Below, piece after piece: positions 1 to 64,000 of a stretch of 64,000 bases of DNA. Below the pieces are notes generated by a model. It made no database searches and was not told the origin of the DNA. It was given only the letters and a program-made list of their open reading frames with translations. The translations under genes were made by a program, and so were the position numbers. Each line of letters starts with the position of its first letter. Position 1 is the first letter of the stretch. Source of the stretch: Clostridia bacterium (GTDB lineage Bacteria; Bacillota; Clostridia; Oscillospirales; Acutalibacteraceae); assembly GCA_017507805.1 (NCBI GenBank), contig JAFWAC010000029.1, positions 82,514 to 146,513 of the forward strand, in the 5' to 3' direction.

Positions 1-60
1 CAAAATGGCGGAAAGCCTTACACCTGTATTAAAGGAGTTTATTTAATCAGAGGTGCTCTT

Positions 61-480
61 ATGGAAAACAATAAAGCATTAAAGCTTTGCTTGTTGCTCA
101 CGAATATTTTTTTCGGTATCTTGATTGTGTTTACCGTTGCCTTGCCTTTTATGGTCACATGGTATGTTGAGACAATGCGGCGGTCAGCTTCACTTGCGGC
201 TACGATACTTGTAACCTGTTACCCCTGCGTGCCCTTTGTTGCGGCTATTTTGGTTTTTCTTAAAAAACTGCTCAAAAATGCCGCTTCAGACAGGCTCTTT
301 TCGGTTGACAGTCAGACTTATCTCAAAAGAATAGCGGTGTGCAGTATCATCATTGCCGCAATCACCTTCGTTGCAGGGAAATTTTATCTTCCTTTTTTGA
401 TTGTCGGAGCAACCTTCGCGTTTTTAAGCCTGCTGATTTTCTCGCTTAAAAATATTTTTGCCTCGGTAAAATCAGAATGA
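61..480 (+). CDS. DUF2975-like four-helix membrane protein
   Basis: A 139-residue integral membrane protein with four hydrophobic segments (about residues 9-35, 47-67, 88-106 and 110-130) and a short charged tail. Size, helix spacing and the SxxYLKRIA stretch before helix 3 resemble the DUF2975 family. Known members usually sit directly before a small YozG-type XRE regulator. Here no such gene follows, and the next signal is an intrinsic terminator about 100 bases downstream. The ATG is preceded by AGAGGTG, a reasonable ribosome binding site. No enzymatic motif is visible and the molecular role is unknown. Family assignment is from pattern only. Confidence 0.6.
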   Translation: MENNKALKLCLLLTNIFFGILIVFTVALPFMVTWYVETMRRSASLAATILVTCYPCVPFVAAILVFLKKLLKNAASDRLFSVDSQTYLKRIAVCSIIIAAITFVAGKFYLPFLIVGATFAFLSLLIFSLKNIFASVKSE

Positions 481-582
481 ATTATTTGTAGGGGCGGAAA
501 ATATATTAATCTGATGAATAATAAGTGACACCATATAAAAATAGACAAATATGTAATTATGCCAAATCATTTTCATTGAAAG

Positions 583-625
583 AAATGCGTAAGAAGTTTG
601 ATTTTTCACTTCTTACGCATTTTTT
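583..625 (+). terminator. intrinsic terminator after the DUF2975-like gene
   Basis: A 15-bp stem (583-597 pairs with 608-622) is closed by a 10-base loop and followed by a T run. It lies about 100 bases after the stop at 480 and is the only plausible end for that transcript. Confidence 0.8.
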
Positions 626-765
626 AGTTTTATTACCTGATTTAATATGTGAATTATTGTTTGCCGCGTGCCGCGGCGGTCATTCCGCCTTTTTATTCTG
701 CAAAATCACAACCCCATACCCCGATGGTGTAAATACCTTTAACCCACAACTTAAATTGATTATTT

Positions 766-898
766 GTAGGGACAGGCTGACAGCCCGTCTCCCTCTGTCG
801 CTTCGCGACATCTCCCTCACACTGTGAGGGAGTCTTCGTCCTCGACTGTCCGTTGATTTAGATGTATTTTGCGTGCAGTCGAGGACGCCTGCCCCTAC
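766..898. repeat. 133-bp nested inverted-repeat element
   Basis: The ends GTAGGGACAGGC (766-777) and GCCTGCCCCTAC (887-898) are inverted with one mismatch. Inside are three perfect hairpins: 796-801/805-810, 812-820/824-832 and 837-848/876-887. The left end, with its ATTTGTAGGGAC lead-in, recurs at about 2299 and in related form at 485 and 53262-53340, so this belongs to a dispersed intergenic repeat family. It could be a MITE-like or REP-like element. No duplicated target site was recognised. Confidence 0.6.
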
Positions 899-1055
899 GA
901 AAGGTCAATTAAATTAGCACGCTAAACTATAATTTGAGGTAAAAGGTAAGATGTTTGGTGTTTGCTCCGCAAACCGATATATACCTTGCCGCTTTGCGGC
1001 ACACATTACTTATTCACTATTACTTATTACTTCAAATCATAGTCCCTTTATACTT

Positions 1056-2135
1056 CTATGGACTTACGGGGGCGGTGCTGTTTCCGATTTCCAATGAAAC
1101 ATCCAAGATTATTTTTTTGGTGTGTGCGGAATTGTTTAATAAAGACTCAAACAGTATCCTTGCCGCTTCATGTCCCATATCATAGCCCGGGATTTTGACT
1201 GTGGTGAATTTGATGGGGGTAAGCACCTCTCCGATAGATCCGTCAAAGCCGGTGATTGAAACCTGACCGGGAATATTTATACCTAAAGCGTTTAATGCGT
1301 TGTAAGCAAAAAGCGCCGTAATATCATTACCGCAGGCGATTGCCGTGTAATTGAAATTTCCCGAAACGGCGCGCCCTGCAATATAAGGCTCAGCCTCAGC
1401 CTCAAAGGAAAGCCAGATTATATCGTTCGGAGCAAGAAAAACTTTGTGCTTTTCAAGACCGTCCTTGATGCCCTGCAAACGGTTTTCCAAGGTTTTAGCC
1501 ATGTTTGTGGTGGAAAGAAACATAATTTTTTTGTGTCCAAGCTGACCTAAATAATCGCCAATCATATAACCGCCGATATAATCGTCCGCAACAACATAAT
1601 TATATATACCCTTTTCGAGAGGGTTGTCAATCAGAACGAAGGGAATGTTGTTTGCGTTGAGCAGGTCAAGCATTTCCGTATCGTAGATATCGTTGTAGGC
1701 GGTGAGCACAGCACCTGCAAAAAGATCAAGGTTGAGCCGCCTTAAAATATCGTTTCTCAGCACCTTGTCGGAATGGTTGATTATCTGGTAGCTGTAATTA
1801 AGAGAGTTGGCATAATCGATTATACCAAGGATTGATTTTGAAAACAGATTAATGTCCCTTTTCTGGATATTTGCGATTATCAGAATACTGTCCTTGTGCT
1901 TGTTGGGATGCTTTTGGGCAGACGGAATAACCAGACCTATGCCTGCTTTTCTTTCAAGGACACCCTCCTCAATCAGCAATTCAACAGCCTTTCGGATTGT
2001 TGGGCGCGACACATTGTATTTTTCGGCAAAGGAGACCTCTGTTCCGACAAAATCGCCCTGGACAAATTTACCCAATTCAACACGGATATCGTCCCTTATT
2101 TTTTTATAAAGCTTTCCTTTTTCATTGTTTTCCAT
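1056..2135 (-). CDS. GntR/LacI-hybrid (AraR-type) transcriptional repressor
   Basis: A 359-residue regulator in two parts. Residues 1-72 form a GntR-type winged helix-turn-helix (FAEKYNVSRPTIRKAVELL then a wing EEGVLERKAGIG). Residues 80-359 form a LacI/periplasmic-binding-type sugar sensor (start DSILIIANIQKRDIN, ADDYIGGYMIGDYL, AIACGNDITA and TGFDGS segments). This architecture is that of AraR-like repressors, which release DNA on binding a sugar. It is transcribed away from the glycan locus starting at 3239, and palindromes lie in the shared intergenic region, so local control of that locus and of itself is likely. The effector sugar cannot be read from sequence. The ATG at 2135 has a weak GAGG site about 12 bases upstream. 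Confidence 0.85.
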   Translation of the reverse strand: MENNEKGKLYKKIRDDIRVELGKFVQGDFVGTEVSFAEKYNVSRPTIRKAVELLIEEGVLERKAGIGLVIPSAQKHPNKHKDSILIIANIQKRDINLFSKSILGIIDYANSLNYSYQIINHSDKVLRNDILRRLNLDLFAGAVLTAYNDIYDTEMLDLLNANNIPFVLIDNPLEKGIYNYVVADDYIGGYMIGDYLGQLGHKKIMFLSTTNMAKTLENRLQGIKDGLEKHKVFLAPNDIIWLSFEAEAEPYIAGRAVSGNFNYTAIACGNDITALFAYNALNALGINIPGQVSITGFDGSIGEVLTPIKFTTVKIPGYDMGHEAARILFESLLNNSAHTKKIILDVSLEIGNSTAPVSP

Positions 2136-2177
2136 AACTGTGAGAACCTCATTTTGATAGAAATCTATTAATATTTC

Positions 2178-2191
2178 GGTGTGTCAACACC
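2178..2191. promoter_or_regulatory. dyad upstream of the repressor gene
   Basis: A GGTGT...ACACC dyad overlaps a minus-strand TTGACA box about 50 bases before the repressor start. Its core TGTCAACA also occurs at 2702-2709, just downstream of the locus promoter, so it may be a second operator type or an autoregulatory site. No clean -10 box at 17 bases was found. Confidence 0.35.
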
Positions 2192-2296
2192 TTTTTTCGG
2201 GATGGTTTTTGATGAATTTCATTGTTGCAAAACCTTTTAATGTGCTGACAAATTTCGCAACAACAGAATTTTGGTTATCTATTATGTATTAAATTT

Positions 2297-2480
2297 TTAT
2301 TTGTAGGGACAGGCTGACAGAGACCGAACGGAACGACACACAGGTCGTTCCCTACCCGGTCTGCTTTCGCAGCCGGCTCCCGTCAGGTGTGGAACCGCCA
2401 CAAGCGTCCCTTGCCTAAAGGGGATAGGGCCGCGCGTAAGCGTGGCGAGGGGATTGTTGGCGGTGGAGGGATACAGCATT
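2297..2480. repeat. GC-rich palindromic intergenic repeat
   Basis: It begins with the same ATTTGTAGGGACAGG lead-in as the element at 766 and then holds nested stems: 2321-2326 with 2357-2362 outside 2330-2337 with 2344-2351. Several smaller GC-rich stems follow up to about 2470. The 77-codon open frame across it has no recognisable protein signal. It lies in the long intergenic region before the locus promoter. Confidence 0.5.
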
Positions 2481-2611
2481 AAAGGTAATAAATAATTACA
2501 TCTGTAAAAATTATACATACATTTTTCCAAAAAGTCAAATATGAAAGGGCATCAAATGAAAAATATTGATATGTAAACAAAAAAAGCCCTGAATTTTTGT
2601 GTGAAATTTGA

Positions 2612-2767
2612 TACATGTAACTTTTAAAAAGCTTGACAAAAGGGGCGAGTTGTGATAATATACAAATGTGAGTAGGAAAATTGGCAAAAAGTTTAGCAAG
2701 ATGTCAACATTTTCCTTTTTACGGCGATTACATGTAAGCTAAAAAACAAATTTATGTTTACATGCAA
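2612..2767. promoter_or_regulatory. cluster of TACATGTA-type operator candidates
   Basis: Three related palindromes surround the locus promoter: TACATGTA at 2612-2619 just upstream of the -35 box, a perfect TTACATGTAA at 2728-2737, and a one-mismatch copy TTACATGCAA at 2758-2767. A half site ATGTAA lies at 2571-2576, and TGTCAACA at 2702-2709. Placement around a promoter divergent from a GntR/LacI-type gene fits repressor binding sites. Binding itself is inference. Confidence 0.5.
2633..2661 (+). promoter_or_regulatory. sigma-A-type promoter for the glycan locus
   Basis: A perfect TTGACA (2633-2638), a 17-base spacer and TAATAT (2656-2661). It is the strongest promoter match before the gene at 3239, leaving an untranslated leader of roughly 570 bases that contains repeats. 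Confidence 0.7.
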
Positions 2768-2769
2768 CT

Positions 2770-3238
2770 TGGGCTACTATCGAAAAAACCGCCAGAGGTA
2801 TGCTTTTGGCGGCGGGAAAAGGGGGTTGAATTCTTCCGGCGTATCTTTTTGAAATCGGTTTTTAAAATTAATGTTGGGTGCGGTTGCAAATTTTACATAT
2901 TGCACAGTCTGTCCGGCACACCTGTTTATCCACTCTCGCGGACGCCTGTTATTGTGAGGCAGCTTGCCTGCTTTGCAGTAAACAACACACAGGCGGCTCC
3001 AAGAGGAACGGACAGCACAGCCGTTTCACGGCTTCGCAAGGACGAAACGGTATGCTGTAGGGAACATTCTCGGCTACATTTAACGAGTGCTGTTCCGTAA
3101 AGGAACGCAATGGCAAAGCTGTGCATCGCCCCTGCAAAAAGCAAATCGCACGATTTCTGCCGATTAAAATTTTAAAACCGCGCCCGGCATTATTAAAGGA
3201 AACCATTAAATTTTAGAAAAATTTTAGGAGGTAATTTT
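2770..3238 (+). other. long repeat-containing leader
   Basis: No convincing gene. The interval holds GC-rich short palindromes, including a GCCGTTTCACGGC stem near 3021-3033, whose surrounding text is echoed at about 5698-5720. It ends with a strong AGGAGG site before the ATG at 3239. No known riboswitch architecture was recognised, though a leader this long could carry regulation. Confidence 0.45.
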
Positions 3239-5503
3239 ATGAAAAAAATTCAAAAACTTTTGGCAATCGTTTTTGCGGTGCTTCTGGCTTTCAGCTTTGT
3301 AATCGTGCCGCAGGCAGAGGAAGCGGCAGAGCCTGGTGAGCCTGCTAAGGACACAAAGGCAATTCAGCTTGCAATTAAATTCACGGATGGAACAGAGGGC
3401 ACTAAAAAAGCAGCTTATGTGCGCCTTTGGGATTCTAATATGATGTATGCACCTGCCACTTTAGGCGACTTTGCAAGCAATGTTGTGATTGCCGGAAGCG
3501 ATTGGTATGTTCAGTATGATTACGCTATGTCAGACGCAATAACCGGTTTTGGCGGTCTTTATGTTGCAGGTGGCAGCAATTGGCAGTATGTTGGTGCTCC
3601 TACCGCCGACCGTACCGATGGTATCGGTCAGTGGCAGACCGCAAAAATGAGTCTTGAAGGTATGGGCTGCAGTTCGTCCTGGAGCCAGAAAATTGCAGAC
3701 TTCCTGCTTTGCTTTGAAACAACTCAAGCTGTTGATACCAACAGAACATATTATATGTACTATAAGAATATGACAATCAGAAACGGTGCGGGCGAGGTTG
3801 TTTATCGTTTGTTCGGCGATGATATAACAAGCAAGCAGATGTCAACACTCTATTCTGTTTGGTCGGAAAGCAATGCTTCGGCTACGCCTTCGGTTGTTAC
3901 CGACCCCTATACCGATTCTCTCTATGCTGACAAGGCAATTCAGATGAAAATTGATTTCACAAATGGTGACGCCGGAGTAAATAAAGCTGTTCAGCTTCAG
4001 CTTTATGGCGAATGTTTAAGAAATGCTCCCGAAAGATTGGGCTTCCGCGGAGAAACCGATACAGAGAACTGCTTCATTCAGGGCAGCGATTGGTCGCTTA
4101 AATATGATTATGCTATTTCAGACAGTGTTGTAGGTCTCGGAAACATTCAGGTACAGGCAAGAAGTAACTGGAATCTTGCAGGCGATCCAAGTGCGGACCA
4201 TACCGCCGGAACAGGCGTTTGGCAGACCGAAATTGCAAGTCTTGAAGGCTTGGGTTGTACTTCGAGCTGGGGTCAGGGCTTATATACCGTTGCTCTTTCA
4301 GCTGTTACAACTGCCGCTGTTGACACAACAAAATCTTATTATGCGTGGTATAAAAACATTGAAATCATTGACGGTAACGGAAATGTTGTATATACCCTGT
4401 TTGATGACACTGTAAACAACCGTGAAATTTCCGCAACATGGCAAACATGGGGAGCACCTTCAAACTGTGAGGTGGAGCTTTCTGTTGTAAGAGACCCGTT
4501 TGACACCCGCCGCGCTGTGGCTAACACCACAAAGGCGCTTGAAGCTAAAATCAGATTTACCAACGGTGAAGAAGGCGTTGCAAAATATGCCACACAGGCT
4601 TTGTGGGGCACATACTTGGTCGGTTTAATAGATAAGATTGAAGCCAACAGGTATTGCTACCGAACAAACCTTACAAATGTAACTATGCCAATAGAAGGAA
4701 TGGATTGGACCCTTGAATACGAGTATATGATTTCCGACCCGATTGTAGGTCTCGGAACAGCAATGACTCAGGATGGAGATGTATGGGCTGTTTGCGGCGA
4801 CAGTGCTGCAGACCACACTGACGGTGTTGGTGTTTGGCAGAAGGAGGTTGTTTCACTTTATGATATGTATGCTGACCCCACTTGGGTAAGACCTCTTTAT
4901 GCTGTTGGACTTACGGTTAATACCACGGCTGCGGTTGATACTGACAGAGATTATTATGCATACTATAAGAACATTGTAATCAAAGACGGCAACGGCGATA
5001 TTCAGTATGTTCTTTTCCATGATGATATTACACAGGAAGAACTTTATGTCCTGTATTGGAACAATCCTTCAAATGCCACAATGGACCTCAGCGTTGTTAA
5101 TTTACCCAACAAGATCACAAAGGCTGAAACCGAAAACGGAAGCTTTAATGTGAGAGCACTTGCAAGCAATGAAGCTGTTGTTGAGGTTGCTGCTAAACCG
5201 GCTTACGGTTACAAGGTAGGCTCTGTCACTGTTGGAGACCTTGAGGTTACAAAGGCTGCCCGCAATGCTTATACCTTTGTTATGCCTGCTGCCGATGTTG
5301 AGGTTGCTGTTAATTTCGTGAATGCAATCGCAGGTGACTTTGACGAGGACGAAAATATCAACGGCTCAGACCTTGCAAAGCTTATGCAGATTGTTTTAGG
5401 CAAGGACAACGACTATGATGCTTTTGTTGCCAATGTTTGCGACAGTGATGAGGTTATAAATCTTCTCGACATTGTTAGACTTAAAAAATCTATTGCCGAG
5501 TAA
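3239..5503 (+). CDS. secreted three-module protein with C-terminal dockerin
   Basis: A 754-residue exported protein. Residues 1-26 are a signal peptide without a lipobox. Three copies of an unnamed module of about 185 residues follow (about 42-225, 232-420, 433-625). Each opens K-A-hydrophobic-KFTDG-like, carries an F/Y-K/E-Y-D/E-Y-x-hydrophobic-SD segment, then DHTDG-x-W-Q, then AVD-T-x-x-x-YYAYYKNI-x-I and G-x-V-x-Y-x-LF. Residues about 626-697 form a small beta repeat (ENGSFNVRA..., YTFVMPAADVEV). Residues 698-754 form a type-I-like dockerin with two calcium loops (GDFDEDENINGSDL and CDSDEVINLLDI). Dockerins dock to cohesins, but no cohesin is in this window. No catalytic motif is visible. 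The likely role is glycan binding at a cellulosome-like complex, with the modules as candidate carbohydrate-binding modules. The ATG follows AGGAGG with 7-base spacing. Confidence 0.7.
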   Translation: MKKIQKLLAIVFAVLLAFSFVIVPQAEEAAEPGEPAKDTKAIQLAIKFTDGTEGTKKAAYVRLWDSNMMYAPATLGDFASNVVIAGSDWYVQYDYAMSDAITGFGGLYVAGGSNWQYVGAPTADRTDGIGQWQTAKMSLEGMGCSSSWSQKIADFLLCFETTQAVDTNRTYYMYYKNMTIRNGAGEVVYRLFGDDITSKQMSTLYSVWSESNASATPSVVTDPYTDSLYADKAIQMKIDFTNGDAGVNKAVQLQLYGECLRNAPERLGFRGETDTENCFIQGSDWSLKYDYAISDSVVGLGNIQVQARSNWNLAGDPSADHTAGTGVWQTEIASLEGLGCTSSWGQGLYTVALSAVTTAAVDTTKSYYAWYKNIEIIDGNGNVVYTLFDDTVNNREISATWQTWGAPSNCEVELSVVRDPFDTRRAVANTTKALEAKIRFTNGEEGVAKYATQALWGTYLVGLIDKIEANRYCYRTNLTNVTMPIEGMDWTLEYEYMISDPIVGLGTAMTQDGDVWAVCGDSAADHTDGVGVWQKEVVSLYDMYADPTWVRPLYAVGLTVNTTAAVDTDRDYYAYYKNIVIKDGNGDIQYVLFHDDITQEELYVLYWNNPSNATMDLSVVNLPNKITKAETENGSFNVRALASNEAVVEVAAKPAYGYKVGSVTVGDLEVTKAARNAYTFVMPAADVEVAVNFVNAIAGDFDEDENINGSDLAKLMQIVLGKDNDYDAFVANVCDSDEVINLLDIVRLKKSIAE

Positions 5504-5820
5504 GAAATTAATATTTTAATTTACTGTAAAGTTATAGGGAACGGCTTGAAAACCGTTCCCTATACGGTACTAACAGACCATAATTTTCCATATTTTTCAG
5601 GCGATTTCGCGAAACAGAGCGCGGCTTCAGAGTGTATTTTACAGGTTCTGAATCCGCAAATTCCCTTTTTGGTTTGTTTTTTGGGAAACGGATTGCCACA
5701 GCGGTTTCACGGTTTCGCAATAACAAAAAGACACATCGTCCCCTACAAAGAAAAATTCAATTGTGTATTATATCGGGCGGTAAATGCGCTTTACAGCAAT
5801 TTAAAGAAAGGAAAACTCTT
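5504..5820. other. intergenic hairpin region
   Basis: No gene seen. An 11-bp perfect stem (5534-5544 with 5553-5563, ATAGGGAACGG) lies 30 bases after the preceding stop but lacks a T run. Repeat text related to 3021-3060 follows near 5690-5720. No clear promoter was found before 5821, so the next gene may be co-transcribed. Confidence 0.45.
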
Positions 5821-7914
5821 ATGAAAAAATTATTAGCACTCATTATTTCGGTTTGTTTGTTGCTTTCGGTTTGCATCATTCCGGTGGCAATCAACGCCGA
5901 AACAGACACAGGCTCCGAAACCGACAAGGTAATCCAGATGGCTGTTAACTTTACAGACGGCACTGAAGGAACATCAAAGGCTGTTCAGATGCGCCTTTAT
6001 GATGAATACCTCAAATATGCTCCGACAAGACTTGGGCTTTTGAAAGAAGGCACCTCCGATACTAATTGCTATATGATTGGTACCGGCTGGTCTTTAAAAT
6101 ATGATTATGCAATTTCCGACAGTGTTGTTGGTTTGGGTACCATTCAGCTTCAGGCAAGAACCAACTGGAATCTTGCAGGCGATCCAAGTGCGGACCATAC
6201 CGCCGGCACTGCCGCTTGGCAGACCGAGACAATGAACCTCGATCCGTTGGGCTGTGCCCCTGATTGGGGTCAGGGCTTATATTGTGTTGCCCCTTCGGTT
6301 ATAACCACCGCCGCTGTTGACACAAGCAAAACCTACTATGCGTATTTCAAAAACATCCGCATTGAAAATGCGGATGGTCAGGTTGTTTACACACTTTTCG
6401 ACAACTCTGTAACCACACAGGAGCTTTGTCCTTCGGTTTGGGGAACGCCAACAGGCGCTTCTGCTGACCTTTCGGTTGTTGATGACCCGTACCCTAACAC
6501 CGGTGTATATGCACCCAATCAGGGCGGCAACGGCGGTGACGGCACCGGAACAGGCACCGGAACAGGTACCGGAACAGGTACCGAGCCTGCAAAGGGCGAC
6601 ACCATTAAAGCAACCGTTAAGTTCACTGCAGGCAAGAAGGGCGAAAAGAAATACGCTTATGTTTCACTTTTAGGCTACCAAGCCGCTGCATTTAAGAATT
6701 ACAAATTCTCTTATGGCGACAAGCTTGCATGGGAATTTGCTTTGACCGAAAAGAAGCCGTTGCCCGGACTTGGAACAATGGACTATCAGTGCACCAACGG
6801 TGGCACAATGAATGACCAAACCAAAGGCGGTGCCGTTTCCTGGGATGTTTACGGAAATGCCTATACCACTTCAACCGATCTTTCAACTGCTGTTGGCTAT
6901 GCACCCAACACATGGGTAACAGAGTGGGTAACCCCCACAGAGGGTATTTCTGCTTTGGCATCCGGTGACAAATGGCAGGGCGGTATGCAGCATCTGCTTC
7001 TCACCATTGATGCTACTGATTATGCTGTTGACACAAGCAAGGAATATGTTGCTTATTACAGAAATATCCGCATTATTGATGCTAACGGCAAAACCTCTTT
7101 AACCCTCTTTGACGGAACTCAGGATATCGTTGGAGAAAATTGGCAGAGCGAGGGCGCTGAAATGACAGTTACCAAGGTTGCAAATCCCTTCAAGGCAACT
7201 GTTAAGGCACCCGTTACCAACAAGGCATTAAAGGTTGCAGTTGAGTTTGAATACTTAAAGGAAATGCAGGGTAAAACCGGTACTTACACACTTTTTGGTT
7301 ATCTCCAGAATGATGCTGTAATTGAGCTTGCTGCAGATGATAAGCTTTCCTATGATGTTATGCTTGCAGACGATGTTGCGGGTATGGGCGGTATCACCTA
7401 TCAGGAAGACCAATACAACGGCGGTTTCTGGGGAATGTATCATGAAATGGTTGTAAACCAAGGTATGACCGATCAGCACGGCGTTTCTCTTGCACACGAT
7501 GCCGACCTTTCAAATGTTGCTCTTAACAAGTGGTATACCCGTGTTTGTGAACCCGGCACCAAGGAAGACCGTCACCTTTGCCACTTCGGTATCGGTTTCA
7601 ACCTCACCAAGAGTGCTGTTAAGGCAGGCAAGCAGTATGTTTGCTATTATGACAACATTAAGGTTCTCCATGCAGACGGTACCGAGACCGTTATCTATGA
7701 CGGTTCACAGTCCATTGCTCCCAGTGGCTTGATGGCGGAAACAGGTGTTAAGAGTATATCAATTTCAACCGTTGACCTTATTGTGAACGGCAGCGGAAGC
7801 GGTATCCCCAACACAGGTGATGCCACAGCTCAGACCACTGTTTGGGTTTCCTTTGTAATGGTTCTTTCTTTGGCAGTTTTGTCAACCGCATTACTTCGCA
7901 AAAAGAATAACTAA
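5821..7914 (+). CDS. surface-anchored three-module protein with IPNTG/TM tail
   Basis: A 697-residue exported protein. After a signal peptide (1-27) come one close copy and two divergent copies of the module found in the preceding gene, separated by a Gly-Thr repeat linker near residue 240. The C-terminus carries IPNTGD, a hydrophobic helix and RKKNN, which is the layout of sortase-anchored proteins with a variant LPxTG motif. A plain membrane anchor is the alternative. No catalytic residues are evident, so a surface glycan-binding role is inferred. The open frame extends upstream, but the ATG at 5821 starts the signal peptide and has GAAAGGA before it. A 44-base stretch (starting near 4167 and 6155) is identical to the preceding gene. 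Confidence 0.7.
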   Translation: MKKLLALIISVCLLLSVCIIPVAINAETDTGSETDKVIQMAVNFTDGTEGTSKAVQMRLYDEYLKYAPTRLGLLKEGTSDTNCYMIGTGWSLKYDYAISDSVVGLGTIQLQARTNWNLAGDPSADHTAGTAAWQTETMNLDPLGCAPDWGQGLYCVAPSVITTAAVDTSKTYYAYFKNIRIENADGQVVYTLFDNSVTTQELCPSVWGTPTGASADLSVVDDPYPNTGVYAPNQGGNGGDGTGTGTGTGTGTGTEPAKGDTIKATVKFTAGKKGEKKYAYVSLLGYQAAAFKNYKFSYGDKLAWEFALTEKKPLPGLGTMDYQCTNGGTMNDQTKGGAVSWDVYGNAYTTSTDLSTAVGYAPNTWVTEWVTPTEGISALASGDKWQGGMQHLLLTIDATDYAVDTSKEYVAYYRNIRIIDANGKTSLTLFDGTQDIVGENWQSEGAEMTVTKVANPFKATVKAPVTNKALKVAVEFEYLKEMQGKTGTYTLFGYLQNDAVIELAADDKLSYDVMLADDVAGMGGITYQEDQYNGGFWGMYHEMVVNQGMTDQHGVSLAHDADLSNVALNKWYTRVCEPGTKEDRHLCHFGIGFNLTKSAVKAGKQYVCYYDNIKVLHADGTETVIYDGSQSIAPSGLMAETGVKSISISTVDLIVNGSGSGIPNTGDATAQTTVWVSFVMVLSLAVLSTALLRKKNN

Positions 7915-7930
7915 TTAAATTTTGAGGGGA

Positions 7931-7974
7931 ACACCGTATCAAAGCGGAAAACCGATACGGTGTGACCTTTTATT
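7931..7974 (+). terminator. intrinsic terminator after the first two secreted genes
   Basis: ACACCGTATC (7931-7940) pairs perfectly with GATACGGTGT (7954-7963), followed by GACCTTTTATTT. It separates the two secreted-protein genes from the transporter and enzyme run. Partial read-through is possible because no strong promoter is visible before 8047. Confidence 0.7.
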
Positions 7975-8046
7975 TAATCCCGTTAGGTTCGTGTTAATGT
8001 TGTCGGGAGGTAAAAACCTTCCCCTACCAACAGAAAGGTGAAAATT

Positions 8047-9735
8047 ATGAATTTGAAAAAATATTTAAAACAAGGTTTATCACTGCTTTTAGCGGCATTT
8101 ATGGTTGCCTCTGTTGCAGGCTGCGGCGGCGGTTCATCCTCCGGCGGCGGTAACAAGGGCGGAAATAAAAAAGATGATAATGCAGACCAGAAATTTGTGC
8201 TTGCTGACGGCGTTGATTTTGACAAGGCTTACGGCGGATACGATGAGCCTGTAACCGTTACACTTGGTGTTTGGCAACGCGACACCGATATGTCCTATGA
8301 CGACAATCCTTTTATCGAATTTTTGCGCACAGAATTTAACATTGATGTTAAATTTGAGTGGATTCTCCCTTGGGACCAACACATGGAAAAGGTTAACATG
8401 AGTATAAACGCAGGTACATTGCCCGATGCTGTTACTATTTACAGCACACAGACTGTTAAGGCGCTTCTTGAAAATCAGTCCATTCTTGACCTCACTCCTT
8501 ACAGGGAGTATTTCGGAAACGGTTTGCTTGAAGCCTATTCAAGCTATGAAAACGATTCCTGCCTTGCAGAGGTTTCTGTTGACGGCAAGCTTGGCGCTTT
8601 GCCCAGCACGTCTGTCGGTTATCAGCATGAGGTGCTCTGGCTTCGTCAGGATTGGCTCGATGTTTTGGGTCTCGATGTTCCCAAAACACTTGATGATGTT
8701 ATCAACGTTGCAAAAGCATTTGTAACTCAGGACCCTGACCAGAACGGTAAGGACGATACATACGGCATACCTTACAGTGCTTATGCCTTCGGTGTTGACA
8801 ATACCGGCGGCACGATTGACCCGCTGTTTGCCGCAATGGGTTCTTTCCCCGGCGCATGGCTTAAGAGCAGTGACGGTAAAACTGTTTATGGCTCAACCAC
8901 AGCCGAAACCAAGGCCGCACTTTCAAAGCTTGCAGAGCTTAACTCATCACGAATTATTTTCTGCTCAGAGGATAACAACGGCAACCAGATAGGTTCCGGC
9001 AAATGCGGAATGATGTTCGGTGCATGGTGGTCAACCCATTCAATGCAGTCTGCATTTGACGCTAACCCGGATGCTACCTGGATTGCAACCTCTGCTCCCC
9101 TTGATACAAACGGAAATTACTGCATCCCCCAGATTTCCGCTGCACTTGAGGGTAACGGTCATCTGATATTCAGCCCCAACGCAAAAAATCCCGAGGCTGT
9201 TATTAAGATGAAAAACATATCTGACGGACTTAATGCAGAGCCTTCACCTTTTTCAGAGGATGTTCTCAGCAGATACAAGGCGCTTTGCGAAAGCTCATCT
9301 AACGAAGCTTTTTACCCGATATTCCAGCAGATAGCTCCCAAAACCGCTATCATTGATTCCAACAACATACTTTTGGATGCGGTTGAAAGCGGAGACAAAT
9401 CCAAGCTCATAAAGCATCAGCTCGTTCAGTACGATAACATCCTGAAGTTCAAGGATGATCCGTATAGCTGTAATTCCGAGGAGTGGATGGACGCTGTCAA
9501 CCTTACAATCGGTATTCCTGCGGCAGATTTTGACAAGCTCAAGGAAATGCCTGTAAACGCAACCGCACTTCCGACACAGTTCGACTCTAAATATTCAAAC
9601 CTCCGGGCTCTTGAATCACAGTGCTTCTATGAGGTAATCACAGGTGTTAAGACAATTGATGCCTTCGATAACTTCGTTTCTGACTTCAAGAAAATGGGCG
9701 GCGATGAAATTATCGCTTATATTGACGGTAAATAA
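8047..9735 (+). CDS. extracellular sugar-binding lipoprotein (ABC importer)
   Basis: A 562-residue solute-binding protein of the family-1 extracellular type. The signal peptide ends in a lipobox (VASVAGC) followed by a Gly/Ser-rich tether, so it is lipid-anchored outside the membrane. The binding domain begins around residue 55 (VTVTLGVWQRD) and has typical family segments: PWDQHMEKVN, AGTLPDAVTIYS, WLRQDWLDVLGL, and DQNGKDDTYGIPYS. Length agrees with LplA-type binding proteins for oligosaccharides. The ATG at 8047 is preferred over a GTG three codons earlier because GAAAGG lies 6-8 bases upstream and overlaps that GTG. It is the first gene of the transporter run. Which of the four permeases it serves is not clear. 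Confidence 0.85.
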   Translation: MNLKKYLKQGLSLLLAAFMVASVAGCGGGSSSGGGNKGGNKKDDNADQKFVLADGVDFDKAYGGYDEPVTVTLGVWQRDTDMSYDDNPFIEFLRTEFNIDVKFEWILPWDQHMEKVNMSINAGTLPDAVTIYSTQTVKALLENQSILDLTPYREYFGNGLLEAYSSYENDSCLAEVSVDGKLGALPSTSVGYQHEVLWLRQDWLDVLGLDVPKTLDDVINVAKAFVTQDPDQNGKDDTYGIPYSAYAFGVDNTGGTIDPLFAAMGSFPGAWLKSSDGKTVYGSTTAETKAALSKLAELNSSRIIFCSEDNNGNQIGSGKCGMMFGAWWSTHSMQSAFDANPDATWIATSAPLDTNGNYCIPQISAALEGNGHLIFSPNAKNPEAVIKMKNISDGLNAEPSPFSEDVLSRYKALCESSSNEAFYPIFQQIAPKTAIIDSNNILLDAVESGDKSKLIKHQLVQYDNILKFKDDPYSCNSEEWMDAVNLTIGIPAADFDKLKEMPVNATALPTQFDSKYSNLRALESQCFYEVITGVKTIDAFDNFVSDFKKMGGDEIIAYIDGK

Positions 9736-9742
9736 ACAAATT

Positions 9743-9803
9743 TTATCCGATTCCTTCGGGAATCGGATAAGCAGAGTCCGTAAATTTGATTTGCGGGTTC
9801 TGC
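9743..9803 (+). promoter_or_regulatory. tandem hairpins between the two binding-protein genes
   Basis: A perfect 12-bp stem with a TTCG tetraloop (9743-9754 with 9759-9770) is followed at once by a second, imperfect stem (GCAGA...TCTGC, 9771-9803). No T run follows the first stem. Such structures downstream of a binding-protein gene often protect the upstream mRNA and reduce downstream expression. That role is inferred here. Confidence 0.55.
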
Positions 9804-9831
9804 TTATCCCAAAAAAATTAAGGAGATATCT

Positions 9832-12723
9832 ATGAAAAAGACATTAAATTCTTTGATTTACAGATGTGTGCCTTTCGTTCTGGCAGGTGCTATGGTTTTT
9901 TCTCAGGTGACCGTATCGGCGGCGACCTTAAAGGAAAAATATAACGCGCTGACTGAGGACGAGATTATCGATTACGGTGTAACCGAAACTCCGCGGTATT
10001 CCGCGCTTCGTGACGGGTATGCCGAGAAGGGCTATAAGCCTGCCGAGCAAACCGTTTCGGCAAGCAGTGTTATACCCACCCTTGGCGGCGATGCCAAGCC
10101 GGTTACAATCGAGGACAGCGAGGAAGGCACTGTTTTTGAGTGGTGCAACAAGGAAACGAGTGCTACATGGAGCTTTAATGTCACAACGGCAGGGCTTTAC
10201 TGCATTAAGTTCAGGTATCTCTTAGGTGAGGACGGAATGGCGGCGGTGCGTAGTCTCAGAGTGGACGGCTTACAGATAACAACCGAAACCAACAAGGTAA
10301 GCTTTTACGGACTTTACAAGGACGATTTGTCCGAAGGCATTAAGAAAAATACCTTAGGTGACGAAATCCGCCCCGAGCAGGAGTACATAAGGGTTTGGCA
10401 GGATATGTATATTTCCGATTCCATCGGTGTTACTGCTGTGCCTTTGTATTTCTATTTTGATGTCGGTGTTCATAATATAACCCTTGATTATATCTCTACC
10501 GAAATGTATATAAGCGAGGTTGCTTTAACTCCGCCCGATGTATGCGAAAGCTATAAGGATTATATTTCGGGCAGCAAGGCAGAAGCTGTCGATACAGTTG
10601 AAACTATTCAGGCAGAGGAAATGCTTAACAAATCCCACACAACTATCCGTATGGAAAGCAGCTACGACCCATCCTGCACACCAAAGTCGCTCACATCAAT
10701 CGTAATGAACACAATGGGCGGCTCGATGTGGTCAAAGGCTGGACAGACCGCCTCATGGAAAATTGAGGTGCCGGAGGACGGTTATTATAATCTTGCAATG
10801 CATGTCAAGCAGGATTTTAATCAGGGTATGCCGGTTTACAGAAAAATTGAGATTGACGGCAAGGTTCCTTTTGAGGAGTTTGCCGCTTACAAATTTGAAT
10901 ATAACACCAAGTGGTGTTTAAAGTACATTTCGGACAAAGAGGGAAATCCTTATTTTGTTTATCTGACAAAGGGTGAGCACACTTTGTCAATGACACCTGT
11001 AATCGGTGAAATGGGCGAGCTGATGAATGCGGTCAACGATTGCACCGAATTGCTTTCCGATTTCTTGCTTCAGGTTATGATGATAACCACCTCTGACCCC
11101 GACCTTAACTACGATTATGAGCTTGAAAAGCAAATTCCAACCATAAAGGATACTATAAACAAGCTTTATGAGTATCAGGTTTACTGCATTGACTCTCTTA
11201 ACAGTCTTGCGGAAAAGCGTTCCTCGCTTACCAACAGCTTTAATCAGCTTTCGGATATTCTCGAGCTTCTGAAGGAGGACCCCGAAAACACCGTTGGTAA
11301 GCTTACCGAAATGCAGACGCTTTTAAGCTCACTTACTACTACATATATTTCCTTGCAGTCACAGCCCCTTATGATTGACAGTATTACCTACGGTGATGCT
11401 CAGAAATTCACCGAGCCAAAGTCCAATTTCTTTTTAAGGGTATACAGTGTTATTGCAAATGTAATTCTTTCCTTTACAAAGGATTATGACAATGTAAAAA
11501 TGCTGGGTGACGACACAAAGGCAAAGGAGGTTATCTCTGTTTGGTGCGGTCTCGGCAGTGAATGGGCTCAGATTATCAAGCAGCTTTCTGACGAAACCTT
11601 CACACCCGAAACCGGAATAGCGGTGGATATGAACATTTTGCCTTCAGGTCAGCTTTCGGCGGGAAGTGTAAACGCGCTTATGCTGGCTATCGCGGCAGGA
11701 ACAGCGCCTGACGCCGCAATCGGTGTTGCGGAATCCTCTCCCGGTGAGTTCGCAATGCGTGAGGCTGTTGTTGACCTTTCAAAAATGAAGGATTACGACA
11801 AGGTGGTTTCCGAGCTTGTTCCCAACTCCACAATAGCAATGTCCTTTGAGGGCGGAGTTTACGGTCTGCCTCTCACAACAGGATTTAAGGTTATGTTCTA
11901 CCGCAAGGACATTTTCCAAAAATTCGGATTTGAACTGCCAAATTCCTGGAATGATGTTTACGATACATTGCTTCCCATGCTTTATCAGAACAATCTGCAG
12001 ATGTATATCCCGAATGATTTTGGTATGTTCCTGGCGCAGTACGGCGGAAAGTATTACACAGATGATTTCTCTGCCTCTGCCCTTGATTCAAACGAGGCTT
12101 TTCAGGCATTCGTTATGTCAACAGAGCTTTACACAAACTACGGTATAGATGTTTCTGCAAGCTTTTACAACCGCTTCAGAACAGGCGAAATGCCAATAGG
12201 TATCGGCGGATTTTCGGATTATATGTCGCTTCAGGTGGCTGCCCCTGAGCTTACGGGTAAATGGGCAATCACACTTGTTCCGGGACTTGAAAAAGAGGAC
12301 GGCACAATCGACCGCAGCTACATGGGTGTTACAACCTCATCGGGAATAATACTGAATAAATCCGAAAAGAAGGATGCCTCATGGGAATTTTTGAAGTGGT
12401 ATATCAGCGAGGAGACACAGTATCAGTACGATTTGCTGGTTGAGGCATCTATCGGTCAGGATTCGCGTGTTTCCACAGCCAATATGAAGGCTTTGGTAAG
12501 ACTTCCCTGGGATGCCAATGACCTAAATGTTATCCTTGAAAGCTATAAATGGGTTAAGGATACTCCCGCTGTTTTGGGCGGATATTTCACAAGCCGTCAC
12601 ATGTCAAACGCATGGAACAGGGTTGTTATGAATTCCTATCCGCTTCGTGCCTCGTTAGAAATGGCTATCGAGGAAATAAATAAAGAAATTACCGCAAAGA
12701 GAAAGGAGTACGGAAGAGAATGA
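9832..12723 (+). CDS. fusion of beta-sandwich modules to a sugar-binding protein
   Basis: A 963-residue protein roughly twice the usual binding-protein length. After a signal peptide (1-31, no lipobox Cys) come two beta-sandwich, CBM6/35-like regions (about 80-240 and 255-400; the second has the IQAEEMLNKS...W-x-x-KAGQTASW pattern). A helical linker follows (about 420-560), then a family-1 extracellular solute-binding domain (about 565-960) with ISVWCGLGSEW, AIAAGTAPDAAIG, EGGVYGLPLTTGFKVMFYR and WEFLKWYISEETQ segments. It overlaps the downstream permease start by four bases (ATGA), so the binding domain should serve that permease. The fusion could capture polymer at the surface and hand oligosaccharide to the transporter. 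Module names are by pattern only. Confidence 0.75.
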   Translation: MKKTLNSLIYRCVPFVLAGAMVFSQVTVSAATLKEKYNALTEDEIIDYGVTETPRYSALRDGYAEKGYKPAEQTVSASSVIPTLGGDAKPVTIEDSEEGTVFEWCNKETSATWSFNVTTAGLYCIKFRYLLGEDGMAAVRSLRVDGLQITTETNKVSFYGLYKDDLSEGIKKNTLGDEIRPEQEYIRVWQDMYISDSIGVTAVPLYFYFDVGVHNITLDYISTEMYISEVALTPPDVCESYKDYISGSKAEAVDTVETIQAEEMLNKSHTTIRMESSYDPSCTPKSLTSIVMNTMGGSMWSKAGQTASWKIEVPEDGYYNLAMHVKQDFNQGMPVYRKIEIDGKVPFEEFAAYKFEYNTKWCLKYISDKEGNPYFVYLTKGEHTLSMTPVIGEMGELMNAVNDCTELLSDFLLQVMMITTSDPDLNYDYELEKQIPTIKDTINKLYEYQVYCIDSLNSLAEKRSSLTNSFNQLSDILELLKEDPENTVGKLTEMQTLLSSLTTTYISLQSQPLMIDSITYGDAQKFTEPKSNFFLRVYSVIANVILSFTKDYDNVKMLGDDTKAKEVISVWCGLGSEWAQIIKQLSDETFTPETGIAVDMNILPSGQLSAGSVNALMLAIAAGTAPDAAIGVAESSPGEFAMREAVVDLSKMKDYDKVVSELVPNSTIAMSFEGGVYGLPLTTGFKVMFYRKDIFQKFGFELPNSWNDVYDTLLPMLYQNNLQMYIPNDFGMFLAQYGGKYYTDDFSASALDSNEAFQAFVMSTELYTNYGIDVSASFYNRFRTGEMPIGIGGFSDYMSLQVAAPELTGKWAITLVPGLEKEDGTIDRSYMGVTTSSGIILNKSEKKDASWEFLKWYISEETQYQYDLLVEASIGQDSRVSTANMKALVRLPWDANDLNVILESYKWVKDTPAVLGGYFTSRHMSNAWNRVVMNSYPLRASLEMAIEEINKEITAKRKEYGRE

Positions 12724-13595
12724 CGATAAAATTAGGCAAACGCAGATACCCTGTGCATTTTTCAAGAATTACCCTCTACACCTTTATTCTGTTACTTTTA
12801 TCCTTTACCTCTTTGCCGCTTGTATATGTTGTATGTCAGGCATTTAAGCCTTTGGAGGAGCTTTCCATCTATCCGCCGCAGTTTTTTGTGAGAAATCCAA
12901 CCCTTACAAACTTTTCCACACTTGTAGGCGCAGTTTCAAGCTCTGATATCCCATTTTTCCGTTATGTGCTTAATTCACTTTATGTAACGGTATTGTCGGT
13001 ATTTTTATCCGTTTTTGTTTGCTCGTTAGCGGCTTACGGCATAAACAAGCTGCGTCCGACAGGACATGTTTTCTTAAACAAGCTTATCATTGCGGCACTT
13101 ATGTTTTCGGGCTCGGTAACAACAATACCTACATATATGGTTGTGCAAAATCTCGGTTTAATAGATACCTATGCGGCGCTTATTATTCCGAAAATTGCAG
13201 TTTCCTTTAACCTTTTCCTTATGATACAGTTTATGTCGCAAACCCCGAACAGTCTGCTTGAAGCCGCGCGTATTGACGGCGCAAGAGAGTTCAAGGTTTT
13301 CTGGAACATTGTTATGCCGAATGTAAAGCCGGCGTGGGGCACACTTATAGTATTCAGCTTTGTTAGCAGCTGGAACGATTATTTTGCTCCCTTGGTTTAC
13401 ACCTCAAAGGCGGCAATGAAAACCCTGCCGCTTGCCATTCAGCAGATTTCAGGCGGTGCAGGCTCTGTATCCCTTACCCGCGCGGGTGCTGCCAGTGCGG
13501 CAACCCTTATTATGACCGCCCCCACCATTATTATTTATACGGTAATGCAGGGCAAGGTTATAAAGACAATGGAATATTCCGGAATAAAGGAGTAA
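12720..13595 (+). CDS. carbohydrate ABC permease, MalG type
   Basis: A 291-residue inner-membrane permease with six predicted helices and the EAA loop LLEAARIDGAREFKVFWNIV about 90 residues from the C-terminus, the site that contacts the ATPase. It belongs to the CUT1 sugar-importer class. It is translationally coupled to the fused binding protein by a four-base overlap. No MalF-type partner is directly adjacent. The nearest are at 17967 and 19809, and 17967 is already paired with 18857, so 19809 is the likelier partner. No ATPase is encoded in the window, so a shared MsmX-like ATPase is presumed. Confidence 0.9.
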   Translation: MTIKLGKRRYPVHFSRITLYTFILLLLSFTSLPLVYVVCQAFKPLEELSIYPPQFFVRNPTLTNFSTLVGAVSSSDIPFFRYVLNSLYVTVLSVFLSVFVCSLAAYGINKLRPTGHVFLNKLIIAALMFSGSVTTIPTYMVVQNLGLIDTYAALIIPKIAVSFNLFLMIQFMSQTPNSLLEAARIDGAREFKVFWNIVMPNVKPAWGTLIVFSFVSSWNDYFAPLVYTSKAAMKTLPLAIQQISGGAGSVSLTRAGAASAATLIMTAPTIIIYTVMQGKVIKTMEYSGIKE

Positions 13596-13601
13596 GCAAG
13601 G

Positions 13602-15053
13602 ATGAGAAAAAGAATTTGCGCTTTAATTATTTCGGCAATACTGTTGCTTTCCTCCGCATTTAGTGTCGGTGCTGTCAGTGATACCGAATATGATTATACA
13701 GTTGATCTCTCAAGCGGTAAGCGCGTGGCTATTTCAAAGTGCTACACCGTGGAGGAAATCGTTTCGGAGTTTGACGGCAAGGCATTCGGTACAGTAAGCG
13801 ATATGTTTACCGACAGCGATGACAATATATATCTTCTTTGCAAGGGCGAAAACCTTATTGTAAAGCTTGATAAAAACGGTAACTTTGTGACCTCGTATGA
13901 CAATAAAAACGGCGGCGGTCTTAAATCCCCCGGCGGAATGTTCGTTGATAAGGACGGAGACATATTTGTTGCCGACACAGGAAATTACAGGATAGTACAT
14001 CTGTCGCCTAACGGTGCCTTTGAGGAGGAGTTTACCACACCCGAGGGCTTGGAGCTTGACGATGGCGAAAGATTTTCTCCTTCAAAGCTTGCAATTTCCA
14101 ATTCGGGATATATTTATTCCATGAGCTATCAGAATTTGATGAAGGTGGATGTTGAAAACACCTTCAGAGGCTATATTGGTTCAACAAAGGTAAGCCTTAC
14201 CTTTACACAGATAATCGTTAATCTTTTTGCAACACAGGCTCAGAAAAAGCAACTGCAAAAGGTTGAACCGGAGCCCTATACCAACTTTATTATGGGTGAC
14301 GACCAATATATTTACGCGGTAACACTTGATTATAAGAACGGTCAGATTAAAAAGCTGAATGCCGTTGGCTCAAATGTGTTCCCCGTTCAGGATTACGGCG
14401 AGCCCTACTATAACAAATCCGGCTCCTCCGTACAGCCTATATTTACAGATATTTCGGTTAATAAGGACGGAGTTATAAATGTAATAGAGAAAAATTCCTG
14501 CAAGATTTATCAGTATGATAACGAGGGAACGCTTCTCTGTGTTTACGGCGGATACGGTACCGCCACCGGAATGCTTGAGGTGCCCACCTGCATTGATGAG
14601 CTTTCTGACGGAACGGTTTTGGTTTATGACGAGGCGAAGGGACTTGTTTTCTATAAGCCCACCGAGTTTATTACGGCTGTTCACGATGCCTTGGGCTATT
14701 ATAAGGATTGCTATTACATTGAGGCAATGGAATATTGGCAAAAGGCTCTTGATATTTGTGAATCCTACACTCTGGCGCACCAGGGAATAGGTCAGGCTTA
14801 CTACAAAATGAAGGAATACGATAAGGCAATTGAGGAATATGAGCTCGGCGACCTTAAATCTAATTATTCTCAGGCGTTTGATAAAAAACGCACCAATTGG
14901 TTGCAGGATAATTTCGGCTGGTTCTTTATAGCAGTTCTTGTGTTTATAATTGCCGCTGTATACGGTGTTCGGGCATTTAAAAAGCTTTCGGTTAAATGCG
15001 AATATGCATATAAGGGCATCCGAACAGGAACCCAAAGAAAAAATAGGAGGTAG
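13602..15053 (+). CDS. NHL beta-propeller/TPR membrane protein
   Basis: A 483-residue exported, membrane-tethered protein. The signal peptide (1-24) is followed by a propeller of NHL-like repeats (for example SPGGMFVDKDGDIFVADTGN around residue 110 and later YxY...NEGTLLCVYGG), then one to two TPR motifs (YYIEAMEYWQKALDI, YYKMKEYDKAIEEY near 370-410), one transmembrane helix (about 438-460) and a basic cytosolic tail. Topology places propeller and TPR outside the membrane. It lies 6 bases after a permease stop and just before a Yip1-like gene, inside the transporter block, so an accessory role in scaffolding or sensing for the importer is inferred. No catalytic residues are evident. Confidence 0.7.
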   Translation: MRKRICALIISAILLLSSAFSVGAVSDTEYDYTVDLSSGKRVAISKCYTVEEIVSEFDGKAFGTVSDMFTDSDDNIYLLCKGENLIVKLDKNGNFVTSYDNKNGGGLKSPGGMFVDKDGDIFVADTGNYRIVHLSPNGAFEEEFTTPEGLELDDGERFSPSKLAISNSGYIYSMSYQNLMKVDVENTFRGYIGSTKVSLTFTQIIVNLFATQAQKKQLQKVEPEPYTNFIMGDDQYIYAVTLDYKNGQIKKLNAVGSNVFPVQDYGEPYYNKSGSSVQPIFTDISVNKDGVINVIEKNSCKIYQYDNEGTLLCVYGGYGTATGMLEVPTCIDELSDGTVLVYDEAKGLVFYKPTEFITAVHDALGYYKDCYYIEAMEYWQKALDICESYTLAHQGIGQAYYKMKEYDKAIEEYELGDLKSNYSQAFDKKRTNWLQDNFGWFFIAVLVFIIAAVYGVRAFKKLSVKCEYAYKGIRTGTQRKNRR

Positions 15054-15058
15054 TATTT

Positions 15059-15682
15059 GTGGAAAACTTTTTATTAGGCGTTACAATTTTTACCGATCCT
15101 ATTGAAACCTTTTATATGGTACAGCTCAACCGAAGCCGAAAATTCAGTTATGTTTTCCCCACGATTTTATTGCTTTTGTTTTTCGGTGTAAGAATATTGC
15201 AGATATACTGCACGCATTATCCCTTGGCAACTGTGCAATCCTGGGAAGCAAATATAGTTATAGAAATCGGTAAATTTGTTGTTCCGATTGTTTCGTGGAT
15301 AATTGCAAGCTATGCAGTTACCTCGCTGATGGACGGCGAGGCTATGGTAAGAGAGGTTTACCTCGGTTCAACACTTTGTCTGTTGCCGTACATCGTGTTT
15401 ATGCCGATAATAATTGCTTTGTCTCATTGTATGAGCTCTATGGATTCCGGAATTTACAATTTCCTTATTATGCTTGTTTGGGCATGGGTAATTATTCTGA
15501 TGTTTTTACAGACCATGTATCTCAACGATTACACATTGGGAAAAACCATCGGTGTGGTTATACTCTCACTTATATCAATTGTTGTTCTTTGGGTTATAGC
15601 CATTTTGGTTTTCTCGCTTGCAAAGCAGTTTATTGATTTTATTTTCGGACTTTATAGGGAATTCAGGATTAATTTCTTGTAA
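15059..15682 (+). CDS. Yip1-family-like polytopic membrane protein
   Basis: A 207-residue protein with about five transmembrane helices. The N-terminal pattern (FTDPIETFYMVQLNRSRKF) and helix spacing resemble Yip1-family proteins, which in bacteria are of unknown function. It starts at a GTG (15059) eight bases after an AGGAGG that overlaps the upstream stop, so it is co-transcribed with the NHL/TPR gene. Its position between transporter parts and a DUF5696 lipoprotein suggests a role tied to that importer. This is inference. Confidence 0.65.
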   Translation: MENFLLGVTIFTDPIETFYMVQLNRSRKFSYVFPTILLLLFFGVRILQIYCTHYPLATVQSWEANIVIEIGKFVVPIVSWIIASYAVTSLMDGEAMVREVYLGSTLCLLPYIVFMPIIIALSHCMSSMDSGIYNFLIMLVWAWVIILMFLQTMYLNDYTLGKTIGVVILSLISIVVLWVIAILVFSLAKQFIDFIFGLYREFRINFL

Positions 15683-15708
15683 GGCTGGCAGAAAGGTTGT
15701 GTATTTGA

Positions 15709-17952
15709 ATGAAAAGAATTTTAATATTTGTTATTTCATTAATGCTGGCTTTTTCTTTAACAGCCTGTTCAAATGGCGGTCTTGCCTCCAAGGTAAAGGG
15801 CTCCGGAATTGTCACTTCCGGTAAAAGCCTACCTGATGAGGGAAAAGCTGTTACCCTGAGTCCGGAGAAATTTAATGCCTTTTCGTACAGCCCTGTGGCA
15901 GAAAACGGCAAGTTCACCTTATGGTATGATGAAAATAACAGTGCGGTGCGTGTGACCGATGCGTCAGGCACCAAGGTTTGGGACAGTGTAATTGATTTTG
16001 AAAGCTTGGGACTCAAGCTTACAAATGTCTGGAAGCAGAAGGTGTCCTCAATGTTTGAGATAAACTATTCCCATCCTAATGATAACGGACGCGAGCGAAT
16101 AGTTTCAGCCACACTCAGAAAGCTTGAAACCAAGGTGTGGTTTGAAAAGAATGATGAGGGAATTGATATTACATATTATTTCCCAAAGCGTAAGCTCGGC
16201 TTTGTTGCCGAATTTCGCCTGACAGAGGGTGGATTTACTGTAAACATCCCTGCCGAGTCAATCATAGAAAACGGTGAATACCGTTTTGTCAGCATAAATA
16301 TGCTTCCCTTTTTTTCGGCATTTGGTGCAGAGGAAAATGGTTATATCATGACACCTTATTCAGGCGGTGCTTTGCTTGATTTCGGTAAGGAAACACAGGG
16401 CAAGTATATGCAGATGCCGGTTTTTTCCGAAAGCAACATAACTCCGCAGGAGTCTACCAAGCTTGACCCTCAGGCAAGCAACCAAACACAGGCGCAGTCA
16501 AGCGGTGTGTCACTTCCGATAATAGGAATGAACAACACAAGGACCGGCTTTGTTGTTTTTCCGGATGAGATAGGCGAGGATACATATATAAATATAAGCA
16601 CAGCTTATTACGGTATTCCCTTTAACCGTGTTTCGTTCTGCTATTATGTGAGAAATGTGTCAACCCTCAGCTTTTCCGGCTCCGCAGATACCGCCGAGGG
16701 CACTGCTGACATTTTGGATGATGATATTATTCCGGCAGATAAAAAGCTTTGCTATGAGCTTCTCGGAGAAAGCGAATGTGATTATAACGGCATGGCTCAG
16801 AAATACCGTGAGCATTTGATTGAAAAGGGCTTGCTTGATGCAAAGAAAAGTGAGAATGCCGATGTTTCGGTTGAAATACTGATGAGTGTTCCGCGTGTGG
16901 ATATGGCAGGTACAACACTTGTGCAGACCACCGATTTTGAACAAGCCCTCCAAATGGTTAAGGAAATGAAAAAAAGCGGAATTGAAAACGCACTCATTAA
17001 CCTTAAGGGCTGGAACAATAACGGCTACGGTGCTACCCCCACCGAAAATCGGGTTGAGGATGCAATAGGCGGAAGCAAGGGACTTGGAGCACTTGCTGAA
17101 TACTGCAAGGAGATAGGCTATAAGCTGATTTTGGAAACTGATTATACCGAGCTTAACACAAGCTTTTCAAATCTTTCCGCCAAAAAGACAGCGGTGGTTG
17201 ATAACAATGGCTTCTATATTACGAATGAGGGCGAGAATATTTATTATCAGCGCTTGTCGGTAATAGAAGGCTATGTCAACGAGTTTATAAAGGAATTTTC
17301 AGAAAGCGGTATAAGCGGTATTAATTTCAAGGGCTTCGGAAGCCTTTTGTACCGTGATTACAATCAAAAGGTTACATATACCGGAGATTTTGCCAAGGGT
17401 ATTAAGGAGCAAATTTCAAAGGCTTCCAAAAGCTTTTCCGATGTTGCTGTCAGAGGAACCAATTTTTATGCTCTTTCCGGAAGCGATTACGCTTACGATA
17501 CGGAAATCCCTTATGTTGACAGCACCGTATATTCGGCATATGTTCCGCTTTTACAGTTGATTGCAGGGGACAGTGTAGGCTTTATTTCAACACCTATAAA
17601 TGCCTTTTTCAGCCCAACATCTCAAAGCCTTTCTCAGTTGGAATATAATTCTATTCCGAATTTCGAGCTGACAAGCGAGAGTGTTTACAGCCTGCAGGAC
17701 ACTCATTATAACACCCTCTTTTCCGCTAAGTTTGACCTTTGGCTTGACAGCATTGTGCAGCAATATGAGCTGAGAAACGGCGAGCTGAAGGAAGTTAGCA
17801 ATTCAAGACTTGTAAACCACACAATTCTTGCTAAAGATGTGGTACTGCTTAAATATGAAAACGGAAAAGAGCTTTTAATTAACAAAAGCAGTAAGGATTA
17901 CACCTATGGCGAAACGGCTGTCAAGGCATATCGGTTCGCGTTAGTAAATTAA
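15709..17952 (+). CDS. DUF5696-type lipoprotein
   Basis: A 747-residue protein with a clear lipobox (LTACS, Cys about residue 20). Residues about 60-340 look like a beta-rich, sugar-hydrolase-like N-terminal region (FTLWYDENNSAVRVTD..., PYSGGALLDFGKETQG). Residues about 390-680 look like a TIM-barrel-type domain (NALINLKGWNNNGYG, LILETDYTELN, GISGINFKGFGSLLY). The pattern matches what I know as DUF5696 proteins, which often sit beside sugar ABC importers. Acidic residues in the barrel strands make an uncharacterised glycosidase possible, but no family catalytic motif could be assigned. It lies between the Yip1-like gene and a permease, with a spacing of 26 bases before and 14 after. Confidence 0.7.
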   Translation: MKRILIFVISLMLAFSLTACSNGGLASKVKGSGIVTSGKSLPDEGKAVTLSPEKFNAFSYSPVAENGKFTLWYDENNSAVRVTDASGTKVWDSVIDFESLGLKLTNVWKQKVSSMFEINYSHPNDNGRERIVSATLRKLETKVWFEKNDEGIDITYYFPKRKLGFVAEFRLTEGGFTVNIPAESIIENGEYRFVSINMLPFFSAFGAEENGYIMTPYSGGALLDFGKETQGKYMQMPVFSESNITPQESTKLDPQASNQTQAQSSGVSLPIIGMNNTRTGFVVFPDEIGEDTYINISTAYYGIPFNRVSFCYYVRNVSTLSFSGSADTAEGTADILDDDIIPADKKLCYELLGESECDYNGMAQKYREHLIEKGLLDAKKSENADVSVEILMSVPRVDMAGTTLVQTTDFEQALQMVKEMKKSGIENALINLKGWNNNGYGATPTENRVEDAIGGSKGLGALAEYCKEIGYKLILETDYTELNTSFSNLSAKKTAVVDNNGFYITNEGENIYYQRLSVIEGYVNEFIKEFSESGISGINFKGFGSLLYRDYNQKVTYTGDFAKGIKEQISKASKSFSDVAVRGTNFYALSGSDYAYDTEIPYVDSTVYSAYVPLLQLIAGDSVGFISTPINAFFSPTSQSLSQLEYNSIPNFELTSESVYSLQDTHYNTLFSAKFDLWLDSIVQQYELRNGELKEVSNSRLVNHTILAKDVVLLKYENGKELLINKSSKDYTYGETAVKAYRFALVN

Positions 17953-17966
17953 GAGGTACTAAGCTT

Positions 17967-18851
17967 ATGAAAATTAAAAAAATCAGTTATGAAAAGCAAA
18001 GAACCCTTTTCGGTTATGTTTTTACTGCTCCGTTTATTATCGGAACACTTGTGTTTTTTGCCTATCCTGTAATTTATTCAATGCTTTTTGCTCTCGGGTC
18101 ATTTGAGGGTAATACAAGCGTTGATAATATGAGCTTTGTCGGTTTTGCCAATTTCAAGGCACTTTTCGGTAAGGATATAAATTTCATGCCGGACTTTGCA
18201 AAGGCAATTGCTAACGCATTAATCAATACACCGCTTATTGTTTTAATATCAATAATATTGGTTATTTGTCTTAATAAAAATATTAAGCTTAAGGGTGTGT
18301 TCAGGGTTATATTTTTCCTGCCCTTTGTTTTGGGTAACGGCTTGATTTACCAGACACTTATGTATTCGGGCTCGACCTCGGATACGATGGTAATGCTCAA
18401 CGGAATTTCTGTTCCGCCGCAGTTTTCAGATTATTTCGGCGAGTTTCTTACAGAGATAATAACCGTTTTACTTGAGCGCTTTACCACCGTTCTTTGGAAA
18501 TCTGGTTTGCCGATACTTTTGTTCCTTTCGGCAATTCAGTCCATACCCGTTTCGGTTTACGAATCGGCTCACTGTGACGGTGCTTCGGAATGGAAAAGCT
18601 TCTGGTTTATCACCCTCCCGATGCTTACTCCGACAATTCTTGTAGTAATTGTTTATACCTTGGTTGATTCCTTCAACGATATAAACAATTCGGTAATGCA
18701 GTATTATCAATATCTCGCATTCAAGACATATCAACATTCCTACGCATCTGCTATGGCATGGACATATTTCTTGTTTGTAATTTTACTTATTTTGGCGGTA
18801 ACAGCCATAACCAGAAAGTATGTATTCTATAACACGGAGAAAAGGAGCTGA
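17967..18851 (+). CDS. sugar ABC permease, MalF/UgpA type
   Basis: A 294-residue CUT1 permease with six helices. The EAA-type loop is YESAHCDGASEWKSFWFITL about 90 residues from the end. The start FGYVFTAPFIIGTLVFFAYP is typical of the MalF/UgpA side. It is separated by 5 bases from a MalG-type gene (18857), making the most obvious permease pair in the locus. The preceding gene ends 14 bases before it. Confidence 0.9.
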   Translation: MKIKKISYEKQRTLFGYVFTAPFIIGTLVFFAYPVIYSMLFALGSFEGNTSVDNMSFVGFANFKALFGKDINFMPDFAKAIANALINTPLIVLISIILVICLNKNIKLKGVFRVIFFLPFVLGNGLIYQTLMYSGSTSDTMVMLNGISVPPQFSDYFGEFLTEIITVLLERFTTVLWKSGLPILLFLSAIQSIPVSVYESAHCDGASEWKSFWFITLPMLTPTILVVIVYTLVDSFNDINNSVMQYYQYLAFKTYQHSYASAMAWTYFLFVILLILAVTAITRKYVFYNTEKRS

Positions 18852-18856
18852 TATAT

Positions 18857-19786
18857 ATGGGAAATTTTTTGATCGGCGCTAAAAATTTTGCAATCAAATG
18901 CAAAAACAAGAACTTTTATCTTTCGCGTATATTGCTCTATTTTTTCTTGCTTTGCGTTTCTTTTGTTTACCTGTTTCCGTTTCTTAAAATGATTATCAAT
19001 TCCATAATGACCTATACCGACCTTAACGACCCGGCGGTTACATGGATACCCCATAGCATTTACCCCAAAAACTATAAAATAGCGCTTTATTATCTTAATA
19101 TTCATATTAACGGTATAAATTCGCTTATTATAACACTTCTTTCGACAGTAGGGCATATAATTTCCTGCTCGTTTATAGCATACGGCTTCGCGAGATTTAC
19201 CTTCAAAATGAAAAATCTGTTATTTGCTATTGTTGTGTTCAGTATTATAATCCCTCCGCAGGTGCTTATATTACCGCAGTATATATATTACTTAAAGCTG
19301 GACTTTTTAAATACATATCTGCCAATTGTTTTGCCCTGCTTTTTCGGTTACGGCTTAAGAGGCGGTCTGTTTATTTATATTTTCAGACAAAATTTCTTGG
19401 GGCTACCTCTTGAAATAGAGGATGCGGCTGCGGTTGACGGCTACGGTCCGTTGCGCACATGGGCATTCATAGTAATGCCGAATGCCAAAAACACCGCGTT
19501 GGTTGCTTTCCTTGTGTCGTTTGTATGGCATTGGAACGATTATTATGAGCCTTCGTATTATCTTACCTTCCAAGACAAGCTGCCCTTGCCGGCAATGCTT
19601 AATAATGTACTTACAGCCAAATCCGACTATTACACCGCAATGCTTAATGACACCTTGGACAGGTTGGTTACAGACGGTGTAATAATGGCGGCAATCTTTA
19701 TATGCACAATACCTCTGCTTATACTGTATTTTGTTTTACAGCGAGGATTTATGCAGGGGCTTGAGCGAAGCGGACTTGTTGAATAA
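18857..19786 (+). CDS. carbohydrate ABC permease, MalG type
   Basis: A 309-residue CUT1 permease. The EAA loop reads LEIEDAAAVDGYGPLRTWAF, and helices are spaced as in MalG. The ribosome binding site AAGGAG overlaps the stop of the MalF-type partner upstream, indicating coupling. It should form a heterodimer with 17967. No ATPase gene is present. Confidence 0.9.
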   Translation: MGNFLIGAKNFAIKCKNKNFYLSRILLYFFLLCVSFVYLFPFLKMIINSIMTYTDLNDPAVTWIPHSIYPKNYKIALYYLNIHINGINSLIITLLSTVGHIISCSFIAYGFARFTFKMKNLLFAIVVFSIIIPPQVLILPQYIYYLKLDFLNTYLPIVLPCFFGYGLRGGLFIYIFRQNFLGLPLEIEDAAAVDGYGPLRTWAFIVMPNAKNTALVAFLVSFVWHWNDYYEPSYYLTFQDKLPLPAMLNNVLTAKSDYYTAMLNDTLDRLVTDGVIMAAIFICTIPLLILYFVLQRGFMQGLERSGLVE

Positions 19787-19808
19787 TTTGCGGTGAGAGG
19801 GAGTTAAT

Positions 19809-20717
19809 ATGAAAAATAATAATTTAAGAGTTTACCGCAGTAATTGGTTTCAAAGAAATTATAAGGGTTATTTGTTTATCCTGCCTTTCTTTGCTTTGTT
19901 TTTCCTTTTCACAATCTTGCCTGTTGCAACATCGATTTACCAAAGCTTTACTTCTTACAATATGCTGCAGCCTGCAAAATTTGTCGGATTGGACAATTAC
20001 AAGAATTTGTTTTTGAACGATGACGTTTTCATGCTTTCTATCAAAAACACGGCACAGCTGGCAGTTATTGTAGGACCCTTGAGCTTTGTGCTGTCATTCG
20101 TAATGGCATGGATAATTTCCACCCTTAAATTCAGAAGTGTATTTTCCTTGGCGTTTTATGTTCCGTCCATTACAAGCGGCGTTGCAATGTCGGTGGTGTG
20201 GATGTATATTTTCGCCCCTGACAGATACGGTCTTTTGAATAACATGCTTCTTAAAACAGGCATAATAACCGACCCGATACTCTGGACTATGGATACGGAT
20301 AAGATACTTGGAGTGGTTATATTTATTTCTGCATGGATGAGTATGGGTACAGGCTTCCTGACCTTTTTGGCAGGTATCCGTTCCATTCCTCCGGAATATT
20401 TAGAGGCGGCAAGAATTGACGGTCTTAACGGTAAGCTTCAGGAATTCAGATATATCGTTTTCCCTGTTATGAAGCCTCAGTGCCTTTTTGCTTCAATAAA
20501 CTCTATCGTAGCCTCCTTGGGTGCTTATGATATAGCGGTTGCCGTAGCGGGAATGCCAAGCCCGGAATATTGCGCGCACACAATTGTGGCACATCTTTTT
20601 GACTATGCGTTCACAAGATTTGACATGGGCTATGCCTCGGCGATTGCTACATTCCTGTTTGTGTTGAGCTATCTCTTGGGTATTGTTGTGAGAAAAATGT
20701 TTGCATCGGATGATTGA
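19809..20717 (+). CDS. sugar ABC permease, MalF/UgpA type (second copy)
   Basis: A 302-residue CUT1 permease with EAA loop EYLEAARIDGLNGKLQEFRY and N-terminal KGYLFILPFFALFFLFTILP. It has no adjacent MalG partner downstream, so its most likely mate is the MalG-type gene at 12720. The locus thus encodes two importers whose genes are interleaved with accessory genes. The next gene begins 14 bases after its stop. Confidence 0.9.
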   Translation: MKNNNLRVYRSNWFQRNYKGYLFILPFFALFFLFTILPVATSIYQSFTSYNMLQPAKFVGLDNYKNLFLNDDVFMLSIKNTAQLAVIVGPLSFVLSFVMAWIISTLKFRSVFSLAFYVPSITSGVAMSVVWMYIFAPDRYGLLNNMLLKTGIITDPILWTMDTDKILGVVIFISAWMSMGTGFLTFLAGIRSIPPEYLEAARIDGLNGKLQEFRYIVFPVMKPQCLFASINSIVASLGAYDIAVAVAGMPSPEYCAHTIVAHLFDYAFTRFDMGYASAIATFLFVLSYLLGIVVRKMFASDD

Positions 20718-20731
20718 TAGGAGAGATTTCT

Positions 20732-23700
20732 ATGAAAACAGTAAAGAAAATTGAGAGCCTTGATTATTTTGACGGTTTAGTGCAGAATTTAGAGCTTTGG
20801 GCAGACAAGCGCAATTACAATGGCGAAACAAGCTACAAGCAGACGGCGCCCTTGTATGAGCCTGCAGATTTAAAGGTTAAAGAGGATTTTTCTTTTAAAC
20901 CTATTGACAAATGGATTCCCGAGGACGGCGAAAAGCCGTGTGTATATTCAATTATTCATCAACATTCAAGGAGATATTATTGCGCAAATATGAAAGCAAG
21001 CGCACACGAATTTGAAGCCTTGCAGGATTTGGGCGGTATCCGACTGACGGCTTCGCGCGATAATGTTGCAGTGGAAATTGAGGTGTCGGACGAGGGGGTT
21101 CTTTACTTCACGGTCGCCACGGTTGTTCTTGAAAAGGCAGGCGAGTCTCAGTTTGTTGAATTTTCCGAGCCGTCACGCAGATTTATAAGACTTGTTTGTC
21201 AGCCGGCAGACCCCGATGACGAGCTTGATTTTTATCCCCACGAGATTATTTCGGCAGAGGTTTTCTCTGCAAATTCCGCAAATCAGAAAAAGGCACTTGT
21301 TGCAACCGTTGATAACGGGATTGAAAGCCCTGTGCTTTTCCCTGAGAATTTTTCTGATGACGGTAATGAGCAAATCATACCCCTTTCCGGTATCTGGAAA
21401 TTTACAGACTGTCCCGATGAAAAATATTGGCGAACCGATACAGATGTCACCGATTGGAAGGATATACCTGTTCCGGGCGACCTTGACCATAACGGCTCGG
21501 AGGTTTTAAAAACCGAAAGGGAAAAATCCGATAAAAGAAGCTCAGGTGCTTCTTCAGTTTACACACAGAGAATTCATATCCCTGCGGATATGGAGGGAAA
21601 AAACATTGTTTTGCGCTTTGAATCGGCGGTTGTTTATTCTCGCGTTTTTGTCAACGGCTGTTTCGTTTGCTCACACAGAGGCGCTATGACACCATTTGAT
21701 TGTGACATAACCGACTATGTCAAACCCGGTATGGACGCAATCATCACTGTTCTGACCGTTCTCGAAAGGAATTTCCCCGATTTTGCAATGGTGCGCGGCT
21801 TGGCGGGTTATGTCTGGCTTATTGCTTTGCCCGATACAGTACCCTCTGTGTTGCGTGTTACCAACGATTTAGACGATGCTTTCAACGGCTTGCTTTATAT
21901 AAGAGAAAAGCTTCACTATTTCAAAGAAAAAGATAATTCTGAGATGGTATACAAGCTTTACTCACCTGACGGCAAAGAGGTGGATTTACAGCTTATCGGC
22001 ACCGAGGATAAGGGTGACGGCAGTGTTATTAAAACCTATAAGGTTTCTGCACCCGAGCTTTGGTCTGCTGAAACACCCAGGCTTTACACCTTGGAAGCGG
22101 AGCTTGTTTGTGACGGTAAGCGTGTTTTCCGTCACATTAAGAAGACAGGATTTAAAAGTGTCAGGGTGGTAGGTAACAGGCTTTATGTCAACGGTAAAGA
22201 GGAAAAGCTGCGCGGTGTGAATTGGATGTGTCTCGATCCGTTTAACGGTCTGGCTTCTAATTATGAAAGTGACAGAGAGTCGCTTATCAAGTTTAAAGCG
22301 GCTAACCTGAATTTCATACGCACCTCACACAACCCTCAAAAGAAATATGTTCATGAGCTTTGTGACGAGCTTGGTATTTATGTTGAGGAGGAAGCCGCAG
22401 TAGTATTCCTTTCTCGGTGGACACCCTGCAGCTATGAGAAGTTTGATTTTCTTGTAAATCCCAAATTCCGTTCTCTTTTCATGGAAAAGTATGCTCAGAT
22501 GATGGCAAATGCAATTTCACACACAAGCATACTTTATTACTCATTGGGCAACGAAAGCGATTGGAGCGATACTGTTAAAGTCGGCAGGGAATATATGAAA
22601 GCGGCAGACCCATTGAAGCCGCATAAATTCTCTTGGGGCTGGTCGCACGCGGTTGATGCGGTTGAAATTATGAGTGAGCATTACACCAATCCCCAATATA
22701 TGGGAGAGGTTTCACAAACCTCTGTAATGTACGATGAACATTCACACACCACGGGTGAAATTCCTGAAAAGATTGAACAGGACCCTGCCCGCCGCGACTT
22801 TTTCTCATACAGATTGAAGGAAATCTGGGAGAATGCTTACAATAAGCCCGGCGGTCTCGGAATTGCCATTTGGAACGGCCGCCCGTTTGACGGAATAAAG
22901 AACGGCGAGCACGGGGTAGATTTCACCCGTAAGTGGGGCGAGCTGGATTTCTGGAACAGGGCAAAGCCGGAATATTGGATTATGCGTAAAATGTTCTCGC
23001 CTGTCAGCATAGATGAAAGTGTTACTTACAGAATTCCGTCTCACGGAAACAAGCTGCAGATTGCAGTTCAGAACCGTTACTGTCAGCTCGATTTCAGTGC
23101 CATAGAAATGGTTTGCCTGCTTAACGGTGAGGAGCATCCGGCTAAGCTTCCGATGCTGGAGCCTGGCGAAAAGGGCTATATTTCGATTGTCAGCGAGGAT
23201 TGGAAAGCCGGAGACAGGGTCGAGCTTTATTTCTACCGCAATGATGACCATATCGGCAACACAATACTTGACCAATTCGAATTCATAATCGAAAAGCCTG
23301 TTCAGAAATTACCTTATAATATCCCCACCGATGATGTTATGCCCAGCTTCTATGACATTCAGGTTGAGGCGCAGATAAACGGCGGAGAGATGCACTTCCT
23401 GTTCGGAAGATGGGATTGCACCATTCACACCGCTAAATTCAAGGGTAAAACGGTAATTAAAGAAGGTCCGTTCTTAAATCTCGGAACAAATTTCCCGCTG
23501 ACCTTTGAAAGCTCGGACAGCCGAGAGATTATCAACGAAAAGGATTATGTTGCAATAAGTAACATTCACCGTTACAAGGAGCTTGATAATCCTGTTAAGA
23601 TGATTCAGAAATTCTATAAAAACGGTAAGTTTGAGGTTACATTCAGCCTCACCTTACCCAACGGTAATATGATTGACGAGGTTGGCGTGACCTACAAGCT

Positions 23701-24166
23701 GAAAAATGTTGTCCGTCAGGCATGGAGCAAAAAGTCCACAATAATCACCTCATATCCGAAAGAGCATGTGGGCAGACTTGTCGGGGATATTCCGAGAAAT
23801 CGCCCTGAGGGAATTGAGGATAAGCTCACAAAGCCTGCATGGCATTGGCAGGATGACGAATGTCAATTCTACTTAAAGGATAATCCCGACTTTAAGTCAA
23901 CGAGAGATTTCAGAGCTTCAAAGAACAATTACTATTATGTTGCGGCAATCCGTGATGATGGTTTGGGCTTGGCTGCAGTTTCAAACGGTCATGGCGGAAG
24001 CGTTCGTTTTGAAATTGCGGAAAATGATGATGTTCTTATAAATGTTAATTCAATGTTTGGCTATAAAATCCCCGGCGAATTTGGTGCTTATTACCGTGCA
24101 ATGCCGTGTGAAAGCGGCGAGTATACAGGTACGGTTAGCCTCCAATTCTTTGATTTGAAAGGATAA
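20732..24166 (+). CDS. cytoplasmic GH2 glycosidase, beta-galactosidase-like
   Basis: A 1144-residue glycoside hydrolase family 2 enzyme with no signal peptide. Order: an extra N-terminal beta domain (1-200), GH2 sugar-binding domain (about 215-400), immunoglobulin-like domain, TIM barrel from about residue 490 (LRGVNWMCLDPFNG, NFIRTSHNPQ), and C-terminal beta domains. The acid/base is E608 in SLGNES. The nucleophile is E669 in YDEHSH, which aligns with the CEYAHAMGN motif of LacZ. ATG 20732 with AGGAGA upstream is preferred to a TTG six codons earlier that overlaps the ribosome binding site. It would act on imported oligosaccharides. The sugar could be galactose or another beta-linked residue. 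Confidence 0.85.
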   Translation: MKTVKKIESLDYFDGLVQNLELWADKRNYNGETSYKQTAPLYEPADLKVKEDFSFKPIDKWIPEDGEKPCVYSIIHQHSRRYYCANMKASAHEFEALQDLGGIRLTASRDNVAVEIEVSDEGVLYFTVATVVLEKAGESQFVEFSEPSRRFIRLVCQPADPDDELDFYPHEIISAEVFSANSANQKKALVATVDNGIESPVLFPENFSDDGNEQIIPLSGIWKFTDCPDEKYWRTDTDVTDWKDIPVPGDLDHNGSEVLKTEREKSDKRSSGASSVYTQRIHIPADMEGKNIVLRFESAVVYSRVFVNGCFVCSHRGAMTPFDCDITDYVKPGMDAIITVLTVLERNFPDFAMVRGLAGYVWLIALPDTVPSVLRVTNDLDDAFNGLLYIREKLHYFKEKDNSEMVYKLYSPDGKEVDLQLIGTEDKGDGSVIKTYKVSAPELWSAETPRLYTLEAELVCDGKRVFRHIKKTGFKSVRVVGNRLYVNGKEEKLRGVNWMCLDPFNGLASNYESDRESLIKFKAANLNFIRTSHNPQKKYVHELCDELGIYVEEEAAVVFLSRWTPCSYEKFDFLVNPKFRSLFMEKYAQMMANAISHTSILYYSLGNESDWSDTVKVGREYMKAADPLKPHKFSWGWSHAVDAVEIMSEHYTNPQYMGEVSQTSVMYDEHSHTTGEIPEKIEQDPARRDFFSYRLKEIWENAYNKPGGLGIAIWNGRPFDGIKNGEHGVDFTRKWGELDFWNRAKPEYWIMRKMFSPVSIDESVTYRIPSHGNKLQIAVQNRYCQLDFSAIEMVCLLNGEEHPAKLPMLEPGEKGYISIVSEDWKAGDRVELYFYRNDDHIGNTILDQFEFIIEKPVQKLPYNIPTDDVMPSFYDIQVEAQINGGEMHFLFGRWDCTIHTAKFKGKTVIKEGPFLNLGTNFPLTFESSDSREIINEKDYVAISNIHRYKELDNPVKMIQKFYKNGKFEVTFSLTLPNGNMIDEVGVTYKLKNVVRQAWSKKSTIITSYPKEHVGRLVGDIPRNRPEGIEDKLTKPAWHWQDDECQFYLKDNPDFKSTRDFRASKNNYYYVAAIRDDGLGLAAVSNGHGGSVRFEIAENDDVLINVNSMFGYKIPGEFGAYYRAMPCESGEYTGTVSLQFFDLKG

Positions 24167-24171
24167 AAACT

Positions 24172-27100
24172 ATGAAAAAACTTATTTCTTTGAAATTGAC
24201 AGCGCTTCTATTGGTTATGATTATGCTGCTTTCTGCCTGTAAGGGCGGCGGTGGCGGCTCAACAGGCGGTAAAAGCGAAAATCCGAGCGCTCAGCTTAAT
24301 ATCAAGAGCCTGAGCGAAATCACAACCGCAACCGACCCCGAATATGCAGATGCACTTGTTGCGGAGACAGAGCTTTATTCAGACGGACTTGTTCATACCG
24401 GTAATGTTAAATATACCGAAAAGGAAGAACTGCCTGATATATCCAAAAAATTTCCTGAAGAGAAGTACAAGAATTATTCTTATAAGGATTTTGAGCATTA
24501 TATCGGCGATGGCTTCAAGAGGTCGGGATATTCTTCAGTAAATGCTGATTATAAGCCCTATACCGCAGTTGAAAGTAAGGTTTTCCAAATAGACTTCGAA
24601 AAGGATTTTGAGGTTAAAAGCGTTACTATCAAATGGTCGGGCAGTAATGCAATAAAGGGCAGAGTGCAGTTTTCTGACGATACCTACTCTTGGTATAATG
24701 CAGGTGAGCAGTTTGTTCTTACCAAAAAGAAAAACGAGATAACCGTTGAAACAAATGAAACTCACAGGCGTTATATGCGTCTTTATTTCCCCACAAGCAT
24801 TAAGATTGAGCAGATTTCTGATGTTACGGTTAATGCCTGCCCAAGCAATCCCACCACAAAAATACCTGACGGTGCGGTTGTAAACAATGTAGCCACACCT
24901 ACTATTTACCCCATAGCAACAAGTGTTGAGGGTGTTAAAAATCCCGTTATCAGCCTTGCAGGCACCTGGAAATTCTGTGCTGAGCCGCAGGCTAATTTCT
25001 GGGAGAACGATGCCGACCTTTCAGAATGGCACGATGTTCCTGTTCCGGGCGACCCCGATAACCTGCATCTCGGCATAAGAACAATCAAGAACAACTCTTT
25101 AGACGAGAACTATCCCACCGCATACAAGCTGAGAACTACAATCCCTAAGGATTATGCAGGCAATGAGATTATCCTTCAGTTGGACGGTGTGCAGTACTAT
25201 TCCCGTATCTTTGTAAACGGTGAGTTGGTACGCGTTCACAGAAACGGTACAACCACATTCAGCTGTCTTATAACCGATTATGTTGAGGCAGGCAAGGATG
25301 CAATTATCACCATCGAGGCTACAACAGAGATAATTCAGGGTGAGTCTTCACTTTATCAGGGTATCACAGGCTATCCCAGACTTATGGCTGTGCCCAAGGA
25401 AAGCATTTCAAGACTTCAGTACGAGGTGGATTTGGATAAATCCTATACTAATGCTACCTTAGATGTATCTGCCTCTGCATTTGCATCTGCTGATAAGATT
25501 AACGGCAAGGTTAAAATTGAGCTTACCGACCCTGACGGCAAGCCCGTTGAGCTTAAAAACAACACCGCAGGCTTTAAGGGTATCTGCGAAGCAACCGTTA
25601 TCAGCAACGAAATAAAGGGAGTTCAGCTTTACAGTGATGAGCATCCTAATCTTTACACATTAACCGCATATATGCTTGATAAGGACGGCAAGGTTACCGA
25701 AACCCTCGTTAAAAAGGTTGGCTTTAAGGAAATTGAGGTTTCAGGTAATAAAGTGCTTGTAAACGGTAAGGAAACAAAGCTCAGGGGAGTTAATTGGATA
25801 AATCTTTCTCCCGAAAAGGGCTTGGTTGCAGATTATTGGTCTGACCGTGAGTCGCTGATTAAGCTTAAAGCGGCAAATGTCAACTATATAAGAACAGCCC
25901 ATCATCCGCAGTTCAGCTATGTTTTTGATATCTGCGATGAGCTTGGCATTTATGTTGAACAGGAATGTGCATTGGCAATGATCTGCCAATGGAACAGCAA
26001 TGTTTATGAGGCTTACGAAAAAATATGTAATCCGAATGAGTCGGATTGGTATCATAACTACTATGCCGAAATGGTAGAGATGGCGCGTTCAAATGCAAGT
26101 CTTCTGTTCTATTCGCTCGGTAATGAGAGTAGCTGGGAAATTAACATAGAAACAGGTGCGGCATATATCAAGAAGGTTGACACCAAGCACCTCACCAAGT
26201 TCTCTTGGGGTTATTTCCAACCCGCAAAAACCTCCACCGATATTTTCAGTGAGCATTATCCCACTAAAGCGTCTATTTATAATATGTCCACCACAGAGGT
26301 TCCTTATGTTTATGATGAATATGCCCATGTTTACGGGCATGTACCATCCTCTTACTATGAAGATCCTTCCCTTGCACTTCATTGGGGATTGGAGGAGCTT
26401 TGGGATTTAGTATATTATCAGGACGGCGGTCTTGGCGGCGCAATTTGGAACGGACGCGATTGGGTAACACTCACCCCAACCGGCACAGAAAAATATTTCT
26501 CAAGATATTGGGGAATTCTTGACACATGGAACCGTGAAAGAGAGGAATATTGGGTTACCAAAAAGGCTTATTCACCAATCCAGATAGACGAGGAAAAGGT
26601 TTATAATGTGCCTTCCGGCGATATTTTGGAATTTGAGGTTGAAAACCGTTACCGCCATACAAATCTTAAGGATATTAAGCTTGAATGTACCGTAAACGGT
26701 AAGGCTGTTGAGGTTACAATGCCTTCTGTCGATATTGCTAAAAAGGGTAAAATTCAGATTAAATACAGCGGCTGGAAGGCAGGCGACATTGTAAAGCTTG
26801 TTTTCAGAGATGATACCGGCAAGCTTGAGAACTACATTGTTGATGAGTATGAGTTTACCTTGGGCGGCAGAAAGGCACCTGAGTTTGCGGCTGTTTCCAA
26901 GGAGGCGGCTCCTGCTATTGCCGATGACGGCACTAAAATCACAGTAACAGGCACCGATTTCAGCATTGAATTTGATAAGACAACCGGTAAGGTTACGGAC
27001 GGTAAATATAAGGGTACAACAGCTATTGTTGGCGGTCCTGAGCTTAATCTCGGCAGACAAGTAACACTTTCAAAATGGAAATTAAGCTCAATCACCTCTA

Positions 27101-27741
27101 AAACAGAGGGAACCGAGGCTGTTATCACCGTTAAGGGTGACTATGCACAGGTTTCAGGCGTCACCTTTAATATAAGGATAGATGCTACCGGCAGAATTGA
27201 TACACAGTTTAATGCTAATTTGCCGGGCGGAGAAAAAATAGAGGAAATGGGTGTTACCTATACCATAAAGGAAGCTAAGGAGCTTAATTGGAGCTCAGAT
27301 GTATTTAATTACTCTGTCTATCCGCAGGCAAGCGTTGGCAGACTTTCCGGCACAGCTCTGGCTCACAGAGCAACCGAAAAGGTGCTTTCAATACTTGAAA
27401 AGCCCACATGGTATAAGTATATGAACACAACCACACTCGGCGTTGAGGATGACGGCACAAACTATACCGATGATTTCCGCGCAAGAAGACACAATGTTTT
27501 CTATGAGCAGGTCACCACAAATGACGATGTTGTTATTACCTTTGAATCAACCGGCAAGGGCTGTGCAAAGATTACTTCAACCGGCGATAAGGATAAAAAT
27601 ATGAACTTCATTCTCGGTGTTGAATGGGGTCATTACACTACAGCCGGAGAGGTATGCTGTAACTATGACAATCCGCCCTCCAAAATCAAAGGTGATTATT
27701 CGGGTAACATTGTTATCCGTCTTGGCGGAGAAAAATATTAA
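24172..27741 (+). CDS. lipid-anchored GH2 glycosidase, tandem copy 1
   Basis: A 1189-residue GH2 enzyme exported as a lipoprotein (lipobox LLSAC, then a Gly-rich tether). Residues about 60-230 form a discoidin-like, F5/8-type region (VFQIDFEKDFEVKSVTIKW, HRRYMRLYF). GH2 sugar-binding, immunoglobulin-like and barrel domains follow (LRGVNWINLSPEKG, NYIRTAHHPQ). The acid/base is E652 (SLGNES) and the nucleophile E716 (YDEYAHVYGH). It is closely similar over its full length to the next gene, so the pair arose by tandem duplication. Surface placement implies it trims polymer before import, unlike its cytosolic relative at 20732. Confidence 0.85.
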   Translation: MKKLISLKLTALLLVMIMLLSACKGGGGGSTGGKSENPSAQLNIKSLSEITTATDPEYADALVAETELYSDGLVHTGNVKYTEKEELPDISKKFPEEKYKNYSYKDFEHYIGDGFKRSGYSSVNADYKPYTAVESKVFQIDFEKDFEVKSVTIKWSGSNAIKGRVQFSDDTYSWYNAGEQFVLTKKKNEITVETNETHRRYMRLYFPTSIKIEQISDVTVNACPSNPTTKIPDGAVVNNVATPTIYPIATSVEGVKNPVISLAGTWKFCAEPQANFWENDADLSEWHDVPVPGDPDNLHLGIRTIKNNSLDENYPTAYKLRTTIPKDYAGNEIILQLDGVQYYSRIFVNGELVRVHRNGTTTFSCLITDYVEAGKDAIITIEATTEIIQGESSLYQGITGYPRLMAVPKESISRLQYEVDLDKSYTNATLDVSASAFASADKINGKVKIELTDPDGKPVELKNNTAGFKGICEATVISNEIKGVQLYSDEHPNLYTLTAYMLDKDGKVTETLVKKVGFKEIEVSGNKVLVNGKETKLRGVNWINLSPEKGLVADYWSDRESLIKLKAANVNYIRTAHHPQFSYVFDICDELGIYVEQECALAMICQWNSNVYEAYEKICNPNESDWYHNYYAEMVEMARSNASLLFYSLGNESSWEINIETGAAYIKKVDTKHLTKFSWGYFQPAKTSTDIFSEHYPTKASIYNMSTTEVPYVYDEYAHVYGHVPSSYYEDPSLALHWGLEELWDLVYYQDGGLGGAIWNGRDWVTLTPTGTEKYFSRYWGILDTWNREREEYWVTKKAYSPIQIDEEKVYNVPSGDILEFEVENRYRHTNLKDIKLECTVNGKAVEVTMPSVDIAKKGKIQIKYSGWKAGDIVKLVFRDDTGKLENYIVDEYEFTLGGRKAPEFAAVSKEAAPAIADDGTKITVTGTDFSIEFDKTTGKVTDGKYKGTTAIVGGPELNLGRQVTLSKWKLSSITSKTEGTEAVITVKGDYAQVSGVTFNIRIDATGRIDTQFNANLPGGEKIEEMGVTYTIKEAKELNWSSDVFNYSVYPQASVGRLSGTALAHRATEKVLSILEKPTWYKYMNTTTLGVEDDGTNYTDDFRARRHNVFYEQVTTNDDVVITFESTGKGCAKITSTGDKDKNMNFILGVEWGHYTTAGEVCCNYDNPPSKIKGDYSGNIVIRLGGEKY

Positions 27742-27776
27742 AAGCTTATAATTTATAATACTATGAGGTGACATTA

Positions 27777-30700
27777 TTGAAACAGATCAGATTGTTAGCA
27801 GTGGTTTTGTCTTTGGCAATTTTAACCTCCGCTTGCGGAAAAAGCAATGGTGAAGGCAAGAAAGAGCATAACGAAGCTTCAAACACTTTAAATATCAAGC
27901 CTTTAGCAGAGATTGTTTCTGCAACTGACCCCCAATATGCAGATGCTTTGGTTAAGGAAACAGAGCTTTATGCAGACGATTTAATTCTTGACGGTAATGT
28001 CACCTACAAAAAAGACGCTAAGCTGCCGGATATTTCCGACAGCTTAGCATCTTATGAATATAAAAAATACTCCCACAAGGAGTTTGAGACTTATGTGGGA
28101 GACGGCTTTAAAAGAACCGGAAATTCTGCAATAAATGCCGATTGGAAACCCTACACCACAGAGGAAAGTAAGGTTTTTCAGATTGATTTCGGCAAGGATT
28201 TTGAAATTAAAAGCGTGACAGTTAAATGGGCGGGCGAAAAGGCTGCTAAGGGAATAGTGCAGACTTCAGACGATACATACAGCTGGTATAACGCGAGCGA
28301 TAGGTTTGTGCTTTCACCCAAAACCCGTGAGGTAACAGTTGAGGTTGACGAGACACACAGGAGATATTTAAGACTTTATTTTACATATAAGGTTGATATA
28401 GAAGCAATTACAGATGTAACTGTTTACGGCTGCGAAAGCCATCAAAAATCGGAAATACCAAACGGAGCAGTTATAAATAATGTTCCAACACCCACCATTT
28501 ATCCTGTTGCAGACAGTGTGACAGGTGTGAAAAGTCCTGTAATAAGTCTTGCAGGCACTTGGAAGTATACCGCAGAGCCTAAGGACGGCTTCTGGAGAAA
28601 CGATACCGATGTATCTAAATGGCACGATGTTCCCGTTCCCGGGGACCCCGACAATCTGAACATCGGCATAAGAACAATTAAGAACAATTCTTTGACAGAA
28701 AATTATCCCACCGCATATAAGCTTTGCACGGCTATACCAGCGGATTACAAGGGAAAAGAAATACTTCTGCAGTTTGACGGAATTCAGTATTACGCGCGAA
28801 TTTTTGTCAACGGACAGCTTGTTCGCACCCACAGAAACGGTACAACCGCTTTCACCTGCCGCATAACCGATTATGTTGAGGCAGGAAAGGACGCGATTAT
28901 AACGGTTGAAGCAACCTATGAAATAATGTCGGGTGAATCGGGGCTGTATCAGGGCTTTATGGGCTACCCCAAGCTTATGGCTGTTCCGAAAGAAAGTATT
29001 TCAAGACTTCAGTATGAAGTGGATTTAGATAAATCCTATAAAAATGCCACTTTAGACGTATCCGTTGCGGCTTTTTCCTGGGCATCGAAAATTGAAGGCA
29101 AGGTAAAGCTTGAGCTTACCGATCCTGACGGCAATCCTGTTGAGCTTAAAAACAGCATAGCAGGCTTTAACGGAATCTGCAAGGATACGGTTATAACAAA
29201 CGAAATCAAATCAATTCGTCCGTACAGTGACGAGCATCCGAATCTTTATATTCTTACCGCCTATATGCTTGATAAGGACGGAAAGGTCACAGAAAAGCTT
29301 ACCAAAAAGGTCGGTTTCAAAGAGATTGAGGTTTCGGGAAATAAGGTGCTTGTAAACGGCAAGGAAACAAAGCTCAGGGGAGTTAATTGGATAAATCTTT
29401 CTCCCGAAAAGGGCTTGGTTGCTGATTATTGGTCTGACAGAGCATCGCTTATTAAGCTCAAGGCGGCGAATGTTAATTATATAAGAACGGCTCATCATCC
29501 GCAGTATAGCTATGTTTTTGATATTTGCGATGAGCTTGGAATTTATGTTGAAAATGAGTGCGCGCTGGCAATGGTGTGTGAGTGGAATGCCGGCATCTAT
29601 GAGCGATATGAAAAAATATGTGACCCCAACCAATCGGATTGGTATCACAATTACTATGCCGACATGGTTGAAATTTCACGTTCACATGCAAGCCTTTTGT
29701 TCTACTCACTCGGAAATGAAAGCAGCTGGGAAATTAACATTGAAACGGGTGTTGCCTATATAAAGGCGGCAGACCCTGACCACCTGACCAAGTTTTCATG
29801 GGGATATTTCCAGCCCGAAAAAACATCGACCGATATTTTCAGCGTGCATTACCCCTCAAAAGCGGATATTTATTACAATCCGTCCACCGAGGTGCCTTAC
29901 ATTTACGATGAATATGCTCACGTCTACGGGCATAACCCAACCGCCAACTATAACGACCCGTCTCTTATTCTCCATTGGGATTTGGAGGAGCTTTGGGATT
30001 TGATATATTATCAGGAAGGTGGGCTCGGAGGAGCAATCTGGAACGGTCGCGATTGGGTGACGCTCACTCCCACAAGCACAGAAAAGTTTTTCCCGAGATT
30101 TTGGGGTGTGCTTGACACCTGGAACCGTGAAAAGGAGGAATATTGGCTTGTTAAAAAGGCATATTCTCCAATTCAGATAGATGAAGGTATAACCTATCGG
30201 GTGCCGACATCGGACATTTTGGAATTTGAGCTTGAAAACCGTTACAGGCACACAAATTTAAGTGAGTTAAAGGTGGAGTGTGCGGTAAACGGAAAGGCTG
30301 TCGAGGCTGAAATACCCTCAGTGGCACCTGCACAAAAAGGAAAGCTTCGGATTAAATATAACGGCTGGAAAGCCGGAGACGTGGTCACCCTTATTTTCAG
30401 GGATGACACAGGAAAGCTTGAAAACTGCATCGTTGATGAGTATGAGTTTACTCTTGGCGGCAGAAAGGCACCGACATTTGCCGCCGTTTCAAAGGAAACC
30501 GCCCCTGCTGTTTCTGAAACCGATACGGAAATTAATATTAACGGCAAAGAGTTCAGTATAAAGTTTGATAAAGCCACAGGTAAAATTACTGACGGCAAAT
30601 TTGGCGGTGTGACCGCAATAGTGGGCGGTCCTGACCTTAATTTGGGCAGACTTGTTAAGCTTACAAATTGGAAGCTGGCATCGGTTAATGCCGAGACTGT

Positions 30701-31340
30701 CGGCAACGAGGCTGTTGTTACGGTTAAAGGAGATTACAGTGAGCTTTCGGATGTTACCTTCAAAATAAAAATTGATGCTTCAGGCAGAATGGATACAGAG
30801 TTTACCCTTGATATACCAAATGAAAAAATCGAGGAAATCGGTGCGGTTTATACTTTGAAGGAAGTCAAGGAATTTTCGTGGTATTCTGATGTTGCCAAAA
30901 GCTCTGTTTATCCTCAGACAAGTGTCGGACGGTTATCTGGTACTGCATTACCTCACAGGGCAACCGAAAAGGTTCTTTCAATTCTTGAAAAGCCCACATG
31001 GTATAAATATATGGATACAGTTGCGCTTGGCATAGTTGATGACGGTGTTTCTAATTACACTGCAGATTTCCGCGCAAGAAGGCACAATCTGTTTTATGAG
31101 CAGATTATAACTAAAGACGGTCTTGTTGTGCTTTTTGAAAGTAACGGAAAGGGCTGTGCCCGCGTTGCTCCCGTTGAGGGAAAAGAAAAAAATATGAATT
31201 TGATAATGGGATGTGTCTGGGGACATTACACCTCGCCGGGCGAGCTTTGCTGTAATTATGACAATCCCTTACCCCAACGCACCGGAAGCTTCACGGGAAA
31301 TGTTGTTATGAGGCTCGGCAATCAAATCTTTTTTGAGTAA
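27777..31340 (+). CDS. lipid-anchored GH2 glycosidase, tandem copy 2
   Basis: A 1187-residue GH2 lipoprotein (lipobox LTSAC) with the same domain order as its upstream neighbour. The acid/base is E648 in SLGNES and the nucleophile E712 in YDEYAHVYGH. The likely start is TTG at 27777, because GAGGTG at 27765-27770 is well spaced for it and overlaps the alternative GTG at 27768. Sequence blocks of about 60 identical bases are shared with copy 1 around the barrel start (near 25770 and 29360), while flanks have drifted, so both copies are probably functional with related specificities. Confidence 0.85.
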   Translation: MKQIRLLAVVLSLAILTSACGKSNGEGKKEHNEASNTLNIKPLAEIVSATDPQYADALVKETELYADDLILDGNVTYKKDAKLPDISDSLASYEYKKYSHKEFETYVGDGFKRTGNSAINADWKPYTTEESKVFQIDFGKDFEIKSVTVKWAGEKAAKGIVQTSDDTYSWYNASDRFVLSPKTREVTVEVDETHRRYLRLYFTYKVDIEAITDVTVYGCESHQKSEIPNGAVINNVPTPTIYPVADSVTGVKSPVISLAGTWKYTAEPKDGFWRNDTDVSKWHDVPVPGDPDNLNIGIRTIKNNSLTENYPTAYKLCTAIPADYKGKEILLQFDGIQYYARIFVNGQLVRTHRNGTTAFTCRITDYVEAGKDAIITVEATYEIMSGESGLYQGFMGYPKLMAVPKESISRLQYEVDLDKSYKNATLDVSVAAFSWASKIEGKVKLELTDPDGNPVELKNSIAGFNGICKDTVITNEIKSIRPYSDEHPNLYILTAYMLDKDGKVTEKLTKKVGFKEIEVSGNKVLVNGKETKLRGVNWINLSPEKGLVADYWSDRASLIKLKAANVNYIRTAHHPQYSYVFDICDELGIYVENECALAMVCEWNAGIYERYEKICDPNQSDWYHNYYADMVEISRSHASLLFYSLGNESSWEINIETGVAYIKAADPDHLTKFSWGYFQPEKTSTDIFSVHYPSKADIYYNPSTEVPYIYDEYAHVYGHNPTANYNDPSLILHWDLEELWDLIYYQEGGLGGAIWNGRDWVTLTPTSTEKFFPRFWGVLDTWNREKEEYWLVKKAYSPIQIDEGITYRVPTSDILEFELENRYRHTNLSELKVECAVNGKAVEAEIPSVAPAQKGKLRIKYNGWKAGDVVTLIFRDDTGKLENCIVDEYEFTLGGRKAPTFAAVSKETAPAVSETDTEININGKEFSIKFDKATGKITDGKFGGVTAIVGGPDLNLGRLVKLTNWKLASVNAETVGNEAVVTVKGDYSELSDVTFKIKIDASGRMDTEFTLDIPNEKIEEIGAVYTLKEVKEFSWYSDVAKSSVYPQTSVGRLSGTALPHRATEKVLSILEKPTWYKYMDTVALGIVDDGVSNYTADFRARRHNLFYEQIITKDGLVVLFESNGKGCARVAPVEGKEKNMNLIMGCVWGHYTSPGELCCNYDNPLPQRTGSFTGNVVMRLGNQIFFE

Positions 31341-31356
31341 AGGGTGAGTAGGATAA

Positions 31357-32604
31357 ATGCGCACAAAAAATAAATTCCTTAAAAGGGCAACAGCCTTAAT
31401 TTGTGTTTGTGCTTTGACCGCTGCAGTGCTTTTAAGCGGTTGCAAGGATAATGCAAAAAAGGAAACTCCCTCAGAACCTAAAATAGAAAAAACCGTTAAT
31501 ATCACAGACGAGAAATGGAAAAAGCTTGTTGAGAAGCCCGGCACTGCCGATGAAAATTGGACACCGGCAATCTCTGCCGCGATTAAATATGCGGCAGAAA
31601 ACGGTTGCCATACCGTATACGCACCTGCAGGAGAGTATCCATGCGAAGCTTCGTATGAAAAGGAGGCATGGGAGCTTGAGCCTGCCTCATTTGTCCTTCC
31701 CGATGCACCCCTTACAATAAAGGGTGACGGCGAGAGTACGGTTTTTTATAAGCCTGTAGCCAGCAAATTGGAAAATTCTATTGCAATGTTCCGTACCGCG
31801 TTTAAAAGCACATCTGAAATAACCTTAAAGGATTTTACAATAAAAGGAACATATAATCCCGGTCCGAATTACGGTTTGGTAGACGGTATTGTTATTAACG
31901 GAAGCTCAAATGTTACGGTTGAAAATATTTGTACCGAAGGCACAAAGCGCCACGGAATTTATCTTATGTGCGGTGCGAATGGCAATGTAATCAAAAATGT
32001 TCACATTGATAATCCCACAAGAATGATGCTTGGAACAGGTATCCAGCTTGAGGGGGCATATAATAATGAATTTTATAATGTTTATCTTACAAATATCGGC
32101 GCTAATGCAATAGATCTTAATATGTGGAATGCCGGTAGCTTTTATCCTGCTAATGACGGCACCAATAACAGCCCTTACTCGGAAAGTGAAAAATATTATT
32201 CTACAGGAAATACCTTCATTGGCGGCTATATTTCGGGAACAGGCTTACATAACGGAAATATCGGCGGAGGAGGGTATATCGACCCCTCGCCGCATGACGA
32301 TTATTACGGTATAAATGTAATAAATGGCAGTAATAATAACAAGTTTGTTTTTGATTATATTGAAAATGTCCGTATGACTGAAACCGATTATGAAAATGCT
32401 GCTGCAATCCGCCTTATGAACAGTAGCTATAACACATTTGAAATCGGTCGAGTTTCAAATAGTACGAAATATGCCGTTAGGTATAACAGCCCTGTCTGGA
32501 GTAACGAGATTACTATAGGCGAGGTATCCGGAATTGCAGGAGAGCTGTTCAATTCCGAGGAAGCTGACGCTGCAAGAAATAACCTTGTAATTAAAAATCA
32601 GTAA
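31357..32604 (+). CDS. lipid-anchored parallel beta-helix protein
   Basis: A 415-residue lipoprotein (LLSGC lipobox). The start ENWTPAISAAIKYAAENG followed by VYAPAGEY is the entry pattern of pectate-lyase-superfamily right-handed beta-helix proteins. Asn-rich coils follow (INGSSNVTVENI, NGNVIKNVHI, YNNEFYNVYL, GSNNNKFVF, SYNTFEIGRV). Members include polysaccharide lyases, GH28-type hydrolases and epimerases, but no definitive catalytic signature was recognised. It is a paralogue of the N-terminal half of the next gene, including an identical 120-base block. It is likely surface-located glycan-processing or binding machinery. Confidence 0.75.
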   Translation: MRTKNKFLKRATALICVCALTAAVLLSGCKDNAKKETPSEPKIEKTVNITDEKWKKLVEKPGTADENWTPAISAAIKYAAENGCHTVYAPAGEYPCEASYEKEAWELEPASFVLPDAPLTIKGDGESTVFYKPVASKLENSIAMFRTAFKSTSEITLKDFTIKGTYNPGPNYGLVDGIVINGSSNVTVENICTEGTKRHGIYLMCGANGNVIKNVHIDNPTRMMLGTGIQLEGAYNNEFYNVYLTNIGANAIDLNMWNAGSFYPANDGTNNSPYSESEKYYSTGNTFIGGYISGTGLHNGNIGGGGYIDPSPHDDYYGINVINGSNNNKFVFDYIENVRMTETDYENAAAIRLMNSSYNTFEIGRVSNSTKYAVRYNSPVWSNEITIGEVSGIAGELFNSEEADAARNNLVIKNQ

Positions 32605-32642
32605 AGAATTCAACAAACGATATGTTAAGGAGAATTAGCTCT

Positions 32643-35480
32643 ATGAAAAGAAGGTTTGATTTTTCAAAAAGGATTTTAGCAGTTGCTTCTGCGGCTGTCC
32701 TGTTGATTACAAGTCTTGCAATTCAAGCCACAGCAACCGATACTACAAAAGAAATAAATGTTCGTAATGCAATGTTTACCAAATATGTTGAAAACCGCGG
32801 AACGGCTGATGAAAATTGGACACCTGCTATTTCTGCGGCAATAAATTATGCTGCAGAGAACGGATATGACACGGTATATATTCCGGCAGGAGAATACCCA
32901 TGCGAAGCTTCCGATGAAAAAGAAACCTGGGAATTAGAGCCGGCGGCATTCAATATTCCCGATGCCCCCCTTACAATAAGGGGCGCCGGGGCAGGAACAG
33001 TTATTTATAAACCGCGGGCAAGCAAAACCACAAATATTGTGGCAATGTTCCGTACTTCATTTAAGAGTACATCTGAAATAACCTTAAAAGACTTTAAAAT
33101 AAGGGGAACATATAATCCCGGTTCAAATTACGGTCTCGCTGATGCAATCGTTATCAACGGCAGCTCAAATGTTACAATTGAAAATATTTACACCGAGGGT
33201 ACAAAAAGACACGGAATTTATCTTATCTGCGGTGCGCATAACAATCTGATAAGCAATGTTTATATTGATAATCCCACCAGAATGATGCTTGGTACCGGTA
33301 TTCAGCTTGAGGGAGCTTATAATAATGAATTTTATGATGTCTATCTAACTAATATTGGCGCTAATGGTATAGACCTTAATATGTGGAATGCCGGTAGCTA
33401 TTATCCTGCTAATAACGGCATCAACGGCAGTCCTTACGAAGCGGACGAAAAATATTATTCCACAGGCAATGTTTTTATCGGCGGCTATATTTCAGGAACG
33501 GGTTTGCATAACGGAAGAATAGGCGGCGGAGGATATATAGACCCTTCTCCTTATGATGATTATTACGGTATAAATGTAATAAATGGCAGTAATAATAACA
33601 AGTTTGTTTTTGATTATATTGAAAATGTCCGTATGACTGAAACCGATTATGAAAATGCTGCTGCAATCCGCCTTATGGGTAGCTATAATAACACCTTTGA
33701 AATCGGTCGTGTGACAAACAGCTCGCAGTATGTTGTTAGGTGCAATAACCCGAATTCGGGCAATAAGATTGTTATAAACGAGGCAACGGGCATTGCGGGT
33801 GATACGGTTAATTTGTCTGAGGCAGGCTCGGTTGACGGAAATTATTTCGTTATAGGTAATGAAATTTTCGGTGGCAATTTACCAAAAGAAAATGTTTTGA
33901 GAATGGCGGTTAAGTTCTCAAACGGTCAAGCCGGTGTGAGCAAGACGGTAAAATACGGTCTTTATTCACTTGATATGATACATACACCGTCTCAGCTTAA
34001 TCTTATTCAGCAATACAATAAAGGCTCAAACAAACCTACAGGTGGCGTACCTATAAAAGGAAATTGGAGCTTTAAATATGACTATATGATATCGGATGAT
34101 ATTGTGGGGCTCGGAAACATAATGCTTCAGGAGAATGATACTTGGGGTGTAGCCGGAGACATTGCCACCGACCATACAGACGGACTTAACATCTGGCAGT
34201 CGGAATCTTTGGATTTGTCACCGTGGAACTGTACCGAAAGCTGGGGCAGAGCTATGCATGCCGTAGGATTAACTGTTAGTACCAAAGATGCGGTTGACAC
34301 AAGCAAGACCTATTACGCATATTATAAAAATCTGCGCATTGAGGATGAAAACGGCAAGGTTGTTTATACGGTTTTTGACAGCACTGTAACCACCGACCAG
34401 CTTTGTATGCAGGAATGGTTGCCGCAAACAAACCAAAATGCTACAGCCTCATTCGATGTTGTGCCGTCCCCCGATACAAACACACTGAACGAGACCAAGG
34501 CAATAAAGGCAGAGTTTACCTTTGAAAACGGGGAAGCAGGGGTTGCTAAAAATATTCAAAAAGCTATTTACGGTAATTATTTGAAAAGCGCTCCTTCAAT
34601 TCTTGACCTTGAGCAGGAATATTACTTTAACGGTGAATTAAAAACCGGAAAAGCCCCGATAAAGGGTAATTGGGTTTTTAAGTATGAATATATGCTTGAT
34701 GAAGCACTCAAGGGGATGGGGGCAATAACGCTTCAGTCCTACGATGTGTGGCAAAATGTCACCGGAAATACCGATAAAGACCTTTCTGCAGGAGTTGGCA
34801 AATGGCAGACAGCTGAGCTTGACCTTTCAGGCTGGGGCTGTACAGAGGAAAATGCAAAAGGTATGTATGTGGTAGCTATTTCCTTAATAACCTCCGAGGC
34901 GGTAGACGCAACTAAAACCTACAGTGCTTACTTTAAAAATCTGCGTGTCGAGGATGAAAACGGCAATATTATTTACAAGCTTTTCACAGACAGCATAACC
35001 ACTTCTCAGCTTGAGGCATGGACTTGGGGAACACCTTCACAGGGTGTTTCAATGGATTTATCTGTTGTAGATATTCCTTATGATATAGAAAAGGGCGATG
35101 CTTCTAACGGAAGCTTTGAGGTGAAGGCAGCAGCCAATAAGGGCGACACCATTGATGTTGCTGTTACACCGAATGTAGGTTATAGAGTGAATAGAGTAAT
35201 GTTCGGCGAAAGGGCAGCAACAAAAAATGCCAGAAATTCATATAGCTTCTCAATGCCTTCCACTGATGTTAAGGTTTCGGTTATATTCGAGCCTTCCGTT
35301 GCAGGAGACATTGATGAATCGGGCAGTATAAACAGTACCGATTTGGTCTGCCTGAAGAGTATTCTTTTAGGCAACTTCTTTGATTATGATGTGGCATCGG
35401 CAGATGTGAAATCGGATAATTTGGAAATCAATATACTTGATTTAATCGGCTTGAAAAAGCTTATAGCAAATAATGCTTAA
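32643..35480 (+). CDS. secreted beta-helix protein with two modules and a dockerin
   Basis: A 945-residue exported protein. Signal peptide (about 1-32), then a pectate-lyase-superfamily-like beta-helix (about 35-410) paralogous to the preceding gene. Two copies of the roughly 185-residue module shared with 3239 and 5821 follow (about 420-610 and 620-810), then the small beta repeat (about 815-885) and a dockerin (887-945, GDIDESGSINSTDL and DNLEINILDLIGLKK). It therefore joins a likely catalytic helix to the accessory and docking parts of the 3239 protein. ATG 32643 is preferred to 32622 because AAGGAG lies at 32627-32632. Confidence 0.75.
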   Translation: MKRRFDFSKRILAVASAAVLLITSLAIQATATDTTKEINVRNAMFTKYVENRGTADENWTPAISAAINYAAENGYDTVYIPAGEYPCEASDEKETWELEPAAFNIPDAPLTIRGAGAGTVIYKPRASKTTNIVAMFRTSFKSTSEITLKDFKIRGTYNPGSNYGLADAIVINGSSNVTIENIYTEGTKRHGIYLICGAHNNLISNVYIDNPTRMMLGTGIQLEGAYNNEFYDVYLTNIGANGIDLNMWNAGSYYPANNGINGSPYEADEKYYSTGNVFIGGYISGTGLHNGRIGGGGYIDPSPYDDYYGINVINGSNNNKFVFDYIENVRMTETDYENAAAIRLMGSYNNTFEIGRVTNSSQYVVRCNNPNSGNKIVINEATGIAGDTVNLSEAGSVDGNYFVIGNEIFGGNLPKENVLRMAVKFSNGQAGVSKTVKYGLYSLDMIHTPSQLNLIQQYNKGSNKPTGGVPIKGNWSFKYDYMISDDIVGLGNIMLQENDTWGVAGDIATDHTDGLNIWQSESLDLSPWNCTESWGRAMHAVGLTVSTKDAVDTSKTYYAYYKNLRIEDENGKVVYTVFDSTVTTDQLCMQEWLPQTNQNATASFDVVPSPDTNTLNETKAIKAEFTFENGEAGVAKNIQKAIYGNYLKSAPSILDLEQEYYFNGELKTGKAPIKGNWVFKYEYMLDEALKGMGAITLQSYDVWQNVTGNTDKDLSAGVGKWQTAELDLSGWGCTEENAKGMYVVAISLITSEAVDATKTYSAYFKNLRVEDENGNIIYKLFTDSITTSQLEAWTWGTPSQGVSMDLSVVDIPYDIEKGDASNGSFEVKAAANKGDTIDVAVTPNVGYRVNRVMFGERAATKNARNSYSFSMPSTDVKVSVIFEPSVAGDIDESGSINSTDLVCLKSILLGNFFDYDVASADVKSDNLEINILDLIGLKKLIANNA

Positions 35481-35524
35481 GGCATTGTCACTGCGGCAAA
35501 ATTTGATAGGGGATAGCGTGTTCT

Positions 35525-38053
35525 ATGAAAATTGTTTCCGTTTTTAAAACTCATTTTGATATTGGATTTACCGATTTATCGGAAAATATAATGAAAAATA
35601 TTTGTACTGATATGTTAGATCGGGTTATAGAGCTTTGTGAAAAAACAGGTAACAGACCGGAAGGTAAGAAATATGTTTGGACCATGCCTTCTGAGCCGTT
35701 GCGTTTTATGCTTGAATCGGATTATGTAAGCGAGGAAAAGCGTGAAAAGCTGATTGATTTCATTAACAGGGGACAGGTTGTATGGCATTCCCTGCCGTTT
35801 ACTCTACATACTGATTTTTGCGGACTTGATGAGCTGATTTACGGAATAAATATTTCAAAGAAATTAAGTGAACGGTTTAACAAATCGTATGTTTCTGCTA
35901 AAATGACCGATGTTCCGGGACATTCCCGATACCTTCCCACCATTCTTTCTGCCGCCGGAATTAAGTTTTTACATTTAGGCTGTAATCCTGCCTGCACTCC
36001 GCCCGATGTTCCGCCCCTTTTCTGGTGGGAGGGACCGGACGGCAGCCGCGTGCTTACAATGTATGCTAAGGGCGGTTACGGTTCAGGAGTAAACCCACCT
36101 GCCGATTGGAAATATTCTGTCTGGCTTGCGATGAATATGACCAACGATAACATTGGTCCTCATACAATTGATGTGCTTGACGAAATGGAAGCAGAGGCTA
36201 AGCTTTACGATGAAAATGCCGAGATTTTCTGCGGAACCTTGGATGATTTTTATTATGCACTGTTGCCTCAGCTTGGGGACATTCCCGTAATCAAAAAGGA
36301 TTTAGCAGATACTTGGATACACGGTGTCGGAACATATCCCGAGGAGGTTTCTCAAATAAGGGATGTACGACAGAAAGTATCGGCACTCCAAAATCTTTAT
36401 AATTTACTTGTTCTTTCGGGCAAGGCAGAAGAAAACGATCTGTTTAACGAGAAAATTGAAACGGCATTGCACAATATCCTTATGTTCGGTGAGCATACAT
36501 GGGGCTGTGATGTAAAAACCTTCCTTGAAAACAGGGTTTATTCAAAGCCTGAATTTTTGAAATGGCTTGATTCTGACGGTGCGAAATTTGCTGAAAAATC
36601 CTGGAACGAGCAACGCCGGCGCGCAGAGGACGCCAAGACGGCTGCCGCAGAGGCTGAGCAACTGCTTAAAGCGGCTGTTAATGATACCTTTGACGGAATA
36701 GCGGTATACAGCAACGGCTCCGAAATAGGGGAATGTTGGATTCCGGTTGAAAGCGGAAGCGTGTATCAGGATAAGCACGGTGTTAAGCTGACAACATTTT
36801 CGGGAATAGGCGGTGACGAGCTTTACCTGCCGATAATTCGTAACAGTGAAATATATTCCTTTGAAAAGTGTATCGGAGCAGTGACGAAGCAGAACAATGT
36901 TGAGGTTAAGAATACAGATGGCAGCATAGTTATAACAACTCCTTATCACAAGGCAATTTTCTGTGAAGCAGACGGAAGCTTTAATTCACTTACCGATGTG
37001 AAAACAGGACACAGCTGGATAAACGGCTCTGCAACTCTTTACAGATACGATGTTTACGGCACCGAGGATATTGCTCAATACCAAAAGGATTATATTTATC
37101 AGGAATTTGATTGGATACTCAAGGATTTGGGCAGGGTAGATTATCCCGAGGACTTGCGCCACAAACCCTTTTTCCCTTTGTTTGACAGCTTGAAAATAAG
37201 AGAAAACGGCGAAAGTGCGGAGGTCACCATAACCTATAATTCCGATAAGGAGAGCTTTGAAAGCTACGGCAACGCTGAGAAAATACTTGTTAAATTTATT
37301 TTCTACGGGTATAAGCCCCAGATAGATGTTGAATGTGAGCTTATCAATAAGCAGAGCAGTCCTGTGCTTGAATCGGGTCATTTTATGTTCCCGCTGTGCG
37401 ATGGCAGGCTTGATTTCTGCTTTGACAAGCTGGGCAGTGTGGTACACCCTGCTGAGGATATAATTGAAAATGCCAACACTGCTTTATACTGCGCCGAAAG
37501 CTTTATTCACGCTCAGGCGGAAAGCTGCGGTATTACCTTGATAACAAATGACACTCCGCTTTTCTCGTTGGGTGATATTGGCATTTTTAAATATTATGAA
37601 AAATTTGAAAGACCTGAAAACAACACGGTTTATTTTAATTTATTTAATAATCAATGGGGAACTAATTTCCCGCAATGGATTTCGGGCGATTACAAATACC
37701 GCTATTCAATTTTTACCCACAAGGGAAATGAAGCCTTCGGTGTTGAGCTGGCAAGAAAGTATTATGAAAAGCCCTATGTTCTGACAGGAAGCAGACTTGA
37801 GCTTGCGAATATAAATCCGTTCTCACTTCCATGCTCTGTGAAGTTGCTTGAATTTAAAATGCTTAAGCCCAATACCTACCTGCTTGTTTTGAAGGAATGT
37901 ATGGGTAAGTCCCATGAGGGCAGACTTAATTTCAATGCCTTCAAGGCGGTTTACAGAAGCAATCTTTCTGCCTGCAAGGGCGAGCAAATTGACCTGCGTT
38001 ATACGCAGCAGTTTGAGCCTTGGTCTATTAATTGTTATCTTTGCGAAAAGTAA
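35525..38053 (+). CDS. DUF5054 protein, GH38-like
   Basis: An 842-residue cytoplasmic protein. The start FKTHFDIGFTDL contains the H-x-D metal-binding pattern found at the N-terminus of GH38-type alpha-mannosidases, and matches what I know of the DUF5054 family. Further landmarks are MTDVPGHSRYLPTILSAAGI around residue 125 and NPACTPPDVPPLFWWEGPDG, also GH38-like in layout. The C-terminal half is beta-rich, as in GH38. A zinc-dependent alpha-glycosidase acting on imported oligosaccharide is the best guess. Substrate is unknown. It is within the gapless run, 44 bases after the dockerin gene. Confidence 0.7.
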   Translation: MKIVSVFKTHFDIGFTDLSENIMKNICTDMLDRVIELCEKTGNRPEGKKYVWTMPSEPLRFMLESDYVSEEKREKLIDFINRGQVVWHSLPFTLHTDFCGLDELIYGINISKKLSERFNKSYVSAKMTDVPGHSRYLPTILSAAGIKFLHLGCNPACTPPDVPPLFWWEGPDGSRVLTMYAKGGYGSGVNPPADWKYSVWLAMNMTNDNIGPHTIDVLDEMEAEAKLYDENAEIFCGTLDDFYYALLPQLGDIPVIKKDLADTWIHGVGTYPEEVSQIRDVRQKVSALQNLYNLLVLSGKAEENDLFNEKIETALHNILMFGEHTWGCDVKTFLENRVYSKPEFLKWLDSDGAKFAEKSWNEQRRRAEDAKTAAAEAEQLLKAAVNDTFDGIAVYSNGSEIGECWIPVESGSVYQDKHGVKLTTFSGIGGDELYLPIIRNSEIYSFEKCIGAVTKQNNVEVKNTDGSIVITTPYHKAIFCEADGSFNSLTDVKTGHSWINGSATLYRYDVYGTEDIAQYQKDYIYQEFDWILKDLGRVDYPEDLRHKPFFPLFDSLKIRENGESAEVTITYNSDKESFESYGNAEKILVKFIFYGYKPQIDVECELINKQSSPVLESGHFMFPLCDGRLDFCFDKLGSVVHPAEDIIENANTALYCAESFIHAQAESCGITLITNDTPLFSLGDIGIFKYYEKFERPENNTVYFNLFNNQWGTNFPQWISGDYKYRYSIFTHKGNEAFGVELARKYYEKPYVLTGSRLELANINPFSLPCSVKLLEFKMLKPNTYLLVLKECMGKSHEGRLNFNAFKAVYRSNLSACKGEQIDLRYTQQFEPWSINCYLCEK

Positions 38054-38081
38054 AAATCCATCTAAAACGGAGGAAAGTGTT

Positions 38082-39938
38082 ATGAATAAAAATATAAAGC
38101 TGTGCCCTGCACCTAAAAGCATTACCTATGGTGAGGGTATCTATCTGTTGGACAAGACAGGTGTTATCAGTGTTGACAGCTATGAGCTTATGCAACCTGT
38201 GATAATTGCGAAAAAAGCCTTGCTTGGTACAATGCGTGCGCAAATACTTGATTTTAATTCCGACAGTGCGGCTGTTAAGATAAAGGCAGATGCCGCTTTG
38301 GGTGAGGAAAAATATGTTTTGGATATAACCGAAAGCGGTGTTATTATCCGTTACGGCACAAAAAAAGGCGCATTTTTCGGCTTGATGACCTTAAATCAGC
38401 TTGTTGAAGTCTGCGGTGCAGAATTGCCTTGCTTACATATAACCGATTCTCCCGAATTTAAGGTCAGAGGTTATATGCTCGATGTGGCGCGTTGCAAAAT
38501 TCCGAAGCTTGAAACGATATATCATGTTATTGATATTTTGGCATCCCTTAAATACAACCAATTTCAGCTTTATATGGAGGGGGTTCCCTTTGAATATCCC
38601 TCTTTCCCAAATATGACTAAGCGCAAGGAGCTGCTTACAGGTGAGGAGCTGTTCCTTATTGATAAATACTGCGCAGAGCGTATGATAGAAATGGTGCCTT
38701 GCCAGAATCATTTTGGGCATATGGGACCGTGGGTGGAAAAGGAATATAACCATCTGGCAGAGTGTCCCGATGGCTTTGATGACGGTCCATGGGGCTTTAA
38801 GCAACCCTCAATGCTTGACCCTGCCGATCCCGGCTCATTAGAGCTTGTTACCCGCATGGCAGACGATTTACTGCCCTATTTCAGCTCAAATCAGTTCAAT
38901 ATCAACTGCGATGAGACCTTTGAGCTGGGCAGAGGAAAATCCAAAGAGGAATGTGAAAGAATAGGTAACGGCAGAGTTTATCTTAACTATATTTTAAAGC
39001 TTCATAAGATGGCTGCAAAGCGCGGAAAGAAAATCCTGCTTTGGGGCGATATAATTAAAAAATTCCCCGACCTTATTTCAGAGCTTCCCGAGGATGTGAC
39101 AGTTCTGGAGTGGGGCTATGATGATACAGAGCCCACAGAGGAAAGCTGTCAGATAATGCAAAATTCAGGTGTTAAATATATTGTTTGCCCCGGCACAAAC
39201 ACATGGAATTCCATCATTGGCAGAAATGCCACGATGATAAATAATATCAGAACTGCCGCTGTCAACGGTAAAAAATACGGCGCAGAGGGTATTCTTTGCA
39301 CAGATTGGGGTGATAACGGTCATTATCAGCCTCTGTCAGTCTCCTATGCCGGAGCTGTTTGGTCTGCGGCAATGAGCTGGAACACCGAAGCGTCAAGGGA
39401 GGAGGACATACCTTACTTCCTGGATAAATATATTTTTAAGGATGCAAACGGGGTTATGGGGCAGCTTGCAATAGATGCCGGTTGTTATAATCTTAAGGAA
39501 TACCAAAAGCAATTCAATATTACGGCTGGTCTTAACAACCTTTTCAATCCTTTGGAAAAGCTAAGCCGAATGGGCGATGTGGACGAATCAAGCTTTAACG
39601 CTGTCCTTGAGCATTTTGCCGAAATAAGACAGAGAATTAAAAAAGCAGACCTTAAATGTGTGGATGCCGATATAATCAGAGAGGAATTCGATGTGGCAAT
39701 AGATATGACCGCATGGACGCAGCTTTTGGGACTTTACTATGTTGCAAGCCTTAAGGAAGATACCGAAAAAATGAGGGAGTATCTTGACAGGTTTGTAAAC
39801 GAAGGCAAGCTTATAATCAGCCGCTTTAAGGTGAGCTGGCTTAAGCGCAATAAGTACAGCTATCTTGACGAATCTCTTGAAAGTCTGCAAAAATCTTATG
39901 GTTCTGCGGTACAGAAGCTTAAAGAACTTGAGGATTAA
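38082..39938 (+). CDS. GH20 beta-N-acetylhexosaminidase-like enzyme
   Basis: A 618-residue cytosolic protein. An N-terminal GH20b-type domain (about 1-125) precedes a TIM barrel starting at FKVRGYMLDVARCKIPKLE. The catalytic Asp-Glu pair of the family is D277-E278 in NINCDETFEL. Histidine-containing strand motifs (PCQNHFGHMG) also fit. The family removes terminal GlcNAc/GalNAc or related residues by substrate-assisted catalysis. ATG 38082 has GGAGG upstream. A longer in-frame extension into the previous gene is not supported. It implies that an amino sugar, or a promiscuous substrate, is part of the target glycan. Confidence 0.8.
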   Translation: MNKNIKLCPAPKSITYGEGIYLLDKTGVISVDSYELMQPVIIAKKALLGTMRAQILDFNSDSAAVKIKADAALGEEKYVLDITESGVIIRYGTKKGAFFGLMTLNQLVEVCGAELPCLHITDSPEFKVRGYMLDVARCKIPKLETIYHVIDILASLKYNQFQLYMEGVPFEYPSFPNMTKRKELLTGEELFLIDKYCAERMIEMVPCQNHFGHMGPWVEKEYNHLAECPDGFDDGPWGFKQPSMLDPADPGSLELVTRMADDLLPYFSSNQFNINCDETFELGRGKSKEECERIGNGRVYLNYILKLHKMAAKRGKKILLWGDIIKKFPDLISELPEDVTVLEWGYDDTEPTEESCQIMQNSGVKYIVCPGTNTWNSIIGRNATMINNIRTAAVNGKKYGAEGILCTDWGDNGHYQPLSVSYAGAVWSAAMSWNTEASREEDIPYFLDKYIFKDANGVMGQLAIDAGCYNLKEYQKQFNITAGLNNLFNPLEKLSRMGDVDESSFNAVLEHFAEIRQRIKKADLKCVDADIIREEFDVAIDMTAWTQLLGLYYVASLKEDTEKMREYLDRFVNEGKLIISRFKVSWLKRNKYSYLDESLESLQKSYGSAVQKLKELED

Positions 39939-39981
39939 AAGGGTAAAGACGAAAAAATCTAAGCTTGAAAGGATTATTAAA

Positions 39982-41287
39982 ATGAATATATTTGAGGGTG
40001 CTAATTGGATTTGGTATGACTAACAGCAAATTCCTGATTCTTACGGAGATTTCCTTGAGAGTCTTAACTATAAAGGTGGAAAAGTGATATGCCACCTATC
40101 CTGTGACGGCGATTACACACTTTATGTCAACGGGAAATATGTCTCATCTAACCAATATGGTGACTTTGAGCATTATAAAATCTATGACAGTATTGATATA
40201 ACCGAGTATCTTAATCACGGTGAAAATGAAATTTATTTTTTGGTCTGGCATTTCGGTATCCCCTCATCACGATACAGAACGGCAAAAGCAGGTTTGCTGT
40301 ATGCCTTGGAATGTGACGGAGTAATCGCGGCAAAAAGTTCTGCCGAAACACTTTCACGCCAAAATCCGAACTTCAAATCTAATTATTGTAAAAAAATTAC
40401 AGGTCAGTTGGGACAAAGCTTTTTGTATGACGCCACAGCATCACAAGCTTCACCATATACTGAAAGTGTCATTGTAGATAAAAAATGTCAGCTTTATCCC
40501 CGTCATATCAAAAAGGCTGAGCTTCTTGAGAAAATGGAAATAAAATTCCTCAAGAAGGATGATAGGCATTTTTTGATTAACTTGGGCGAAGAAACGGTTG
40601 GCTTACCGGTTTTGCGTTTTTTCAGTGAGACCGAACAAAAAATTTATGATATCTGTGTAAAAACACTAAGACTTTGCTTGATGGAGCATTATGTTGATAC
40701 GCCTTGGAGAGAATAATCATTCTATGTTTTGGATTCAAGACTTCAGATACTCTGCGGATACAAGGCTTTTGTTGACGGTAACCGTGATTATGTTCGGGCA
40801 AACCTTTTATTAATAAGCAAGGATACGCGTGAGGACGGTCATTTATCTATTACATATCCAAGCGGAGGCAAGCTTTCCATTCCCTCCTTTGCATTGCATT
40901 ATTTTATTGCCGTTAGAGAATACATCGAAAACACCGGTGACAGTTCTCTCGGAAAAGAGGTTTTCGGAAAACTGCAATCGCTTGTTGAAATCTTCAAAAA
41001 ACAAATTGAAAACGGTTTGCTTCGTTCCTTTGAAAATAAAGTTTATTGGAATTTCTATGATTGGTCACCCTATTTGGCTGAAGATATAGGCTTAGAAACA
41101 AGCTCGGTTGATTTTGAGGGGCTTCACAGAAACTGCCGAGGCAAACCGTCAGCTTTTACTTGATTGGTGCGATAATGAAGAAAGCGGTGTTTATGAATAT
41201 TACGATTCAAAAACGGGTAAAGGCTTGGGCGCTGTCGGGTTCGGTTGGTCGTCAACCTTTATAATTGAATTTATTTTGAATTTTTAA
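39982..41287 (+). pseudogene. decayed GH78-like / GH63-like chimeric pseudogene
   Basis: One reading frame resembling an alpha-L-rhamnosidase runs from the ATG at 39982 (FEGANWIWYD) but is cut by an in-frame TAA at 40021 and another at 40714. The second lies inside the catalytic-region motif DTPWRE-stop-SFYVLDSR where a Gln codon is expected. Near 41130 the frame shifts by one and the final 50 codons (about 41138-41287, ETAEANRQLLLDWCDNEESG...) match the C-terminus of the intact GH63-like gene that follows. A deletion has evidently fused the front of a rhamnosidase-like gene to the tail of a GH63-like paralogue. Not expected to make an active enzyme. Confidence 0.8.
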
Positions 41288-41299
41288 GGAGCAGAAGCT

Positions 41300-42451
41300 A
41301 TGGAAAGAATTGACAAAAGAGAAGCTTGGTTAAGCTGTGTTTGTGAAGGAAAAAATGAACGCGACAAGGATTTATTAAGGCGCGCGTCCGATTTGCTGGA
41401 TTTTAATATTTACAGGGAGGAATGTCCCTGGCAGCCCAAAAGGGGAATTGTGCCCTCACACTATCTTTATAAAGGTGTGTGGAATTGGGACTGTGCATTC
41501 CATGCAGTGGGTGTTAAATATTGGGACGCCGAGCTTGCTTATGAACAGTGTGAAATTTTTTGGGAAACTCAGCTTGAAACGGGCAAATTCATTGATGTAT
41601 GGTATGCTGACGGCGGCGTAGGCGCCGATTTCACAAAGCCGCCCGTTTTTCCGTGGGCTTTTGAAAGTGTTTACCGCAAGTGTCCTGACCGCAAGCGTCT
41701 TGAACGCGGGTATGATGCCTATGTAAAAAACGAAAGCTTCTGGTGTAATTACAGAAAGAAAAAGGGCTTATTTTTCTATACCTGTGATGTTGAGCCTGTG
41801 AACGAAGCTTGGGCAAAATGTGAGTCGGGCTGGGATACATCTGTCCGTTTTGACGGCGGAATTTCAAATCTCTGGTCGATTGACCTTAATTGCTATATGA
41901 TAAATGTTTACCGTTCCCTGCAGTTTATGGCACGCGAATTGGGACTGCCTGAGGACTGCAAAAAATGGCAGGAAAAGGAAAACGAATTAGCTGACCTTAT
42001 CCGCGAAAAGCTTTGGGACCCCGAGCAGGGCGCATTCTGTGATGTGTATTACGAGGATGAAACCCCATCAAAGGTTTTAACTCCCGCTTCCTTTATGCCG
42101 CTGTTTGTCAGTGTTGCAACAAAAGAGCAGGCAGAGGCGATGCATGAGATTTACAAAAAGCATTTTTATCCTGCGATGCCTTCTGTTTCTTATCTTGATA
42201 AGGAATACACAAGCGAGGACTATTGGAGAGGCCCGCTTTGGCTTAATATTGCATATTTCGCTTATAAAGGTCTTAAAAATTACGGCTTTACAGATACTGC
42301 CGAAAAGGGAAAAGAGCTTATTCTTGATTGGTGCGATAAGGAAAAAAGCGGTATTTATGAGTATTACGATTCAAAAACAGGCAAGGGCTTAAATGCTTTG
42401 CAGTACGGCTGGACTGCCACATTTATTATTGAATTCATTCTTAACTTTTAG
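41300..42451 (+). CDS. GH63-like alpha-glycosidase (MGH1-type alpha/alpha barrel)
   Basis: A 383-residue cytosolic protein. Motifs WNWDCAFH (61-68), ESGWDTSVRFD (175-185) and YWRGPLWLN near residue 312 are those of GH63/GH37-type alpha/alpha-barrel enzymes, in which the Asp of ESGWD acts as general acid. It is shorter than eukaryotic glucosidase I but close to bacterial single-domain members. AAGGAG precedes the ATG. The C-terminal 45 residues are duplicated at the end of the upstream pseudogene. It probably acts on an alpha-linked residue of the imported glycan. The specific sugar is unknown. Confidence 0.75.
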   Translation: MERIDKREAWLSCVCEGKNERDKDLLRRASDLLDFNIYREECPWQPKRGIVPSHYLYKGVWNWDCAFHAVGVKYWDAELAYEQCEIFWETQLETGKFIDVWYADGGVGADFTKPPVFPWAFESVYRKCPDRKRLERGYDAYVKNESFWCNYRKKKGLFFYTCDVEPVNEAWAKCESGWDTSVRFDGGISNLWSIDLNCYMINVYRSLQFMARELGLPEDCKKWQEKENELADLIREKLWDPEQGAFCDVYYEDETPSKVLTPASFMPLFVSVATKEQAEAMHEIYKKHFYPAMPSVSYLDKEYTSEDYWRGPLWLNIAYFAYKGLKNYGFTDTAEKGKELILDWCDKEKSGIYEYYDSKTGKGLNALQYGWTATFIIEFILNF

Positions 42452-42477
42452 TATATTAAAAAGATGAGGTGATTTTT

Positions 42478-43383
42478 TTGGAAAAAGGGATAGTTTTTAA
42501 TATACAGAAATTTTGTGTGAATGACGGGCCCGGAATAAGGACGACAGTTTTTCTAAAGGGCTGTCCCCTTAACTGTGTCTGGTGCCATAATCCCGAATCT
42601 AAAAAAATAAAGCCCCAGCTTTTGTACGATGCGCGAAAATGTGTATATTGCGGCAGATGTGCCGAGGTGTGCAGTGAGGATGTTCATATATTTGAAAACG
42701 GCAAGCATATTATCAACAGAGAAAAATGCTGCTGTTGCGGAAAATGCAGTGAAGCCTGTTTCAGCGAGGCAATAGAAATCGCAGGCAAGGAAATGACAGT
42801 TGAAGAAGTGATGGGCGAGGTTTTGCGCGACAAGCTTTTTTACGATAACTCCGGCGGCGGTCTTACCCTTTCGGGCGGAGAGCCGATGCTGCAATTTGAG
42901 TTTGCCTATGCACTTTTAAAAAGCGCAAAGGAAAACGGCTTACATACCTGCATTGAAACCTGTGGGTTTGCCCCTTCGGAGCATTTTTCGCAAATAGTAA
43001 AGCTTGTTGATATTTTCCTTTTCGATTATAAGCTTAGTGATGAACAAAAGCATAAAGAATATACAGGTGTTTCTAATGAGCTTATAGTGAAAAATCTTAA
43101 AATGCTTGATGATTTGGGCGCAAATATAATTTTGCGCTGTCCCATTATTCCTGACGTTAATGATACTCCCGAGCATTTCAAGGCAATTGCCGATATGGCA
43201 AACAGCCTTTCGAATATTTCTGAAATTAATATTGAGCCATATCACCCCTTGGGCAAGAGCAAATCGGAGCTTTTGGGTGTTGAATACCAAATTGCGGATT
43301 TGTCTTTCCCACAGGAGGAAACCGTCCTGCAATGGATAGATTCGGTGCAGTCCTTTACAAAAACAAAGGTTAAAAAGGCATAA
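42478..43383 (+). CDS. glycyl-radical enzyme activating protein (radical SAM)
   Basis: A 301-residue PflA-like activase. It has the CxxxCxxC radical-SAM cluster (C29, C33, C36 in GCPLNCVWCHNP) followed by a ferredoxin-like insert with two four-cysteine motifs (CVYCGRCAEVC and CCCCGKCSEAC). This insert is typical of activases for non-PFL glycyl radical enzymes such as diol dehydratases or decarboxylases. SAM-binding segments SGGEPMLQ and later INIEPYHPLGKSK are present. TTG 42478 is favoured since GAGGTG is 7 bases upstream and overlaps the alternative GTG. No glycyl radical enzyme gene is in the window, which is odd because activase and target normally adjoin. Confidence 0.85.
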   Translation: MEKGIVFNIQKFCVNDGPGIRTTVFLKGCPLNCVWCHNPESKKIKPQLLYDARKCVYCGRCAEVCSEDVHIFENGKHIINREKCCCCGKCSEACFSEAIEIAGKEMTVEEVMGEVLRDKLFYDNSGGGLTLSGGEPMLQFEFAYALLKSAKENGLHTCIETCGFAPSEHFSQIVKLVDIFLFDYKLSDEQKHKEYTGVSNELIVKNLKMLDDLGANIILRCPIIPDVNDTPEHFKAIADMANSLSNISEINIEPYHPLGKSKSELLGVEYQIADLSFPQEETVLQWIDSVQSFTKTKVKKA

Positions 43384-43409
43384 TGAATTTTAATTATAGG
43401 AGTGGCAAC

Positions 43410-45659
43410 ATGGTTTTCCCTAATGAATTTATAAGACGGTCTGAAAAGTACACAACCCTTGAAAGCTGGGTGTCTGCACCCTGCTTCAGAAAAACCTTTT
43501 ATGCGGATAAAAGCATAAAGAATGCCGAGCTGTTAATTTGCGGTTTGGGCTTTTATGAGGTTTATATTAACGGTAAGGATATTACCAAGGGACTTTTAGC
43601 ACCCTATCGCAGCAATTTAAACCATTTTGTTTATTATGATAAATACGACATAACCGAACATTTAGAAAAGGGAAAGAATGTAATTTCTGTTTTGCTCGGT
43701 AACGGAATGAAAAATGCGTTCGGTGCCTTTGTGTGGGATTTTGACAAGGCAGATTGGGTGGGAGCCCCGCAGGTTGCTTTTTCTGCTGTGATTACAGATG
43801 AGAACAATGAAACCTTTAAGGTGATTTCCGACACTCAGACAAAAACCGCAGATTCTCCTATCATATTTGATGATTTGCATTTCGGTGAGTATTATGATGC
43901 CAATCTTGAAATTGGAGAATGGACATCCGTGGAGTATGACGATTCAGGATGGGATAACGCAATTCCTGCGCCGACTCCTGCGGGCGAGTGCAGACTTTGC
44001 GAGGCCGAGCCCATTGTGTTTAAAAACACAATGAAGCCTGTAAGTGTTACCGAATGTCAGGATGGTTATGTTTATGATTTCGGTATCAACGGTACAGGTG
44101 TTTGCGAGCTTTCTGTCAGCGGTGAAAAGGGGCAGAAAATTTGCTTAAGGCATTTTGAAAAGCTTGTTGACGGTAAACCTTTTTTCGGAAATATCGGCTT
44201 TGATAATTTCCCAAAAACAGAGGGCTACCAAAAGGATATTTATATCTGCAACGGAAAGGAAAAGGAAACTCATATTCCTAAGTTTACATATCACGGCTTC
44301 AGATATGTTTATGTTACAGGTATTAACCCGTCACAGGCAACACCCGATTTGCTGAAATTTATTTCCCTGAACTCTGATATAAAGCAAATAGGCGATTTTG
44401 TCTGCAGTGATGAAATGGCAAATAAAATTCAAAAGGCGACACAGCAATCGGACATAACAAATTTTCACTATTTCCCGACCGATTGCCCGCAAAGAGAGAA
44501 AAACGGCTGGACCGCGGATGCTTCACTTTCGGCTGAGCAGTGCCTTTTGAATTTTGCACCCGAAAAAAGCTATAAGGAATGGATACGCAATATCTGCAAG
44601 GCGGTTGATTTTGAGGGAAAGCTTCCCGGTATTATCCCCACCGCAGGCTGGGGTTATCAAGGCTGTAACGGTCCTGCGTGGGATAATGTAATTGTCAATC
44701 TCCCTTACTATACATATATCTACCGCGGCGACAGCTCAATGTTTGAAATGGTTGCAATGCCGCTGAAAAGGTATTTGCAATATCTTAAAACCAAGCTGGA
44801 TAAGAGAGGGTTAATTGAGATAGGTCTGGGGGATTGGTGCCAGCCCAAAACCGCGAGAGAGGATTACTATAAAACTCCGCTTGTGGTTACGGCGTCTATA
44901 ATGGTTGTAGATATTGCAAGAAAGGCTGCGTTTATTTACAAGCATTTAAATATGACCGAGGAAATGCAGATAGCGGAATCTTTAGCTTCAAAGGTCAGAG
45001 ATGCAATAAGAGAGCATCTTATTGACAGGGAAACCTTCACGGTTTACGGCGAAACCCAAACCGCGCAGGTAATGGCGATTTATTATGACATTTTCGAGGA
45101 TGCTGAAAAAGAAAAAGCCCTAACTGTGCTTTTGGATTTGCTTGAGCAAAATGACAGCTTTATGGATACCGGTGTTCTTGGCGCAAGGGTTTTATTCAGA
45201 ACCTTATCAGACTACGGTTACGCTGACCTCGCTTATGATATGATTACAAGAGAGGAATTCCCGTCCTACGGCAATTGGATAAAGAGGGGCGCTACAACTC
45301 TTTGGGAAATATTTACTGAGGACGATACCGCCAAGGGGTCGCTTAACCATCATTTCTGGGGAGATGTGTCGGCTTGGTTCTATACCTATTTGGCAGGCAT
45401 CAGGGTTATCAGACACAACGAAATTGAAATAAACCCTTGCTTTGTTAAAAAGCTTACATTTGTTAATGCCCATCATATATTGCCTGACGGAAAGGTCAGC
45501 GTGAGCTGGAAAAGGGAACAGGGAAAAATTTTGCTTCATATAAACATACCTGCCGGTGTTAAATATAAATTTATTTGCCCGTCCGAATATGAGGAAACAA
45601 AGAAAGTTACTCCTGACGGAATAGAATGTGTTTATAAATTGAATGACGAGGTGTTCTAA
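43410..45659 (+). CDS. GH78 alpha-L-rhamnosidase
   Basis: A 749-residue cytosolic enzyme. An N-terminal beta-sandwich (AELLICGLGFYEVYINGKDI, typical of GH78 and similar to a CBM67-like fold) precedes the alpha/alpha-barrel. The family motif DCPQREKNGWTADA lies at residues 358-371, with D358, E363 and D370 at the positions of the known catalytic cluster. The likely general base is E633 in GATTLWEIF. ATG 43410 has AGGAG at 43398-43402. An ATG at 43383 overlapping the upstream stop is possible but poorly supported. It releases L-rhamnose from imported oligosaccharide, indicating a rhamnose-containing target glycan. Confidence 0.85.
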   Translation: MVFPNEFIRRSEKYTTLESWVSAPCFRKTFYADKSIKNAELLICGLGFYEVYINGKDITKGLLAPYRSNLNHFVYYDKYDITEHLEKGKNVISVLLGNGMKNAFGAFVWDFDKADWVGAPQVAFSAVITDENNETFKVISDTQTKTADSPIIFDDLHFGEYYDANLEIGEWTSVEYDDSGWDNAIPAPTPAGECRLCEAEPIVFKNTMKPVSVTECQDGYVYDFGINGTGVCELSVSGEKGQKICLRHFEKLVDGKPFFGNIGFDNFPKTEGYQKDIYICNGKEKETHIPKFTYHGFRYVYVTGINPSQATPDLLKFISLNSDIKQIGDFVCSDEMANKIQKATQQSDITNFHYFPTDCPQREKNGWTADASLSAEQCLLNFAPEKSYKEWIRNICKAVDFEGKLPGIIPTAGWGYQGCNGPAWDNVIVNLPYYTYIYRGDSSMFEMVAMPLKRYLQYLKTKLDKRGLIEIGLGDWCQPKTAREDYYKTPLVVTASIMVVDIARKAAFIYKHLNMTEEMQIAESLASKVRDAIREHLIDRETFTVYGETQTAQVMAIYYDIFEDAEKEKALTVLLDLLEQNDSFMDTGVLGARVLFRTLSDYGYADLAYDMITREEFPSYGNWIKRGATTLWEIFTEDDTAKGSLNHHFWGDVSAWFYTYLAGIRVIRHNEIEINPCFVKKLTFVNAHHILPDGKVSVSWKREQGKILLHINIPAGVKYKFICPSEYEETKKVTPDGIECVYKLNDEVF

Positions 45660-45660
45660 A

Positions 45661-46653
45661 ATGACTGAACAGTTAAGTAAAAATCTTTATACAAAGCATA
45701 GACTTTCTTTTAACAATGAAGGCAAGTTTAAGATTTTACTGTTCTCAGATGTTCAGGAAAGAACAAATTTTGATAAAAAGACCTTGGATTGTATAAATAT
45801 GATGCTGGATGAGGCTAAGCCTGATTTGGTGGTGCTTGGCGGTGACCAATGTATGGGACCGGATGTGCATTCGGTGGAGGATTTCAAGAAATTTTTATCG
45901 GTTTTGGCTTCCCCCATGGAGCAAAGAAAAATACCGTGGGCTCATATTTACGGTAATCATGACTATGATTTGGAGTTTGAACAGCTTCTTCAACAAAGCT
46001 TTTATGAGGAATATCCGTTTTGCATATCAAAGCACACCGAGGGTATTTCGGGTGTGACGAATTTTATGCTTCCTATTTTCAAGCATAATTCAGACGAGGT
46101 TGGCTTTTCTGTCTGGGGACTTGATACCCACCGCGATAAGTATCAATTTGCTAAAGATTACGGCATAGAAAAGATGGTGGATTTTAAAAATAATTCGACA
46201 AACTCCAGCGTTTATGATTTCATTAAATTCGACCAGATGATGTGGTATTGGAACAGCTCTGTGGAGCTTGAAAGGCATTCGGGCAAGAAAATCCCCGGTC
46301 TTATGTGTATGCATGTGGCTCCTGTGGAATTTTCATTGGCGATTGACAATCCTGAGCAGTGCGCCCTAAAGGGATATAATCCCGAAAAGCTGGATTCGGG
46401 TGTTCTCAATTCGGGAATTTTTGCTGAAGTCTTACAGCGTGGCGACATCCGTTGCATTTGTTGCGGACATACTCATATGAATTCCTTTGAGGCAGATTTG
46501 TTTGGCATCAAGGCTTGCTTTGACGGCTCTGCAGGACTTACCTGCTACGGTGAAGCCGAAACCCGCGGAGGCAGAATTTTCGAGATTGACGAGCAGTCAC
46601 CGGACGATGTTTTAACATATCCTGTTTTTTATAAGGACTTCGTAACACTCTAA
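45661..46653 (+). CDS. calcineurin-like metallophosphoesterase
   Basis: A 330-residue cytosolic protein with the five-block phosphoesterase signature: FSDVQ (residue 29 onward; the usual D-x-H has Gln in place of His), VVLGGDQ, YGNHDYD, MCMHVAP and CGHTHMN. Two metals and a phosphoester substrate are expected. Last gene of the long run, two bases after the rhamnosidase stop, with GAGGTG of the upstream gene end serving as its ribosome binding site. A link to sugar-phosphate metabolism is plausible but not shown. The DVQ variant is shared by some PhoD/Cpp1-like relatives. Confidence 0.75.
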   Translation: MTEQLSKNLYTKHRLSFNNEGKFKILLFSDVQERTNFDKKTLDCINMMLDEAKPDLVVLGGDQCMGPDVHSVEDFKKFLSVLASPMEQRKIPWAHIYGNHDYDLEFEQLLQQSFYEEYPFCISKHTEGISGVTNFMLPIFKHNSDEVGFSVWGLDTHRDKYQFAKDYGIEKMVDFKNNSTNSSVYDFIKFDQMMWYWNSSVELERHSGKKIPGLMCMHVAPVEFSLAIDNPEQCALKGYNPEKLDSGVLNSGIFAEVLQRGDIRCICCGHTHMNSFEADLFGIKACFDGSAGLTCYGEAETRGGRIFEIDEQSPDDVLTYPVFYKDFVTL

Positions 46654-46664
46654 GAATAAATCGA

Positions 46665-46703
46665 CCGCCCAAATCCAAAGCTTTGGATTTGGGCGGTATT
46701 TTT
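46665..46703 (+). terminator. 32-bp perfect palindrome terminator closing the long operon
   Basis: A 32-bp perfect palindrome (46665-46696, CCGCCCAAATCC arms) followed by TATTTTTG. It sits between convergent genes and can serve both strands. A near copy, with the same preceding 15 bases bar one, ends uxaA at 50210. Confidence 0.9.
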
Positions 46704-46712
46704 GTCGGCTTT

Positions 46713-47156
46713 TCACCATGCTTCTATTACACCGCAGGCAATTTTAGTGCCGGCATTTCCGGAGGGCTGGGTGTTAAAATCGTCAGGCTTGCCGTGAATG
46801 ATTACCGTACGGCCGATAATATCGGACACTTTGAAGCGGTCTGTAAGCACCTCAAGATGCGCTTTATCTCCGCAACGCATTAGCGGCGGCAAATCGCCGG
46901 CGTGGTTTGGGTGCGGAGTGCCCTTGGGGTTAAAGTGGCTTCCGCTGTCCGAAAAGCCTTCCCCTGTGCAGGAGGCTCCCTCATGGATATGAAAGCCGTA
47001 AAAGCCTGTATCGTTTGGGGGCAAGCCCTCTATGTCGGCAACAACCAGCACACAATTATTTTTTTGATAAAATTTAACCCTGCCGAACAATGCGGCAGCC
47101 TCATTTTTTCCGTATACCAAAGCTATCGCTTCGGGGCTGTTGAAATTATATTGCAC
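46713..47156 (-). CDS. sodC: Cu/Zn superoxide dismutase family protein
   Basis: A 147-residue protein with the complete SodC ligand set: H56 and H58 (GFHIHE), bridging H74 (GSHFNP), H82/H85 and D88 (HPNHAGDLP), H121 (VIIHGKPDD), plus C63 and C141 for the structural disulfide. It has no signal peptide, unlike the usual periplasmic or exported form. GTG start with GAGGTGAT upstream. It lies convergent to the operon end and divergent from uxaB. The protein would remove superoxide. Short cytosolic SodC-like proteins of this form are common in Clostridia, but activity is not proven. Confidence 0.8.
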   Translation of the reverse strand: MQYNFNSPEAIALVYGKNEAAALFGRVKFYQKNNCVLVVADIEGLPPNDTGFYGFHIHEGASCTGEGFSDSGSHFNPKGTPHPNHAGDLPPLMRCGDKAHLEVLTDRFKVSDIIGRTVIIHGKPDDFNTQPSGNAGTKIACGVIEAW

Positions 47157-47207
47157 GCTATCACCTCTTTTACAGTTTATGCTTTTTATTAAAATTTGCT
47201 GTAAGGC

Positions 47208-47236
47208 TTGAATTTTAAATGGGGAAGTGTTATATT
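47208..47236 (+). promoter_or_regulatory. promoter for uxaB-uxaA
   Basis: TTGAAT (47208-47213), 17 bases, TATATT (47231-47236), about 30 bases before the uxaB start. No TACATGTA dyad is nearby, so this operon may not answer to the repressor at 1056. Confidence 0.6.
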
Positions 47237-47269
47237 AAATTAAACAATGCCGATGCATAGGGTGATAAT

Positions 47270-48718
47270 ATGAATATCAAGGAAAAAGCAGTTAAAACAG
47301 AATACCCCATAAAGGTACTGCAGTTTGGAGAGGGTAATTTTCTCCGTGCTTTTGTGGATTATATGATAGATATAGCGAACGAAAAGGGTGCGTTTGACGG
47401 CAACATTGCAATCGTAACGCCGAGACCTTTCGGAAAGCTTGATGCGTTCCGTGAACAGGATAACCTTTATACAGTATTACTTCGCGGTAAAGAAAACGGC
47501 AAGGTGGTAAACGATAGCCGTATTATTACCTCTGTTTCAAGGGTGCTTGATTGCGGTGCGGATTATGATGAATATATGTCGCTTGCTCACCTTGATACCT
47601 TGCGGTTTGTTGTGTCGAATACCACAGAGGCAGGTATTGTTTTAGATGAAAACGATACTTTTGAGGGACTTCCCAAGACATATCCCGGCAAGCTCACAAA
47701 ATTCCTTTATGAGAGATTTAATGCCTTTTCCGGGGCAGAGGATAAGGGCTTAATTATACTTCCCGTTGAGCTTATTGAGGAAAACGGAAGGAAGCTCAAG
47801 GAATGTGTTTTAGCTCTTGCCGATATCTGGAATTTACCACAAGAGTTTAAAGGTTGGCTTAATAACAGTAATATATTTTGCTCAACACTTGTAGACAGAA
47901 TAGTCACAGGTTATCCGCGAGGTTATGCAGATGAGGTATGCGCCGAGCTTGGATATGAGGATAAATTGGTTGATATAGGTGAGCCCTTCGCACTTTGGGT
48001 AATTGAAAGTGACAAACCCATAAATAGCGAATTACCTCTTGACAAAATCGGACTTTCGGTTGTCTACACAGATAATCACAAACCGTATAAGGAAAGAAAG
48101 GTAAGGGTGTTAAACGGCGCACACACCGCATCTGTTCTTGCAGGCTATCTTTATGGTATTGATATTGTAAGGGATTGTATGAATGATGAGGCGATGGGCG
48201 AGTTTGTCCGCAGAGTGGTAAATGATGAAATCGTACCACAGGTAAATCTGCCTTTAGATGAAGTAAAGGAATTTGCAAACTCGGTGTTTGAGCGTTTTGA
48301 AAACCCATACATCGACCATTCGTTGCTTTCAATCTCCCTTAATTCTGTTTCAAAGTGGAAGGCAAGGGTTTTGCCGTCATTTAAGGATTATTATAAAAAT
48401 AACGGCGGATTGCCAAAGCTCATAACCTTTTCTTTTGCCGCATTGCTTGCATTTTATTCCTCGAATGATTTGCGTGATGACGGTCTTTACGCAAAAAGAG
48501 CAGGCGGAGATGAATATATTATCCGCGATGACAGGGCAGTATTGGAATTTTTTGCCGAAAACACAGATAAAAAAGATTTTGTAGAAGCAGTATGCAAAAA
48601 CACCGCCTTCTGGGGCGAGGATATGACACAGTATAACGGCTTTGCCGATGCCGTTTTATATTGGTATGAAAAGATAACGGTTGATACAAAAGAGGCTATA
48701 AAAGAGGTTTTGGCTTAA
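47270..48718 (+). CDS. uxaB: tagaturonate reductase
   Basis: A 482-residue NAD-dependent dehydrogenase of the mannitol/altronate dehydrogenase superfamily, close to the usual UxaB length. The start VLQFGEGNFLRAFVDYMID, the SNTTEAGI block and the RVLNGAHTASV block are characteristic. It converts tagaturonate and altronate in galacturonate catabolism. Followed by uxaA with a one-base overlap (TAATG), so the two are co-translated. UxaC, KdgK and KdgA are not in the window. Role in using galacturonate released from pectin-like glycan is a family-based inference. Confidence 0.9.
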   Translation: MNIKEKAVKTEYPIKVLQFGEGNFLRAFVDYMIDIANEKGAFDGNIAIVTPRPFGKLDAFREQDNLYTVLLRGKENGKVVNDSRIITSVSRVLDCGADYDEYMSLAHLDTLRFVVSNTTEAGIVLDENDTFEGLPKTYPGKLTKFLYERFNAFSGAEDKGLIILPVELIEENGRKLKECVLALADIWNLPQEFKGWLNNSNIFCSTLVDRIVTGYPRGYADEVCAELGYEDKLVDIGEPFALWVIESDKPINSELPLDKIGLSVVYTDNHKPYKERKVRVLNGAHTASVLAGYLYGIDIVRDCMNDEAMGEFVRRVVNDEIVPQVNLPLDEVKEFANSVFERFENPYIDHSLLSISLNSVSKWKARVLPSFKDYYKNNGGLPKLITFSFAALLAFYSSNDLRDDGLYAKRAGGDEYIIRDDRAVLEFFAENTDKKDFVEAVCKNTAFWGEDMTQYNGFADAVLYWYEKITVDTKEAIKEVLA

Positions 48719-50199
48719 TGAAATGCATTAAAATACATAAATCGGATAGCGTTGCTGTTGCGGTTGAAAGCCTTAAAAAGGACGAAACGGTTTTAGTAAA
48801 CAGTGAAAGGATAACACTTCAAAACGATATACCTGCCGGTCATAAATTCGCGCTAAAGGATATACCGAAAAATGAAAATATAATTAAATATGCTTATCCC
48901 ATAGGTCATGCAAAATGTGATATTAAAAAGGGTGAGCATATTCATACCCATAACACCAAATCCAATCTTGCAGGTGTGTTGGAGTATGAATATACCCCCG
49001 ATTTTAAAGAGGTTGAAAAGCAAGCCCCGCGGACATTTATGGGCTACAAGCGCCCTGATGGCAAGGTTGGAATACGCAACGAAATATGGATAATTCCCAC
49101 TGTCGGCTGTGTTAATTCCATAGTCAGAGAAATAGAAGCGCAATCGCAAAAATTCAAAACTCAAAATATTGACGGCATCTATTCATATAATCACCCTTAC
49201 GGCTGTTCGCAATTAGGTGACGATATGAATATGACCTTAAAGTATCTTTCAGGACTTATAAGGCATCCGAATGCCGCCGCAGTTTTAGTTGTGGGTCTGG
49301 GTTGCGAAAACGGCAATATCGCGGAGCTTAAAAAGCTTTTGGGTGAGTATGATGAAGCAAGGGTTAAATTCATTGTATCACAAGATTTCGAGAACGAAAT
49401 TGCCGAGGGTGTAAAGATAATTGAAGAATTATCAAAAATTGCCGATACATACAAAAGGGAAGAATGTAAGGCGAGCGAATTGGTAATCGGTCTTAAATGC
49501 GGCGGTTCTGACGGTTTTTCGGGTATCACCGCAAATCCGTTATTGGGTTCATTGTCTGATAAGATTATCGGTATGGGCGGCAGCGCTGTTTTGACCGAGG
49601 TTCCCGAAATGTTCGGTGCGGAAACCATTTTGATGAACAGATGCCGCACTGAAGGTGAGTTTAATAAAACGGTTGACCTTATAAACAATTTCAAAAAATA
49701 CTTTATGCGCTACGGCGAAAAGGTTGACGAAAACCCCTCCCCGGGTAATAAAGAGGGCGGAATAACAACACTTGAGGATAAGGCGTTGGGTTGCACTCAA
49801 AAGTGCGGTACCGCACCGGTGGAGGATGTGCTGTCCTACGGTGAGTGCGTAAAGAAAAAAGGCTTGTCTCTGCTTCAAGCCCCGGGTAACGACCTTGTTG
49901 CCGCAAACGCTTTGGCGGCTTCGGGCGCACAGCTAATATTATTCACAACAGGCAGAGGTACACCCTTCGGTTGTCCTGTACCAACAGCTAAAATATCAAG
50001 CAACTCTGCTCTTGCGCAAAAGAAAAGGTTTTGGATAGACTTTAATGCAGGTCAGCTTCTTGAAAATAAAACAATGTCAGAGCTTACCGATGAGTTTTTT
50101 GATTTTGTTTTGAAGCTCGCTTCCGGAGAAATAACCGCCAAGGCTGAAAAACTTGATAAGCATGAGCTTGCTATATTTAAAGACGGAGTGACACTCTGA
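48718..50199 (+). CDS. uxaA: altronate dehydratase
   Basis: A 493-residue iron-dependent altronate dehydratase. The N-terminal SAF-like region (about 1-95) and the main region with GYKRPDGKVGIRNE, YNHPYGCSQLGDD, LKCGGSDGFSGITANP and GRGTPFGCPVPT blocks match UxaA. It dehydrates D-altronate to 2-keto-3-deoxygluconate in the cytosol. It is coupled to uxaB by overlap and ends at a strong terminator. Confidence 0.92.
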   Translation: MKCIKIHKSDSVAVAVESLKKDETVLVNSERITLQNDIPAGHKFALKDIPKNENIIKYAYPIGHAKCDIKKGEHIHTHNTKSNLAGVLEYEYTPDFKEVEKQAPRTFMGYKRPDGKVGIRNEIWIIPTVGCVNSIVREIEAQSQKFKTQNIDGIYSYNHPYGCSQLGDDMNMTLKYLSGLIRHPNAAAVLVVGLGCENGNIAELKKLLGEYDEARVKFIVSQDFENEIAEGVKIIEELSKIADTYKREECKASELVIGLKCGGSDGFSGITANPLLGSLSDKIIGMGGSAVLTEVPEMFGAETILMNRCRTEGEFNKTVDLINNFKKYFMRYGEKVDENPSPGNKEGGITTLEDKALGCTQKCGTAPVEDVLSYGECVKKKGLSLLQAPGNDLVAANALAASGAQLILFTTGRGTPFGCPVPTAKISSNSALAQKKRFWIDFNAGQLLENKTMSELTDEFFDFVLKLASGEITAKAEKLDKHELAIFKDGVTL

Positions 50200-50209
50200 G
50201 AATAACCAA

Positions 50210-50243
50210 CCGCCCAAATCCTTTTGGATTTGGGCGGTATTTT
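50210..50243 (+). terminator. terminator after uxaA, near copy of the one at 46665
   Basis: A 12-bp perfect stem (50210-50221 with 50226-50237) with a TTTT loop and TATTTTAG tail. Arms and upstream ACACTC-TGAGAATAA text are shared with 46645-46703. It also lies at the convergent end of the leftward epimerase gene. Confidence 0.9.
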
Positions 50244-50273
50244 AGTGCTGTTTTTTAATCTTTAACGGTTTTT

Positions 50274-51119
50274 TTAAAAGTGAATTATATGCTTGCGTTC
50301 AAAATGCTTTTGGGGAGCGAGTGCGGTCATACCCTCCTTGGCACTCAGCTCGTAACCGTCATCTGTGTGGGAGGGAATGGTTGTCCAAGGCTCAATACAA
50401 ATATATCCGGCTCCCGGCTTTGTCCACAAAAGCAGGTAGTCAAAGCCGTCAAAATCCACCGATACACTTTTTCCGTTGCGGCGGTTTCTCAGTGTGACAT
50501 AGCGTGAGCGCAGGTCGGTGAAAACCAAGGCATCAATGTCAAAATATTTGTTATAAAGCGGTAAAACCTTGGAATCCTTTAAAACGGTTTCGGTTTCGCG
50601 GGAAATCAGGGTGCCCACAACCTTGGCGGCATTAAGGGTTTCATTTCTTTCAAAAATTATGTCGTAATCCTCAATACCCTCGGGGCAGGCATAAGCCTCG
50701 TGAGAGCCGACTGAGGTATACATAACGCTGTCAGAGCAGTTTTTAATATCGTATTCCACCTTTACGGCAGTGCCCGTAAGGGTGTATTTTATTCTGAACT
50801 CAAATTTCCAGGGGTATGATTTAAGGGTTTCGGCAGTTTCTGTAAGCAGAAATACGGCAGAGGCGTTGCTGCATTGCTCCACCTTGAAATCCATATTCTT
50901 TGCAAAGCCGTGTTTAGCGAGTAAAAATTCCTCGCCGTCAAGTGTGAATTTATCGTCCTTCAATCCGCCGCAGATTGGGAAAAGCACAGGCGCCACTCCT
51001 GCCCAGAAGGTCGGGTCGCCACTCCAAAAGCGTTGCTCACCGTCAACGGTAAGGCTTCTTATTTCTGCACCTCTTTCGGATATTTCCGCTTTAATATGTC
51101 CGTTATCCAATATTATCAT
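50274..51119 (-). CDS. aldose 1-epimerase / mutarotase family protein
   Basis: A 281-residue GalM-like beta-supersandwich protein of the LacX type. Landmarks are RSLTVDGEQRFWSGDPTFWAG, LFPICGGLKDDKF, AKHGFAKNMDF (catalytic His region), VGSHEAYACP and ICIEPWTTIPSH. It would interconvert anomers of a free sugar released by the glycosidases. It is transcribed against uxaA and separated by the shared terminator. The substrate sugar is unspecified. Confidence 0.85.
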   Translation of the reverse strand: MIILDNGHIKAEISERGAEIRSLTVDGEQRFWSGDPTFWAGVAPVLFPICGGLKDDKFTLDGEEFLLAKHGFAKNMDFKVEQCSNASAVFLLTETAETLKSYPWKFEFRIKYTLTGTAVKVEYDIKNCSDSVMYTSVGSHEAYACPEGIEDYDIIFERNETLNAAKVVGTLISRETETVLKDSKVLPLYNKYFDIDALVFTDLRSRYVTLRNRRNGKSVSVDFDGFDYLLLWTKPGAGYICIEPWTTIPSHTDDGYELSAKEGMTALAPQKHFERKHIIHF

Positions 51120-51233
51120 TATATCGCGCTCCTAAAACTGTTTTTTTACATTATATAACAGTAACACCGCAATTTCAAGCTGAAAAAACACAAGAAATGG
51201 GAAAAGCATATAATGTTAGGAGAGGTGATATAA

Positions 51234-51746
51234 ATGGATAAAAATTTGATAGAGCAGTATAAGACGCAGATGCTTGATATGTACCGCACAGCCAAGAAAG
51301 CACCTGCCGAGGAGAAAATTACTGTCAGTGCGCCGCCTGTGCAAAACAGCCTTCCCGCAAATCAGGTCGGCAGACTTATTGCAGTTGTGAGCACATTGAG
51401 AAGTCTTTACCCATTAGAGGGGGCAAGGGTGACGGTTTTTAAGGGTGAACCGCAGAATATGCAGGTAATAGGCACCCTTGTCACCGACCAAAGCGGCAGA
51501 ACAGGAAGCTTTGTTCTTGAGACTCCGGCAAAGGAAATATCGCTTGATTCTGCAGAAACCGAAATACCCTACGCCATTTATAATATGCTGGTACAGGCAG
51601 AGGGCTTCAGGGATAATATCCATCTTAATATTCCGGTTTTCAGCGGTGTTACATCCATTCAAAGGTCAAATATGATGCTTTTAGAGACCGCCGGCGAGGA
51701 TAAGGGGGCGCAAATTTTTGATGAGGCTCAGCAATATAATTTATAA
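51234..51746 (+). CDS. carboxypeptidase-regulatory-like domain protein
   Basis: A 170-residue protein. Residues about 48-135 form a transthyretin-like carboxypeptidase-regulatory fold (LIAVVSTLRSLYPLEGARVTV, TDQSGRTGSFVLETP). There is no signal peptide or membrane helix. GGAGAGGTG precedes the ATG. It is followed 12 bases later by the SpoIID-like/peptidoglycan-binding gene and the two are surely co-transcribed. Similar pairs occur in spore-forming Clostridia, so a spore-envelope or cortex role is inferred. A CATATAAT box at about 51207 might be read by a sporulation sigma factor, but a -35 partner is not convincing. Confidence 0.6.
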   Translation: MDKNLIEQYKTQMLDMYRTAKKAPAEEKITVSAPPVQNSLPANQVGRLIAVVSTLRSLYPLEGARVTVFKGEPQNMQVIGTLVTDQSGRTGSFVLETPAKEISLDSAETEIPYAIYNMLVQAEGFRDNIHLNIPVFSGVTSIQRSNMMLLETAGEDKGAQIFDEAQQYNL

Positions 51747-51758
51747 GGAGGTGATTTT

Positions 51759-53123
51759 ATGCCTGAGATTTTAGCCCCAGTAATACCGGAATATATAACG
51801 GTGCATTTAGGGCCGCCCGGCTCGCAGGCGGAAAATGTGACGGTGCCCTTTGCCGATTATATAAAAAATGTTGCCTCAAGTGAAATATATCCCACATGGC
51901 CCGAGGAGGCATTGCGTGCTAATATTTATGCGATAATATCCTTTGCGCTTAATCGGGTTTATACCGAATGGTATCCCTCGAGAGGCTATGATTTTGACAT
52001 AACAAACTCAACACAATTCGACCAGGCATTTGTAAAGGACAGAGAAATTTATGAAAACATCGGCTACATAGTAGACGACATTTTCAATGATTATGTAGTA
52101 CGGCAGGGAAGCATTCAGCCCCTTTTTACCGCATTCTGCAACGGAACAACCTCTACCTGCGCCGGACTTTCGCAGTGGGGCTCTGTCACCTTGGCAGAGC
52201 AAGGGTTCACACCATTCAGAATATTGCAGAATTATTACGGCAACGATATAGGAATTGTAGAGGATGCACCCGTGGCTTTTACCGATGAGTCATACCCCGG
52301 AGTGCCGTTGAGGGTTGGGGATGCCGGAAATAATGTGAGAATTTTGCAGGTTCAGCTTAACCGTATAAGGCAAAATTATCCCGCAATACCTGTTATCGAG
52401 CAGGCAAACGGTATATTCGGGCTTGACACCGAAGCGGCTGTGGAAAAGTTTCAGGAGGTATTTAATCTGCCTGTAACAGGAGAGGTCGATAAGTCCACAT
52501 GGTACAGCATTAAGCGGTATTACACAGGTGTCAAACGGCTTTCTGAGCTTGCGGCGGAGGGAATAACCTTAGAGGAGGCAACCCTTCCCTTTGGTATGGA
52601 GGTATCCGCCGGAATGACGGGCATACCTGTGAGAACGGTGCAGTATTACCTTAGTATTATAGCCTATTTTAATGAGAATTTAGAGCCCGTCCCTCTGACA
52701 GGCACCTTTGATTCGGGGACGGTTGCCGCCGTCCAAAGATTTCAGGAGTTTTACGGTCTGCCCGTTACCGGTGTGGTCGATACCGATACCTGGAACACGA
52801 TAAGCCGTATTTACACAGAAACGGTGGCTGCACTGCCGCCGGGGTACGAGGGACAAAATGCTAAGCTTTATCCCGGATTTTTCATCACACCCGGCATGCG
52901 CAGTCAAAATGTCACCGACCTGCAAACCTATCTTAATTTTATTGCTCAGAATATTTCGGAAATTCCGTTAATTCCCGTAACCGGATATTACGGTGAGCAA
53001 ACCGAAAACGCGGTTTCGCAGTTTCAGCGTCTTTACGGTATACCTGTCTCAGGCTCGGTAGGACCTGTGACATGGGCGCAGATTGCAAGGGAGTATGATG
53101 TTCTGCGCGAACAATTACCGTAA
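51759..53123 (+). CDS. SpoIID-like protein with three peptidoglycan-binding domains
   Basis: A 454-residue protein. Residues about 1-165 resemble a SpoIID/LytB-type domain (FADYIKNVASSEIYPTWPEEALRANIYAI, then FCNGTTSTCAGLSQWGSVTLAEQG). Three type-1 peptidoglycan-binding domains follow (about 185-265, 290-360 and 375-445), each with the GxxVxxLQ...GxFGxxTxxAVxxFQ...PVTGxVDxxTW pattern. No signal peptide is visible. SpoIID is a lytic transglycosylase acting during engulfment, and this arrangement is often annotated as a spore cortex-lytic protein. AAGGAGGTG gives a strong start. Whether the N-terminal region is catalytic is uncertain. Confidence 0.75.
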   Translation: MPEILAPVIPEYITVHLGPPGSQAENVTVPFADYIKNVASSEIYPTWPEEALRANIYAIISFALNRVYTEWYPSRGYDFDITNSTQFDQAFVKDREIYENIGYIVDDIFNDYVVRQGSIQPLFTAFCNGTTSTCAGLSQWGSVTLAEQGFTPFRILQNYYGNDIGIVEDAPVAFTDESYPGVPLRVGDAGNNVRILQVQLNRIRQNYPAIPVIEQANGIFGLDTEAAVEKFQEVFNLPVTGEVDKSTWYSIKRYYTGVKRLSELAAEGITLEEATLPFGMEVSAGMTGIPVRTVQYYLSIIAYFNENLEPVPLTGTFDSGTVAAVQRFQEFYGLPVTGVVDTDTWNTISRIYTETVAALPPGYEGQNAKLYPGFFITPGMRSQNVTDLQTYLNFIAQNISEIPLIPVTGYYGEQTENAVSQFQRLYGIPVSGSVGPVTWAQIAREYDVLREQLP

Positions 53124-53419
53124 ATTAATTGTTCTGTGACCGAAAAAGCAAACAGTATTTTAATAGGCATAATCCATCTCTCACTTTATAGAAGAAATGA
53201 GCGATATAAGCGGCAGTGAAAAACGAATTATAGTTTAGCGCACTAATTAAATTAATATTTCGTAGGGGACGATGCCCACATCGTCCCGTTTGTTTTTAGC
53301 AAATTTTGGCGGGACGATGTGGGCATCGTCCCCTACAAATAACCCAGATAAACATACCATCGGGGTATTAGGTTGCTCTACCCTAACGAAAGGGCAAATT
53401 GACCGTGGGGGGCACCCCG
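53124..53419. other. intergenic region between convergent spore genes
   Basis: No gene. It contains the long perfect inverted repeat at 53263-53337 and short GC stems at about 53383-53394 and 53407-53420 that could end the leftward germination operon. No classical T-run terminator is visible. Confidence 0.5.
53263..53337. repeat. perfect 27-bp inverted repeat with 21-base loop
   Basis: Positions 53263-53289 and 53311-53337 are exact reverse complements, ending GTAGGGGAC outward, with an ACAAAT flank. Each arm also contains its own small GACGAT/ATCGTC stem. The GTAGGGGAC tips match the tips of the element at 766-898, so both belong to one family of palindromic intergenic repeats. Confidence 0.75.
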
Positions 53420-54313
53420 CTATAATTTTTTTGATGTGAAACCCTTTATAAGCCTACCCATTTCAATTATTACATAACCGCACACCGTTGTTCTTGTAAG
53501 GGCGCAGGCGAAATATAAAAGATAGGAGATGCCGTCCATTCGGGTGAAAAGACTGCCGAGTGTCACTGTGCTTACTGCCGCCGAATAGGGAAAGTCAAGT
53601 CTGCCTGCGGTGTAGGGACCGAAAAGTAATACCGAGCCTAAAACACAAAGCCCAAGCAATGTGTAGCCAACTGTAATCCCAAGGGCGGTAGCCTTTAAAC
53701 GACTTTTTTTAAAAGTAACCGCGTTGTAGGCGCTCAGTAATAAACAGGGGAGCAGCGGATTTTGAATGTAAGGTTTTGATTGGTGATAAAGCTGTTTTAA
53801 AGTAGGCAGGGAAAAAATAAAGATGTTTTGCAGGTTATAGTCTCTCACCGAGGATAAGAGGAAAAAAATAATTACCCCTGCAATACCCCAAAAGCATAAA
53901 AGGGAGAATTTCAGCGAAGCTTCCTTTGAACGGGTGATAAAAAAGAGTGCAAGTAAAAGGAAAAGAAGGGTTATTAAAAAGGGTGATACCCGAGGTAAAA
54001 TGACCTTTCCCACAAAGGAAATAAAGTCTGAAAAGGTGTCGGCGGCGCACCAAAGGGCAAAAATCGCAACTAACACTGCAACGCAAGTTGCAACAGTTTT
54101 TTTAAAAGAAGAAGCTTTCTCGGTTGAAAAAAGTCTGCAAATCAAAAGGGTTAATACAAGATTGACAGAAAGGGAAAGCACTACAGTCACTAAAAATCCC
54201 AAAAAGGTAAACTCATCGGCAGATTTTTGAGGCAGGTCTATAACGGCGTTGCCCATGATAAAAAGTGAGTAAAGAGCAATTTGATGTGTGAAATATACAG
54301 TTTTTTCTTTCAT
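53420..54313 (-). CDS. spore germination permease, GerAB-like
   Basis: A 297-residue polytopic membrane protein with eight or more hydrophobic segments, of the GerAB/amino-acid-permease type that forms the ligand-binding subunit of germinant receptors. It is shorter than the usual 360 or so residues, suggesting loss of terminal helices or a compact variant. Last gene of a three-gene operon and overlaps the GerAC-like gene by four bases. The order A-C-B differs from the classical A-B-C order. Confidence 0.7.
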   Translation of the reverse strand: MKEKTVYFTHQIALYSLFIMGNAVIDLPQKSADEFTFLGFLVTVVLSLSVNLVLTLLICRLFSTEKASSFKKTVATCVAVLVAIFALWCAADTFSDFISFVGKVILPRVSPFLITLLFLLLALFFITRSKEASLKFSLLCFWGIAGVIIFFLLSSVRDYNLQNIFIFSLPTLKQLYHQSKPYIQNPLLPCLLLSAYNAVTFKKSRLKATALGITVGYTLLGLCVLGSVLLFGPYTAGRLDFPYSAAVSTVTLGSLFTRMDGISYLLYFACALTRTTVCGYVIIEMGRLIKGFTSKKL

Positions 54314-55311
54314 AACGCATCCACCGTGAATTTACAATTTTTATAATATTCAGGGTAACTGTCCTTTATCCTTTTCCACAAAGCCTTTTCCTTGCGGTAG
54401 ATAATATTGCCGAAGCCGAATATATCCTTTCCTGTTTCAACCGAAAGCCGTAATAAATCGGCAACAGCAGTTTTTAAATCGGAGCAAAGCCTTTGGTTAT
54501 ATGGACGCGGATTTAAGGTGAGATTTATTTTAAGAACACTGTCCATATAAAACATTGTTTGGGTGTTATATGAGTTAATCCAAAAAGCTTGCCCATTCAA
54601 AAGTATTTCGCCGCTTCCCTGAGAGCTCGTTGTGACCAGATATGCCGTCATTTGCTGCGGTGTGAGGCTGAGTGCGGGAGAATTATCATAAAAAATTTCT
54701 CCTCCCGAAATTAAAAAGCCGTTGTCGGTCACCTCAAAAAAGGGGAGACAAAAGGTATTTATCGGCATATTTTTAAGTGTGTCTATTTCGTAAAGACGGC
54801 AGGAATATTGTTCACCGTCCGCTTTGTTTCGGGTGTTAAGCATATTCATAATATCATATCCTACGGCTACCGAGGAGGTGGCTTCACAGCCGAGAAGCGC
54901 TTCGGCACTTTGGGTGTAAATCAGATAAACCGAGGGAGTGATTTGGGTGTTGTCGGTTAAAAAGCTGTGTATTTCCTCAAAATGCTCCTTTTCAATGCTT
55001 TCACCTATTATGGCAACTCCGCAATGACTGAGCAATAGGGGAAGGGCAGAGCTTTTGCTTGCATTGTAAAGAGCCTCGCGCGGATTTTCCCCCATCCCCT
55101 TTATAACGGTGCACAGCTTTTGGGCATCCTTGTCCTCGGAATTTATCATCAGGACTTCAAGGCTTATGCTGTAGGTGTCACCGTATGCCTCGAAGCCTAA
55201 TGAGGAAACAATATATTCCTGTGTGTAGGGTGAGAGAGCTTCCTTGAGACTGCAACCGCAAAGGAGACAGCCGACCGAAAAAGCTGTTATCACCGAAAGA
55301 AGCTTTTTCAT
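54310..55311 (-). CDS. spore germination lipoprotein, GerAC-like
   Basis: A 333-residue lipoprotein (lipobox LLCGC). Features of GerAC-type subunits are present: a start region VSSLGFEAYGDTYSISLEVL, SSALPLLLSHCGVAIIGESIEKE, and a C-terminal region with CSDLKTAVADLLRLS and GFGNIIYRKEKALWKRIKDSYPEYYK. It is attached to the outer face of the spore inner membrane, where it supports receptor function. Overlaps both neighbours by four bases. Confidence 0.8.
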   Translation of the reverse strand: MKKLLSVITAFSVGCLLCGCSLKEALSPYTQEYIVSSLGFEAYGDTYSISLEVLMINSEDKDAQKLCTVIKGMGENPREALYNASKSSALPLLLSHCGVAIIGESIEKEHFEEIHSFLTDNTQITPSVYLIYTQSAEALLGCEATSSVAVGYDIMNMLNTRNKADGEQYSCRLYEIDTLKNMPINTFCLPFFEVTDNGFLISGGEIFYDNSPALSLTPQQMTAYLVTTSSQGSGEILLNGQAFWINSYNTQTMFYMDSVLKINLTLNPRPYNQRLCSDLKTAVADLLRLSVETGKDIFGFGNIIYRKEKALWKRIKDSYPEYYKNCKFTVDAL

Positions 55312-56798
55312 TTCTTAAATTCTCCTTTGCGAATAAGATTGCGGTTAAAGCTCGGTCTTTCGCGCATAAATTTCCAAGGCGCGCGCCAAAAGGTGTCCTT
55401 AAGTGTCTGAAAGTCCGCCCTTTTGAGCGAAACGGTATAATCCACGCCGAAGGATTTGATTGAGATTATATGCATCACTGTGAGCGCCATTCCTGCAAGA
55501 TAGCCGTAAATCCCCAAAAGGGCGCTCAGTATCAAAAGGGCAATCCGCAGATAAAAAATTGCACCTCTGAGCTTTGGTATCATAAGACCGGCTATTCCGC
55601 TGAGTGCGATTACAATAAGCATCGGGGTGCTTATAATCCGTGCCTCAACCGCCGCCTGACCAACCACCAGACCGCCCACAATGCTTAAAGCGTGTCCGAG
55701 ACTTTGCGGCATACGCACCCCTGTTTCCTTTAATATTTCAAAGACAAAAATCATGATAATACATTCTGAAAAGGGGGAAAAGGGAACACCGCCGCGTAGC
55801 TGTGCAATGGCTATTGCGAGTGAGGTGGGCAGTAATTGCTTGTGAAAGGTGGTAAGGGCAATAAATATTGCCGGAATACTTATCGAAAGGAAAAAGCAGA
55901 TATAGCGCAACATTCTGCCCGTTGTGCTGACCAAAAAATTGATGTAATAATCCTCGTCTGCCTGAAAATTTTCAGAGAAAAGGTAGGGTAGGGTTACTAC
56001 AACGGGAGTGCCGTCCACCACAAGGGCTATTCTGCCCTCCAAAAGCTTGGCGGCAACGGTGTCCGGTCTTTCGGTGGTGCCGCAGGTTTTGAAAATCGAA
56101 TAACCGCTGTCCCGTATCTGCTCGGCTATATAGTTAGAGTCTAAAATGCCGTCAATATCTATTTTTTTAATTCTTTTTTTAAGCTCTGCAACCGTTTCAG
56201 GGTTTGCAAGGGTATCCAGGTAGCAGATATATACTAAGGTAGAGGTGCGCCGTCCGATACGCAACATTTCGGTGCAAAGGTCGGGTGTCTGGAGCTTGCG
56301 CCTGAGCATTGCAAGGTTCAAAAGCGCCGCCTCGTCAAAGCCCTCGCGCGGACCCTGAAGTACCCGTTCGTCCTGCGGCTCACTTATACCTCTTGTGCGC
56401 CAGCCCTTTGCGTCAACCGTAAGAGCTTGGGAGCTTTTATCTATAAGAATGAGGGCTTCGCCGTAAAGAATGCCCTGCAATATTTTTGCAACATTGTCGG
56501 TCCGTTTGGCATCACGGGCAAAAAGCACCTGCTTCTCCACATATTCTGCAACCGTTTCACTGCAGTTTGGAGTGCCTACCAACAAAAGCGGACGGATAAC
56601 CGCTTCGTTAAGCTGATCAGAATCGGTCATGCCGTCCATATAAAGCAGGGCACAGTCGAATTTCATACTGTGCCTCACCTTTATTCTTTTTATTCTCAGA
56701 ACAGAGTCCTTTTTAAAAATTTCCTTAAAAAGGGCAATGTCCTTTTCTAAATCCCCTGAAATTTTGATGCCTTCGTAATCCGAAAGTTGTCCTGACAT
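55308..56798 (-). CDS. spore germination protein, GerAA-like
   Basis: A 496-residue GerA-family protein. A soluble N-terminal domain of about 270 residues (DLEKDIALFKEIFKKDSVLRIKRI, GEALILIDKSSQALTVDAKGWRTRGISEPQDE with the R-x-I-x-EP signature, VRGPREGF-like QGPREGFDEAALLN) is followed by five or so membrane helices (SISIPAIFIALTTFHKQLLP). First gene of the receptor operon. ATG 56798 is chosen with GGTGAT upstream. A TTG at 56843 would add 15 residues that begin inside a hairpin. The germinant is unknown. Confidence 0.85.
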   Translation of the reverse strand: MSGQLSDYEGIKISGDLEKDIALFKEIFKKDSVLRIKRIKVRHSMKFDCALLYMDGMTDSDQLNEAVIRPLLLVGTPNCSETVAEYVEKQVLFARDAKRTDNVAKILQGILYGEALILIDKSSQALTVDAKGWRTRGISEPQDERVLQGPREGFDEAALLNLAMLRRKLQTPDLCTEMLRIGRRTSTLVYICYLDTLANPETVAELKKRIKKIDIDGILDSNYIAEQIRDSGYSIFKTCGTTERPDTVAAKLLEGRIALVVDGTPVVVTLPYLFSENFQADEDYYINFLVSTTGRMLRYICFFLSISIPAIFIALTTFHKQLLPTSLAIAIAQLRGGVPFSPFSECIIMIFVFEILKETGVRMPQSLGHALSIVGGLVVGQAAVEARIISTPMLIVIALSGIAGLMIPKLRGAIFYLRIALLILSALLGIYGYLAGMALTVMHIISIKSFGVDYTVSLKRADFQTLKDTFWRAPWKFMRERPSFNRNLIRKGEFKK

Positions 56799-56843
56799 AT
56801 AATCACCGAGAATATTATGCCCGTCAAGCGGAATAAAATGCAA

Positions 56844-56868
56844 AAATGGCAGGGTTATCCTGCCATTT
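56844..56868 (-). promoter_or_regulatory. hairpin in the germination operon leader
   Basis: A 10-bp stem (56844-56853 with 56859-56868) followed on the minus strand by TTTTTG. It lies between an AGGAGG (56871-56876) and the GerAA-like start. The AGGAGG itself would begin only a three-codon frame (ATG GCA GGA TAA). It could be an attenuator, or the leftover of a terminator. Confidence 0.45.
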
Positions 56869-56985
56869 GTTCCTCCTAAAGCGCCCGAGGTTTATATGTT
56901 GTTGCGGAAAAAATAAAGAATCATTGTTTCCGTATCAAAAAAGTATACATTATAATTTCCAAAGGCATCGTAATCGGGAATTATC

Positions 56986-57531
56986 TTAATATATATCAAT
57001 ATTTGAACATTTAGTCTTTATAAATTCAAAAAATTCATTATACTGCTCTTTTGACTCAAAACAAGAAAATGGTAATAAGTAAGACATAATATTGTTCACA
57101 TGAATATAAATTACTTTATTATCAACAATACTTACTCTTTCTATGGCCGAATATTTTTGTTCAGTCTTATTATCAGGCGTTGTTTCAACAAAAACATCCT
57201 CATAAAACTCAATAACGGATGAAGGGGAATATCCCATTTTTCCCTTTTTCTTAAGACTTTTTAAATAAATTTTAAAGAATACAACAGAGAACGGAGAAAG
57301 CAACAACTCAAATATAATCAATAAAATCGCCATTGGAATTATTCCAATAAAAGATTCAAAAGTAAAGCCACCACCATACAATGAGATAGGAATATATATA
57401 CCAATAATTATAGCAATAACAATTCTGAAGGTTATCATCTGCTTTTTTCCATAATATGATCGGAACATCCAGAATTTATGGTAATCCAAATAATCTTGAT
57501 CGTTAATATTGACATTAAATTGAAATTTCAT
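56986..57531 (-). CDS. YcxB-like membrane protein
   Basis: A 181-residue protein with two transmembrane helices (about 38-60 and 66-88) and a C-terminal YcxB-type soluble domain (SVIEFYEDVFVETTPDNKTEQKYSAI, then an IYIHVNNIMSYLLPFSCF segment). YcxB proteins have no known biochemical role. AAGGATGTGAT precedes the ATG. The promoter-like box at 58018-58046 lies upstream across a degenerate DUF559 element and is the best candidate to drive it. Confidence 0.65.
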   Translation of the reverse strand: MKFQFNVNINDQDYLDYHKFWMFRSYYGKKQMITFRIVIAIIIGIYIPISLYGGGFTFESFIGIIPMAILLIIFELLLSPFSVVFFKIYLKSLKKKGKMGYSPSSVIEFYEDVFVETTPDNKTEQKYSAIERVSIVDNKVIYIHVNNIMSYLLPFSCFESKEQYNEFFEFIKTKCSNIDIY

Positions 57532-57590
57532 ATTATCACATCCTTAAATGCATTATATGCTTGTGTCAAGTTAGGGGCACATTCCCCCTC

Positions 57591-57943
57591 GGCTCCCTTT
57601 GACAAGGGTAGATACCCTCACTGCGTGAGGGAAATGTCACAAAGTGACAAAGGGAGACAGCCGCCGTCAGCGGCTGTCAGCGAAGCTGACTGAGGGAGAG
57701 ATTTTTTAACGGTTAAATCTATATATTCACATACATCGCTAAAATTACGGTCAATATCTAAATTGCAAATTTTTAAAACTGTTAAATTAGTAATATCTTA
57801 AAAATTTATATCAAAGTTTTCGTTACCACGGTGTCATATTTTTTCTAAAAGTTTTTGCAAGAGGGATATTAGCTTTATTATATTCTTTCATAGTCTCTCC
57901 CTCCTTCAAAACTTCGTTTTGCCACCTCCCTCGTCAGAGGGAG
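57591..57943 (-). mobile_element. internally deleted copy of the DUF559 terminal-inverted-repeat element
   Basis: Right end CCTCCCTCGTCAGAGGGAGGC (57923-57943) is identical to that of the intact element at 60672-60692. The left end GGCTCCCTTT (57591) is degenerate and carries extra hairpins. Inside are remnants of both ends of the nuclease gene, while about 155 bases of its centre are missing relative to the full copy. It is a MITE-like, non-autonomous derivative. Confidence 0.65.
57660..57891 (-). pseudogene. DUF559 nuclease remnant
   Basis: From the ATG at 57891 the frame reads MKEYNKANIPLAKTFRKNMT, matching the intact DUF559 protein, then meets TAA. A deletion joins codon ~34 to codon ~87, removing the D/ExD nuclease motif. 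The tail ICNLDIDRNFS-DVCEYIDL and KKSLPQSASL is still readable. Confidence 0.8.
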
Positions 57944-58017
57944 GCTTCTCTTTTCAACTTGTGGAAAAGACTTCCACAAGTTGAATTTCCGCATGGCAAC
58001 GAGTATTTGTCAAGTTT

Positions 58018-58046
58018 AATATATCATTTCTTATGAATTTTTTCAA
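58018..58046 (-). promoter_or_regulatory. element-borne promoter, copy 1
   Basis: On the minus strand: TTGAAA (58046-58041), 17 bases, TATATT (58023-58018). Box sequences and spacing are the same as at 60778-60806, although the spacer differs. Confidence 0.6.
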
Positions 58047-58055
58047 GTTGTATAT

Positions 58056-58091
58056 AATAGAGTTATCTTCAAATTTCGGGATAACTCTATT
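58056..58091 (-). terminator. hairpin terminator after the zinc-ribbon gene
   Basis: AATAGAGTTATC (58056-58067) pairs exactly with GATAACTCTATT (58080-58091), 20 bases past the stop of the zinc-ribbon gene. Same stem as at 60819-60854. Probably works on both strands. Confidence 0.65.
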
Positions 58092-58111
58092 ATTATATTT
58101 TGCGCAGACTA

Positions 58112-58477
58112 TTATTTTTTTGTTTTAAAAAGGTTGATAGATATAAAAATACCTAAAATACCTAAACCAATCAAAATTATATCTATTGGACCTGTTAGTC
58201 GCGTTGGTTCTGATGGATCTCTCCATGAATTTTGAGATGAATTTCCACCGCTTTGAATTAAGTCAATTACAGCGCACATGATAATAAATAGCGAAGCTAT
58301 TAACAAAAGTATACCTATTATTGTTTTATTGGTTTTGAAAAAAGTTTTTATATCCTGCCATAAACCGCTTGTTAAATTGCTTTGACTATTAGTAATATCA
58401 TTACATATTCTATTACCGCAGTTTGGGCAAAATGTATTTTCTTTGTCCACAGGATTTCCGCATTTGCTACAAAACAT
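58112..58477 (-). CDS. zinc-ribbon membrane protein
   Basis: A 121-residue protein. The N-terminal zinc ribbon has two CxxC pairs (FCSKCGNPVDKENTFCPNCGN, residues 3-21). A linker and two transmembrane helices follow (about 52-72 and 98-116). Zinc-ribbon/TM proteins of this layout are widespread in Clostridia, with unknown function. A GGGGGG-type site precedes the ATG. Flanked by a BspA-like gene upstream (50 bases). Confidence 0.65.
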   Translation of the reverse strand: MFCSKCGNPVDKENTFCPNCGNRICNDITNSQSNLTSGLWQDIKTFFKTNKTIIGILLLIASLFIIMCAVIDLIQSGGNSSQNSWRDPSEPTRLTGPIDIILIGLGILGIFISINLFKTKK

Positions 58478-58526
58478 TTTTATCCCCCCTTTATCTTAAC
58501 TGATATATAATTAACCATCAAAATAT

Positions 58527-59417
58527 TTAAGGACTATTAAAATGGATTGTCATTGTTTTTATGTTATTGTCTTGAATATTTATTTTATCCCAATCTTCTT
58601 GAGAGCCTTCGTAATATATCTCAAAATCATAATTAAATGAAAATAAAGATTTTTCTATTTTTTCTACACTTTTAGGAATTATAACCTCTTGCAAATTATT
58701 AGCTAAACCAAATGCATTCTCTTTTATAACCTTGATTGTGTCAGGTAATTCAATATGTGTCACTTTTTTGTTATAATCAAATGCATTTTCTCCAATGCTT
58801 TCCACGGTATAATTATATATTTGGCTTGGTATTTCAATAGTACCTTCCATTTGCTCGTCAATTTTTACTATTGATGCTTTGTTGAGAAATACTGTGTATT
58901 CGTATCCTTGCCAATACCATGCATGATTAAAATACAAACACAATGCTAACGCTGAGGTCATTAAGCAAACTATTAAATGCGCTATGCAAAAATGGGCAGT
59001 TCGCAGATATCTCAATACAAAGTCGATTAACCAACTTGCTCCAAAAAGTAAAGCACCGTATAAAAAAGCGAAAAGCACTCTATCTAACCAATGGGAGCCT
59101 GCAACCTCGTCAATCAGTGTCAACAAAACGCTGTACATACAAATTGTTTTAACTGTATCACCAACAATATTAATAATGCGCTTGTTTAAACGAATGCCTA
59201 TGTCGGAAACTAATGTCCTGATTAACACCGAAATTAATGTTGGTACGATAATAACCCATTTATTATTAATTAAAAACATATTTGCGTCTTTTATAAAAAC
59301 AGTTGCAAGAACCAGCAACACTACCATACCCAAACCGCTTCCGATAGAGTTGTATGATACAAAGTGTGCATTACCATTACTGTCTGCGTACACATATCCA
59401 TTTTCTAAATCATTCAT
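58527..59417 (-). CDS. membrane protein with BspA-type leucine-rich repeats
   Basis: A 296-residue protein. About five transmembrane helices occupy residues 25-170. The C-terminal 120 residues are BspA-type leucine-rich repeats (YTVESIGENAFDYNKKVTHIELPDTIKVIKENAF, shortened here as YTVESIGENAFDYN and IKVIKENAFGLANNLQEVII) ending in a YEGSQEDWDKI motif common in LRR_5 proteins. Probably exposes the repeats outside the cell. A TTGACA-18-TATAAT promoter overlapped by GGTTAA repeats lies just upstream, shared with the divergent XRE gene, so repression by that protein is likely. Confidence 0.65.
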   Translation of the reverse strand: MNDLENGYVYADSNGNAHFVSYNSIGSGLGMVVLLVLATVFIKDANMFLINNKWVIIVPTLISVLIRTLVSDIGIRLNKRIINIVGDTVKTICMYSVLLTLIDEVAGSHWLDRVLFAFLYGALLFGASWLIDFVLRYLRTAHFCIAHLIVCLMTSALALCLYFNHAWYWQGYEYTVFLNKASIVKIDEQMEGTIEIPSQIYNYTVESIGENAFDYNKKVTHIELPDTIKVIKENAFGLANNLQEVIIPKSVEKIEKSLFSFNYDFEIYYEGSQEDWDKINIQDNNIKTMTIHFNSP

Positions 59418-59438
59418 TTCTTTTCCCTCCCAATTATA

Positions 59439-59490
59439 TTAACCGATATTGGTTAATATAATTATACACCGCAATCGGTTAATATGTCAA
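59439..59490. promoter_or_regulatory. divergent promoter with GGTTAA operator repeats
   Basis: Minus-strand promoter TTGACA (59490-59485), 18 bases, TATAAT (59466-59461) reads into the BspA-like gene. A TTAACC...GGTTAA palindrome (59439-59444, 59451-59456) sits just past the -10 box, and another GGTTAATAT (59477-59485) sits between the boxes. Their context ATYGGTTAATAT is the same, which fits binding by the adjacent XRE repressor. Confidence 0.6.
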
Positions 59491-59509
59491 TAGGGAGGAT
59501 TGATTTTTT

Positions 59510-59710
59510 ATGATTTCCTATGATAAATTATGGCAAACAATGAAAGAAAAAGGTGTTACACAATACACACTTATCAAAAAATACAATATCAGCCCTGCAC
59601 AAATCACACGATTAAAGCGAAACGAAAGTGTCAGTACACATACAATAGAAATGTTTTGTAAGATTTTAGACTGTAATGTCGAGGATGTTATGCAGTATAT
59701 AAAAGATTAA
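59510..59710 (+). CDS. small XRE/Cro-type transcriptional regulator
   Basis: A 66-residue protein consisting of one helix-turn-helix of the Cro/C1 YozG kind: YDKLWQTMKEKGVTQYTLI, then ISPAQITRLKRNESVSTHTI, then LDCNVEDVMQYI. AGGGAGG gives a strong start. Divergent from the membrane LRR gene and separated by 92 bases containing repeated GGTTAA sites, so it probably represses that gene and itself. A hairpin terminator follows immediately. Confidence 0.8.
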   Translation: MISYDKLWQTMKEKGVTQYTLIKKYNISPAQITRLKRNESVSTHTIEMFCKILDCNVEDVMQYIKD

Positions 59711-59735
59711 AAAAGCCGTGAAATTCACGGCTTTT
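59711..59735 (+). terminator. terminator of the XRE gene
   Basis: A 12-bp stem, AAAAGCCGTGAA (59711-59722) with TTCACGGCTTTT (59724-59735), starting right after the stop codon. Confidence 0.85.
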
Positions 59736-59877
59736 GTTATATCATATCGTGGTGTATTATAGCTAATTGTGGCGAAGCCACACCGAACCTATTACCTCTT
59801 ACTTCTTACATATTACTTCCCAAAAATCCCGTAGAATTTTGGTTGAGGTAAGAGTGAATAGGTAAGAAGTAAAAAGT

Positions 59878-59911
59878 AAAAATCCCGCCCACTATCGTGA
59901 ACAGGATTTTT
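59878..59911 (-). terminator. terminator of the small membrane gene at 59957
   Basis: AAAAATCC (59878-59885) pairs with GGATTTTT (59904-59911), followed on the minus strand by a T-rich run. It lies 46 bases past the stop at 59957. Confidence 0.6.
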
Positions 59912-59956
59912 GGGACCGACACTCAAAATGGAACCGGTCGAAAAACCTGTTTTTCT

Positions 59957-60184
59957 TTACTTTTTAAATATTTTCAAAAACAATGTGCAAAGTAAACCCA
60001 ACGCTCCCAAAACAATCATTAAGATGGGAACTGATTTATCTTCATTTATATCTTCTTTGAAACTAAATAGATACCACAGACCAACAGCTAAAACTAATAC
60101 CGAAATAATTAAACTTATTATGAAAAACAATTTTGGGTGTTTCTTTTCTAATTCTTCTAAATATGGATTTGTTTTAAAAGCCAT
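59957..60184 (-). CDS. small two-helix membrane protein
   Basis: A 75-residue protein with a charged N-terminus, two transmembrane helices (about 18-41 and 54-71) and a KIFKK end. AGGCGGTGATGAT precedes the ATG. No family recognised. Its leader (ATATGCTTGTGT and the sequence up to the ribosome binding site) resembles that of the YcxB-like gene at 57531, and an intact DUF559 element sits directly upstream. Confidence 0.55.
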   Translation of the reverse strand: MAFKTNPYLEELEKKHPKLFFIISLIISVLVLAVGLWYLFSFKEDINEDKSVPILMIVLGALGLLCTLFLKIFKK

Positions 60185-60235
60185 ATCATCACCGCCTTTA
60201 AGTGTAGTATATGCTTGTGTTAAACGAGGAACAAA

Positions 60236-60637
60236 TTACCTCTTGGCTCCCTCTGACGAGGGAGCTGTCAGCGAGGCTGACTGAGGGAGAGATTTTTTAA
60301 CAGCTAAATCTATATACTCACATACTCCGCTAAAATTACGGTCAATATCTAAATTACAAATTCTTAAAACCGTTAAATTCATCTCTTTTAACTCTTTTGT
60401 ACGGACTTCATCTTTTTCTGTTTGTTTGGCAGTATAATGTCCACCACCATCAAGTTCAACAACAAGTCTTGCTTTAGCACAATAGAAATCTGCTATGTAA
60501 TTACCAATAGCTTTTTGTCTTTGAAATCTTATAGGGTAATATCTTAAAAACTCATACCAAAGTTTTCGTTCCCAAGGTGTCATATTTTTCCTTAAAGTTT
60601 TTGCAAGAGGGATATTGGCTCTATTATATTCTTTCAT
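60236..60637 (-). CDS. DUF559 / Vsr-like endonuclease domain protein
   Basis: A 133-residue protein of the DUF559 type, related to Vsr-fold PD-(D/E)xK nucleases. The motif I-A-D50-F-Y-C...LVVE61-L-D63-GGGHY contains the expected acidic residues, preceded by TPWERKLWYEFLR and followed by LTVLRICNLDI. ATG 60637 with GGAGGGAGAG upstream is the natural start. The longer frame to 60706 only reads through the repeat. The last 15 residues are encoded by the left terminal repeat itself. The gene is enclosed by inverted repeats, and a deleted copy lies at 57660. It may be the mobility function of this small element, by analogy with repeat-associated transposases. This is inference. Confidence 0.75.
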   Translation of the reverse strand: MKEYNRANIPLAKTLRKNMTPWERKLWYEFLRYYPIRFQRQKAIGNYIADFYCAKARLVVELDGGGHYTAKQTEKDEVRTKELKEMNLTVLRICNLDIDRNFSGVCEYIDLAVKKSLPQSASLTAPSSEGAKR

Positions 60638-60692
60638 TTTCTCTCCCTCCGTCAAAACTAAAGTTTTGCCACCTCCCTCGTCAGAGGGAGGC
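60245..60692 (-). mobile_element. DUF559 nuclease element with terminal inverted repeats
   Basis: GGCTCCCTCTGACGAGGGAG (60245-60264) and its near-exact inverse at 60673-60692 bracket the nuclease gene. Each end also contains its own CTCCCTC/GAGGGAG hairpin. Outside the right end the copy shares a further 160 or so bases (hairpin 60717-60739, promoter 60778-60806, stem 60819-60854) with the deleted copy at 57591. No target-site duplication was identified. Confidence 0.6.
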
Positions 60693-60777
60693 TTGGTTGT
60701 CAGCAAACATCGTAACTCGTGGAAGTCATTTCCACAAGTTGAATTTTCCGCATAACAACAAGCATTTTCTTATATTT

Positions 60778-60806
60778 AATATAACATTTTTTATTATCAT
60801 TTTCAA
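60778..60806 (-). promoter_or_regulatory. element-borne promoter, copy 2
   Basis: Minus strand: TTGAAA (60806-60801), 17 bases, TATATT (60783-60778). It would transcribe the DUF559 gene and then the membrane gene at 60184. Confidence 0.65.
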
Positions 60807-60818
60807 GTTATATATACA

Positions 60819-60854
60819 AATAGAGTTATCCCGAAAATACGAGATAACTCTATT
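60819..60854. terminator. hairpin terminator, same stem as at 58056
   Basis: AATAGAGTTATC (60819-60830) with GATAACTCTATT (60843-60854) and a TTTTTG tail on the plus strand. It lies upstream of the element promoter and past the stop of the gene at 60960. Confidence 0.65.
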
Positions 60855-60959
60855 TTTGATTGTATGACAAAAATCATACTGATACATTGAAAATCATACT
60901 AAAGAAAATGCAGTTAAAAACTTTGTTTTTAAGCAGTAAATATGCCAAAAGTATGACGG

Positions 60960-61400
60960 TTATTCCTGCCTTGCCTTTTTCTTTTTCAAATTCTCCTTAA
61001 TTATGTCTATAACCCAAAATACAAAAGTGACTATTATTCCCGTTTGCAAGGTGAATATCGTATTATTAACAAAGTCAAAAGTTCTCGTCATAATTATGAT
61101 ATAGCAAACGGGAGCAATAAGAGAAACCAAAAAAACAATTATATGTTTCTTTCTGCCTGTAACCGTTTTCTTGCTAAAAAAACGAAGTATAATTTTATAT
61201 ATAAAGACAACGACAAATGACAATATAAGTGATGGAACAAAAGTATTTACAAGAGCTATTATAAAAAAGGGGTCACTAATCATTAATCTAAAATACATTG
61301 CTCCGTTTGATGTGTTTAAAACGAAATAGATAACAGAAATAAAACTTAAGCATAAAAAAGGTATTAAAAACCACAAAAATTCTTTAAATTTATTCGTCAC
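60960..61400 (-). CDS. four-helix membrane protein, unknown
   Basis: A 146-residue protein with four transmembrane helices (about 7-28, 42-68, 85-105 and 112-133) and a Lys-rich C-terminus. GTG start with AAGGAGA five to ten bases upstream. No family was recognised. It is isolated between repeats, and the AT-rich composition agrees with the neighbouring small membrane genes rather than with the tRNA side. Confidence 0.55.
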   Translation of the reverse strand: MTNKFKEFLWFLIPFLCLSFISVIYFVLNTSNGAMYFRLMISDPFFIIALVNTFVPSLILSFVVVFIYKIILRFFSKKTVTGRKKHIIVFLVSLIAPVCYIIIMTRTFDFVNNTIFTLQTGIIVTFVFWVIDIIKENLKKKKARQE

Positions 61401-61492
61401 AACTTATCTCCTTAGTATAATTATTCTATCATATTTACAAATTCATTTCAATGGTCTTTTTGTCCCTATTGTAGCACAAGCATAGCATAAAA

Positions 61493-61679
61493 GCGACAAA
61501 GTCGCAAGTATAAGTGAAATCGTGCTATCGCACGGTGAAATCAAAGGCTTTCGCCTTTGGTGAAATATTTTGCTAACGCAAAATGTGAAATTAAATCCAC
61601 CCACCGCCGCAGCGATTTCACTCGAGCGAAGCGAGAATTTCACATTGCGAAGCAATATTTCACCCACCCGTTAGGGTGG
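61493..61679. repeat. array of short hairpins separated by GTGAAAT / ATTTCAC
   Basis: At least five near-perfect hairpins follow one another: 61493-61505, 61521-61534, 61542-61559, 61567-61584 and, after a central spacer, 61644-61656 and 61664-61679. A weaker stem lies at about 61621-61635. On the left the spacer is GTGAAAT (61514, 61535, 61560, 61585). On the right it is ATTTCAC (61615, 61637, 61657). The spacers therefore invert around a centre at about 61600, and TAAATCCACCC (61591) pairs with GGGTGGATTTA (61674). It is not a CRISPR array since units differ and carry stems. Function unknown. Confidence 0.7.
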
Positions 61680-61688
61680 ATTTAGTTG

Positions 61689-61722
61689 AAAAAAGGACTT
61701 CACGAAAGTGAAGTCCTTTTTT
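61689..61722 (-). terminator. terminator of tRNA-Cys
   Basis: A perfect 15-bp stem (61689-61703 with 61708-61722) with a GAAA/TTTC loop and flanking T/A runs, immediately past the tRNA 3' end on the minus strand. Confidence 0.9.
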
Positions 61723-61723
61723 C

Positions 61724-61798
61724 TGGAGGTGCCACCCAGATTTGAACTGGGGAATAACGGTTTTGCAGACCGTGGCCTTACCACTTGGCTATGGCACC
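61724..61798 (-). tRNA. trnC: tRNA-Cys (anticodon GCA)
   Basis: Reads on the minus strand from GGTGCC (61798) to an encoded CCA (61726-61724). The acceptor stem GGTGCCA pairs with TGGCACC. The anticodon loop CTGCAAA gives GCA. The T arm is CCCAG-TTCAAAT-CTGGG. The D arm contains AGCCAAGTGGTAAGGC. Length 75 bases including CCA. A strong terminator follows. Confidence 0.95.
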
Positions 61799-62050
61799 GA
61801 TTTGGTTGCGGGAATGATTATAGCAGAGAAAAAGGGATTTGTCAAGGCTGATTTTCGCTTTTTTCGCATTCTTTTCCATTTGTAAAAAGGGAAAAGAATG
61901 CCCCCTCGGAGCGGGTAGGCTACGAGGGGGATTTTTCCTTTACGGTTTTCGGGAAAAGCGCAGAATGGCGTATCGGACTTATGTCCTCTCGCTCGCTCCA
62001 CGGCGTTGCCGTTCTGTGCCGTTTCGGGTTGATACCGCTTTCCGTTTCCG
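61799..62050. other. intergenic region, compositional boundary
   Basis: No gene. It contains the CCCCCTCG...CGAGGGGG terminator and is the point where the sequence becomes visibly more GC-rich going right. Confidence 0.5.
61901..61930. terminator. terminator of the ceramidase-like gene
   Basis: CCCCCTCG (61901-61908) pairs with CGAGGGGG (61923-61930). T-rich sequence lies on both sides, so it may act in either direction. It lies about 120 bases past the stop at 62051. Confidence 0.7.
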
Positions 62051-63424
62051 TTATTTCAGACGCTCCAGAAGGGAAAGCATTCCGTCCACCAAAACGTTAT
62101 CAACGCCCTTTTTGTAGCTGGACGTGACCGTTTCATAGCCGCCCTCGTCGTATGCTTTTTCCGTGCCGATATAGCCGCAGGCGGCGTTGGTCTGGGCGCA
62201 GAGCATCATGGTGTCAAAGGGGGATTCCCGGTAGATCCTGCGGCCGATTTCCGTGAAGGGCTCTCCGGGGAGACCGGCGAAAACGAAATCACCGATCCGC
62301 AGTGCATAAACGGAATAGGGGAAGGACTCGGGTGCGTCCTTCATCCGAATGATGCGCCGCGCTTCCGGTACGCTCATATTGAAACCGCTTATTTTTTGCT
62401 TGCTCCCTCCCGCTTTTTGTTCATTGTAGGAAGCGAGATAGGCTTCCTGCACCTTGAGTGCTACGTCCAAGCGGCTGCATTCGCGGTTGGAGGGGAGGGC
62501 AAGCTCCAGTGCGCCGAAGCGAACCGCTCCGAGGGGAAGCGCTCGAGCACGGTCGCATACGCTTAAAATTTGCTCTGCAATCACTCTGCCCATATAGCGT
62601 GCGTGCGCAGCCCGTTGGATGGGATCCTCTTCCGCTTTTCCTTTTCCGACGATGCCGGAGCTCGGTGCCAGAGGGTTGAGATGGTTTACGTCGCCCTGAG
62701 GTCCCAGAAGGAACATACAACGGCTTTCGGGAATGGCGCTTTCCAGAATGGAGCATACGAAGCCGGGGTAGTCGGCGCAGATGTGTTCCCCTCCGACCGT
62801 GTCTGCGTGGGTGCCGAAATGAACCAGATAAAGATCCTCGGCGCCCTCTCTGACGATCTTCAAAAGGCGCAGCTCCTCGTTGGGCTCTCCCAAGGGGTGG
62901 TCGATGTTCGGATCCATGGCGCGGGGGTTGGTTTTGGTGCTACCGTCCTTCATACGGTAGCGACGGATAAAGGAGATGCCCTTTGCCTCGGTTTTTGCGT
63001 AAAAGATCTCGGCGGGCACCAAGGTGCTGTTCGCTTCCAGGCCTGCGGCCACGGCGCGAAGCTTCAGCATGGCAATGTAATTGGGGTCTGCCGGGGTGTC
63101 GGAAGCAAAATCCTTGTTTGTCAAGGGGCCCGTGTGGGTATGAGAAAGGTTGATGAGAATGGCGTCGGGATTCATACCGACGTTTTCCGCTACAAGGGTA
63201 CGGATCTCGGTGCAAAGCTCCTTGGTCATAAGGCAAAGATCCATGGTGAGCAAAAGGGCCTTTTCCCCCTCCGCCTCGAACATTGCGGCACGGATCATCA
63301 GGGGGCTGATGACGCCCTTGGCGCGACGGGGCTTGTAATAGCCCACGAGAGGGCTTCCCAGAGGCGGCGTGATATCCTGCCTTCCAAAGCCGCACCGAAG
63401 CAAGATGGTTTTTTCTTGATCCAT
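62051..63424 (-). CDS. neutral/alkaline ceramidase-family protein
   Basis: A 457-residue protein without a signal peptide. It resembles the N-terminal catalytic region of neutral/alkaline non-lysosomal ceramidases: GFGRQDITPPLGSPLVGYY, INLSHTHTGP (zinc-binding HxH), HFGTHADTVGG and FLLGPQGDVNHLNP, then VFAGLPGEPFTEIG. Family enzymes hydrolyse N-acyl bonds. Many bacterial members are short, intracellular and uncharacterised, so the substrate is open. ATG 63424 has AGGAGG; the longer frame to 63565 runs through the promoter. Codon use is more GC-rich than in the glycan locus. Confidence 0.75.
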   Translation of the reverse strand: MDQEKTILLRCGFGRQDITPPLGSPLVGYYKPRRAKGVISPLMIRAAMFEAEGEKALLLTMDLCLMTKELCTEIRTLVAENVGMNPDAILINLSHTHTGPLTNKDFASDTPADPNYIAMLKLRAVAAGLEANSTLVPAEIFYAKTEAKGISFIRRYRMKDGSTKTNPRAMDPNIDHPLGEPNEELRLLKIVREGAEDLYLVHFGTHADTVGGEHICADYPGFVCSILESAIPESRCMFLLGPQGDVNHLNPLAPSSGIVGKGKAEEDPIQRAAHARYMGRVIAEQILSVCDRARALPLGAVRFGALELALPSNRECSRLDVALKVQEAYLASYNEQKAGGSKQKISGFNMSVPEARRIIRMKDAPESFPYSVYALRIGDFVFAGLPGEPFTEIGRRIYRESPFDTMMLCAQTNAACGYIGTEKAYDEGGYETVTSSYKKGVDNVLVDGMLSLLERLK

Positions 63425-63467
63425 TTCGTTTCCTCCTTTTTTCTTTTGGAGCGATTGATTTGCTGAC

Positions 63468-63496
63468 ATTCTATCTATTTTGGCTTGAAATGTCAA
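63468..63496 (-). promoter_or_regulatory. promoter of the ceramidase-like gene
   Basis: Minus strand: TTGACA (63496-63491), 17 bases, TAGAAT (63473-63468), about 45 bases before the ATG. Divergent from the ileS promoter. Confidence 0.7.
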
Positions 63497-63597
63497 TGCT
63501 TTCGGAAGGATTCCGACGCTTTTTTCCATTCGAAAAAAGGAAGGAAAGCCGAAGCAAAAATGCACTTGCTTCTTTGGGGCTTTTTGTTGCTTTCTCC

Positions 63598-63626
63598 TTG
63601 ACTTTTCTACCTATATATGATAAATT
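63598..63626 (+). promoter_or_regulatory. promoter of ileS
   Basis: TTGACT (63598-63603), 17 bases, TAAATT (63621-63626). The leader of about 95 bases has a small AGCACC/GGTGCT stem (63683-63698) followed by TTTT. It lacks the GGTGG-ACCGCG core of a T-box, which often controls ileS in Firmicutes. Confidence 0.65.
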
Positions 63627-63727
63627 ACAATGGTGAAGATGGGGGCAAGCGGCATTTTTTGCCTCCGCGACATTGGAGAATGAGCACCGAAGGGTGCTTT
63701 TGGGAAAGAAGCAAAAGGAGGTTTTCC

Positions 63728-64000
63728 ATGGTTTACGAAAAGGTAAATTCGGATATGAACTTCGTCGCCCGTGAAAAGAAGGTGGGCGAGTTCTGGAAGG
63801 AAAACAAAATTTTTGAGAAGAGCATCGAGTCCAGAAGAGAAGGGGAGCCCTACGTCTTTTACGACGGACCTCCCACGGCCAACGGAAAGCCTCACATCGG
63901 TCACGTTCTGACCCGTGTGATCAAGGATATGATCCCCCGTTACCGCACCATGAAGGGGTATATGGTCCCCCGAAAGGCAGGCTGGGACACCCACGGTCTC
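63728..64000 (+). CDS. ileS: isoleucyl-tRNA synthetase, N-terminal part
   Basis: The first 91 residues of IleRS, cut by the window edge. The class-I HIGH signature is at residues 56-59 (GKPHIGHVL), preceded by [12 protein letters not shown], with RYRTMKGY and GWDTHGL following as in this family. It charges tRNA-Ile in the cytosol. AAGGAGG lies seven bases before the ATG. GC-rich codon choice contrasts with the locus to the left. Confidence 0.95.

Follow-up and report, generated by a model that had tools for sequence, protein, structure and literature searches.

How did a gene of the DUF559 family come to lie between inverted palindromic repeats in the window (the whole 64,000-nucleotide stretch analysed here), together with a sister copy that has lost its centre? 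The probable answer, in our view, is a single-gene mobile element. It encodes one protein, a small Vsr-like PD-(D/E)XK nuclease (DUF559), and ends in paired palindromes to which a further block of purines is added. Relatives lack the element at some of the sites where it is found. Judged from sequence, this comparison of occupied and empty sites shows mobility, and we infer that DUF559 itself would drive the insertion.

The gene and its palindromic ends

The intact element (60245-60690) consists of a DUF559 gene between inverted palindromic ends. The gene (60236-60637, minus strand) encodes 133 aa from its ATG, and its longer TTG frame (60236-60706) belongs to DUF559 by a profile match to PF04480 well above the curated cut-off (E 9.4e-27, 93.5 bits against 20.6). 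D50, E61 and D63 are invariant in two alignments, of 27 and 58 sequences. These acidic residues and the solved relatives found by sequence, 3hrl (endonuclease-like protein, E 3.7e-24) and more weakly 3r3p (mobile intron protein, E 1.6e-4), point to a PD-(D/E)XK, Vsr-like nuclease. We take 3r3p to be I-Bth0305I; EDxHD homing endonucleases are akin to Vsr. Related copies are under purifying selection (median dN/dS 0.096).

The palindromic end sequence, CTCCCTC-TGAC-GAGGGAG, lies at 60247-60270 and 60667-60690, 92% complementary over 24 nt. Read on the minus strand, the 5' end (60640-60690), which is repeated in the genome, runs GCCTCCCTC-TGAC-GAGGGAGGTGGC, a variable hairpin and GACGGAGGGAGA; the 3' end (60245-60292) runs TCTCTCCCTCAGTC, a variable hairpin and GACAGCTCCCTC-GTCA-GAGGGAGCC. 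Rfam gave no match on the element. The first-pass annotation had described a Vsr-like DUF559 gene enclosed by inverted repeats with palindromic ends, and the profile match and the 24-nt inverted repeat bear this out; that the terminal repeat encodes the C-terminus of the protein can be read from the sequence, the last codons lying inside the 3' end repeat.

Palindromes accompany DUF559 well beyond this locus. Among 102 DUF559 loci, hairpins with C/T arms were found upstream of 59, downstream of 88, on both sides of 52 and on neither side of 7, so that at least one side lacks a recognised hairpin in 50; control windows contained one in 31 of 795 (150 nt) or 41 of 795 cases (190 nt), i.e. 4-5%. 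At any one locus the left and right ends resemble each other more closely than ends taken from different loci do (0 of 5000 permutations, n=52), measured against a fair control free of hairpin-choice bias, and end distances follow protein distances (Mantel r 0.54 left and 0.45 right; 0 of 5000 permutations each, 52 loci). In this final run one member of each duplicate pair and the window copy were dropped. Earlier runs, which left out every own-genome copy and the two members of each of two duplicate pairs, led to the same conclusions (hairpins upstream of 54, downstream of 83 and on both sides of 47 of 97 loci; Mantel r 0.51 and 0.41). The co-evolution of gene and ends that had been suggested from the window alone thus stands as co-variation. 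Moreover, a triplex-like mirror match between the second purine block and a third scores 0.85 or higher in 65% of the left ends (34 of 52), compared with 7% of shuffles, so that the mirrored third purine block of BoxC/TMECO repeats is found here too.

Copies, decayed copies and empty sites

The sister copy (57591-57945) aligns with the intact one at 90-92% identity on either side of a net 155-nt gap, which by codon arithmetic takes out residues ~35-86, D50, E61 and D63 among them. Its gene remnant (57700-57891, minus strand) also contains nonsense codons, as read by eye in the alignment. The remnant is followed by a 3' end (57591-57702, minus strand) with extra nested palindromes, seen by eye, and preceded by a 5' end (57893-57945, minus strand) sharing one direct repeat with the intact copy at 100%. 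The deletion and the nonsense codons are therefore as first described. The accompanying picture of an autonomous element and its MITE holds for another set of copies: the MITE-like forms are gene-less and ~130 bp long, and the 57591 copy is a decayed gene copy.

The own genome contains three intact copies, one deleted copy and at least eight places where both ends occur without a gene within 119-147 bp, i.e. short gene-less copies with the ends of a gene-bearing element, as in MITEs. At least 40 matches to the element were found there, a lower bound since 40 of 47 candidates were scored; with the full copies and two-ended places among them, the ends are not a product of chance. Comparable forms exist elsewhere: Sphingomonas parapaucimobilis has end pairs spanning 102-120 bp in six plasmid records, relatives of genome G039 have single-end repeats (by eye), and one genome has two loci whose 459-bp cores are 100% identical and which agree at 95% over 701 bp, BLAST finding no similarity outside that stretch.

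Ends also occur apart from the gene. Of 21 congeneric genomes lacking a Pfam-detected DUF559, 8 gave end-like matches, and one of these 8 has a DUF559-like fragment at a contig edge; the copy number of ends correlates only weakly with the presence of DUF559 (Mann-Whitney p 0.02, Fisher p 0.18). Repeats independent of DUF559, named by the first-pass annotation as a point against the element, are thus real in part. These ends may have outlived their partner, as MITEs do, or the genes may have been lost in assembly gaps.

A 473-bp DUF559 element occupies locus L009 in two species, and two congeners lack it there (four genomes searched). It is flanked by a 39-bp direct repeat, perfect in G039 and 38/39 in the other occupied genome (G084); of the empty sites, one (G085) has a single copy of the repeat and in the other (G086) the flanks overlap by 29 bp. 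The palindromes are separated from the duplication by 13 and 10 bp of intervening sequence. On its sense strand the insert has a single frame of at least 40 aa, DUF559, overlapped by a 92-aa antisense frame; a transposase gene, as an insertion sequence would carry, is therefore missing from it, while the duplication of the target at occupied and not at empty sites is as in insertion sequences, at this one locus. Occupied and empty versions of one site, as expected of a mobile element, also exist at the whiA-dnaE junction, where 3 of 20 genomes fetched have a DUF559 element and 14 of 20 a short intergene. Elsewhere, a DUF559 element has inserted in frame into a methyltransferase gene.

Further direct repeats of 30 bp, 23 bp and, more weakly, 18 bp flank other elements. 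Scanning 55 loci, duplicates kept in, gave nine with a score of at least 14, of which four were flagged as palindrome arrays and two more judged to be arrays by eye; with these set aside, a clean long direct repeat is present in only 3 of 55 loci, plus one (L011) below the score. Three other comparisons did not serve as tests. All 7 matched Azospirillum records hold the locus; in Sinorhizobium, other S. meliloti match mainly the neighbouring IS among the best 40 of 150 matches listed, which makes the flank strain-specific within that set; and the single short copy in G031 sits on a contig for which no match to the unique flank was found in G022.

What moves the element

The nuclease would recognise its own folded ends (a hairpin or cruciform, perhaps a triplex) and nick them; it would also nick each strand of the target, at positions some tens of bases from each other. 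Then the element might be copied into the gap and host repair fill in, leaving long, variable target duplications and imprecise ends, and recombination between similar ends could collapse elements into solo palindromes.

Alternatively, DUF559 may be a Vsr-type mismatch-repair or host nuclease, the palindromes having been brought next to it by some transposase (RAYT/Y1 or another) and now carrying the gene along. VsrA of Caulobacter, a DUF559 protein genetically linked to a cytosine methyltransferase, is proposed as a repair enzyme in the part of the source concerned (PMC12907096), and both the palindrome-only copies where DUF559 was not detected and the Y1 transposases in 4 of 9 genomes (G000 included) would fit. 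However, Y1_Tnp matches are absent from the other 5 of the 9 searched, including the element carriers G022 and G039, the latter listed as 98% complete and having both the insertion and many end copies; hairpins are much more frequent at DUF559 than in control windows, and their sequence varies with that of the protein. We therefore regard this alternative as unlikely. A free-standing homing endonuclease, which would cut the allele without the gene and be copied by homologous recombination, the palindromes being recognition sites or terminators, is very improbable, the least probable of the explanations weighed here. The kinship to 3r3p and the existence of an EDxHD homing family (described in the part of PMC3943268 concerned) speak for it, but non-allelic copies, target duplication, terminal inverted ends and gene-less derivatives are not expected of allelic homing.

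Another question regards what surrounds the copies. An outer repeat, A, which the two window copies share with further copies in the genus, lies at 60198-60244 and, upstream of the nuclease gene, 60714-60857 around the intact copy; repeat comparison places it at 57544-57590 and 57956-58094 around the deleted one. The left flanks are 77% alike (57544-57608 and 60198-60262), the right ones 78-85% in pieces (57956-58094 and 60714-60857). Since this homology extends past the ends, the window duplication has its boundaries elsewhere than at the 20-bp ends. The common flanks show that repeat A travels with the window copies. Segmental duplication alone was rejected as the whole story of the two, given the other copies on other contigs. 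Both window copies, one further copy (contig C7) and a short copy (C11) sit within A, and short copies sit within a second outer repeat, B, at five places by pattern and one more by eye. As A, B and (by eye) a third, C, accompany window-type copies, a trans-acting transposase could move those. That the outer, TIR-like repeats are mobile units under another transposase, with DUF559 and its palindromes as passengers, is nevertheless very improbable as the explanation, only a shade less improbable than homing. In E. coli, an indel of ~186 bp that contains a BoxC pair also seems to have outer inverted repeats (by eye), but none of the A/B/C kind was seen, by eye, at the L009, L223, L182 and L011 sites, and different outer repeats hold the same inner unit. 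We thus retain the nuclease-driven element as the preferred reading.

Known repeats and mobile elements

Ends of proteobacterial DUF559 relatives resemble the BoxC/TMECO triplex repeats of E. coli. In MG1655 such a repeat lies between fabI and ycjD, the DUF559 gene of E. coli, and this repeat, 3' of ycjD, has the pattern CCCTCNCCC N3-6 GGGNGAGGG N3 GGGNGAGGG. BoxC, PIT and TMECO are intrastrand-triplex repeats, with no mobility gene near TMECO sites according to the part of PMC4666352 that treats them. BoxC pairs are polymorphic: at least 80% of the fepB-entC query is present in 2752 of 5426 E. coli genomes, and of the alx-sstT query in 3728 of 5426; the latter count may contain a collapsed allele at 91%. 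Two alleles of each, aligned to K-12, showed an indel and no clear duplication; one of the four is a collapse to a solo palindrome. The sapF-ycjD-fabI region was rejected as an empty-site test, the alternative allele being an efflux operon in the two genomes looked at (named eef in the relevant part of PMC12817139).

We tentatively suggest, at somewhat less than even confidence, that DUF559 elements form a class of their own within single-gene mobile DNA, in which a Vsr-type nuclease would act on triplex-capable folded ends; that BoxC/PIT/TMECO and other GC-rich palindromes of this sort, across bacterial phyla, arose from them and were mobilised by them; and that E. coli YcjD is a relic. This would give some long-known bacterial palindromic repeats a candidate origin, suggest a role for DUF559, a widespread uncharacterised domain found also in YcjD, and propose a type of mobile element run by a nuclease without a transposase. 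Among the papers listed in the open-access searches, none was seen to connect DUF559 with MITEs or repeats; most subscription journals lay outside the search, and the link may be in print there.

The DUF559 ends share with BoxC/PIT/TMECO the pyrimidine block, purine block and mirrored purine block, and the occurrence as singles and inverted type A and type B pairs (PMC4666352, in part), but in the window ends the second loop is long and contains a hairpin, which by eye puts them outside the TMECO pattern. CGTC-tagged REPs, palindromic repeats said to have no dedicated transposase (PMC3733652, in part), are a lead only, compared by description. IS1272 also interacts with inverted-repeat targets, but encodes a transposase and gives no target duplication (PMC5678879, in part). 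EDxHD homing endonucleases such as I-Bth0305I (PMC3943268, in part) share the nuclease core, by the 3r3p match, whereas the DUF559 element shows non-allelic insertion and no intron or intein was seen. With IS elements and MITEs it shares a gene-bearing copy, deleted derivatives, inverted ends and target duplication, but it has no transposase, a long duplication and imprecise ends. REPtrons, as far as the pertinent part of PMC3733652 describes them, likewise have one gene between inverted palindromes, dispersed as single, paired and arrayed copies; there the gene between the REPs encodes a Y1 HUH tyrosine transposase (RAYT), whereas here it is a PD-(D/E)XK nuclease, DUF559, and insertion with a target duplication is observed for the gene-bearing element itself.

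Copies of the element in its own genome

The intact DUF559 gene lies on the minus strand at 60236-60637, with the 5' end of its element at 60640-60690 and the 3' end at 60245-60292. Each end consists of an outer palindrome, CTCCCTC-TGAC-GAGGGAG, followed by a hairpin of variable sequence and a further GAGGGAG. The second copy (57591-57945) retains the two ends; it is shorter by 155 bp and carries nonsense codons. The first-pass annotation had read the pair as a mobile element and its MITE, and those of its sequence statements that we checked (gene, ends, deleted sister copy with nonsense codons) hold; we add that homology of the two copies extends past both sides into a common outer repeat, 'A'. 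The source is a draft genome of 2.34 Mb (G000, window at G000:C18:82514-146513), and the closest named protein relative retained, from a Clostridia MAG, is 93% identical. Elsewhere in the window, a Gut-1 RNA (RF01706) match at 61610-61688 adjoins a tRNA gene (61727-61798) in palindrome-rich surroundings, and paired, operator-like TTAACC-N-GGTTAA-like palindromes (59437-59485) separate a small HTH gene (59510-59710) from an LRR_5 gene (58527-59417).

A DNA search of the genome gave at least 40 matches (40 of 47 candidates scored). Counting full against deleted copies, as had been suggested, yielded three full ones (contigs C18, C7, C14) and one deleted, in two pieces. At eight places both ends lie within 119-147 bp and the gene is absent between them; two further places (C34, C12) have a second, diverged end by eye. 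Another outer repeat, 'B', with GGCTGTCTC ends, holds short copies at five places by pattern and at a sixth (C15) by eye, and repeat A encloses the C7 copy and a short copy on C11. Judged by eye, the same A site differs in content among genus relatives: it contains short elements with at least two types of end, or a single palindrome (loci L102, L065, L111), and at L115 a DUF559 gene of another subfamily (DUF559 match at G082:C28). One explanation of the single palindromes is collapse through recombination between both ends, a state of which one Escherichia coli alx-sstT allele is an instance. In relative G080, contigs C16, C22, C35, C44 and C50 carry numerous end copies, some regularly spaced by about 260-330 bp, like tandem arrays.

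Occupied and empty sites

The comparison of occupied and empty sites, also proposed in the first-pass annotation, was informative at locus L009, occupied in two and empty in two of the four genomes searched. In G039 and G084 the element is flanked on each side by a 39-bp sequence, the copies agreeing fully in the former and at 38/39 positions in the latter; at the empty sites the flanks meet and share one copy (39-bp overlap, G085) or overlap by 29 bp (G086). The insert measures 473 bp besides one 39-bp copy, and 13 and 10 bp separate the duplication from the palindromes. Even if an empty site were a later loss, the target duplication would itself indicate insertion. At the whiA-dnaE junction (20 genomes fetched, picked out of 61 searched) both states also exist: a DUF559 element is present in three genomes (G012, G015 and G074, the last with a stop), the intergene is short in 14 (13-88 bp for the 13 that were parsed; G021 was judged by eye), two have other sequence there and in one the contig ends. 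The whiA 3' end recurs beyond the element in G015 (15/18 bp). The other sequence in G003 and G017 (L279, L282) is about 0.4-0.6 kb, as if the junction tolerated insertions.

Further cases accompany these two sites. In one genome, SIG675, two loci share a 459-bp core at 100% identity and 701 bp at 95%; BLAST finds no similarity outside the 701 bp. At L008 (1501-1800) DUF559 interrupts a site-specific DNA methyltransferase gene in frame, leaving a 762-aa open frame, and the insert is absent from both relatives aligned. On a Sphingomonas plasmid, DUF559 with inverted ends sits between sufB and sufC; used as a query in a distant search, this region matched 70 places spread over 10 records, two of them being the element itself and a sufC match from Xanthomonas, and among the matches listed six places had pairs spanning 102-120 bp. 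In L220 and L226, DUF559 units are nearly identical at two sites of one genome, and an upstream TTCTCTG..CGGAGAA hairpin lies, by eye, close to the homology boundary.

The score for long direct repeats was reached by 9/55 loci and by 0.1% of 8000 mismatched pairs. Duplications are nonetheless seen in few loci, because six of these nine are palindrome arrays (four flagged, two by eye); the clean cases are L009, L223 (28/30 bp) and L182 (22/23 bp), and the range of duplication lengths rests on these few.

Association of gene and ends

DUF559 was present in 24/60 relatives searched. We retained 79 loci from species representatives (at least 559 relatives were found), a sample biased to close relatives, and reduced 111 pooled loci to 102 by removing the window copy and, from five duplicate pairs, one locus each, three more being lost to short flanks. 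A hairpin with a C/T-rich arm was present upstream of the gene at 59 loci and downstream at 88; 52 had both and 7 had neither, against 31/795 (150 nt) and 41/795 (190 nt) control windows 0.7-5 kb away. In a distant set of 25 loci (19/56 finds from a viral and 6/45 from a plasmid collection), under a slightly looser criterion, the counts were 14, 15, 10 and 6 (control 35/294); the six without any hairpin, of which some have short flanks, are L122, L123, L124, L138, L139 and L267.

End sequences differ from subfamily to subfamily, yet the two ends of a locus resemble each other: the best similarity between arms was 0.903 within against 0.794 across loci (0/5000 permutations, n=52), and Mantel correlations between protein and end distance were 0.54 (left) and 0.45 (right; 0/5000 each, n=52). 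Gene and ends therefore travel together, which does not by itself prove that the protein recognizes them. Selection on the nuclease is purifying (median dN/dS 0.096 over the 35 usable pairs among 55, from 11 sequences).

Part of the evidence counts against this reading. A hairpin is missing from at least one side in 50/102 loci, about half. The first-pass annotation had also held that repeats occurring independently of DUF559 genes would speak against mobility, and this is partly so: end-like matches occur in 8/21 genus genomes without Pfam-detected DUF559 (in one of them, G032, a contig edge carries a DUF559-like fragment), and end numbers are only weakly higher with the gene (Mann-Whitney p 0.02, Fisher p 0.18; draft genomes, 10 candidates scored per genome among the matches listed, gene matches subtracted by hand). 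Also on this side, a DUF559 protein of Caulobacter has been proposed as a repair nuclease (PMC12907096). What the data show is insertion with target duplication (at one site that is empty in relatives), derivatives that lack the gene, folded ends that match each other and a nuclease under constraint.

Mechanism and known systems

We infer that the nuclease might nick the folded ends and make offset nicks in the target, and that host synthesis and joining would finish the insertion. Duplications of such length, together with ends that are not flush, are better matched by offset nicks and imprecise capture than by a DDE transposase of the classical kind. The element does not seem to need a Y1 transposase in its own genome: among the nine genomes searched (G039 and others being drafts), no match turned up in G039 and G022, nor in G074, G085 and G086, and one was found in G000, G031, G015 and G084.

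The BoxC/PIT/TMECO repeats of E. coli are pyrimidine-purine-purine blocks that formed intrastrand triplexes in vitro; MG1655 has 23 copies, including five inverted pairs of types A and B, and the authors report no mobility activity in their gene contexts (PMC4666352). TMECO 9 (1,351,205-1,351,239) separates fabI from ycjD, annotated as DUF559, and a sapD-to-fabI query including ycjD was covered to 80% or more in 3362/5426 E. coli genomes. By eye, the Sphingomonas element has one CCG-loop and one TTG-loop end, resembling TMECO types B and A. Across loci, the third purine block is mirrored (match at least 0.85) in 34/52 left ends against 7% of shuffles. The window's ends miss the TMECO pattern itself, so that a DUF559 origin of BoxC-type repeats is a hypothesis with good motivation and not a result. 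At fepB-entC, and this too is evidence to the contrary, a pair forms an indel of about 186 bp in which we saw no clear duplication (both by eye). BoxC/TMECO pairs at fepB-entC and alx-sstT (L334-L337) are polymorphic among E. coli genomes, one allele being reduced to a single repeat.

IS elements are defined by a transposase, which this element does not share, and homing genes by allelic insertion with no duplication, which does not describe it. Its anatomy is like that of REPtrons, whose defining Y1 transposase sets them apart from it; the window feature is a real mobile element whose sole enzyme is unusual.
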